The translations under genes and the position numbers were made by a program. A DNA stretch of 33,528 bases from a virus, in the IMG/VR virus record IMGVR_UViG_3300036832_000509, positions 1 through 33,528 of that record; one strand, written 5' to 3'. Positions within the stretch are counted from its first letter, which is position 1, and each line of letters starts with the position of its first letter. Shown here in pieces: positions 1 to 33,528 of this stretch. The notes under the pieces are model-generated. The model saw only the letters and a program-made list of their open reading frames with translations, was not told the origin of the DNA and ran no database searches.

Positions 1-164
1 TTATCTCCTTGCGCTCTAACGCTGAACCCGTTGAGCCGTGTTGTAACTATTGGGATGATTGCGGGTGGCTGTTCCAGCGAGAGGCTGATCGAGCCGTTGA
101 TCGCTATCGTTCCGCTAATGTCTATCTGGCCGTTAATTTGATTGGCCGCCCTTGCTCTCACCAT
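1..164 (-). CDS. Partial CDS running off the left edge, unknown protein
   Basis: An open minus-strand frame starts at ATG 164 (or the adjacent GTG 161) and stays open for 54 codons to the window edge. It is the next frame after the 222-aa gene and lies in the same reading frame as that gene's stop codon. The visible part begins MVRARAANQINGQID and is rich in alternating polar and beta-branched residues (Ile, Ser, Thr), suggesting beta structure. I see no clear ribosome binding site ahead of ATG 164. The opposite strand is also open here, from the left edge to 227, but it breaks the one-directional arrangement of the block. Function is not recognisable. Confidence 0.45.
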   Translation of the reverse strand, partial: MVRARAANQINGQIDISGTIAINGSISLSLEQPPAIIPIVTTRLNGFSVRAQGD

Positions 165-188
165 TGTGTTCGTCAGGCACGATCTAAT

Positions 189-857
189 TTATTGCATGTG
201 CGCTTGGTTCTGGCTTGCACTACTTAACGTGTCGACGCTTTCAATACGAAGATTGAGTATGCGAAAGCGCCCATATTGACCACCAGACTTGATTGGTCGC
301 CAGCGCCCAATACCAAAGCGACCAGCTTGCTCCAGTGCTTCTTCGAAGATTGCAACGCCGCGTTTCGATTGGTTCAGCACTATCTCGTCGAAGACCATAA
401 ACTCGACAGTGCCTTTCCACGCTGGAAACTTCGGGAATTTCTTTGGCACTCCGCGCCCACCTGGACGACCGCGTGGGTCTACTGAAATCCACTCGCCCTC
501 AATTTCTTTACCTTGCATACCGATAAGCACATTTGAATCAACCATGACGCCAGTGCGAAACGCATCGAGATAAGTTTTCTTGCCGCGCCCCGGAATGGTT
601 TCGCCAGTGCTCTTGACCGACTCCAGCAAGACGCGATGAAAGATCATGCCTGGTATGATCACGTTGCCAACTCGCGCGAGCGACTTGTCTGGCAGCTCGA
701 CGATGCTTGAGTCATCAGTGTGACAGCGCAGCCGCCAGCATCGATTCTCGTACTGACTCATTGACTCGTTGCTTTCGCGTGGAAAATTCAAATCAACTTG
801 TTGTGACTGCGAATAAGTGACGATGCTTTCCAGCTCTGCAAAAACTTTGGTTGCCAT
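189..857 (-). CDS. Phage protein of unknown function with GxGRWRP/YGRF motif
   Basis: The 222-aa protein starts at ATG 857, preceded by a strong GGGAGGG ribosome binding site. There is no signal peptide or membrane segment. A Gly/Arg/Pro-rich turn occupies residues 129-142. The C-terminal third carries GRFGIGRWRP (179-188) and YGRFRI (195-200), an aromatic and glycine signature that I have seen in uncharacterised phage proteins near replication genes, though I cannot name the family. It is the first gene after the 684-bp repeat array (878-1561), whose outermost repeat ends about 20 bases ahead of the ribosome binding site. Any promoter within the array would drive it. Confidence 0.75.
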   Translation of the reverse strand: MATKVFAELESIVTYSQSQQVDLNFPRESNESMSQYENRCWRLRCHTDDSSIVELPDKSLARVGNVIIPGMIFHRVLLESVKSTGETIPGRGKKTYLDAFRTGVMVDSNVLIGMQGKEIEGEWISVDPRGRPGGRGVPKKFPKFPAWKGTVEFMVFDEIVLNQSKRGVAIFEEALEQAGRFGIGRWRPIKSGGQYGRFRILNLRIESVDTLSSASQNQAHMQ

Positions 858-877
858 TGTTGTCGGTCCCTCCCGTT

Positions 878-1561
878 TGGTCTACTTGAGACGTTGCGTT
901 GTGTTGCTTAGCGTCGCGCAGCGGTGACCAGAGCCGCAAAGCTGCGACGTGCGCTGCTGGGCGTCGCTCTGCGATGCGAAGCGTGGCGAGGCTGTGCGCG
1001 GAGTAGCGCTGAGCGAAAACTTTTCTTCGAGACGTTGCGTTGAGTTGAGTGGCGTCGACTTGCACCGACATGCGACGCGGGGCATCGCCAGGCATGGCGT
1101 CGCGACGCTGCGCGCCGCAGAGCGGTTGCGAAAACTTTTCTTTGAGACGTTGCGTTGAGTTGAGTCGCGGAGCCAAGCGGGGCTACGCGCAGCTTGCGAA
1201 AGATTTTGGTTGTTTCGAGACGTTGCAATGCGCAGACAAGCGGCGACTGGAGTCGCTGCGCGGCGCGAAGCGAGGCATCGCGCGGCGTGGCGTAGCGTCG
1301 ATAAACCTTTTCTGTCGAGACGTTGCGTTGAGTTGCTTCGCGGGGCTTCGAGCAGACTCGCCTTGCGAGGCACGGAGCGGCCCGGAACCGCGGGGCGTTG
1401 CGCCGCGAAACTTTTCTTGCGAGACGTTGCGTTGCGTTGATGCGCAGGGCGCTGCGCTGCGACAATGCGCGCTGCCGGGAGCTGCGCCGCGTGGCTCAGC
1501 GCCGCTTTGCGTCGCGATGACGCGCGGGGAAACGTTGCGTTGAGTTGCGGCAAGTAGACCA
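878..1561. repeat. Non-coding array of 7 GAGACGTTGCGTTG-type repeats bounded by an inverted repeat
   Basis: Copies of GAGACGTTGCGTTGAGTTG (plus-strand sense) start at 888, 1029, 1144, 1217 (diverged), 1317, 1421 and 1529 (GAAACG). Most are preceded by a GAAAACTTTTC palindrome, as at 1015-1025 and 1130-1140, with shorter forms at 1303 and 1407. Spacings are 141, 115, 73, 100, 104 and 108 bp, and the GC-rich spacers are built from AGCG/GCGTCGC words and differ from one another. TGGTCTACTTG (878-888) and CAAGTAGACCA (1551-1561) are exact reverse complements at the two ends. Repeat spacing is not a multiple of three, so the long open frames here are not coding. An eighth copy is at 5029. Role unknown. 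Confidence 0.85.
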
Positions 1562-1638
1562 GCGAAGCAGTGCGTCGCTTTGCGCTGCTTAGCGCCGACG
1601 AGCGTAGAGTGGCGAAGCGATGCATCGCGCCTAGTTTC
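1562..1638. other. GC-rich non-coding tail of the repeat array with a 12-bp palindrome
   Basis: This is continuing AGCG/GCGAAGC-type low-complexity sequence like the array spacers. GCGATGCATCGC at 1617-1628 is a perfect palindrome just downstream of the winged-helix gene's stop. It could form a hairpin but has no T-run, so it is not an obvious intrinsic terminator. Confidence 0.5.
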
Positions 1639-2130
1639 TTAACCCGCTTTGCGCTGGAATAGCTGCAAAACTTTTAGCGGGTTCAGTTTGAAATCATTGA
1701 CGATAGGCGGCGTAAAACTGCGCTTGCGATAAAGCGATTCGAGCGCGTTCATCATTTCGTGCTTGACCACGCTTTTCGTTTTGAGCGCAGCCTTTTCAGC
1801 AGTGGCGTTAATGATCGCTTCCCAATCGCGCTGCAAGCGACGACGCTGGCGCGTCAGCGACTCTTCACGACGCGACGTGCAGTCGACTGCGCCGTCACCG
1901 TCGACGCGCAGCACGCCCTGTTTGTGCTCGATTCTGGTATAGACGTGACGTTGCCAGAGCTGGCGACGCGCAGTGCGCAAGTACGGACGCATCTGCTCGA
2001 CGTCTTGAAAGCCAGTCAAGTCGAGCAGCTGGCGATAAGTGATCAGCTCAGTGATGCTGGCGCGCTCTAAACGCTCGATAATCTCTTGTGTCTCGGTACT
2101 TAACTCGAATGACGGTCGTTTGGCGATCAC
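1639..2130 (-). CDS. Winged-helix-like phage protein
   Basis: The 163-aa protein starts at GTG 2130, eight bases after a GGAGG site. ATG 2135 would open a different frame. Residues about 20-80 (ITELITYRQLLDLTGF, then a helix with ARRQL and a short beta hairpin ending GVLRV) resemble a winged-helix DNA-binding fold of the kind found in small phage regulators. The second half is a basic helix-rich region (RQRRRLQRDW). No enzyme motif is visible. It overlaps the upstream small gene by 83 bases, so translational coupling is likely. A regulatory or replication-accessory role is inferred from position only. Confidence 0.7.
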   Translation of the reverse strand: MIAKRPSFELSTETQEIIERLERASITELITYRQLLDLTGFQDVEQMRPYLRTARRQLWQRHVYTRIEHKQGVLRVDGDGAVDCTSRREESLTRQRRRLQRDWEAIINATAEKAALKTKSVVKHEMMNALESLYRKRSFTPPIVNDFKLNPLKVLQLFQRKAG

Positions 2131-2239
2131 TCATTGATCCTCCAGTGGAATTGTTGGTTTTAAGTTTGGTTATCAGCTCGTCCCACTCGCGATGAAAGTC
2201 TTCGCCCCATTCCAACACAGTGCGCCGCTCTGTCGTCAT
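2048..2239 (-). CDS. Small hypothetical protein
   Basis: A 63-aa frame whose ATG (2239) overlaps the TGA of the preceding gene (TGATG), a typical coupled start. It contains WGEDFHREWDELITKLKTNN and then a basic tail. Its last 83 bases overlap the start of the winged-helix gene in another frame, which is long for this compact block, so the real product may matter less than the overlap. No family recognised. Confidence 0.45.
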   Translation of the reverse strand: MTTERRTVLEWGEDFHREWDELITKLKTNNSTGGSMSDRQTTVIRVKYRDTRDYRAFRARQHH

Positions 2240-2427
2240 CAGCCGTCGGGTACTGCGACAGCGATATACCAGACGTCGAGTGACTGCGCGTCGCGCGTCA
2301 AGCGCTGCGCTTCAATCTGCGCCTCTGACTCGCTGGCAAACTCACGCACGACGCCATCAAGTGTGAACCAGCTGGTTGTCGACGGGGCATCGGGCGGGAC
2401 TTGATGCACTCGAATTCTGTATTTCAT
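2239..2427 (-). CDS. Small hypothetical protein
   Basis: A 62-aa protein starting at ATG 2427, just after the stop of the exported enzyme. GGAAG within that gene's tail can serve as the ribosome binding site. The sequence (start MKYRIRVHQVPPDAP, then alternating strands and a helix with SESEAQIEAQRL) suggests a small alpha/beta fold similar in size to many phage accessory proteins that act on nucleic acid, but no motif proves it. Its stop overlaps the next start. Confidence 0.6.
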   Translation of the reverse strand: MKYRIRVHQVPPDAPSTTSWFTLDGVVREFASESEAQIEAQRLTRDAQSLDVWYIAVAVPDG

Positions 2428-2430
2428 GGC

Positions 2431-3564
2431 TCACGACTTCCAGCGCCGTTGCTGCTGCTGGTGCGGCTCGAAGCGCTTGCGCTTGTGCGCACTGACTTTT
2501 GTCACACTCGCAGCACTGTTCTGTACGTTGACTGTGAGATTGGCGTCCGGCCAGCCAATCGGTAAATCATTACCAGCAGGAATCGGCATGCCACAGGTAT
2601 AAGCGCGAGCCGTCAGAATGTGTGAGCCATTTGGGACGCGCGAAGTAGTGTTCCAGGTCCACGGACCCTGACCGGGAACGCATGTGACAAAGCCCATGTC
2701 ACTGTCGAGACACGCATAAAAGCATTGCCCTGGCGTGTTGGGCCAGACAATCTTGACAGTGACGTTACCTGAGACAGTCTGATTTTGCGCTGGCGCTGTA
2801 AAGCGAAACGGCGGCTGCCACGGCTTGCTCTGCATGTAGCCATGCACGCGATCAATGTAGGGCAGCGCGCTGCTGTCGTACCAGTTGCCTGAATACCACG
2901 AGCCCATGCAACCATCTGACATTTGCTGCGCAGTGCCATTCGGGTAAGTCGGATAGCCGGGCTCTGGTTTTGAGTCAGCGTAATACTTGATATGGCCTTC
3001 CATGCACGCGCGCCAGTACGCGCCGCGAAAGTCGAAAGCGAAAGGCGTGCTTTCGTATGCCATCGGGCAGGCATTGTAATTCGTGCATTTTATTTGAATC
3101 GCAGAATAACTAGTGTAGCAATAGCCACTTGGCTGCCACGCATCGAAGCCATTGCCACCAGTGCATTGTGAGTGCTCAAATTCGTCGTCACCTTTTACTG
3201 CTTGATTCCATCCACTTTCAGCCCACCCTTGAGCGCGTAGCTGAGTGACATCCATGCCCCATTTGCACGCTGCCCATTGGATAATCTCGTCGGTCGTGCC
3301 TTTGAAATTGCCATCGACCCGAAAGAAATCTGAAGCAGGTGGCCCATTGAATTGCAGTGGCTTGCTATAAAATGGGGCCAGCTCTGTCGCTGTGGGCACA
3401 GTGAGATTGTAGAGTCTGTTCTGCGGGCGAATCTCTGGTCGCGCACTGACTTTGGCTGCGCAACTTTCGCCACTTGGTAACGTTGCATGAGGCGGCAGTA
3501 GTTCCTGCGCGTTGGCAGCAACACTGACCAGCAGAAAACTGAGAATCATAGCGACAGTTGTCAT
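2431..3564 (-). CDS. Exported lytic-transglycosylase-like enzyme with C-terminal Ig-like domain
   Basis: The 377-aa protein has a Sec signal peptide (MTTVAMILSFLLVSVAANA, cleavage before Q20). Residues about 88-125 (IIQWAACKWGMDVTQLRAQGWAESGWNQ) match the start of a lysozyme-like SLT fold, with E116 in the AES position of the catalytic glutamate. The 125-245 region is Cys- and aromatic-rich, consistent with disulfides in the periplasm. Residues about 255-350 (NQTVSGNVTVKIV to ANLTVNVQ) look like an Ig-like beta-sandwich, and the C-terminus is basic and Gln-rich. Cleavage of peptidoglycan during lysis, or remodelling of the wall, is inferred. It lies in the replication block, not with tail genes, so it is more likely an endolysin or lysogen-expressed enzyme than a virion lysin. 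Confidence 0.7.
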   Translation of the reverse strand: MTTVAMILSFLLVSVAANAQELLPPHATLPSGESCAAKVSARPEIRPQNRLYNLTVPTATELAPFYSKPLQFNGPPASDFFRVDGNFKGTTDEIIQWAACKWGMDVTQLRAQGWAESGWNQAVKGDDEFEHSQCTGGNGFDAWQPSGYCYTSYSAIQIKCTNYNACPMAYESTPFAFDFRGAYWRACMEGHIKYYADSKPEPGYPTYPNGTAQQMSDGCMGSWYSGNWYDSSALPYIDRVHGYMQSKPWQPPFRFTAPAQNQTVSGNVTVKIVWPNTPGQCFYACLDSDMGFVTCVPGQGPWTWNTTSRVPNGSHILTARAYTCGMPIPAGNDLPIGWPDANLTVNVQNSAASVTKVSAHKRKRFEPHQQQQRRWKS

Positions 3565-3580
3565 AAGAGCCTCCCCTGCT

Positions 3581-3928
3581 CTAATCGACTGAGCGAATCC
3601 CGCGTTTGAGTCGGGCCAAAATCTCCTGAAAGCGCTCGAGGTTTCGCTCGCGCTCTGCTGCGCTTTGCTGGTACTCGACCTTTGGCCGACGCTCGCGCTC
3701 GACGCTCAGTCGTTGCTCGCGAATGGCTGACGCTTCGCGATATAGCTCTGCGCATGAGGGTCGAGCCATGCCAGCTTGGATGCGCTCACGAATGGCTTGC
3801 AGAGTTTCTTCAGCGTCGAGCTGCGCCAGCTCTTCATGCCAAGCTTTGAAGATCAGCGGGTCAATGTACTGGTCTTGCCAGAGCGCTTTGATGCGCATCA
3901 AAATTTGCGTAGTAGCTTTTATATCCAT
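3581..3928 (-). CDS. Helicase-loader-like replication protein
   Basis: A 115-aa helical protein whose ATG (3928) overlaps the last 10 bases of the initiator gene. The first 65 residues (ILMRIKALWQDQYIDP, then FKAWHEELAQLDAEETLQAI, then RPSCAELYREA) follow the pattern of the small SPP1 G39P-type helicase loaders: helix, an acidic W-H-x-L segment, then a P-x-x-x-E-L turn. The rest is a charged coiled coil (REQRLSVERERRPK). Loading of a host or phage DnaB-type helicase at the origin is inferred from this resemblance and from coupling to the initiator. No ATPase motif is present, as expected for that family. Confidence 0.6.
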   Translation of the reverse strand: MDIKATTQILMRIKALWQDQYIDPLIFKAWHEELAQLDAEETLQAIRERIQAGMARPSCAELYREASAIREQRLSVERERRPKVEYQQSAAERERNLERFQEILARLKRGIRSVD

Positions 3929-4749
3929 CCGGAATCTCCGGCTGCTTGCTTGGCCGCGCGCTCTTTAGTTTCCAATTCGCTCAAGAGTTTCATGCCGTCG
4001 CGTATGCCAGGCGCGAAAGTGTATTGCTCCGGAATTTTATAGTTGGCAAACAGATTGTCACTCGACGTTGCTGGCACTTGGCGTCGATTGGCTGGATTGC
4101 CAAAGCGCTCGAAGTTGCCAATGCGCATCCGCCACGCTGCTTCCCAGTTGCAATAACGCGATTGGTGCGCTTGGCAGTAGTCGCGCCACGCTGCGAATTC
4201 GCGTTCAGCGTCGACGCCGTGGCGCTCTGCGTATTCAACCATGCTGGCTGTCAGCTGTAGATCCGCCGGCCAAGTCTGCGCTTTGGCTGCTGGCTGGCGT
4301 CTGACACTTGGCTGAAGCCGTTCGTGCACCAGTGATGGATCAGATTCTTTGACGGTTTTCTTTCTGATGGATCGATCTATAGAAGCAGCGTCACGAGTGG
4401 CACATGGCTGCGTGTCGCGAGTGGCACATGGCGGCGGAACGGGCAGTGACACATTGTCACATGGCGCAGACAGAGTATCGCTGTTGTACAACACGCGATA
4501 ACTGTTACGCAGAAAGCGCCCACATAGCTCGCGATTGCGCTGACGCTTGATCATGCCTCTGGCTTCGAGTCGCTGGAGGACGCGAATCACTGTGCGCCGT
4601 GACATCTCGTACTGCTTGGCCAACGTGCTTTGTGACGGCCAGCAGTCGCCGTCTGGATTGGCGCAGTTGCACAGCGCCAACAAAATCGATTTGGCGTGAG
4701 TGGTGCCAGCTGTCTGCTCTAGTCCCCAGTTATATGCTGCAAAGCTCAT
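3919..4749 (-). CDS. Phage replication initiator, lambda-O-like
   Basis: The 276-aa protein starts with a winged-helix domain (residues about 18-75, with CWPSQSTLAKQYEMSRRTVIRV as the recognition region), the fold used by phage replication proteins of the O/Helix-turn-helix_36 type. A low-complexity linker follows (about 90-160), containing the protein repeat PCATRD twice. The C-terminal domain (about 170-220: MVEYAERHGVDAEREFAAWRDYCQ, then NWEAAWRMRIGNFERFG) resembles the DnaT/DnaD-like tail found in many such proteins. The linker DNA holds CACATGG repeats (4394-4465). It binds the origin and hands over to the loader encoded next. Confidence 0.8.
   Translation of the reverse strand: MSFAAYNWGLEQTAGTTHAKSILLALCNCANPDGDCWPSQSTLAKQYEMSRRTVIRVLQRLEARGMIKRQRNRELCGRFLRNSYRVLYNSDTLSAPCDNVSLPVPPPCATRDTQPCATRDAASIDRSIRKKTVKESDPSLVHERLQPSVRRQPAAKAQTWPADLQLTASMVEYAERHGVDAEREFAAWRDYCQAHQSRYCNWEAAWRMRIGNFERFGNPANRRQVPATSSDNLFANYKIPEQYTFAPGIRDGMKLLSELETKERAAKQAAGDSGWI
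4394..4465. other. Candidate replication origin: CACATGG iterons inside the initiator gene
   Basis: CGAGTGGCACATGGC occurs twice, 24 bp apart (4394-4408 and 4418-4432). A third CACATGG is at 4458-4464, next to the inverted repeat GTGACA-cat-TGTCAC (4446-4460). A fourth (TGTCACATGG) lies outside the gene at 5014-5023. They fall in the part encoding the linker between the two domains of the initiator, just as lambda iterons lie within gene O. That this is the origin is inferred. Confidence 0.45.
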
Positions 4750-4757
4750 GATGGCGC

Positions 4758-4976
4758 TCAGTGCATCAACTGCTCGCGTTCAACTGCGTCGAGCTGCGCC
4801 AGCATCTCGTCGAAGCTCGCTTCAAACTCAGAGCGCGAGATGCCCCAGGCTTCGCCAATATGGGCGAAGCGATCAGCAATTTCGCTCTTGCTGTGGCCGC
4901 ACATGCTGAGACTCGCGCCAAAGAATGCGCCTTGCAGAAAGCGCAGTCGCTCCTGTCGCGTCACGCAGTCAATCAT
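4758..4976 (-). CDS. Small hypothetical protein ahead of the replication genes
   Basis: A 72-aa helical protein starting at ATG 4976 with GGGGAGG about 10 bases upstream. It contains GAFFGASLSMCGHSKSEIADRFAHIGEAWGISRSEFEASFDEML, which reads as a compact helical protein, with one stretch resembling a degenerate helix-turn-helix. It sits 8 bases from the initiator gene and shares its direction, so they are probably co-transcribed. No family recognised. Confidence 0.65.
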   Translation of the reverse strand: MIDCVTRQERLRFLQGAFFGASLSMCGHSKSEIADRFAHIGEAWGISRSEFEASFDEMLAQLDAVEREQLMH

Positions 4977-5134
4977 CTGGTCTGTTACCTCCCCAACCAG
5001 TTGCTATGCTTAATGTCACATGGTCTTCGAGACGTTGCGTTGCATTGCCGAGCGGGGCACAGACGTGAGCCGCAGAGCGATGACTAGCGCAGAGCCGCGC
5101 AGCGGTGAACAGCGCAGCGATGAGCTGACATGGT
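4977..5134. repeat. Eighth copy of the GAGACGTTGCGTTG repeat with its GC-rich spacer
   Basis: GAGACGTTGCGTTG starts at 5029, preceded by TGGTCTTC, which recalls the TGGTCTACTT of the array's left end. It is followed by about 90 bp of AGCG-rich sequence like the array spacers. A CACATGG (5017-5023) abuts it. Nothing coding is seen in this gap. Confidence 0.75.
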
Positions 5135-5395
5135 TCAAAGCCATTCGTCCGGATCGTCATCGTCGTGCTCTTGGTCGCCGCGTGGCAGCGATAGATCGAT
5201 TCCCCCACGGACGGGTCGCAGCAGTGCGCTTGACTGCTGGGAGTTACGAGCAGCAATCTTCGCTGCCGCTGCGACCCTCCTCCCCTGACTAAGCGACACG
5301 CGGCGGCGCGTCGCCGAATCGTCGTGTTTACGTTCAGCCAACATCTGCTCGTATAGCTCCATCAAGAAACCCATTTGACGGAGGACATTCCCCAC
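5135..5395 (-). CDS. Small hypothetical protein with acidic tail
   Basis: An 86-aa frame opening at GTG 5395, with in-frame ATGs at 5374 and 5362. No start has a convincing ribosome binding site, so the N-terminus is uncertain. The middle is basic (RRRVSLSQGRRVAAAAKIAARN) and the last residues are strongly acidic (DQEHDDDDPDEWL). It begins 14 bases after a terminator hairpin, which argues that it needs its own promoter or read-through. Function unknown. Confidence 0.45.
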   Translation of the reverse strand: MGNVLRQMGFLMELYEQMLAERKHDDSATRRRVSLSQGRRVAAAAKIAARNSQQSSALLRPVRGGIDLSLPRGDQEHDDDDPDEWL

Positions 5396-5408
5396 CAGAA
5401 AAGAAACA

Positions 5409-5439
5409 CGGCTTGCTGCCGGGGGATGACAGCAAGCCG
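5409..5439 (-). terminator. Intrinsic terminator, minus strand
   Basis: CGGCTTGCTG (5409-5418) and CAGCAAGCCG (5430-5439) form a perfect 10-bp stem with an 11-base loop. On the minus strand it is followed by TGTTTCTTTTC. It would stop transcription coming from the attP/integrase side before the replication block. Confidence 0.65.
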
Positions 5440-5450
5440 CTCGGCGCGTC

Positions 5451-5609
5451 TCAGCCAGACCGAACTATGACTGACGTCGAAGCGTAGATCGCAACTCCAC
5501 GCTGACGCTTGACCTGGGAAATCAAGCGCGACTGCACGTCTGAGCCAAGCTCGCGCAACGCTGACCAAAAGCGCTGGTGCAGCTCGAAGTATGCTAACCG
5601 TGGTAGCAT
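5451..5609 (-). CDS. Possible small ORF between attP arm and terminator
   Basis: A 52-aa frame from ATG 5609 (inside the left arm repeat) to a TGA 12 bases before the terminator hairpin. The sequence FELHQRFWSALRELGSDVQSRLISQVKRQRG looks protein-like and helical. There is no ribosome binding site, and the same frame runs upstream through the tRNA fragment, so it may be fortuitous. Low confidence. Confidence 0.25.
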   Translation of the reverse strand: MLPRLAYFELHQRFWSALRELGSDVQSRLISQVKRQRGVAIYASTSVIVRSG

Positions 5610-5740
5610 ACTGGTAGCACCAACGTAGCTAACTATAGCAGTTTTGAGTGCCGACGCTGTTTTGTTCGGGCGCGAATTAACTAATGAATACGCACGTTTA
5701 CGTTGTTTCGTGTTGATTCGCGCCTGAACAGGAAGTGGCT

Positions 5741-5802
5741 CTTGAGAACTTAAAATTCTCTGAAGCGCAAGCTTCGTGCGGGTTCGACTCCCGCTCCCGG
5801 CA
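5741..5802 (+). other. 3' fragment of tRNA-Leu(UAA), putative att core
   Basis: Anticodon stem GAGAA/TTCTC (5744-5748 and 5756-5760) encloses the loop CTTAAAA, so the anticodon is TAA. A long variable arm GAAGC-GCAA-GCTTC (5762-5775) marks a class II tRNA. The T arm is GCGGG-TTCGACT-CCCGC (5778-5794), and the 3' acceptor strand TCCCGGC is at 5795-5801, then A. The matching 5' acceptor strand and D arm are absent upstream. This is therefore not a working gene but the tRNA tail that tyrosine-recombinase phages carry to restore the target on integration. Confidence 0.85.
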
Positions 5803-5805
5803 GCC

Positions 5806-5836
5806 AAAAAACGTAATGAAATCAAGCACAATTTCA
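5806..5836 (-). terminator. Weak terminator after the integrase
   Basis: TGAAAT (5817-5822) pairs with ATTTCA (5831-5836), and a six-base T-run follows on the minus strand (A-run 5806-5811). The stem is AT-rich, so it is only a probable terminator. It lies between the integrase stop and the tRNA fragment. Confidence 0.35.
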
Positions 5837-5861
5837 TCTTGTCACGCCATGATCAGTGCGC

Positions 5862-7043
5862 TCAGCGACGCTCCAAATCATGCTTTGGTAGCATACTGGT
5901 AGCACCAAGCTGTCCTTGGGAGCAAGCGAAATCCTCTAGATGCTGATTTTGGCGCAGCAGCGCTGCTGCGTCGCGCTTGTGCACTTCGTCGAGCTGGTCA
6001 GCGAAATCGTCAATATCGTCGCGATTCGGCTGCTGGTACTTCTGGTGCTGAGTCACTGACTTATGGCCGATCAGCTGCATCGCGACTTTCTCATTCGTAT
6101 GGCGCACGCGCGTGGAATTGCTCGACGCGCTGCGTCGAAAGTCGTGAATGTAAGAACCAGCCAGCCCGACTGACGCCACGACTTTGCGCCAGAGTGGATA
6201 TGGAAACCAGCGTATGCGCGTGCCGTCGTCCCGACAGAATATCCACGCAATCTTGATCTCGCGCTCGTGCTCGATGCGCGTGACGAAAGCGCGTTGCTCG
6301 CGCAGCGTCTCTGTCAGCCAGCTGTCGGGGCGCAGCGGCCAGAAGCGTGGATCATTGGTCTTGCAGCTCGCTGCGTCGAGCCACAGTCGAGCGTTGTAAA
6401 CGTCAATATCCGGCCACTGACGCGACAGCAGCTCTTCGAGACGCCAGCCAGTGATGTAATAGCAGACAACCAGTCGACGCAGATACTCTGGCAGCGCCAC
6501 TAGCACGCGCTCTAAGTCAGCGCGACTGTAGCTTTGCTGACGCGCATTGTTCAGCTGGATTCGCTCGAAGTGCGGCAGCGGCACGCCAGAGAGCACCATC
6601 GCAAAGCGCAGCGCAGCCAGCTCCAGCTTGACTGTCGCCAGCGAATACTTGCGCTTGGTCTTAGGCGAGACTTGGCTGAGTCGCAGCGTGCGATAACTCC
6701 TGAGCCTGGCACCAAACTGCGACGCGCGCAGTCCGCGAAAGAACGGTTCCAAATGGTTGTAACGTATGTCGAGCATGCGAATGCTGCGCCGGTCGTTGTT
6801 GCGATAGAAGTCGCGCAGCCGGTCATACATCTCTTCAAACTTCGGATCATAGCCCGCTGACCCTTGCGCCATGCGCGCTTGATGCTCGCCGATCAGCTTT
6901 TCCAGAATCTTTTCTGCAGCTGGCTTGTTGAGTTTGCCAGTCGCTCGCGTGACGCGCTTACGCTTCAGCTGGTACGTCGCATAGTACTGCCCCTGTTTCT
7001 TCTTCTGATAGACACAGCCAATCGAGCCATGCGTGCGTCCCAT
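5862..7043 (-). CDS. int: Tyrosine recombinase (phage integrase)
   Basis: The 393-aa protein has the full catalytic set of the family: R201 (TGWRLEEL), K228 (beta-hairpin, SCKTND), H300 and R303 (YIHDFRRS), H327 (IGHKS) and nucleophile Y336 (HQKYQQP). An N-terminal segment (1-40, GSIGCVYQKKKQGQYYATYQLKRKR) fits an arm-binding domain, and residues about 70-160 fit a SAM-like core-binding domain. Its start ATG overlaps the stop of the 46-aa basic gene (TGATG). The last ~15 codons overlap the right attP arm, and the target is the adjacent tRNA-Leu(UAA) tail. Site-specific integration and, with an excisionase, excision. Confidence 0.95.
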   Translation of the reverse strand: MGRTHGSIGCVYQKKKQGQYYATYQLKRKRVTRATGKLNKPAAEKILEKLIGEHQARMAQGSAGYDPKFEEMYDRLRDFYRNNDRRSIRMLDIRYNHLEPFFRGLRASQFGARLRSYRTLRLSQVSPKTKRKYSLATVKLELAALRFAMVLSGVPLPHFERIQLNNARQQSYSRADLERVLVALPEYLRRLVVCYYITGWRLEELLSRQWPDIDVYNARLWLDAASCKTNDPRFWPLRPDSWLTETLREQRAFVTRIEHEREIKIAWIFCRDDGTRIRWFPYPLWRKVVASVGLAGSYIHDFRRSASSNSTRVRHTNEKVAMQLIGHKSVTQHQKYQQPNRDDIDDFADQLDEVHKRDAAALLRQNQHLEDFACSQGQLGATSMLPKHDLERR

Positions 7044-7183
7044 CAGCGTCGCTCCTTTTGTGGCCGTCCACCCCTCTTGCCATTCTCACGCACTGCGCGC
7101 AGCTTGGCTGCTGAGCGCGACTTACCACCGACACGGCCGCCAATGCGACCAGCCAGAGCTTTAGTTTTATCTTTCTGCTTCAT
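7043..7183 (-). CDS. 46-aa basic GGRP-type protein overlapping the integrase start
   Basis: ATG 7183 is preceded by AGGTG, and the TGA overlaps the integrase ATG. The protein is strongly basic and Gly-rich: AGRIGGRVGGKSRS, then AKLRAVRENGKRGGRPQ. It ends in the GRP(K/R)-like pattern of small AT-hook-like phage proteins often found beside integrases or regulators. It may bind DNA or serve mainly to couple translation into the integrase. Function is inferred. Confidence 0.65.
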   Translation of the reverse strand: MKQKDKTKALAGRIGGRVGGKSRSAAKLRAVRENGKRGGRPQKERR

Positions 7184-7204
7184 TGCTCGTACACCTCGAC
7201 GAGC

Positions 7205-7240
7205 ATTATAAACCAAAAGCAGACTAAGCGACAGACAGGC
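7205..7240 (-). promoter_or_regulatory. Probable integrase promoter (-10 TATAAT)
   Basis: On the minus strand, GCTTTTGGTTTATAATGC ends in a perfect TATAAT (plus-strand 7205-7210), about 20 bases before ATG 7183. No good -35 is seen. The CTTTTGG just upstream of the -10 resembles one half of the CCAAAGCGCTTTGG operator of the right-arm promoters, hinting at shared control. Confidence 0.5.
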
Positions 7241-7244
7241 GGTC

Positions 7245-7745
7245 TTACTTGGTCTGAGCTAGATATTCGCGCAGCTTGAAGACTGGAAAGACCCAGCGCT
7301 GCCCTTGTTTGAGTCCGCCCACTGTCGCTTGATTGTGTTTCAACCAGTGCTCTGCGCAGTTTAAGAATTTGAGTGCTCCTGCAAAGTCGAGCGGGTCCTG
7401 TGGCTTGGGCGCGGCGCGAGCAGCTGCACGCTCTGGCTTGGTTTTCAAGCCCAGCAGCGCGTTGACTACTTTGGCTCTGCTGCGTAAGTCGTCTTGCGCG
7501 AGATCATTCAATTCTTTGATGGCGCGCGGTCGCTCAAATAGTGTGTCAAGCGACACGCTTGGCGGGTCAGTCACAGCCCCGTTCAAGTCGCGCCACTCGC
7601 TTAATAACGAGTCAATTTGTATCGGGACTTCCCACGCCAGATTCCAGCGGCCCGCTTGAACGAAGCCCTGGTGCAACTGAATTATTCTGGTCAGTCTATC
7701 GAGAATGTCGATTGCGCGTGCGACGCGCTCGCTTGAATAGGCCAT
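7245..7745 (-). CDS. Excisionase-like DNA-binding protein with N-terminal extension
   Basis: A 166-aa protein starting at ATG 7745. The last 45 residues (FAGALKFLNCAEHWLKHNQATVGGLKQGQRWVFPVFKLREYLAQT) follow the excisionase/Helix_17 pattern: helix-turn-helix, then a strand-wing with G-x-R-W-x-F-P and a final helix K-L-R-E-Y-L. The first 110 residues form a separate helical domain (ILDRLTRIIQLHQGFVQAGRW, PRAIKELNDLAQDDLRSRAKVVNALLGL) that I do not recognise. Position directly upstream of the integrase supports a role in excision or in control of it. A regulator is the alternative. Confidence 0.6.
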   Translation of the reverse strand: MAYSSERVARAIDILDRLTRIIQLHQGFVQAGRWNLAWEVPIQIDSLLSEWRDLNGAVTDPPSVSLDTLFERPRAIKELNDLAQDDLRSRAKVVNALLGLKTKPERAAARAAPKPQDPLDFAGALKFLNCAEHWLKHNQATVGGLKQGQRWVFPVFKLREYLAQTK

Positions 7746-7823
7746 AGCGGATTGCTGCCTTGTAGCCTCCCAGACTGCCGTAGCTGAGCAAACAGTCTCT
7801 AAGATTTGCGGTGACGCCTGCAG

Positions 7824-7859
7824 CGTTTGCTAGTACCAAACGACCTGACGAGTTGTCAA
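7824..7859 (-). promoter_or_regulatory. Promoter and operator ahead of the excisionase-like gene
   Basis: Minus-strand -35 TTGACA (7854-7859), 18-bp spacer, extended -10 TGG-TACTAG (7830-7835). CGTTTG-gtactag-CAAACG (7824-7842) is an inverted repeat with 6-bp arms lying over the -10, a likely operator. A second TTGACA lies at 7876-7881 without a good -10. The rest of the 7746-8040 gap holds only a small hairpin (8003-8018) and no gene. Confidence 0.6.
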
Positions 7860-8040
7860 GGGACAAAGCACAAACTGTCAAAAAAATTAAATCGAGCCGA
7901 GTTTCGCGCGCAGTTTGCGCTGGCTTTGCGCTGCTGGCTTCAACCACGCTTAGGGCCGGGGGGACCGTTTTCTCCTCAGCGAATTAACCAGCAGTCATGA
8001 CGCAGCGCGCTGGCGCTGACTCGGCTCGAATACTCACTGA

Positions 8041-8478
8041 CTATTTGACTTGCGCATAAAAATAATCATTGTTGCCATCAATCGTCAGCGTGCCGCAGCT
8101 CGTGCCAGTCGAGACTGCCAGCGCGACGCCAAACATGGTTGGCAACGGGTGCACTGTCCAGTCATAGCTTTGCATGGCTGGCGCGAGCGTCGAATTCGGC
8201 ATAAAGCCGCACCAGCGCAGACAGCCATTCATATAACCGGCCGAGCACGAAGTCGTTGAGCCATTGGTCGGCAGGGTCGTCGAGTCAAAGACCATCAAAT
8301 AGCGTGGCGTCGACGCAGTTGCCCAGTTAACTGAGACTGTGAACAACGTCAATCCATTGTACCGATGCGCGCCTTCTGCTGTAGCAGAGCCGATCACTGG
8401 CACACTATTCTGCGCGAGCGCGCGACTGGCAGTGACTACGACGACGAGCACCAGCGCCAGCAGAGCCAGTCTTTTCAT
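8041..8478 (-). CDS. Secreted protein of unknown function, last gene of the late operon
   Basis: A 145-aa protein with a clear signal peptide (MKRLALLALVLVVVVTASRALA, cleavage before Q). The mature part is beta-rich with four cysteines (SCSAGYMNGCLRWCGF and SCGTL), likely disulfide-bonded outside the cytoplasm. Its ATG overlaps the TGA of the previous gene (ATGA). It belongs to a trio of exported proteins following the fibre gene. It may act at the cell envelope or decorate the fibre after export. No family recognised. Confidence 0.7.
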   Translation of the reverse strand: MKRLALLALVLVVVVTASRALAQNSVPVIGSATAEGAHRYNGLTLFTVSVNWATASTPRYLMVFDSTTLPTNGSTTSCSAGYMNGCLRWCGFMPNSTLAPAMQSYDWTVHPLPTMFGVALAVSTGTSCGTLTIDGNNDYFYAQVK

Positions 8479-8717
8479 TTTTTGCCCTTCTCATTCGACT
8501 TACTATTGGACTGCTGCGCAGCAGTTAGCTGGTCGCGCAGTTGCGCCAGTTGCTTTTGCAGCTCGACGATGGTCGCCGCAGCAGCCTGGCGTTCAGCTTT
8601 GCAGCCAACTTCTTGCAGCTGGCTCTCGATAGATGGCGTCGCCACTGGCGTCGATTGTTGTTGCGCATAGACGCCAGTCGCGACAGCCAAGATTAGTATG
8701 ATTATTAGTTTTCTCAT
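8475..8717 (-). CDS. Small exported coiled-coil protein
   Basis: Start chosen at ATG 8717 because it overlaps the fibre stop as ATGA and begins a signal peptide (MRKLIIILILAVATGVYA, cleavage before Q). Longer upstream starts would place charged residues ahead of it. The mature 62 residues are mostly coiled coil (ERQAAAATIVELQKQLAQLRDQLTAAQQ) with a basic tail. Size and layout recall a spanin-type or fibre-accessory periplasmic protein, but there is no lipobox. Confidence 0.65.
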   Translation of the reverse strand: MRKLIIILILAVATGVYAQQQSTPVATPSIESQLQEVGCKAERQAAAATIVELQKQLAQLRDQLTAAQQSNSKSNEKGKK

Positions 8718-11700
8718 GGCGCCCCTGTCGAAAAACAGTGATAAGTCACGTTTATGGTCCCTGTGCAGGCAGCACCAGTGGAAGGTTGGACGCAAACAAA
8801 CTGGATCGAACTAGTGCTCTGATTTGCAACGTACCACAGCGCCGCCTGGCCGGCGCCATTGACGTTGCACATAACGTTGTTGGAAAAGGCATGTGAAAAC
8901 GTCAGAGTAACCGGCGTCGTGACGCCGCCGATATACCCCCAACCGTCGCAACCATTCAGCGCTCCTGAAGAAGCGGTCGGGACGCCACCCGTACACCCGA
9001 TATGACCGCTATTCTGGAAATTAAATCCGGTTGGATTAACCGAGCCTTGTACGGTCGGAGAATAAGAACTTCCGGCAGTCAGGCCGCTATTACCGTAGAA
9101 AGCTACTGTATTACCAGACGTTACAATAATACTGGCAGTAGCCGCCGTCGCTGTCCAAGCACCATTCCAATATGCCCCGTCTACCATATCGATATTACCG
9201 CCATTCGCGGTTAGCGCGCCGACTGGAGAAGTCTTTGAGCCGAAATATACGGCACTGTTCGTCGTATCAGTTAGTGTGATACTGCCACCCCACGAAGTAT
9301 TACCCGATCCGTCAGTTACTAGAGGACTACCGTTTGCTCCGGCCGTAGCCGGCAGAACCAAATCGCCTCCGGGAGTGACATCCGGGACGCGAATGGCCTC
9401 GTAGCCGCTGGTCTTGCCATACAGTACGAGCCGGCCGGAAGTCGTCGCCCCGTTAACGCTGATCTGCAACCCACCGCTGTTAATACTAACTTCGTTATCA
9501 TAAGCATTAGTCTGGATATTAAACGGCGTAAGAGTGTTGAACATATTTTTGATAACAATTTGGGCGAGTGCGCCACTGGCCCCGATGGTTTCTTGTAGAG
9601 CCCAATGACGGATGCCCGAGGCATTGGAAAGAAACACCGAGTCTTGTGTATTAGTCGAGTCCCGAAGGTCGAGTATGCCAGAGCTGTCGCTTATCGTTCC
9701 GGTGACGTTAAGAATAGCCCCGGTGAAAGCCGGATTGTTTATCGCAGCGTAGTTGTTCTGCCCGCCAACTACGTTGGTTTGCACTGCAAATGGCCCTGCT
9801 TGACCAGAGACTTTGGCGACTGTGATCACCCCAGTACTATTTATAGTCGCGTCGCCAGACATCGTCGCAGGTGCATAAGCGCTGGCAGATGTTGCGATTA
9901 ATAGTTGCCCAGCAGTGGGCGCAGTAGTATTGCCAGTGCCGCCATTACTGATCGCGAGTGGCGTCGCCGCAGTCGCCAGCGTACCAAACGCAGCGCCATT
10001 CGTCTTAGTGCAAGTAATTGCTCCAGTCGACGACAATAGACAGTCGCCAGACATAGTGACCGGCGGGACACTGGTAGCTGACGCTGCGACGCGAAATTGC
10101 CCAGCGCTCGGCGCAGTGCTCGTGCCCTCGCCGCCGTTCGCCACAGAGAGTGGAATGCTGGCAGTCGCCAGCGCGCTGAAACTGGTCCCGCCCGTCTTGG
10201 TTACTGCGATGCTGTAAGAGTTAGCTCCAGCTCGCGTCAAAGTCGCATCGCCGGAAAGCGTCTCAGCTTCAGCTGTATTGACTGCTGAGAAACCACCAAA
10301 CTGCGGCGGCGAGCCGCTTGGATAGCTGTTCCCTCCTGCGGGCGGCGACGCGCAAGTCGCTGCGCCAGCCGCGGAAATCGTCTGCACGAATTGACCGCCC
10401 GTGCAGCCGCCACCCGACAACGCGAGATTTAAGTTGCCAGTCGCAGACGCCAGTCCGCTGCCCACGTTGAGCGCATAGAGCGCGCCCGGACTGACATTGT
10501 TGAGTTTGGTCACAGTGATCACGCCAGCACTGGTCAGCGTCGCGTCGCCGCTCATCGTCACTGGCGTAAACGCCGTGGCAGAACTGGCGACCTCAAGTTG
10601 GCCGATGCTCGGCGCAGTCGTCGAACCACTTCCGCCGTTGGCAATCGAGACTGGCGTCGCCAGCGCGATAGTCCCGCCACTCGTCGTGATAGTCCCGCCC
10701 GTCAAGCCAGTGCCAGCAACGATGCTGGTCAGCCCGCCGCTCAGCGCCACGCCATTGATTTTGTAAGTCGCGCCAGTTGGCAGATTGATGCCAGTCGAGT
10801 CGAGCGTACCAACCAGCGTCGGGCCGAAGCTGACGCCAGCAGTCAAACTGGCATTCTGAAAGAAGTTGAAACCATTAGTGGTCAGCCGCAAAATCTCAGC
10901 TGACGTGGCGTCAGCGATAAACGCTGAGCCATTGTAATGCGCGCCGCCAGATAGATCCGCTGCGCCAGCAACAGTCGACTCGACTGCACCCCACGGTTGC
11001 GTCGACGAGCCAAGATACATGACCGGCAAAAACGAGCCGCCATTGAGCGTCAGCGTGGGGCCACTGCTCGCAGTCGTCAGCACTGGCATATTGATCGGGG
11101 CGTAGTTGTTCTGCCCACCGGCTGGATTGGTTGCCGGTGCGCCAGCGCTCGGCGTCGCGCAAGTCGCTATGCCAGCGCCAGTGATGCTCGACACGAAATT
11201 GCCAGGCGTACAGCCGCCACCAGTGATATTAAGATTCAGATTGCCGGTGCTCGAAACCAAGCCAGTACCCACGTTGAGCGTCGCCAGCGCGCCGAACGCT
11301 GTCCCGCTAGTCTTGCTCACTGTCACGACGCCAGCGTTAGTGACGCTCGCGTCACCCGACAGAGTTTGTGGCGCGTAGCTGGTCGCTGACTGCGCGATTG
11401 GCAGCTGTCCAGCGCTCGGCGCTGTGCTCGTCCCATTGCCGCCATTGGCGACACTCACTGGCACTGTCGCTGTCGCCAGCGCAGTAAACGCAGTGCCATT
11501 GGTTTTGCTGCACGTAATCGCACCAGCGCTGGTTATCGTGCAATCGCCAGAGAGCGTGACTGGTGCAAACGCGCTGGCTGATTGCGCGACGTCGAGCTGC
11601 CCCGCTGTCGGCGCTGTGCTCGCGCCGCGCCCACCATTCGCGATGCTCAACGGCAAACTGGCTGTTGCCAGCGCAGTAAACGCACTGCCATTCGTCTTGA

Positions 11701-12733
11701 GGACAGTCACGACGCCAGTGCTCGTGACGCTCGCGTCACCCGACAGAGTTTGTGGCGCGTAGCTGGTCGCTGACTGCGCGATTGGCAGCTGTCCAGCGCT
11801 CGGCGCTGTGCTCGTGCCATTGCCTCCATTGGCGACACTCACTGGCACTGTCGCTGTCGCCAGCGTCGTAAACGCAGTGCCATTGGTCTTGCTGCACGTA
11901 ATCACACCAGCGCTGGTTATGCTGCAATCGCCAGAGAGCGTGACTGGCGCAAACGCGCTGGCTGACTGCGCGACCTCGAGCTGCCCCGCTGTCGGCGCTG
12001 TGCTCGCGCCGCGCCCGCCATTCGCAATGCTCAACGGAATGCTGGCTGTTGCGAGTGCAGTAAACGCAGAGCCATTGGTCTTGCTGACTGCAATCGCGTA
12101 TGAATTCGAGCCAGCACGGCTCAGCGTCGCGTCGCCCGAGAGCGTTTCAGCTTCAGACGTATTCAGCGCCGAGAAGCCAGCCAGCTGTGGCGGCGAACCG
12201 CCGGGAAAGCCAGTCCCACCACCCGGCGTCGCGCAAGTCGCAGCGCCACTGGCGTTGATCGCTTGCACGAACTGACCAGCAGTGCAGCCGCCACCCGACA
12301 GCGCGAGATTCAGATTGCCGAGACTGGCAGCCAGTCCGCTACCGACATTTAATGGAAACAATGCACCAGGCGTGACGCCATTCACGCTGCCGACTATCAG
12401 CGCGCCAGCGCTGCTCAGCGTGGCGTCGCCAGAGAGCGTGACTGGCTGAATCAGAGTCGACGACTGCGCGACAGCGATTTGTCCAGCGCTCGGCGCCAGC
12501 GTATTGCCAAGCCCGCCATTAGCTATCGCGACTGGCGTCGCCAGCCCGATGACGCCACTCGTGGTAATAGTCCCGCCAGTCAAGCCAGTGCTCGTCGTGA
12601 TGCTGGTCACGCTGCCGCCACCAGCGCCACTACCGCCGCTACCACCTGGTGGGCCAACTGTCTGCGCTCGCACTGGCAGTGCTCGCACGAGCAGCAGCGC
12701 GATCACGCTCGCGACTAACAGTCTCGCTTTCAT
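8714..12733 (-). CDS. Giant repetitive tail-fibre-like protein with Sec signal peptide
   Basis: 1339 aa from ATG 12733, preferred over TTG 12742 because GGCGGGGA lies about 9 bases upstream. Residues 1-24 (MKARLLVASVIALLLVRALPVRA) are a classical signal peptide, cleaved before Q. Most of the protein is a repeat of about 60-67 aa with the pattern ANGGxGTSTAPSAGQL, then ATSYAPQTLSGDASVTSxGVVTV, then KTNGxAFTALA, typical of beta-strand fibre repeats in phage tail proteins. A GSSTQPWGA / GGAHYNGSAF module appears twice. The tip (last ~90 residues) has six cysteines. A 384-bp tandem duplication spans 11340-12100, and the 3' part (about 8720-9780) differs in codon use. Receptor binding is likely, but the signal peptide is odd for a virion fibre. 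Confidence 0.8.
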   Translation of the reverse strand: MKARLLVASVIALLLVRALPVRAQTVGPPGGSGGSGAGGGSVTSITTSTGLTGGTITTSGVIGLATPVAIANGGLGNTLAPSAGQIAVAQSSTLIQPVTLSGDATLSSAGALIVGSVNGVTPGALFPLNVGSGLAASLGNLNLALSGGGCTAGQFVQAINASGAATCATPGGGTGFPGGSPPQLAGFSALNTSEAETLSGDATLSRAGSNSYAIAVSKTNGSAFTALATASIPLSIANGGRGASTAPTAGQLEVAQSASAFAPVTLSGDCSITSAGVITCSKTNGTAFTTLATATVPVSVANGGNGTSTAPSAGQLPIAQSATSYAPQTLSGDASVTSTGVVTVLKTNGSAFTALATASLPLSIANGGRGASTAPTAGQLDVAQSASAFAPVTLSGDCTITSAGAITCSKTNGTAFTALATATVPVSVANGGNGTSTAPSAGQLPIAQSATSYAPQTLSGDASVTNAGVVTVSKTSGTAFGALATLNVGTGLVSSTGNLNLNITGGGCTPGNFVSSITGAGIATCATPSAGAPATNPAGGQNNYAPINMPVLTTASSGPTLTLNGGSFLPVMYLGSSTQPWGAVESTVAGAADLSGGAHYNGSAFIADATSAEILRLTTNGFNFFQNASLTAGVSFGPTLVGTLDSTGINLPTGATYKINGVALSGGLTSIVAGTGLTGGTITTSGGTIALATPVSIANGGSGSTTAPSIGQLEVASSATAFTPVTMSGDATLTSAGVITVTKLNNVSPGALYALNVGSGLASATGNLNLALSGGGCTGGQFVQTISAAGAATCASPPAGGNSYPSGSPPQFGGFSAVNTAEAETLSGDATLTRAGANSYSIAVTKTGGTSFSALATASIPLSVANGGEGTSTAPSAGQFRVAASATSVPPVTMSGDCLLSSTGAITCTKTNGAAFGTLATAATPLAISNGGTGNTTAPTAGQLLIATSASAYAPATMSGDATINSTGVITVAKVSGQAGPFAVQTNVVGGQNNYAAINNPAFTGAILNVTGTISDSSGILDLRDSTNTQDSVFLSNASGIRHWALQETIGASGALAQIVIKNMFNTLTPFNIQTNAYDNEVSINSGGLQISVNGATTSGRLVLYGKTSGYEAIRVPDVTPGGDLVLPATAGANGSPLVTDGSGNTSWGGSITLTDTTNSAVYFGSKTSPVGALTANGGNIDMVDGAYWNGAWTATAATASIIVTSGNTVAFYGNSGLTAGSSYSPTVQGSVNPTGFNFQNSGHIGCTGGVPTASSGALNGCDGWGYIGGVTTPVTLTFSHAFSNNVMCNVNGAGQAALWYVANQSTSSIQFVCVQPSTGAACTGTINVTYHCFSTGAP
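11340..12107 (-). repeat. 384-bp tandem duplication inside the fibre gene
   Basis: The stretch starting GTGACGCTCGCGTCACCCGA at 11340 recurs at 11724 and stays nearly identical for several hundred bases, with only scattered single-base changes. The period of 384 bp is 128 codons, two protein repeat units, so the reading frame is kept. It marks recent growth of the fibre by unequal recombination or slippage. Confidence 0.85.
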
Positions 12734-12753
12734 CTGACTCAATCCCCGCCCCT

Positions 12754-14079
12754 CTATGCACTCGCGACGACTATCGTCGGCTGCTTGGCGACTGTCGCTG
12801 TCGCCCCACCGTTAACGATGGCAACTTGCGCGCAGATATTCGCAGCGCTCGATAACGTGAAAGTCTTCGCTGTCGACGCTCCGGCTACTGCTTGCAGTGC
12901 GAACGACGCGCCAGACTGCGGCGCGACGCCAGTCGACGCTTGGCCGAAGTTGCTCGTGCAATTCAGCGCCAGTGTATCAGTCAGCCAGCTGTCTGAGCTG
13001 GCTCGAGGTCCGCTCGGCGTTTGCGTCGAGGTGAACAACGACAGCACGATATCGTTGGCGTGAGTCGTCGTCACGGTCGGCGTCGCTTGTGACGTCGACG
13101 CTGCGTTGTTTTGCACTGCTGCGACGTCGAACGCCGGACCAGCTGTCGCAGAGTCTTGATTGAAGAACACGCCGATAATCGTCTGCTGATTGCCGCCGCC
13201 ATTCGTCCAATTATACGTCGCAGCTGCGTCGCCGCTCGCTGGTCGCGTGCTCACTCGACTCGACACGCCATTGACGGCAATGCTCGACGCGCGGTCTGTC
13301 CAGCCACTCGGACTGGTAATGGCGACCGGACCATTATTGAACGCGAGCGCGATCATCAAGTCGTGATCCGCGACGTCGCTCAGCAATTTGACGCTCGTCG
13401 CGCCATTGAGGTTATAGACCACGCCGCGCGACATCATGCGTCCCGCGCCAGTCGACGCAGACGACGCGCAGAACGCGACCTGTGCTGCCAGCATGTTATC
13501 GCTCATATTCGACGTCGCACTCGGCGTTGCACTCGCGACGCCTTTCTTGCAGCAGAATGAGAGCGCCGCCGTGCTGCCAGAAAAGTGCGAATCATTGCCG
13601 AGATAAGTCCCGTAGTTCTGCGGCGTGACGATTGGCCCCGTAGTGCGATTGAAGAAAAAACACAGAATCCGCTCCCACGGATCCGCACCAGCATTCGGCG
13701 TGATGCTGGGCGACGTGATCGTCGTCGTCGACGGCGTGAACGCTGTCGCGCCAGTATCGTAGATCACTGACGCGCCAGACGGCTCGAAGAGTGGAAACGC
13801 TGCGATGTTGGCGAAGCTGTCGCTGCTGGTGCAAGTGTACGAGCTTGGCTCACTACTGCCCGCTGTCTTGTAGAATACTGCGAGCGTCGAGCCAGTACCG
13901 CTCGTGCTGTGTCCTTGCACTGCTTGCGTGAAGCCGCTCGGCCCCGTTATCGTCGCTGTCCCGTCGCTCGTCACGCAGATGACGAGCATATCGCCAGTCT
14001 GCAATGCTGCTGGTTTGGCGACTGTCCCGCTTTGTGCTCCACCGGCCCACGCGGTCGGTGCTCGTAATTCGACTGCCAT
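12754..14079 (-). CDS. Tail/receptor-binding protein with two similar beta domains
   Basis: A 441-aa beta-rich protein. Residues about 28-97 (GDMLVICVTSDGTATITGPSGF, then STLAVFYKTAG) and about 240-310 (HDLMIALAFNNGPVAITSPSGW, then VSTRPASGDAAATYNW) show the same order of strands and the same TSPSGW/TGPSGF turn, so it is an internal duplication of a lectin-like or jelly-roll fold seen in phage tail-associated proteins. It has no signal peptide, unlike the next three products. Its place between the DUF2793-type fibre and the giant fibre suggests a distal tail or receptor-binding part. Confidence 0.7.
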   Translation of the reverse strand: MAVELRAPTAWAGGAQSGTVAKPAALQTGDMLVICVTSDGTATITGPSGFTQAVQGHSTSGTGSTLAVFYKTAGSSEPSSYTCTSSDSFANIAAFPLFEPSGASVIYDTGATAFTPSTTTITSPSITPNAGADPWERILCFFFNRTTGPIVTPQNYGTYLGNDSHFSGSTAALSFCCKKGVASATPSATSNMSDNMLAAQVAFCASSASTGAGRMMSRGVVYNLNGATSVKLLSDVADHDLMIALAFNNGPVAITSPSGWTDRASSIAVNGVSSRVSTRPASGDAAATYNWTNGGGNQQTIIGVFFNQDSATAGPAFDVAAVQNNAASTSQATPTVTTTHANDIVLSLFTSTQTPSGPRASSDSWLTDTLALNCTSNFGQASTGVAPQSGASFALQAVAGASTAKTFTLSSAANICAQVAIVNGGATATVAKQPTIVVASA

Positions 14080-14087
14080 GTTATTTT

Positions 14088-14999
14088 CTAGCGCGTGCCC
14101 ACCAGTGTTATTTTCACGCCAGCGAGCGCTGCGTCTGCTGCACTCGGCGCAGTAATTTTCAGCAAGTCGCTCGCGTTAAACGTGGTCGCGCTGAAACTGA
14201 CGAATGTGCCAGAAGCGCTGGCTGCAAACTGAACCGTCCCAATGCTGGTGCCGTTCTTGGTCACTGTGCAGCTGACTGTTCCACTTGACGCAGTATCAGC
14301 TTGCGCGTAACTGCCGGTCATGCTGGCTGGAAAGTTTACGGTGCGTGGAAATATATACTCACCGATAATCTGGCTATTGGTATACGTCCCCGACAAATAG
14401 ACGCCAACGTCATACGGTCCGCTGCCACTCAGCGCTGCAATCGCTGCTGTGACATAAGCTGTTGTCGCCACTTGCGTCGTGTTTGTGCCAGCTGTCGCAG
14501 TCGGCGCAGCTGGCGTGCCAGTAAAAGTGGGCGACGCGAGCAGCGCCCCGCCAGCTCCAGTGACGTCGCCACTGGTCAGCGTGACAGCGCCAGTGCGGGT
14601 ATTGAACGAGCTAACACCACCGCTGCCAGCTGTGTTCAGCAGCAACGCATTGGTCCCGTCGAAATAAAGCCACGCCATCGTGCTCGCGCTGACGTTGACG
14701 GTCGTCCCACTGGTATAGCCAACTGTCGCAGTCTGGCCGCAGTGATTGTCGACGATGTAACTTTTCTTGTTGATTGGCAGACGAATGGTCACAGTGGCGC
14801 TCGGCGTGCCCGTCAGCAGCAAGCGCAGATTGAGCCACTGCGCTGACGTCAGCGTGAATGTCCCACCAGCGCTGACGTCGAGACTCGTCGTGCCTGCCAC
14901 TGCCTGGTCTAAGCCATCGAGCGACTGGTTGACCGTGACGTCTTTCTGGCTCTGGCTCGCGAGCAGATGGCCTAGACTGAGATTCGGGGTCCCGCTCAT
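14088..14999 (-). CDS. DUF2793-like tail fibre protein
   Basis: The 303-aa protein opens with PNLSLGHLLASQSQKDVTVNQSLDGLDQAV, a good match to the start of DUF2793 phage proteins (LGLPYIxxxQAQKxVTxNEAL). A fibre shaft motif follows at about 130-185 (FNTRTGAVTLTSGDV, then ASPTFTGTPAAPTATAGTNTTQVATTAYV), common to trimeric tail fibres. The C-terminal 100 residues are a beta-rich tip. It directly follows the tail hub gene, so it is likely the fibre joined to the hub. Confidence 0.75.
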   Translation of the reverse strand: MSGTPNLSLGHLLASQSQKDVTVNQSLDGLDQAVAGTTSLDVSAGGTFTLTSAQWLNLRLLLTGTPSATVTIRLPINKKSYIVDNHCGQTATVGYTSGTTVNVSASTMAWLYFDGTNALLLNTAGSGGVSSFNTRTGAVTLTSGDVTGAGGALLASPTFTGTPAAPTATAGTNTTQVATTAYVTAAIAALSGSGPYDVGVYLSGTYTNSQIIGEYIFPRTVNFPASMTGSYAQADTASSGTVSCTVTKNGTSIGTVQFAASASGTFVSFSATTFNASDLLKITAPSAADAALAGVKITLVGTR

Positions 15000-15008
15000 A
15001 ACTCTTTC

Positions 15009-18000
15009 CTATACTGTCGCGCTGGCTGCGAAGCCGCGCCCGACCAGGCTGCTGATTTGATAGATGCGCACGCTGACTGCGCTCTGCGCTGAGCCAAAGT
15101 CTGTCGTCTGCTGCGCTGCTGTGTAGCTGACAGTCGTCGTCGTCGCGCTGAGCGTGCGCTTGACCACGCCACTGCCATCAACGATATCGACGCTATAGCT
15201 CTCGCTGGTTTCAGCTAGCGGGACTTCGACGACGCCATCCTGCCACGAATTATCGCCGCCGCTGCGGGTGCGACGAATCCAGTTGACCGCCAGATTCGCG
15301 CTGCCGTCGCGAGTCCCAGTGATATGCCCAACAGCGTATGGTTTGAGTCGATTGCCCTGCTCAGCAAATGCAGTCGGACCAGCAGTCGGCACAGTGTCGC
15401 CAAACGTCGCGCCTTCATATTGGCGCAGTAAGCCAATCGCGCCTGTATCTTCAGTAATCGAAACCACCAGACTCGCGTCGAGCAGCACGAATAACTCTCC
15501 AACTGCGTGCGTTGCGAGCCAAGGGTCAGTGCCACGACGAGCGCGCGTCATCCCGCCGCCAAGTGTATACGTCCCGTCAGTATTCGCGACGACAGTCGAG
15601 AATTGCACCAGCTCGCCGCCAAGCAGCGCCAGATTCGCGCCGTTCAGCACAGCCAGCTCGTTCGATGCACTGACGAGCTGGTCAGCTCCAGTGATCATGC
15701 TGACTGTCACGCTCGAAGTCGTGTCCCACGTCGCCCACGCGCTCGGCACTGGCAAGACGGTCGTCGCGAAGCCAATCGCAGCTGACGACTCGATGCTGTC
15801 GAATGGCTCGAATGACGCGCCGCCATCAATCGAGCGCAGCACCCATTCGCCGTTCCACGCGCGATCCGGCAGCGTCGGCCCGCCGACCATGTAAAAGCCA
15901 GCGCTGCGCGCGTCGTTGTCGTTGAGCGCTGGCGTGTCGAACAGCTCCAGCATACTCGGTGAGATTGGCTGCGTGTCGACTGATGTCAGAATGCCGCTAT
16001 CGCCATAGTCGCCACGCCCAGTCGCGTTGATGCCAATCACATTCGGCGTATAAATGCGTGGCTCGTCTGCCAGCGCTTGCACTTGAATCAGCCCGTTGGC
16101 TCCGATATCTGTCTGCGTCACGCGCATCGGGTAGTTGACGCCGTCTTTGTTCACTTCGATGACGTCGCTCGGGTCGAGCGCGAGATACTGACGCGAGAGA
16201 CTGAATTTGTAATTCTGGCGACTGTACCAGTCGCTAACCAGCGTCGTGTCAGCAATCGCTTTGGCTTCAGCTGGCAGAAAGACCACTGGCAAGTCGACTG
16301 GGCGCTTGGTTCTGCTCGGCGTTGGCAGCACGATGCCGTTACTGGCGATCCGGCGACTCAGCTGCAAGCCGCGGTCATACGACAACCCTTCATCGATGTA
16401 GCTGACTTCAACCAGCAGCGGTAAGTCTTCGGGCGGCGCGTCGCCAATTTCGAGTGGGTCAGGGCGCTCGCTGGTCGACTCATACGCGCCCATCTGATCT
16501 TTGGTCACAGTGACGCTTGGCGCAGCGCCACGCTTGATAAATTTCAGCTTGCCATCTGACTCAACTGCGTCAAAGAAATAGCCGTCTTGCAGTGGCGTCA
16601 GACACGCAGTTGCATCAGTCGGGCGGGCAATCGCATAGCCGCGCACTTGGTCAGTGAGCTGCGAGACGTCAAGCTCAGAGCTGTCATAGCCAGCGCGCTC
16701 GCAGACGTCTGAGACGACTGCGCCAAGCGTGGTATAGCTTGGATCGACGCGCGCCAGATCGAGTCGCGCGAAGCCATCTTGCATGATGCTAGAGCCGCCA
16801 GTCAGCGTGACATACAGCCAGCCGTTGCCCTCGTCGTACTGCACGCCATCCCCACTCATGCCGCTCAGCGCGATATACGACGCATACGTCACGTCTTGCA
16901 CCAGCTCCCAGCCAACTGTGTCGACGATGATCGCGCCGAGTCCTCGTGGAAACGCGACTTGACCAGACGTCTCGCCTTGTTGCCAAGTGCCATTACTTCC
17001 GACCAAGCCCCAGAACACGCCGTTATGACCAAAATCATTTTCTGCGCCAGTTACGCTGTGAGTGGCGATGTCCCACTTGACCAGTGTCTTGCCATCGACT
17101 GACAGCAGCAGCGCGTTTTGATCAGGCAAAAACATGCACGCCATGCCATTGCCGGGCGGGTGAATTTGCGGCGCTTGCGTGAATGCTGACGTGACGTCCC
17201 ACGAGCCCACTTCGACTAGCGTCTGACCAAGCGGCTGTGAACTGCCGCTGCCAACTGGTGCGAGCGTGAAAGTGTACTGATAGATCATCGCTGGCCCAGT
17301 CGCGCTGCTGCCATCGTCGAGCTGCGCGAAATACCAGACGTTGTATGACGCATCCATATCAGCCATGCCGCGCCCTGGCATCGGCGTCGACGCGACGACT
17401 ACTGCCAGCGTCGATTCGTCGATCACGTTGACGAATGGGTTAGAATCCGCAGCGCCGAGACCCGGATCAGACGTGATGATGAAGCCATAACGATTGCGCG
17501 CAAAGCCGGGAAGCCAGACCGGATGCGCACTGGTAGTCGCAGCTTTTATCTGCAACGTGTTCTGGTCAACTCGATAATAAATCGCGCGATATGCGCTGCC
17601 GGGTATAGAATCAACTATGTAACTATTTACATAAACGTCGCCGTTGGTTCCCAGTGAGTACATACCCTGCCCGTCCATATTCGTGTCGACGGGAATAAGC
17701 GGGTTATTGGCGACGATAGTCCCCGTCAGTCCGTCCACTTTGGCTAAGCCAAATGTTGGCGGCGACGAATTCGCGACTGACCAGTAGACATGGCGCGCAG
17801 CGTCGAGCATATCCGCGACGAAGCCTTTGCGCCGTGGCATGTTCTGCACGACGAGCGCGCTTTGTGGCGCTGGCGTACCAGCTGGCACGACGACTTCAGC
17901 CTCGATTTGTGGAATATGATTGGCGAAATCCGTCAGCGTCATATTGCGAATCAGCACGATGGCAAGCCCGCGAAAGCCCGGTACATTCTCGACGCCACGC

Positions 18001-18506
18001 GATTCTTGCATCGCGGCTGGCGGCATCTGATTCTCGTCGCCGTGATAGATATGCAGCGTCCCGCCGCGCAGATGATAAATGTAACTGCCACGCGCGAAGT
18101 TAACCAAGAGCTTCTTGTCTGCCCACAGTCGTCGAATGCCACTAATCGGCCCCGCGCATATCCCGACAGCAAAGCTGCCAGTGTAGGTCGTCGTGTCGAC
18201 CTCCATGCCAGTGCCGAAGCCAGCAGAGCCAGTCGTCGTCGTCGTATGCGCGAGAATCCCGCCGCTCCAAATCAACTCGCCGGTCAGTCGCATCGTCCCG
18301 TACGCATTCGTGATCGGCTTGCCATAGCTGGCAGCTTGCACGCTGGTATCGAGCACGCTTGGCTGGCGCGTATGTGGATCAGACATCCACAGCGCGTCAA
18401 TAAATTTACCCGCGATAGCTCCGACCACCGCGCCGGCTTGCATTCCAACTGGGCCGCCAGCGCTGCCAATGGCAGCACCGCCAAGCGTGAGAACGATTTG
18501 CGCCAT
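15009..18506 (-). CDS. Tail hub / host-specificity protein with inserted beta-propeller-like region
   Basis: 1165 aa. The N-terminus (GGAAIGSAGGPVGMQAGAVVGAIAGKFIDALW) and RGLAIVLIRNMTLTDFANHIPQIEAEV (about 180-205) match the gene-transfer-agent type hub protein. The C-terminal half (ACLTPLQDGYFFDAVESDGKLKFIKRG onward, then PLLVEVSYIDEGLSYDRG) matches the phage tail protein PF13550-type domain, with fibronectin-like strands near the end. Between about 215 and 560 lies an insertion with repeated Y/W-G-D strand units (YSLGTNGDVYVNSYIV, YGFIITSDPG, YNVWYFAQLDDG, LLLSVDGKTLVKWDI, GWLYVTLTGG) that reads as a WD/NHL-like propeller. DNA around 17480-17760 has codon use unlike its surroundings. Forms the tail tip and probably contacts the host. 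Confidence 0.85.
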   Translation of the reverse strand: MAQIVLTLGGAAIGSAGGPVGMQAGAVVGAIAGKFIDALWMSDPHTRQPSVLDTSVQAASYGKPITNAYGTMRLTGELIWSGGILAHTTTTTGSAGFGTGMEVDTTTYTGSFAVGICAGPISGIRRLWADKKLLVNFARGSYIYHLRGGTLHIYHGDENQMPPAAMQESRGVENVPGFRGLAIVLIRNMTLTDFANHIPQIEAEVVVPAGTPAPQSALVVQNMPRRKGFVADMLDAARHVYWSVANSSPPTFGLAKVDGLTGTIVANNPLIPVDTNMDGQGMYSLGTNGDVYVNSYIVDSIPGSAYRAIYYRVDQNTLQIKAATTSAHPVWLPGFARNRYGFIITSDPGLGAADSNPFVNVIDESTLAVVVASTPMPGRGMADMDASYNVWYFAQLDDGSSATGPAMIYQYTFTLAPVGSGSSQPLGQTLVEVGSWDVTSAFTQAPQIHPPGNGMACMFLPDQNALLLSVDGKTLVKWDIATHSVTGAENDFGHNGVFWGLVGSNGTWQQGETSGQVAFPRGLGAIIVDTVGWELVQDVTYASYIALSGMSGDGVQYDEGNGWLYVTLTGGSSIMQDGFARLDLARVDPSYTTLGAVVSDVCERAGYDSSELDVSQLTDQVRGYAIARPTDATACLTPLQDGYFFDAVESDGKLKFIKRGAAPSVTVTKDQMGAYESTSERPDPLEIGDAPPEDLPLLVEVSYIDEGLSYDRGLQLSRRIASNGIVLPTPSRTKRPVDLPVVFLPAEAKAIADTTLVSDWYSRQNYKFSLSRQYLALDPSDVIEVNKDGVNYPMRVTQTDIGANGLIQVQALADEPRIYTPNVIGINATGRGDYGDSGILTSVDTQPISPSMLELFDTPALNDNDARSAGFYMVGGPTLPDRAWNGEWVLRSIDGGASFEPFDSIESSAAIGFATTVLPVPSAWATWDTTSSVTVSMITGADQLVSASNELAVLNGANLALLGGELVQFSTVVANTDGTYTLGGGMTRARRGTDPWLATHAVGELFVLLDASLVVSITEDTGAIGLLRQYEGATFGDTVPTAGPTAFAEQGNRLKPYAVGHITGTRDGSANLAVNWIRRTRSGGDNSWQDGVVEVPLAETSESYSVDIVDGSGVVKRTLSATTTTVSYTAAQQTTDFGSAQSAVSVRIYQISSLVGRGFAASATV

Positions 18507-18510
18507 TCGG

Positions 18511-18663
18511 TTAGATCACGCGCAGCAGAATCAAAATCAGCAGTATTACCAGCACCACTCCAATACCGCTTACTGGATAATAACCCCACTGCGCGCTGTA
18601 CGGCCAAGTCGGCAACGCACCGAGCAGCAGCAAGACGAGCAAAATCACGACGATTAGATTCAT
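18511..18663 (-). CDS. DUF3309-family small membrane protein
   Basis: A 50-aa protein starting at ATG 18663, with GGAGC upstream. It has an N-terminal membrane helix (MNLIVVILLVLLLLGALPTW), the central PYSAQWGYYPVSG turn and a second helix (IGVVLVILLILILLRVI). The W-G-Y-x-P-x-G turn and length are those of DUF3309, common on proteobacterial and acidobacterial chromosomes. It is inserted between the NlpC/P60 and hub genes, where gene transfer agents have nothing. A role in the membrane during infection or lysis is only a guess. Confidence 0.85.
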   Translation of the reverse strand: MNLIVVILLVLLLLGALPTWPYSAQWGYYPVSGIGVVLVILLILILLRVI

Positions 18664-18669
18664 AATGGC

Positions 18670-19113
18670 TCATTGCTCCGTGATCATGCGAAAGCGAAAG
18701 ATTGCACGCATCTTGCGGCGCAGCGCGCGATCAATATGCTGCTCGACGACAGCGCGTGCTCGCGCCGCAGCGTGAATCAAACGATCATTGCCCTCAGCAT
18801 CGCGCGCCAAAATACCGACATGGCAACTGTGATTGCCATCGTCTGCGACCAGTACTACGTCGCCATGCTGCGCGTCGTCGAACGTTACCCGCGCCAGATG
18901 TTCAGTCAGCTCAGCTTGCACTGACTGCTGTGATGGAAAGCGCGGGTAAGCAGTGAAGTCGTAGTGATCAGCGCTCAGTTGCAGCTCGTTCGACAGATAG
19001 ATGACCAGCCCGACGCAATCCAAGCCGCGCCCTGGTACGCGCCCTTGATGACGAAACGGCGTGCCGAGACAGCTGCGCGCCAGCTGTACGATCTGCTCAC
19101 GAGTCGCAGCCAT
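18670..19113 (-). CDS. NlpC/P60 tail-associated peptidase
   Basis: 147 aa from ATG 19113. Longer upstream starts run inside the previous gene and lack homology. Catalytic Cys33 (GRGLDCVGLVIY), His98 (SCHVGILA) and a third polar residue, His114 (LIHAAARARAVVE), form the NlpC/P60 triad. Such proteins sit at the tail tip and cut peptide cross-links of the wall during DNA entry. Order after DUF2163 and before the hub matches the GTA gp14 position. Start overlaps the previous stop by a few bases. Confidence 0.9.
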   Translation of the reverse strand: MAATREQIVQLARSCLGTPFRHQGRVPGRGLDCVGLVIYLSNELQLSADHYDFTAYPRFPSQQSVQAELTEHLARVTFDDAQHGDVVLVADDGNHSCHVGILARDAEGNDRLIHAAARARAVVEQHIDRALRRKMRAIFRFRMITEQ

Positions 19114-19117
19114 CACG

Positions 19118-20215
19118 TCACCGCGAGTTGGGATACGCGAGTGCTGCGTCTTGACCAGGGACGAATGGCTCGCCGCGAAAATTGACGACATTGTTGTATT
19201 TGGCGACGCACGTCTGCACGCGCTTGTCACAACCCGGCGTGATGGTAAACGTGTCACCCAGCGCGATTGGGTGTGGCATCGGCAGCACGAGCTTCAGCAG
19301 ATTCGTGCCGTCCCACGACTTGACATCCATCGTCAGCCCGTTATTCGCTCCGCTGGTCCACTTGATCAGGCCAAAATCGAAATAACCCGGCGTTGTCACT
19401 GCCAGCGTGATCGAGTTGCCAGCTTTCTCTGGCGTGACATTGGCGACAGTGATCAACTCGCCAGCATAGACAGCCCCGCGAATTCCATGCGTCGTGTTAT
19501 TGTAGAGCGTCCCTGAAATCTCGACTGCATCTCCGAGATGAAAGACGTGCGGCGCGGTGAGAAAGCCATCGGCCGAGTCGCGAATGAAATGCGGCTTTTC
19601 GAGCGAGATGGTCGTCGCAGTGTAGCTCATGACGCTTGGCCCCGCGCCACTGATGCCACTGCTTTGCAAGCTCCATTGGTCAATCACGCCAGCGACCGCG
19701 CCAGTCTGCGTCAGTGGCCTCAAGTCGACCTTACAGCGCGCATCGCCCAGATCAGCGCGACAACCGGGCTGGAAAGTCTCGCCAATCACGTTATGCAGCT
19801 TGGCTGTCATGCCGCGCAGCTCAGCTTGATAAGTGTTCTGTTTGCGCGTGACTGTGCCAATCGTGCCCTGACGCAACAGCACTGCGCCATCGCTGGGCGA
19901 CGCCCAGTTGACCAGCGAGATGACCACAGTCGCGCCGTCATACAGATGCGCTTGCAAATCAGCGTCAGTGATCGCCGCTGAATCGAACACGCCTTTCGCG
20001 TCGAGCGTGTCGAGTTTCATCCCGTCAGCAGTGCGAATCGCTGTGGCTTGATAAGACGCTCCTGGCTGGTATGTGATCGCACCGACAGTCAACGGCTGAT
20101 CGTGCTCGGTGAACGCAAATTGCTGACCGTCGCGCCGCGTGATCAACCAGAGCGTGGTAGTAGTCGTCAGCTCACTGCTGAGATGGCTGGCAAGCGCGCT
20201 TGGCACAGTCTTCAT
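19118..20215 (-). CDS. DUF2163 / BR0599-type baseplate protein
   Basis: 365 aa. The N-terminal part (TTLWLITRRDGQQFAFTEHDQPLTVGAITYQP) is the DUF2163 opening. Two Cys pairs, PGCRADLGDARCKVDL (about 153-168) and PGCDKRVQTCVAKYNNVVNFRGEPF (about 331-355), are the BR0599 hallmark, also found in GTA gp13, where a metal-binding cluster has been proposed. It connects the distal tail protein to the hub. It overlaps both neighbours slightly, as in GTA clusters. Confidence 0.9.
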   Translation of the reverse strand: MKTVPSALASHLSSELTTTTTLWLITRRDGQQFAFTEHDQPLTVGAITYQPGASYQATAIRTADGMKLDTLDAKGVFDSAAITDADLQAHLYDGATVVISLVNWASPSDGAVLLRQGTIGTVTRKQNTYQAELRGMTAKLHNVIGETFQPGCRADLGDARCKVDLRPLTQTGAVAGVIDQWSLQSSGISGAGPSVMSYTATTISLEKPHFIRDSADGFLTAPHVFHLGDAVEISGTLYNNTTHGIRGAVYAGELITVANVTPEKAGNSITLAVTTPGYFDFGLIKWTSGANNGLTMDVKSWDGTNLLKLVLPMPHPIALGDTFTITPGCDKRVQTCVAKYNNVVNFRGEPFVPGQDAALAYPNSR

Positions 20216-20808
20216 GCGATGCGCACCTCAACCAGCGGGATTTTGCGTACAATCGACGCGAATTCGAGCGTGGCGAAATCAGTTATCTCGACGTCGAGCT
20301 GGTCAGTATCGAAACGCACTGGCACGTCAAAATCGAAGTCAGCTGACGTCAGCGCTGCGCTCGACGTGACGATGCCAGTCGTATAGTCAATCGCGCTTGG
20401 CACAGTCGGCGTCGTGCCAACGTAACAGACCACTGTCGCTGAGACTGGCTTGGCAATCGTGCGCAGATAAGTCTGCGCGCCCGAGCTGTAACTTTTCGCC
20501 AGCTGATAATGATTACTGCCGAGACTCAGCAACGGCTGCGCTCGCGCTTGAAAGTCTTTCCAGTCTTTGTAGCGAAACCCTCGAGCGCGACCAGCCCGCG
20601 CATAAAAGAACGCGATCACTGCATCCATATCTGCTTTGGTCTTGATGCCGGTCGAGATGTCATATTGCGCTCGCGCAGCTGCCCAGTTTTGATTGCGCGC
20701 TTCGTAACCGCTCGACAAGATCAGCACGTCAGTCGAGAATCTTGGTCCGCCAGTCGCGCCAAACGAAATTGACGGCGGGAATTGGATTTCGTCAAACGCG
20801 CTTGCCAT
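20212..20808 (-). CDS. DUF2460 distal tail protein
   Basis: 198 aa. FDEIQFPPSISFGATGGPRFSTDVLILSSGYEARNQNWAAAR and FFYARAGRARGFRYKDWKDF are the characteristic DUF2460 signatures (GTA gp12 equivalent), the first ring of the tail tip below the tube. The final four bases overlap the next gene as ATGA. The first 17 bases overlap the HNH gene. Confidence 0.92.
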   Translation of the reverse strand: MASAFDEIQFPPSISFGATGGPRFSTDVLILSSGYEARNQNWAAARAQYDISTGIKTKADMDAVIAFFYARAGRARGFRYKDWKDFQARAQPLLSLGSNHYQLAKSYSSGAQTYLRTIAKPVSATVVCYVGTTPTVPSAIDYTTGIVTSSAALTSADFDFDVPVRFDTDQLDVEITDFATLEFASIVRKIPLVEVRIA

Positions 20809-21163
20809 TGTTGCTTATGCTCTTGAAGCCGAAGCCGCCATCTTCTCGCGCGGTCTTCTCAGAGTGACAGCGATGACAGAGTGGCTGAAGATTGCTGGTC
20901 TGATGCGTGCCGCCAGCAGCCAATGGCTTGATATGGTCGACGTCAGTCGCAGCGACAGTCAGTCCAAGCGCGCTGCATCGACGACACAGCGGCTCGCGCG
21001 ACAGCAGCCAGAGTCGCAAGCGTCGCCAGTGCTGATCGTAACCGCGCGCTCGCGAGTTGGGGCGCAGCTCGAAATTGACGCGATGCGCTGCACAATAGCG
21101 CCCAGTCAGCACGACGGCTGAGCAGCTTGGACGAGCGCAGGGCTTGGCAGTACGCTGTGGCAT
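20792..21163 (-). CDS. HNH endonuclease inserted in the tail module
   Basis: 123 aa. C60-x2-C63 and C96-x2-C99 form the zinc site. DVDHIKPLAAGG (74-85) supplies the HNH core His77, followed by N91 (SNLQPLCHRCH) and His100. N-terminal Cys residues (CARPSCSAVVLTGRYCAAH) form a further knuckle. HNH proteins of this size usually help terminase cut DNA at the packaging end and lie beside terminase. Here the gene sits between tape measure and DUF2460, overlapping both frames closely. It could be a homing-type insertion that became part of the operon. Confidence 0.9.
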   Translation of the reverse strand: MPQRTAKPCARPSCSAVVLTGRYCAAHRVNFELRPNSRARGYDQHWRRLRLWLLSREPLCRRCSALGLTVAATDVDHIKPLAAGGTHQTSNLQPLCHRCHSEKTAREDGGFGFKSISNNGKRV

Positions 21164-21167
21164 TTGC

Positions 21168-23711
21168 TCAGCTACGGCGCGCAGCTGCCATCGCAGCGCG
21201 ATTGGCGTCAGCTGCGATATGGCTGTGCGCTGCGCGAAACGAATTCGCGTCGGGCGTCGAAATCATGAAATTCTGCGTGATCGACATTCCGCGCCGCCCC
21301 ACTTGATTAGCTGGAATGATTTGTTCGCCACGATGCGCCAGAATCGGCACGACATCACGCGGACCCCAGACCATTCCGCCCTCAGCGAAACTCTCTGCTA
21401 CTCCAGCTGTCGCTGCGCCACTAGCAGCGCCGCCACCACCGCCACCGAACAAGCTGCCAAGCCAGCCGAGTAGACCACTGCCGCCGCCCGCATAGCTCGA
21501 ACCAGCGAACGCTGATGACGGCATATTCGTTTGCTGCGAAGCTGTCTGAATGTCTGACGACGAAGTTGAACCGCCACCGAATAAGCCGCCAAACAAGCCG
21601 CCACTGCCACCCGTGCCAGCACTGCCGCCCTGTCCAGTCCCGTTGACAGCGTTCTCCAGCGCAGCCTTGATTTTGTCAAAGACCAGGAGTTTCAACAGGT
21701 CGTGCTCAATCTGATCGATCATGGTCTTGAAGTCATCGATCACCTGCTGCTTGAACGACTTCGACGCATTCTTGCCGTTTTCAAACGCGCCGACGACGTC
21801 TTCGCCAAATTTCGACGTCGCGTCGATCATTGACGAGAACGCTTGGTCATTCTCTGACGCCTGTTTCTTCATCTGGTCGAGCTGATCTTTGGTGCGCGAC
21901 GCATCAGCTGCCATTTCCAGATATTTCTGGCCCCACTCACGGGTCAGTGGAATGCCGAGCTCAGCCAGCTTGTTCTGAATCTCGAATTGCGCCGCCAAGT
22001 CTTTGCCAGCGCGCGTGCTCTCACTGTAAGCGCCTACCAGCTGTTTCTGTTGATCGACTTGTCGTTGCAGCGTGTTGTAATCACTTTCAGTCGTGGTCAG
22101 CTTCGTCAGCTGGTCGAGCGCTTGGTACTCTTCGCGAATCTTGTCAGCGTTGGCGCTGTGCGTGTCGATTGCCAGACGACGAATCTCAACTTCCGCCCTG
22201 ATCGCTGTCGTCGCAGCTTGCGTCGCCGCGACGCCGTGCAGCGCCGCATCAGCCAGCTGTTGCTGGTCAGCAATCTGATTGCCGAGATCAGCCATCGCAG
22301 TATTGGTCGCGACGGCAGTTTGTTGCTCAGCGAGTCTGCGCGTCAACGTGTCGACTGCTTGACCCATCGCGCTCTGGCGGCTGACGGCTTCGCCAGTTTT
22401 CTCGTTATAGAGCGTGAAAAGGTTAGTGGCGATTTGGTTCTCGGTGTTGGCTGCTTTGGTCGCGACGCTGCCCTGCGTTACTGCAACTGCCAAGCGCTGC
22501 TGCGCGTCAATCTCGTTGGTCAGCTTCAGCTTTAACTTTTCAAAACGATCAGCTGTCGTGATCGCGTTGCCACCAGCGACGTTGAGTGAGTCGCTGTAAG
22601 TCTTGGTTCCCTTGTTGGCTTTGTCGACGGTGGCGGTATGTTCGCCCAAATGCGCCAGCTGCTTGTCGATTGACGCCGTTAATTCGTCTAATGCTCCAGT
22701 TGCACTGTGCGCCCCGGCTGCGCCAGCCGCTGCACTGGTCGCAACGGTGTGTCCCACCCCTGACATTGCCACCAGGTAATTGTGGATTTTGGTCGAGCCG
22801 ACCTCCATCCCATCGACGACTCGTGAAATTGTGCTGTAAAGCTGCCCGAAGCCCGATTCTTTTAGTTCAATCAGAAATTGAGTCAGCTCGATGATGGCTT
22901 TCGCCAGCTCCAGCGTTACCCGAGCGAATTCGAGAAACCAGCGCTGAATGTCGTAATCTTTCGCGTGTTCTTTGATCCAGTCAGCGAAATCTTTCAAGAC
23001 TGGCAAGAGCGCTTGGCCGACTTGGTTCTCGATTGCCAGAAACGCAAGTCTTAAATCCTCTTCTGCTTTGGCCCACTCTTTGGCTTTGGCGATCCCGCTG
23101 GCATCGATTTCCAGCCCTAGCGCGCGGATATAATCGCCAGCTTCTTTGAGATTCTTGGCGTCGAACGCTTTGCTGAGCGCTTCCCAGTTGGCAACTATTT
23201 CTGGTCCCTGTCGGCCAAGTAACGCCGTCGCAGCCGCTGCGCGATTACTGCCCTCGATATATTCGCCAAGCGTCTTTAATACGCGGTCGCCAATGACTGT
23301 CATCGGCAGCAAGCCGCCAGTTACAGTGTCGTGAATCGCGATGCCAAACGCTTTGAATTCTGCTGGCTTGGTCACGATGCGACGAGTGATCGCATCGAGA
23401 AAGCCGTCGAGCTGTTGCAGCGACACGCCCTGCTCGCGAGCGCTCGCTGCCAAATCGGACGCTGCTTGCGCCGTTAGACCCGTCTTGGATGACAGCTCGT
23501 CAATGCTGTGCGCCCATTCCAGCGTCGCGTTGGTCGCTTCTCTGAAGAAACTGATTACTTCGCGCACAGCCAGAAATTCTGCGACTGCGTGCGACGTGTC
23601 GACGATAGTGTCGCGCAAGTCGGTAATCGACGACTTGGCCTCGTTCATCGAGGTCTTGAATTCTGCGATATTCGCGCTGAGGTTGACGACTAGATCAGCA
23701 ATCGTCGCCAT
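21168..23711 (-). CDS. Tape measure protein
   Basis: 847 aa. The start MATIADLVVNLSANIAEFKTSMNEAKSSITDLRD is the usual tape measure opening, followed by long heptad-rich helices. Small-residue regions near 300-345 and 690-790 (Gly-rich, GGLFGGLFGGGS) could insert in membranes. The C-terminus (EGGMVWGPRDVVPILAHRGEQIIPANQVGRRG) is the conserved lambda-type end. It sets tail length; at roughly 1.5 angstrom per residue a tail near 125 nm is expected (inference). Directly follows the GT gene. Confidence 0.92.
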   Translation of the reverse strand: MATIADLVVNLSANIAEFKTSMNEAKSSITDLRDTIVDTSHAVAEFLAVREVISFFREATNATLEWAHSIDELSSKTGLTAQAASDLAASAREQGVSLQQLDGFLDAITRRIVTKPAEFKAFGIAIHDTVTGGLLPMTVIGDRVLKTLGEYIEGSNRAAAATALLGRQGPEIVANWEALSKAFDAKNLKEAGDYIRALGLEIDASGIAKAKEWAKAEEDLRLAFLAIENQVGQALLPVLKDFADWIKEHAKDYDIQRWFLEFARVTLELAKAIIELTQFLIELKESGFGQLYSTISRVVDGMEVGSTKIHNYLVAMSGVGHTVATSAAAGAAGAHSATGALDELTASIDKQLAHLGEHTATVDKANKGTKTYSDSLNVAGGNAITTADRFEKLKLKLTNEIDAQQRLAVAVTQGSVATKAANTENQIATNLFTLYNEKTGEAVSRQSAMGQAVDTLTRRLAEQQTAVATNTAMADLGNQIADQQQLADAALHGVAATQAATTAIRAEVEIRRLAIDTHSANADKIREEYQALDQLTKLTTTESDYNTLQRQVDQQKQLVGAYSESTRAGKDLAAQFEIQNKLAELGIPLTREWGQKYLEMAADASRTKDQLDQMKKQASENDQAFSSMIDATSKFGEDVVGAFENGKNASKSFKQQVIDDFKTMIDQIEHDLLKLLVFDKIKAALENAVNGTGQGGSAGTGGSGGLFGGLFGGGSTSSSDIQTASQQTNMPSSAFAGSSYAGGGSGLLGWLGSLFGGGGGGAASGAATAGVAESFAEGGMVWGPRDVVPILAHRGEQIIPANQVGRRGMSITQNFMISTPDANSFRAAHSHIAADANRAAMAAARRS

Positions 23712-23713
23712 AG

Positions 23714-24444
23714 CTACGACCCTGCTGGCTTCGAGCGCTGCGCCAGCGCGTGCAGACCCTCATACAAGTCGTGCTCGCGCTTGGCTTGCAGCTCGTGCTG
23801 TTGTGCTGGCGTCATCTCACTTTCATCCACTCTGTCATAGCGCGCGATGAAATCTTTCGGCTGCGTCGGTTCTTTGGCGAAGCCGCTGTAATTCGCCACC
23901 GTCGACGCGACAATCGCGGCGTGCGCTGCGTCGCGCTCAGCGCCAAACGGCTCTAATGCGTAGTACAGCTGCCACTCGACGAATTCGCGGCTGTCCATGC
24001 GCCGCATCAATTCAGCGCGCGTCATGCCCAGCGCGAGCGCTAGTCTGAAGCTGAAACGCCGTTGGAAATTGGCGCGGAGTTTTTTTTCATGTCGTTGGCT
24101 TCGTCGCTGGTCATCGCATTGAGTATGCGCGCAGCGTCGAACAGCCGATTCACTGCAACAGCTGATTTGGTCGACAGCGCAGCGATATCGTCGGCGCTGA
24201 ACAAGCGCTTGCCATGCGCGTCGACTGCGCACCACGCGACCAGCGACGCGCGAATGTTCAACGTCTCGCCACGCTTCTGCTGCTCGTTCAGCATGGTTTC
24301 GTATTGCTCGCGCTCTAGGGCAGTCATCACGCGCACAGCGATCACCCCGCCCCACTCTGGCACTGAGACATCGATGCGCTGGATATCGTCAGCAGTGATC
24401 GCCAGCTCGCGCGTCAAGTATGTCCCGTTACTATGTGTCGACAC
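23714..24444 (-). CDS. GT tail assembly chaperone made by -1 frameshift
   Basis: The G frame (from GTG 24444) reads ATG AAA AAA AAC at 24090-24079. The heptamer A AAA AAC allows a -1 slip into the frame that continues LRANFQRRFSFRLALALGMTRAELMRRM to the stop at 23714. The fusion is about 122 + 121 residues. The T part (MDSREFVEWQLYYALEPFGAERD) is the conserved signature of this class, where DSREFxEW and EPFG recur. It binds the tape measure and tail tube during assembly. There is no ribosome binding site for a separate T product, supporting frameshifting. Confidence 0.85.
24040..24444 (-). CDS. G tail assembly chaperone (unshifted product)
   Basis: 134 aa from GTG 24444, with AGGAGG eight bases upstream. 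Residues 1-50 form a beta-rich start (LTRELAITADDIQRIDVSVPEWGGVIAVRVMTALEREQYE) typical of G-like proteins, and the remainder is helical. Past the slippery site it ends after 14 more residues (SAPISNGVSASD). Lies between tail tube and tape measure, as in lambda. Confidence 0.88.
   Translation of the reverse strand: MSTHSNGTYLTRELAITADDIQRIDVSVPEWGGVIAVRVMTALEREQYETMLNEQQKRGETLNIRASLVAWCAVDAHGKRLFSADDIAALSTKSAVAVNRLFDAARILNAMTSDEANDMKKNSAPISNGVSASD
24079..24085 (-). promoter_or_regulatory. A AAA AAC ribosomal slippery site
   Basis: Eight consecutive T on the plus strand (24080-24087) give AAAAAAAA then C on the sense strand, with codons AAA AAA AAC in the G frame. A -1 slip rejoins the T frame. 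A GC-rich stretch (TCCGCGCC...GGCG) just downstream could stimulate the slip. Confidence 0.85.
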
Positions 24445-24455
24445 TTGGTCCCCTC

Positions 24456-24542
24456 CTAGTTATGCGGCGGCCACAACAACCCCACCAGTACGAAGACCAG
24501 CAACAAATAACTCGTCAGTCCGATGAGAACATCCACAAGCAT
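24456..24542 (-). CDS. Tiny single-span membrane peptide
   Basis: 28 aa (MLVDVLIGLTSYLLLVFVLVGLLWPPHN) from ATG 24542, with one membrane helix. Its stop lies within the ribosome binding site region of the G gene. The GGAGA upstream is further away than usual, so expression is uncertain. It fills the only sizeable gap between tail tube and G. Size resembles KdpF-like micropeptides, but there is no other link. Confidence 0.4.
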   Translation of the reverse strand: MLVDVLIGLTSYLLLVFVLVGLLWPPHN

Positions 24543-24568
24543 TCTGCTGCTGGCTCTCCGCGACTGGT

Positions 24569-25054
24569 TTAAGGGCCAGTGGATTCAGTGATCGGCCCGC
24601 TGAGCTGCAAGACCATTTTCATGGTCATGTCGGTGTTGGGAGCAGCCGCAGTTTCCCACGACTTGACGTAAGCTGCAAACGAGAAAGTCGTTGAGCCAAC
24701 GTCGGGCCAGACGATTTGCCAGTTGCGCAGCGTGCGTGACGCAAAGTCAGCGCGTACTGCGCTCTGCGTCACGTCAGCAGGGTCCCAAACGACTTCAAAG
24801 TCGAGCGTGCCCGGCTTCAGCAGCCCCATCACAAACGTCTCATAGCCGCCAAGCGTGTCGAGCGTGGTCGTGTCGATTTGGGTGCTGTCAGTCTTGGGTC
24901 CGCCTAGCGTCTTGACGCTCGGGACTACGGTAAACGCTTCGGTGGGCGCTGCGCCGTCGCCGTGCATCAGCGCTGAGCCCAACCCTGCGTACTTCTGTGC
25001 TGGCGTCGTCGTGCGTGGCGCTGCGCCTGCTGCTCCTGGCACTGCTGCTGCCAT
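24569..25054 (-). CDS. Major tail tube protein
   Basis: 161 aa from ATG 25054, with GGGAGGG upstream. The DTTTLDTLGGYETFVMGLLKPGTLDFEVVWDPAD segment and the C-terminal FSFAAYVKSWETAAAPNTDMTMKMVLQLSG are the pattern of lambda gpV-like tube proteins, which polymerise as hexameric rings. The N-terminal 25 residues are Ala/Gly/Pro-rich and probably flexible. Position between tail terminator and G is canonical. Confidence 0.9.
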   Translation of the reverse strand: MAAAVPGAAGAAPRTTTPAQKYAGLGSALMHGDGAAPTEAFTVVPSVKTLGGPKTDSTQIDTTTLDTLGGYETFVMGLLKPGTLDFEVVWDPADVTQSAVRADFASRTLRNWQIVWPDVGSTTFSFAAYVKSWETAAAPNTDMTMKMVLQLSGPITESTGP

Positions 25055-25069
25055 TTGTTTCCCTCCCTA

Positions 25070-25468
25070 CTAGAGCTGATACCAAACGATAAAGTCGCGA
25101 CTCGCTTGAAACGTGCGCGTGTCTTTCTCGTAAGCGTCGCGGTCGTCTTCGAAGACGATGCCGCAGATGTTGACCACGCCACTGTCAGTGCTGACTGCGC
25201 CGCGATAACCATCAAGACACAGCCGCACTGCGTCAGTTACTTGCTTGACTTCGAGATAACTGTTGGCCCACGCATTGATTTGAAAGCGCGGATGGGCCAA
25301 GCCAACCGGCTCGCCCAAGCTCTGCACTGGCGGCGAGTCGACCACGATATAGCTAATCGCTGGATACTCAGTGAATTCTGGCATCAGCACCGGCCAAATC
25401 CCGCCATTAATCGTCGCTTGCACGCCCGCATCTTCATTCAACAGCTTGAAAATCGCTGACTCGATCAT
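25070..25468 (-). CDS. DUF3168 tail completion/terminator protein
   Basis: 132 aa. FTEYPAISYIVVDSPPVQSLGEPVGLAHPRFQINAWANSYLEVKQVTDAVRLCLDG is a clear DUF3168 pattern (P-x-I-x-Y, then Q-x-x-x-W-A-x-x-Y), followed by the IFEDDRDAYE segment. It caps the tail and joins it to the head. ATGA overlap with the gp10-like gene. Confidence 0.92.
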   Translation of the reverse strand: MIESAIFKLLNEDAGVQATINGGIWPVLMPEFTEYPAISYIVVDSPPVQSLGEPVGLAHPRFQINAWANSYLEVKQVTDAVRLCLDGYRGAVSTDSGVVNICGIVFEDDRDAYEKDTRTFQASRDFIVWYQL

Positions 25469-25887
25469 GTCGCTGCCGTACCCAGTTCAGTGCGGCAATT
25501 CTCAGTCGCCGTGTCGATCACTTGTTGCGCTGCTGCGCCACTGGCTGCATCGGCTGCGGGGCGCATGAACGGGTACGCGGGGGCGTGGCGCGTGCCGAAT
25601 TCCAGAAAGCGACCGTAGAACGCTTCTGGCGTGATCCCACAGCGAGCGCGCATGACGTCGCCGCGCCGTCCAGTCGAGACGCGAATGTTGTCGCGCAACT
25701 CGCCGGGATAATGTGGACCCTGCCCTGCCACAGCCAGCACTGGCGCGTCTTTGCGCGCTTCGTCTTGAATCTTGGAGATGCCAGCGTACAAACTGCGGCG
25801 CACGACGCGCTCCATCATTTTCTCTGGCAGCTCGACCAGATAGTCTGTAAGCTGTTCGCCGCCCGTCAATTCAATCGTCACGCTCAT
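25465..25887 (-). CDS. HK97 gp10-like protein
   Basis: 140 aa. The sequence (YLVELPEKMMERVVRRSLYAGISKIQDEARKDAPV, then AFYGRFLEFGTRHAPAYPFMRPA) is the standard gp10 signature with F-L-E-F-G-T and the P-F-M-R-P-A tail. It acts at the neck, probably in tail completion. ATGA overlaps on both sides show tight coupling. Confidence 0.93.
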   Translation of the reverse strand: MSVTIELTGGEQLTDYLVELPEKMMERVVRRSLYAGISKIQDEARKDAPVLAVAGQGPHYPGELRDNIRVSTGRRGDVMRARCGITPEAFYGRFLEFGTRHAPAYPFMRPAADAASGAAAQQVIDTATENCRTELGTAAT

Positions 25888-26246
25888 AACGCTGCATTCC
25901 TGTCAGCTGGCAACTTGACTGTGCCAATCACGAGCAGCTGATGGCGCATCTCGACGTCACTCAAATACTTGATGTCATATTGCTGCTGGTACTCGTCGAG
26001 TATGCGCATTGACTCGTCGAGCCCTGGCTGCCAGCGAATCGTGATTTCAGTGATCAGCGCTGCGTTGTACTGGTCAGCTGCGAATGCTTCCCGCCCGACT
26101 CTTGGATCAATCTTCGCCCAGCACGAGAGCACGTCTGTCCACTCTTCGACGAAGCCGCCCATCTCGTCTTGCTCGCGCGAGAACGACTGAAACGTGATGC
26201 GACGGCGCAGCTCGCCGGGATTCAGTACTTCGATGCCGGTACTCAT
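25884..26246 (-). CDS. Head closure / head-tail adaptor protein
   Basis: 120 aa. LNPGELRRRITFQSFSREQDEMGGFVEEWTDVLSCWAKIDP is typical of SPP1 gp16/HK97 gp9-like adaptors (G-x-L-x-x-R-I-x-x-Q), with W-A-x-I near residue 45 and a small beta barrel after it. It closes the portal-connector channel. Confidence 0.92.
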   Translation of the reverse strand: MSTGIEVLNPGELRRRITFQSFSREQDEMGGFVEEWTDVLSCWAKIDPRVGREAFAADQYNAALITEITIRWQPGLDESMRILDEYQQQYDIKYLSDVEMRHQLLVIGTVKLPADRNAAL

Positions 26247-26959
26247 GCTGCGTACAGCACCTTTTGCGAATACAGCAGCCGTTCAAGCCCGATTGGAATT
26301 TCGATGGCGTCGACGCGCGGACCAGCCAACACGGGGCCGCGCACTTCGTAGAGCTGCGTGACCATCATCTTGAGCGCGTGCAGAATGGTCGTCGGCACTG
26401 CTGCGCGAATCGCGTTTTCGTCTGGCGTCACGTTATCCGGCAGCGTCAGCGCCAGCGTATAGCCAGCTTGATACTGCACAGTGACGGCATTCATCACTGG
26501 GCCGCTAACTGAGATAAGCACTGGCGGCCATGCTTCATTTGGCATCGGTGCAATGCGCGCTGGCTCGCTCAGCTTGTCGACGACATAAACCGCGGGGTCG
26601 AGCGTTTGCTCGACGCCAAACTGATCGATGTACTTGATGAAGTCGACTTGCTGAAGCCGTGGCCGTGGCAAGATCATGGCTTGGCCGCTGAAATACACTT
26701 CCGTCGAGAATGTCTGGGTGTAGCCTGGCGCAGTGATACCGAGATTCAGCGCGGTATAGCCGGGAAAATAATCGAGCACCAGCTGATAAGTCTGCGGCAC
26801 GAGCGCGCGATGACAGAAATTCTCAGCATCGAACAGCGCAGCCCAATACGCACTCGTGATGTAGTCGTCATCGAATGATGCATCGACTCGCAGATGCGTC
26901 TTTAGATCCGCGAGCGAAACCAGCATCACATTCGAGCGCGTCACTGTGACTAGCGCCAT
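26243..26959 (-). CDS. gp6-like head-tail connector
   Basis: 238 aa. VSLADLKTHLRVDASFDDDYITSAYWAALFDAENFCHRALVPQTYQLVLDYFP is the gp6-like connector start. The C-terminal helix (AVPTTILHALKMMVTQLYEVRG) is also typical. The middle (about 75-150) is larger than in HK97 gp6, as in the longer 'phiE125-like' members. It forms a ring under the portal. The portal itself is not in this window. Confidence 0.9.
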   Translation of the reverse strand: MALVTVTRSNVMLVSLADLKTHLRVDASFDDDYITSAYWAALFDAENFCHRALVPQTYQLVLDYFPGYTALNLGITAPGYTQTFSTEVYFSGQAMILPRPRLQQVDFIKYIDQFGVEQTLDPAVYVVDKLSEPARIAPMPNEAWPPVLISVSGPVMNAVTVQYQAGYTLALTLPDNVTPDENAIRAAVPTTILHALKMMVTQLYEVRGPVLAGPRVDAIEIPIGLERLLYSQKVLYAA

Positions 26960-26974
26960 TGCTTCAGCTCACTG

Positions 26975-27211
26975 CTAGCGCACTGGCGGCTTGCCACTAC
27001 GATAATGCGACGCTTGCATCGCGTTCTCGTGGTCGTCGTCGTCGAGCTTGGCGGTTTCCATGCGCTCTGTTTTCTTGACTGGCTCGACGCGCTCAGCGAC
27101 TTTGCTATCGAGCAACGGCTGCGCGTCGGCTTCTGGCACGTCGAGAATCGTACCCGGCTCTGCTGTGCCAAGTGTCGGGTGCGCCATGATGGTATTGATG
27201 CGAATTTTCAT
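26975..27211 (-). CDS. Small head-region protein
   Basis: 78 aa, with GAGGG ahead of ATG 27211. It begins MKIRINTIMAHPTLGTAEPGTILDVPEADAQPLLDSKVAERVE, a small beta fold common between capsid and connector genes of many phages (pattern G-x-V-x-D-V-P-E-x-x-A). The acidic-basic tail (KLDDDDHENAMQ) is variable. Role unknown. Confidence 0.75.
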   Translation of the reverse strand: MKIRINTIMAHPTLGTAEPGTILDVPEADAQPLLDSKVAERVEPVKKTERMETAKLDDDDHENAMQASHYRSGKPPVR

Positions 27212-27223
27212 AGTTGGCCCTCT

Positions 27224-27487
27224 TCAGAGCGCGTTCGGCACGCAGAGCGCGATCAGCGTCGACGCGCTGAAATTGGTCGCAGACAGCTGCTTGATTTGAT
27301 TCGCATTGCTGGCGAATGACTCGAAGTCGACGCCAGCTTTGGCTGCGACCAGCGCCCCGCCAGCAGTCGGCGCGCCGATGATCACTGCAATCTGGTCGCC
27401 TTGCGCGACGCCAGTCGCAGTGCAAGTGCCGGCGCCGTTACTGCCAACAAACGCAACTGGGTAAAATAATTTGAGCGGCGTGCGCAT
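27224..27487 (-). CDS. Small putative virion protein, capsid region
   Basis: 87 aa, with GAGGG ten bases ahead of ATG 27487. Hydrophobic-neutral beta-rich sequence (GTCTATGVAQGDQIAVIIGAPTAGGALVAA) with no signal peptide. It follows the 141-aa protein and could be a decoration or stabilising subunit, inferred from place only. Confidence 0.65.
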   Translation of the reverse strand: MRTPLKLFYPVAFVGSNGAGTCTATGVAQGDQIAVIIGAPTAGGALVAAKAGVDFESFASNANQIKQLSATNFSASTLIALCVPNAL

Positions 27488-27501
27488 GACTTTAGCCCTC
27501 G

Positions 27502-27927
27502 TTACGGCGAGACAAACGTCGCGTGCTGCGAGACTGACGTCGCGTCGGTGCTTGGCAGCTTGTCAGCGTTGTAGAGAATCGCGATCACGCAGTTGATCAC
27601 TGCATTGGCGGTGCCGCGATTGATGGTCGGGCGCACAAAGCGCGTCATCGGCCGAAAGATGTCCAGCACCAGCAGCTTGTTACTGTCAGCATCAGCCATC
27701 GCGAGCGTCTGCGCATTAGTCGTAAACGGGTTGAAAGTCGTGTTGTCGTTCGAGCCTTTGGCTTGCAGAGTAGTCACTTGCGTGGCAGTCAGCGCGCCGA
27801 CTGACGCGACAAACATCACGCCATCATACGCAGTCATGTCGATGCTGGTACCGTCAACCGCAGTCGAGCCAGCAGTTTGCGCGTTCATGACTGACGCGAC
27901 TTGACAATTTTTGCCGAGATTTTGCAT
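27502..27927 (-). CDS. Conserved virion-type protein next to the capsid gene
   Basis: 141 aa, with GGAGC upstream of ATG 27927. NCQVASVMNAQTAGSTAVDGTSIDMTAYDGVMFVASVGALTATQVTTLQAK, then MADADSNKLLVLDIFRPMTRFVRPTINRGTANAVINCVIAIL, is a family I recognise from many phages as a small beta protein directly after the major capsid gene. Its function is not established. A head decoration role is likely. Confidence 0.75.
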   Translation of the reverse strand: MQNLGKNCQVASVMNAQTAGSTAVDGTSIDMTAYDGVMFVASVGALTATQVTTLQAKGSNDNTTFNPFTTNAQTLAMADADSNKLLVLDIFRPMTRFVRPTINRGTANAVINCVIAILYNADKLPSTDATSVSQHATFVSP

Positions 27928-27946
27928 GTCACTTTTGCTCCAGCAG

Positions 27947-29335
27947 TTATGCTAACTGCACTCGCACAAACGCCTCTTCGAGCACCGGCATCCCATCCAG
28001 CTCTTGTCTCATGATGAAACCTTCCTGGTTGCTGGCTGCGTACAGCTCAACCAGGCGCTGCATGGTCATGTCGAGCGCGTCAGCAATCCAGTAACGGCTA
28101 AAATCACCGAGTATGCCGACATACTGGCCGGTCGTGAATGTATTGGGCGCAAACTCACTCTCGTTGACCGGCATACCTAGCAGCATGTCAGGGTCACCGA
28201 GCTGGATACCGTCACGCCAGAGATATTGGCCGACTGAGTCTTTGAGCAGACTCACTTGCGCGATCACGTCACGATGCATGATCCACTGTGCGCTGGCGCG
28301 ATACGGTGCTTTGAGTGAGTATTTCACTTTGCGCAAGTTGTCAGCTGAGATGGCAGTCGTAGTATTGCCGGTGCTGACGTCACGCGCAGTCGAGATGCCT
28401 TGCGAGCTGGCGACGAAGACCCCGAGCGGCTGTTGCCCGCCGTTGCCGAGCAGAAACGCTTTCTCTTCAGTCACGCCGAATTTGTAAGCGAAGCGATCAG
28501 CAATCAAACCGCTGATGTCGAGCGCACTGGCGCGCAGCAGTTTCTTGCTGACTCTGATTTGTTTCGCGAGTGGATGCGGCGCGAATACGCGCTTGCCAAA
28601 ATCCATCGCGGTGTCGGCTGAGCCGGTCGCCAGCTCGCTGGTCCAGTCAGCATCAGCCGGATTGTCCTCGAGCGTCGGGACGCCGAGATCCTGTGCTTTG
28701 ACGACGACGACTTTGGTCGCATACTTGCGCATCACAACGTTGTCGTCGATTTTGCGAATCAATGTCGCTTGGAATTGTTCGGGTGGGACGGTGAAACCGC
28801 CAGCCGGATCAGAGCCCATCATCAAGTCGCGCCGTTCGACCAGCGAGCGCTCTTCTGGCGTCAGCTCGCGCGGCCCCAGTGCGAATGCCCGCCACCAGGC
28901 GTCGTTGGCGCGCTGCATCTCAGAGCCATAAGTCGCGAATGCAGTCTCGATGGCCGACAGACGACGGCGCTGCTCTTTGGTCGCCAGTCCGTGTTCGACC
29001 AGTCGCCCCGCTTGAAAGCGGCTGCGATAGACGTCGCGAATCCACAGCCCGCGAAAGTCGCGGACCATCTCGACAGCATCACTGCGAGCGCGCTCGACTG
29101 CTTCGCCGGGACGCGAGCGCGCTGCTTCTGCCGCTGCTGCTTCGCGATCCAACTCGCGCAGCTCCAGCTGGCGATCAATGCGCTTCTTTAAGTCACGCGC
29201 ATCGTTGATATAGCGCAGATAATTGGCGTCTTCTTCAGACGTCAGATTGCGCTTTTCCTTTTCAGCTCGCTGATTTAAATCTTGCGCCTGCCCGATCAGA
29301 TTCAAGCGCTGCTCGTTCAGCTCGATAAGCTCCAC
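27947..29335 (-). CDS. HK97-fold major capsid protein
   Basis: 462 aa from GTG 29335, with GGGAGGG 8 bases upstream. Residues 1-165 are charged helix and coiled coil (delta/scaffold domain). The mature shell begins around 172-180 (MMGSDPAGGFTVPPEQFQATLIRKIDDNVVMRKYATKV). P-domain motifs follow (LGVPTLEDNPADADWTSE, KRVFAPHPLAKQIRVSKKLLRAS, FLLGNGGQQPLGVFV). The delta domain is longer than in HK97 (about 102 aa), so a processing protease is expected but is not seen here. First gene of the late operon, behind a structured leader. Confidence 0.95.
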   Translation of the reverse strand: MELIELNEQRLNLIGQAQDLNQRAEKEKRNLTSEEDANYLRYINDARDLKKRIDRQLELRELDREAAAAEAARSRPGEAVERARSDAVEMVRDFRGLWIRDVYRSRFQAGRLVEHGLATKEQRRRLSAIETAFATYGSEMQRANDAWWRAFALGPRELTPEERSLVERRDLMMGSDPAGGFTVPPEQFQATLIRKIDDNVVMRKYATKVVVVKAQDLGVPTLEDNPADADWTSELATGSADTAMDFGKRVFAPHPLAKQIRVSKKLLRASALDISGLIADRFAYKFGVTEEKAFLLGNGGQQPLGVFVASSQGISTARDVSTGNTTTAISADNLRKVKYSLKAPYRASAQWIMHRDVIAQVSLLKDSVGQYLWRDGIQLGDPDMLLGMPVNESEFAPNTFTTGQYVGILGDFSRYWIADALDMTMQRLVELYAASNQEGFIMRQELDGMPVLEEAFVRVQLA

Positions 29336-29392
29336 TGTGCTCGACCCTCCCGTGTGAATCCGGGCCGGGAGCAGTTGAAGTTATGAGCGAAT

Positions 29393-29474
29393 AAAAAAAG
29401 GCCGACTCTGACAAAGCTTCCGGCCCGAAAAGAGTTGAAACCCTTTTCGAGTACCGACAGCTCTAGAGCCGACC
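29393..29474 (-). ncRNA. Structured leader RNA with terminator-like end upstream of the capsid gene
   Basis: On the minus strand, GGTCGGCTCT (29474-29465) pairs with AGAGTCGGCC (29409-29400) over 10 bp, using two G-U pairs that would be C-A mismatches on the other strand. So the RNA is read leftward. Inside it, AGCT-gt-CGG pairs with CCG-ga-AGCT, and CGAAAAGGGT-TTCA-ACTCTTTTCG (29449-29426) forms a 10-bp hairpin. Seven T follow (29399-29393). It may be an attenuator, antitermination site or a small RNA. The capsid ribosome binding site is about 45 bases further on. Confidence 0.65.
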
Positions 29475-29621
29475 TGAGAAAGCCAGCTGGCAGCTATCGC
29501 AGCAGCCGGATTTGGTCACGCTTCAGAAAGCGTCCGCGAGAATCTGGCCGCGCCTACAGACAGCGCTGATTTTTTGTTGGTGCGCTGGTCCGAGAGAGTT
29601 AAGCGGATTTCCTGAGTGCTG
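29475..29621. other. Non-coding leader between lipoprotein gene and structured RNA
   Basis: No gene is seen. It holds GCCAGCTGGC (palindrome, 29482-29491) and ACGCTT-CAGA-AAGCGT (29518-29533), a 6-bp tetraloop hairpin on either strand. No clear -10/-35 pair was found for the late operon, so it may read from further upstream. Confidence 0.4.
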
Positions 29622-29849
29622 TCAATCGTCGTCCGCGCCGTGCTCGTCGTCGAATGGCAGTCGAGCGTTTGGCGTCGGCGTCGCAGTTGGCGTCAGCGTC
29701 GCTGAAGCTGACGGCTCGTCAAGCTCCAGCAACAAGCGCGAGCCAGCGGCGGGGCCGATGACCAGCGTATGCGAGTGATAGCCAATGCCAGTGCTATCGC
29801 CGCAGCCATTAAGCCACAGCAACAGCAGATAAAACGACGCACGGCGCAT
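29622..29849 (-). CDS. Small putative lipoprotein
   Basis: 75 aa from ATG 29849 (MRRASFYLLLLWLNGC). The hydrophobic stretch and the LNGC lipobox fit lipoprotein export and lipid attachment at C16, although an in-frame upstream TTG could extend it. The mature part has a Ser/Thr/Pro-rich tail (SASATLTPTATPTPN) and an acidic end. It is the only gene between the divergent arms. Surface exclusion or lysogenic conversion is possible but not shown. Confidence 0.5.
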   Translation of the reverse strand: MRRASFYLLLLWLNGCGDSTGIGYHSHTLVIGPAAGSRLLLELDEPSASATLTPTATPTPNARLPFDDEHGADDD

Positions 29850-29917
29850 GGCAAGCTCGCTTATAGCATAAGTGACGATTAAGCGCATGGACCAGCGCAG
29901 CAACTCGCGCGCTCAGC

Positions 29918-29938
29918 CCCAAGCGTTTTGGTTTTGAT
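29918..29938 (+). promoter_or_regulatory. Degenerate copy of the right-arm operator ahead of the first plus-strand gene
   Basis: CCCAAGCGTTTTGG (29918-29931) matches CCAAAGCGCTTTGG at 12 of 14 positions. A weak -10-like TTTGAT follows at 29933-29938. Its position, about 50 bases ahead of the first right-arm gene, mirrors the two perfect copies. Confidence 0.4.
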
Positions 29939-29982
29939 TTATTGCTTCTGTTTGATATTTGATTGCAGCTGGAGCTTAGAGA

Positions 29983-30225
29983 ATGGCGCGACGACTACAT
30001 TATTATTGTGGGTATTGTGGCAAGACCTGCGGGCCGCCGTCGCCTGGCAACAGCTGCATTCACTGTCAGCGAGTGTTTCATCGCGATTGTCGCGAGCACC
30101 ACATGCTCGATTTGCTCGAACAGCGCGCCAAAGAAGAGCGCATCGCGCTGGAGCTGCTGGCACAGCAAAAAAAACTCAAACAGCAGCTCCAGCTGCCAAA
30201 GCGCAAACGCAAACACAAGGGCTGA
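29983..30225 (+). CDS. Zinc-knuckle coiled-coil protein
   Basis: 80 aa, with GGAG about 8 bases ahead of ATG 29983. The first 35 residues hold YCGYCGKTC, then CIHCQRVFHRDCREHH: Cys pairs plus His and Cys, enough for a zinc-ribbon or treble-clef fold. The rest is a charged helix (LLEQRAKEERIALELLAQQKKLKQQLQLP) with a basic tail. The C-x2-C-x2-x-F-H-x-D-C-x3-H stretch recurs in the membrane protein at 30771, so the two are likely relatives. First gene of the right arm. Could act on host nucleic acids or proteins. Confidence 0.7.
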   Translation: MARRLHYYCGYCGKTCGPPSPGNSCIHCQRVFHRDCREHHMLDLLEQRAKEERIALELLAQQKKLKQQLQLPKRKRKHKG

Positions 30226-30240
30226 AAGGAGAGCGACTGG

Positions 30241-30471
30241 ATGAAGAAACTGCATCTCGAAACGCGCATGAGCGTAGCAGAAATCAAGCGCATCGCGTTG
30301 GAGCTGGAACCGGCTTTGCGCGACTGGCTGTCAGACGTGCTGCTCAGCCAAGACATCGACCCGCGCGACGCTGTCCGCGTTATGAGCTACTTGCTGCGTT
30401 TCCCCATTGCATTGGACACGAAAACCCATGACGAGTTACACGGACGACGACGAGCGCACCGCGCGCATTGA
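30241..30471 (+). CDS. Small hypothetical helical protein
   Basis: 76 aa, with AAGGAGAG about 8 bases ahead of ATG 30241. It is helix-rich (MSVAEIKRIALELEPALRDWLSDVLLSQDIDPRDAVRVMSYLLRFP), and the final residues are basic. The last 44 bases overlap the next gene. No family recognised; a small protein-binding domain is the best guess. Confidence 0.65.
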   Translation: MKKLHLETRMSVAEIKRIALELEPALRDWLSDVLLSQDIDPRDAVRVMSYLLRFPIALDTKTHDELHGRRRAHRAH

Positions 30472-30616
30472 GAATCTTATGGCAGACACACATTACAAAA
30501 AATCGTTGGCTGAATGGGAACCTTGGAAAGCGATGGCAATCGTCGCTGGCGCGAGTGCGACTTTCACACTGGCACTGGTCGCGCTCTGCACTTTCATTCT
30601 GGCGCATCTCAAATGA
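30428..30616 (+). CDS. Single-span membrane protein
   Basis: 62 aa from ATG 30428, chosen over an upstream ATG at 30407 because the soluble part then starts with TSYTDDDERT. The N-terminus is charged and cytoplasmic-looking, and the last 27 residues are a membrane helix (AMAIVAGASATFTLALVALCTFILAHL). The stop overlaps the next ATG (ATGA). Size fits holin-like or pinholin proteins, but nothing is specific. Confidence 0.6.
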   Translation: MTSYTDDDERTARIENLMADTHYKKSLAEWEPWKAMAIVAGASATFTLALVALCTFILAHLK

Positions 30617-30774
30617 GTGCGCTATTTGGCTGGTTGGGCTGGCTGGCCGCGCTGCTGCTGTCAGTGATGGTGCTGGCTGAGAACGCGACGATCCAACGTC
30701 AGCAGCGCCAGCTGCACAGTGCGCAAGTGACAGTCGCGTCGCTGCAACTGCTGCTCGCGCAGAGGTGCCAGTGA
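30613..30774 (+). CDS. Membrane-anchored coiled-coil peptide
   Basis: 53 aa from ATG 30613, overlapping the previous TGA. It begins MSALFGWLGWLAALLLSVMVLAENAT (membrane helix) and continues ATIQRQQRQLHSAQVTVASLQLLLAQR (short coiled coil). The plan resembles inner-membrane spanins, but the soluble part is much shorter. Likely a lysis or envelope protein, by inference from neighbours with membrane segments. Confidence 0.6.
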   Translation: MSALFGWLGWLAALLLSVMVLAENATIQRQQRQLHSAQVTVASLQLLLAQRCQ

Positions 30775-31088
30775 CGCTTATGAAGCTCGCAATCAAATGC
30801 TTGATCGCGCTCGCGTTCGCTGCTTCATTTTGGACAGTCCCGTTCGCCAGCGCTTATGACATGACCAACTGGCAATTCTGGCTCTGGATGACGCCGTTTA
30901 TAATCGGACTGACGCTGACTGGCTGGCTCAGCGTCAGTCGCGAGCGCTGTTGTCTCTGCCAGCACCAATGCGCGCAAGCGTGCCAGTGTCGCAAGTGCCC
31001 GTATTGTCGTCGCTTGTTCCACGCTCCTGACTGTCTGGAATCTCATATCTGGGCCAGGCAATTAGACTTATCGAGCTGTCGGGAGTAA
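30771..31088 (+). CDS. Membrane protein with C-terminal zinc knuckle
   Basis: 105 aa from GTG 30771, with AGAGG five bases before it; ATG 30780 is an alternative. Two hydrophobic segments (about 7-26, ending in a possible ASA cleavage site, and 35-56) precede CCLCQHQCAQACQCRKCPYCRRLFHAPDCLESH, ten cysteines or histidines in 33 residues. The CPYCRRLFHAPDCLESH part parallels CIHCQRVFHRDCREHH of the 29983 gene. Suggests a membrane-anchored form of the same zinc module. Function unknown. Confidence 0.6.
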   Translation: MTLMKLAIKCLIALAFAASFWTVPFASAYDMTNWQFWLWMTPFIIGLTLTGWLSVSRERCCLCQHQCAQACQCRKCPYCRRLFHAPDCLESHIWARQLDLSSCRE

Positions 31089-31096
31089 GACCTGCT

Positions 31097-31126
31097 TTGC
31101 ATAATCCAAAGCGCTTTGGTTATAAT
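31097..31126 (+). promoter_or_regulatory. Promoter with CCAAAGCGCTTTGG operator in the spacer (copy 1)
   Basis: -35 TTGCAT (31097-31102), 18-bp spacer holding the 14-bp palindrome CCAAAGCGCTTTGG (31106-31119), -10 TATAAT (31121-31126). A dimeric repressor bound between the boxes would block polymerase. Followed by GGTCAG-ctatctaga-CTGACC (31132-31152), a 6-bp hairpin just before AAGGAG. Confidence 0.75.
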
Positions 31127-31162
31127 GCGCTGGTCAGCTATCTAGACTGACCAAGGAGAAAA

Positions 31163-31471
31163 GTGAAAGTGCGAGCTAAACGAGTGACAAAATTTGGCTT
31201 CGAGTGTCCAGTCTGTAACGCGATTCATGCGCATGATGAAAAGCTGGAAACGTCAGATGCGTGGCGAGTCAATGAAGTAAGCGATGGAGCTGACGACTTG
31301 CATTATACTCTCGAAGAGCCACAGACAGCACAAGTCTATCTGTACGACAAAGACAACGACAATGATTGCATTGGCGAAGACGAGCCAACTTATCAGGAAG
31401 TCTGGCGCTGCGGCGAGTGCGAGACTGACTATCTCGACAAAGACGAAGCCAAAGCGTGCTGTCGCAGCTGA
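31163..31471 (+). CDS. Acidic zinc-ribbon protein
   Basis: 102 aa from GTG 31163, with AAGGAG seven bases upstream. ECPVC (14-18) and RCGEC (81-85) place two Cys pairs at opposite ends, as in zinc-ribbon folds. The middle is acidic (SDGADDLHYTLEEP, DKDNDNDCIGEDEP). Driven by the operator-controlled promoter at 31097 and followed by two terminators, so it is a one-gene unit. Its regulation and acidity resemble phage DNA-mimic or anti-host proteins, but that is a guess. Confidence 0.75.
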   Translation: MKVRAKRVTKFGFECPVCNAIHAHDEKLETSDAWRVNEVSDGADDLHYTLEEPQTAQVYLYDKDNDNDCIGEDEPTYQEVWRCGECETDYLDKDEAKACCRS

Positions 31472-31497
31472 CAAACTGTAAATCGTCTCTCAAAAAC

Positions 31498-31531
31498 ACG
31501 CTCTCTGGTCACAGCAGAGAGCGTTTTTTTT
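31498..31531 (+). terminator. Strong intrinsic terminator
   Basis: ACGCTCTCTG (31498-31507) and CAGAGAGCGT (31515-31524) form a perfect 10-bp stem with a 7-base loop, followed by eight T. It ends the acidic zinc-ribbon gene's transcript. Confidence 0.9.
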
Positions 31532-31566
31532 GGCTCGCAGAGCCAATCTGAGCGCGTTTCAGCAGT

Positions 31567-31591
31567 AAAGACGCATGACCATGCGTCTTTT
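31567..31591 (+). terminator. Second terminator hairpin
   Basis: AAAGACGCAT (31567-31576) and ATGCGTCTTT (31581-31590), 10-bp stem with a 4-base loop, symmetric enough to work in either direction. Acts as a second stop 36 bases after the first. The following 31592-31682 holds no gene that I can support. Confidence 0.7.
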
Positions 31592-31682
31592 CAGCCAGAA
31601 TCGATCCTAGAGCGTCTGCCGAGCACTGGCGCATATAGCGCGTCTCAACCGCAAATAAGTTACAAACGCACCACTTTCCGTG

Positions 31683-31711
31683 TTGCATATCCAAAGCGCT
31701 TTGGTTATATT
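31683..31711 (+). promoter_or_regulatory. Promoter with CCAAAGCGCTTTGG operator in the spacer (copy 2)
   Basis: -35 TTGCAT (31683-31688), 17-bp spacer with CCAAAGCGCTTTGG (31691-31704), -10 TATATT (31706-31711). Nearly the same as copy 1 apart from one base of spacer and the -10 change. A GTCAG-caattac-CTGAC hairpin (31719-31735) again sits just before the ribosome binding site. Confidence 0.75.
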
Positions 31712-31746
31712 GATGACAGTCAGCAATTACCTGACAGGAGATTTGG

Positions 31747-32487
31747 ATGGCGAAATTTAAGAAAAGTTACAACAAGCTGATGCGTTGCCGATGCTGTCAG
31801 AAGCTCACGCACAGCGAGCTTTGCGAAGCGAAAGACTTCGATGGCGGCACTTGTGAAGTCTGCTTCGAGTCGGCAGGAGTCGAGAATGAGCATCTCGACG
31901 GCGGACACGACGAGAAGCGCGCCGACTGTCCAGTCTGTCTCGGAGTCAACTGTCTGCACTTACTCAAACAGAAAGCAAACCACTGGGAAAACGGAAAGAT
32001 GAAAAGCAAGAAAAGCAAGAAAAGCAGCAAGTCGACCAAGCGTGAAACCATGCTTGCACAGCTCACGAAGCGCGCTGAGCGCTCTGGCATCGTCGAGCCA
32101 GTCGTCAAAGATTTCGTCGCTGGCGAGTTGAACAAAACGATCAGTGCAGCAGCCAAGCGTGGCAAGAAACTGGTCAAGCAGCTCGACGACGCGCACCAGC
32201 AGCGCGACCAGAAGCCGGTCAAGTCGACCAAGCGCAGCAGCAAGAAACAGACTGCGCCAGTCGTCGAGCGCACTGGCAAAGATCGCTTGCTGTTCGCTCG
32301 CACTGGCAAGTCTGGCGTCGTGTACGCTGGCAGTCGTGAGAACGATCCGGATGCGTACAACGCTGCTGGCGAGATGCTGTGTGCAACTTGTAGCAATGTC
32401 GTGACTGCTGCGTCTGCGATCCGGAAACACGAGCGTCAGTGCTCGAAGTGCTACACCGCGCTGCGCAAAGCACGACGCGCAGCGTAG
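31747..32487 (+). CDS. Two-zinc-finger protein with Lys-rich linker
   Basis: 246 aa from ATG 31747, with AGGAG nine bases upstream. The N-terminal domain (RCRCCQKLTHSELCEAKDFDGGTCEVCFESAGVENEHLDGGHDEKRADCPVC, here as positions 13-65) belongs to a phage/plasmid family recognised by C-x2-C, E-V-C and the AGxENEHxDGGH motif. The middle (about 85-180) is Lys/Ser-rich and basic. The end has LCATCSNVV and RQCSKCYTALRKARR, a second finger. Basic linker plus fingers suggest nucleic-acid binding. One-gene unit closed by a terminator. Confidence 0.75.
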   Translation: MAKFKKSYNKLMRCRCCQKLTHSELCEAKDFDGGTCEVCFESAGVENEHLDGGHDEKRADCPVCLGVNCLHLLKQKANHWENGKMKSKKSKKSSKSTKRETMLAQLTKRAERSGIVEPVVKDFVAGELNKTISAAAKRGKKLVKQLDDAHQQRDQKPVKSTKRSSKKQTAPVVERTGKDRLLFARTGKSGVVYAGSRENDPDAYNAAGEMLCATCSNVVTAASAIRKHERQCSKCYTALRKARRAA

Positions 32488-32495
32488 CGCACGCG

Positions 32496-32528
32496 AAAGC
32501 TCTAGCAGCTCGAACCTGCTGGAGCTTT
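32496..32528 (+). terminator. Terminator, first of a matching pair
   Basis: AAAGCTCTAGCAG (32496-32508) pairs with CTGCTGGAGCTTT (32516-32528) over 13 bp with one G-U. The T-run is short. Almost the same stem occurs at 33045-33079. Confidence 0.75.
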
Positions 32529-32569
32529 CAACTTTTCAACAACCAAACCACAAAGCGAGGAAAACAAAA

Positions 32570-33028
32570 ATGAACCATCACATTATCCGACGACTATTAT
32601 CGACGCTGCTCACAGTCGCATTTCTTAGCGCGACGAGCTGCGCGACGTTGATCCACGGTACACATGAGACAGTTCCGATTACAACTGACCCGCCTGGAGC
32701 AAGCGTAGCGGTTGGCGGCGAGACGTACATCACGCCGACTGAAGTCAGCTTGTCTCGCGACCGCGAATATCAAGTAGTTGCGACCAAGCCCGGCTATCAC
32801 CAGCAGACTGCGCAGCTCCATTCGTCGCTCTCAGCTGTGTCTTTTCTCAACTGTTTCGCTTGGCTCTGGTGGGCAGTCGATCTGGTCGACGGCGCAGCGT
32901 ACAAGCTGGAACCCGAAGCAGTCTCACTCCAACTGACGCCTGAGACACCTGCTGAGAAACTCGCTGAGCGTGCAACGCCTGCAACTCGCACTGCATCAGC
33001 TTATGACGCGCCGGAGAAGGATTTCTAG
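32570..33028 (+). CDS. PEGA-domain lipoprotein
   Basis: 152 aa, with GAGG ahead of ATG 32570. The signal is MNHHIIRRLLSTLLTVAFLSATSC with the lipobox at C24 (ATSC). Residues about 35-72 (ETVPITTDPPGASVAVGGETYITPTEVSLSRDREYQVVATKPGY) are a PEGA repeat (P-x-G-A-x-V, then P). A hydrophobic stretch follows (AVSFLNCFAWLWWAVDLV), and the tail is Ala/Glu/Thr-rich. Bacterial homologues are envelope lipoproteins. In a phage it suggests lysogenic conversion or superinfection exclusion (inference). Flanked by two nearly identical terminators. Confidence 0.8.
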   Translation: MNHHIIRRLLSTLLTVAFLSATSCATLIHGTHETVPITTDPPGASVAVGGETYITPTEVSLSRDREYQVVATKPGYHQQTAQLHSSLSAVSFLNCFAWLWWAVDLVDGAAYKLEPEAVSLQLTPETPAEKLAERATPATRTASAYDAPEKDF

Positions 33029-33044
33029 CAAGTTAAGAGCACGT

Positions 33045-33079
33045 AAAAGCTCCAGCAGCGCAAATCTGCTGGAGCTTTT
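33045..33079 (+). terminator. Terminator, second of a matching pair
   Basis: AAAAGCTCCAGCAG (33045-33058) and CTGCTGGAGCTTTT (33066-33079) form a perfect 14-bp stem with a 7-base loop. It closes the lipoprotein transcript and works in both directions. Confidence 0.85.
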
Positions 33080-33113
33080 CGCGTATCAACAATCCGAACA
33101 GGAGAACACGAGT

Positions 33114-33461
33114 ATGACACACATGAGAACACGAGACGAGAACAAGCTAACTCGCCGGAAAGAACTAACTTACGCTGAGCTGGTCATAGGCAACTGGCTG
33201 CCAGAAAGCAGCGGCAGTACTGGCTGGCTCGGCAGTGGCGCCTGCGACGGTCGCTTTCGAAAACTTCGAAAACTCCGGTCGGTCGGAATTTTCGTCGGCG
33301 CGTTTGTCGTCTTGGGCTATGTCTTCAGGTTCTTGCTGTCGCTGGATTCCGGTCCAAACGACTCGTTGTATGCGCTGGCGATAGCGTTCTGCTTCGAATC
33401 AGCCAGGCGCTTTACGCGCTATTTCAACCAGCAACTAGCATTCAAACAGGAGTCGAACTAA
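33114..33461 (+). CDS. Membrane protein of unknown function
   Basis: 115 aa from ATG 33114, with AGGAG nine bases upstream; earlier in-frame starts overlap the terminator. The basic N-terminus (MRTRDENKLTRRKEL) is followed by GNWLPESSGSTGWLGSGACDGRF. One clear membrane helix (VGIFVGAFVVLGYVFRFLLSL) and a second weaker hydrophobic segment (SLYALAIAFCFESA) come after. No family recognised. Confidence 0.7.
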   Translation: MTHMRTRDENKLTRRKELTYAELVIGNWLPESSGSTGWLGSGACDGRFRKLRKLRSVGIFVGAFVVLGYVFRFLLSLDSGPNDSLYALAIAFCFESARRFTRYFNQQLAFKQESN

Positions 33462-33463
33462 CC

Positions 33464-33528
33464 ATGAAAACTACCACGATTACCGAAATCATTCACGAGC
33501 ACCAACTGGCGACCAGTGCGCCAATGCG
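33464..33528 (+). CDS. Partial CDS at the right edge
   Basis: ATG 33464 has AGGAG at 33448-33452 and opens MKTTTITEIIHEHQLATSAP before the window ends. It continues the plus-strand right arm. Too short to assign. Confidence 0.6.
   Translation, partial: MKTTTITEIIHEHQLATSAPM

What the first reader, a model, noticed from the sequence alone, without database searches (positions are those of the whole stretch)
878..1561. Bounded array of spaced repeats with unique GC-rich spacers
Seven copies of a GAGACGTTGCGTTG(AGTTG) unit, most led by the palindrome GAAAACTTTTC, alternate with different 50-120 bp AGCG-rich spacers. TGGTCTACTTG and CAAGTAGACCA close the ends exactly at the outer repeats. One more copy stands at 5029, next to the candidate origin repeats. 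The unit is too regular to be chance, and its spacing is not in codon phase. It could be a protein-binding array (partition, origin or packaging), a mobile repeat family, or a structured RNA. I know of no described phage element with this layout.
Basis: seen in the sequence. Interest (0 to 1): 0.72.

Follow-up and report, generated by a model that had tools for sequence, protein, structure and literature searches.

The report
Phage VIPR guide-RNA array
The "spaced repeats with unique spacers" are most likely a set of guide-RNA genes built from 5-letter units, which together with the neighbouring CRISPR-like protein gene form a VIPR system; two of the guides read as addresses in the DNA-packaging gene of another phage, so this virus probably carries a programmable weapon against its rivals.

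Summary
The repeats are real, but the "spacers" are the informative part. Each is an in-phase run of 5-nt units, NNNG[C/A] on the + strand: two positions fixed in 98-100%, two random (phase occupancy 0.99 against at most 0.54 in shuffles). GAGACGTTGCGTTG is the constant end of each run.

The adjacent gene (189-857, minus) has a Cas7/Csm3-like RAMP fold, and its family profile hits one PDB sequence, the SUSP1 Vipr protein. This is a VIPR system (PMC13142463): a RAMP protein plus guide RNAs in which only the NN pairs read the target, skipping one target base per unit.

Decoded that way, unit 1317 gave 13 IMG/VR hits, all in P27-type terminase small-subunit genes with the skipped base at the codon wobble. 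Unit 1421 independently matches the same gene in the best contig. Three other guides scanned gave no target.

The fixed triplet is CGC/NN on the gene strand (loosely kept in the window), not the published GGY/NN. Verdict: a new member, perhaps a new type, of a very recently described kind. Expression and silencing are inferred, not shown.

The parts
189..857 (-). vipr gene (RAMP / Cas7-Csm3-like guide-RNA-binding protein), 222 aa
   Evidence: Family profile hits PDB 36pp SUSP1 Vipr E 8.9e-9; AF2 pLDDT 90; Foldseek Csm3/Cas7 E 7e-8; VIA Z 11.9; phrog_4652, function unknown
858..887 (-). leader between array and vipr start codon, with ribosome-binding-site-like GGGAGG and the left arm of the 11-bp inverted repeat
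   Evidence: sequence, ATG 30 nt from the array
888..1628 (-). vrRNA array, seven units of (K C N N c)n, each ending on the gene strand in GCAACGT(C/T)TC
888..1012 (-). guide unit 1 (25 pentamers)
1029..1123 (-). guide unit 2 (19 pentamers)
1144..1198 (-). guide unit 3 (11 pentamers)
1217..1296 (-). guide unit 4 (16 pentamers)
   Evidence: seed scan gave one hit that does not extend
1317..1406 (-). guide unit 5 (18 pentamers); decodes to a terminase small-subunit (terS) site
1421..1525 (-). guide unit 6 (21 pentamers); decodes to the same terS gene, other strand
1639..2130 (-). candidate vap (accessory) gene, 163 aa, winged-helix-like N-terminal half
   Evidence: recurs beside the arrays in other contigs; AF2 pLDDT 81.5; weak wHTH matches
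5029..5128 (-). solitary guide unit 8 (20 pentamers), upstream of gene 4758-4976

Best explanation
The region is the guide-RNA (vrRNA) array of a VIPR system in an uncultured temperate phage. Shown here: seven units plus one solitary unit consist of 5-nt repeats with two free positions and end in a constant cap; the neighbouring gene is a Vipr/RAMP homologue; two guides fit sites in one rival-phage gene under the published 1-nt-skip rule. Inferred from the published system: each unit is transcribed, probably from the gene strand, with the GCAACGCAACGTCTC part as 3' tail; Vipr subunits bind the fixed triplets, one per 5 nt; the free NN pairs base-pair with double-stranded DNA, skipping one base per step; binding silences the target, here the terminase small subunit (packaging) gene of a competing phage.
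For: 5-nt periodicity far beyond shuffles; same arrays in dozens of IMG/VR contigs, recurrently beside the same two genes; Vipr profile and fold match; relatives of the protein in cultured phages sit beside published-type GGY/NN arrays; 13 of 13 seed hits of guide 1317 lie in terS with the skip base at wobble, six lineages, best 27 of 28 letters at skip 1 against 14-16 at other skips; guide 1421 hits the same gene independently, 0 of 3000 shuffles.
Against: No transcript, binding or silencing data. The fixed triplet differs from GGY. Units have up to 25 pentamers, the published vrRNAs 9-16. Guides 1029, 1217 and 5029 gave no target in IMG/VR. No promoter or terminator signal was found around the array.
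Confidence: 0.88

Rival explanations
1. The pentamer arrays are cis-acting leader elements: Vipr or another protein coats (GCNNC)n upstream of its own and nearby phage genes and controls them, without guiding to foreign DNA.
For: Arrays nearly always lie just upstream of a start codon on the gene strand, between successive genes.
Against: Random NN positions have no role in this reading, yet they decode to a rival's terS twice. In the published system arrays also flank vipr and are guides.
Confidence: 0.06
2. It is VIPR, but the terS reading is a coincidence caused by a common, GC-rich, conserved phage motif; the true targets are elsewhere.
For: P27-type terS is common and the 9-pair seed is GC-rich; the exact target phage was not found (best 27 of 28 letters).
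Against: The match continues beyond the seed (L082 9 of 10 further letters) and a second guide, not used to fetch L082, lands in the same gene.
Confidence: 0.1
3. A mobile, origin, partition or packaging repeat, or a decayed tandem repeat without function.
For: Repeated cap and low-complexity look; one copy near replication genes.
Against: The fixed positions are kept at 98-100% while the neighbouring ones are random, which decay would not give; arrays go with vipr, not with origins; no whole-unit copies elsewhere.
Confidence: 0.02

Closest known systems
VIPR systems, type II of Escherichia phage SUSP1 and Pseudomonas fulva prophage (PMC13142463, bioRxiv 2026.04.26.720920)
   Same: Minimal locus of a RAMP gene plus an accessory DNA-binding-like gene; several pentanucleotide-repeat guides in long intergenic stretches; constant end; decoding by the 1-nt-skip rule to rival-phage genes with the skip base at wobble.
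   Different: Fixed triplet CGC/NN on the gene strand (C loosely kept in the window) instead of GGY/NN; up to 25 pentamers per unit; tail sequence unrelated by eye; terminase gene as target.
Csm3/Cas7 backbone subunits of class 1 CRISPR-Cas
   Same: RAMP fold (VIA Z about 12), glycine-rich C-terminal motif, expected to line a guide RNA.
   Different: Single small protein without other Cas proteins; 5-nt rather than 6-nt period; guide read discontinuously.
CRISPR array
   Same: Conserved element alternating with unique stretches beside a RAMP gene.
   Different: Only the cap is constant; the spacers vary in length, are themselves 5-nt periodic, and match targets at two of every three bases.

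Membership tests
VIPR system | Vipr protein of the RAMP family | tested here: met
   Profile to SUSP1 Vipr E 8.9e-9; Csm3/Cas7 fold
VIPR system | Tandem pentanucleotide repeats with a fixed triplet and two hypervariable bases | tested here: met
   8 units
VIPR system | Fixed triplet GGY (or 'a related consensus') | tested here: inconclusive
   GGY itself is not met: gene strand is c-[G/T]-C. The preprint allows a related consensus in fig. S17, which is not held
VIPR system | Constant tail at the 3' end of the repeat tract | tested here: inconclusive
   A constant GCAACGCAACGTCTC end exists in 6 of 8 units and nearly so in 2; that it is 3' depends on the transcribed strand
VIPR system | vap gene in the locus | tested here: inconclusive
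   A recurrent winged-helix-like gene is adjacent; identity with a published vap not testable without the supplement
VIPR system | Target recognition by NN pairs with a 1-nt skip | tested here: met
   By sequence only, for two of five guides for which a match was looked for by scan or in L082: 1317 and 1421 to terS
VIPR system | vrRNA expression, Vipr binding, transcriptional silencing | not testable with these tools
   needs experiments
CRISPR-Cas | Near-identical repeats between spacers of about equal length, with cas genes | tested here: not met
   Units of 50-125 nt with 5-nt periodic spacers; no Cas gene besides the RAMP-like one among the genes scanned
Rfam RNA family | Match to a curated RNA family | tested here: not met
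   none at gathering threshold

The most novel reading that the evidence does not exclude
The window belongs to a VIPR lineage, widespread in IMG/VR, whose guide RNAs use a C-[G/U]-C/NN scaffold instead of GGY/NN, with only two strictly fixed bases per pentamer in the window, and which is not among the seven published types. It would show that the noncontiguous code works with different scaffolds, and it comes with a natural terminase target hit by two guides.
Probability: 0.3. Interest if true: 0.72.

Novelty: new member of a known kind. Interest (0 to 1): 0.6.

Why it matters
It identifies an unexplained phage repeat array as a programmable RNA-guided system, extends a months-old discovery to an uncultured lineage with a different repeat scaffold, and independently supports the 1-nt-skip code by finding two natural guides that converge on one packaging gene of another phage. 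It also gives a simple DNA signature, 5-nt periodic arrays before vipr, for finding further systems.

Tried and rejected
No Rfam family at gathering threshold. No DNA similarity to phage records by megablast or blastn. A scan of IMG/VR for close relatives of the window's Vipr found none. Matching all guides against the held loci found no targets beyond terS; a slight excess at skip 1 may be codon composition. Decoded peptides sent to PHROGs and tblastn were too short to score. Reading unit 5029 backwards suggested a YqaJ-type recombinase motif to me (from memory), but two scans gave only chance hits, so it is only a lead. Guide 1317 with up to 3 mismatches in 385 genomes of the class of one arbitrary genome: none. 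Promoter and terminator scan: nothing above chance. Hammerhead-interspersed arrays, reported for another VIPR type, were not seen. Generic paper searches failed before the PDB hit gave the name. Some cap-pattern hits in genomes and viral contigs (L009, L013, L014, L017-L020) carry no pentamer array and look like chance or unrelated sites.

Full report
What is there. The repeat GAGACGTTGCGTTG is present as described. The window is a 33.5-kb IMG/VR virus record with an integrase at 5862-7043 near a tRNA-Leu-like sequence at 5722-5802, a replication-initiation gene at 3919-4749 and a head-tail module. It is thus a temperate phage or prophage fragment. It has no near relative by megablast among 50,697 phage records (first 20 kb).

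The spacers carry the signal. Read in fives from each repeat, every spacer has the form NNNG[C/A] on the + strand, i.e. [G/T]CNN(c) on the gene strand. Position 4 is G in 98%, position 5 is C or A in 100%, position 1 is G in 61%, and positions 2 and 3 are random (information 0.04 and 0.02 bit). Mean best-phase occupancy is 0.986 against 0.435 +/- 0.025 in 2000 shuffles, maximum 0.544.

Relatives. A scan of IMG/VR with part of the cap followed by GCG every five bases found 56 stretches, several with 2-4 copies. A pentamer model finds arrays of about 40-1000 bp in most of them. They mostly lie between the stop of one gene and the ribosome-binding site of the next, on the strand opposite to the genes when written as GNNGC, with the cap nearest to the start codon. 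Two gene families recur beside them: one of about 190 aa with an invariant glycine-rich C-terminal motif and one of about 165 aa. In the window these are 189-857 and 1639-2130, with the array between them. The assignment of 1639-2130 to the second family rests on 17-23% identity and position and is weaker than that of 189-857.

The protein. A profile of the first family (23 members) hits one sequence in the PDB, 36pp 'SUSP1 Vipr protein', E 8.9e-9. The predicted structure of the window protein (pLDDT 90) matches Csm3/Cas7 subunits of CRISPR effector complexes best (Foldseek E 7e-8; VIA Z 11.9 over 168 residues, rmsd 3.9). The second family has a winged-helix-like N-terminal half, with weak E-values.

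The known system. PMC13142463 reports VIPR systems: a mainly phage-encoded ancestral RAMP, a vap gene, and vrRNAs of alternating GGY/NN with a 3' tail. Only the NN pairs read the target, with one target base skipped per step, mostly at codon wobble positions; the complex silences genes of competing phages. The same protein family in phages LESphi2 and DSL-LC04 and on an Azospirillum plasmid sits next to canonical NNGGC/NNGGT arrays. In a tree, the 23 Viprs with CGC/NN arrays fall on one side of a branch (support 90/91) from the three GGY ones tested; the window is a long branch among them, so its exact place is unsure.

Decoding the window. The eight guides were decoded with the published rule. 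A 9-pair seed of unit 1317 gave 13 IMG/VR hits, all in the N-terminal GNPGRRRLN motif of P27-type terminase small subunits (named from my knowledge of that motif), all with the skipped base at the wobble, in six lineages. The best, L082, matches 27 of 28 letters; skips 0, 2 and 3 reach 14-16. Unit 1421, not used to fetch L082, matches the same gene (L082 8969-9478, minus) on the other strand over 11 pairs, 20 of 22 letters. Order-shuffled guides reach this 0 of 3000 times in that gene and once in 3000 in the whole 9.5-kb contig. Scans with units 1029, 1217 and 5029 gave hits that neither extend nor share a gene, which serves as a negative control for the method. Being in IMG/VR, L082 is a relative of the target rather than the proven target.

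Mechanism. By homology, each unit is transcribed into a guide RNA, Vipr coats it with one subunit per pentamer, and the complex binds and silences matching DNA; the best-supported target here is the packaging gene terS of a rival phage. Expression, strand and silencing are inferred. The gene strand is favoured because the constant end is then a 3' tail, as in the published vrRNAs; and by eye six of eight unit ends can form a short UCU(N3-5)AGA hairpin (sequences), which is weak evidence. A guide on the other strand would have the same double-stranded target.

Novelty. The kind is known since April 2026. What differs is the scaffold (CGC/NN, degenerate in the window) and the unit length. The preprint mentions types with 'a related consensus' in a supplement that is not held, so I file this as a new member and keep 'new type' as the open, more novel reading.

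Noticed in passing
L021-L076 (IMG/VR contigs): The CGC/NN pentamer arrays are widespread and sometimes precede several successive genes (e.g. six arrays in L040), including genes other than vipr and its neighbour.
   Followed up: partly
window 878-888 and 1551-1561: An 11-bp inverted repeat links the leader of vipr with the variable part of guide unit 7; possibly chance, possibly self-pairing.
   Followed up: partly
window 5029-5128: Decoded on the reverse strand, the solitary guide reads like a YqaJ-type recombinase motif (D/E)G(H/Q)VP(D/E)(I/M)Y(H/Q)P(H/Q)V(H/Q)(H/Q)(I/M)L; no target found.
   Followed up: partly
L092 2380-2900 (OQ594955.1, Pseudomonas phage LESphi2): NNGGC pentamer arrays, apparently three, upstream of a gene annotated 'hypothetical protein' that resembles Vipr; the record annotates nothing there.
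   Followed up: partly
L093 2480-2830 (OR003939.1, Phage DSL-LC04): NNGGT/NNGGC pentamer arrays upstream of a Vipr-like gene annotated as a helix-turn-helix regulator.
   Followed up: partly
window 8714-12742 (repeats at 11310-12086): A 1342-aa open reading frame, probably a tail-fibre-like protein, holds four copies of a 192-nt repeat.
   Followed up: no
window 5722-5802: tRNA-Leu-like sequence near the integrase gene, a likely attachment site.
   Followed up: no
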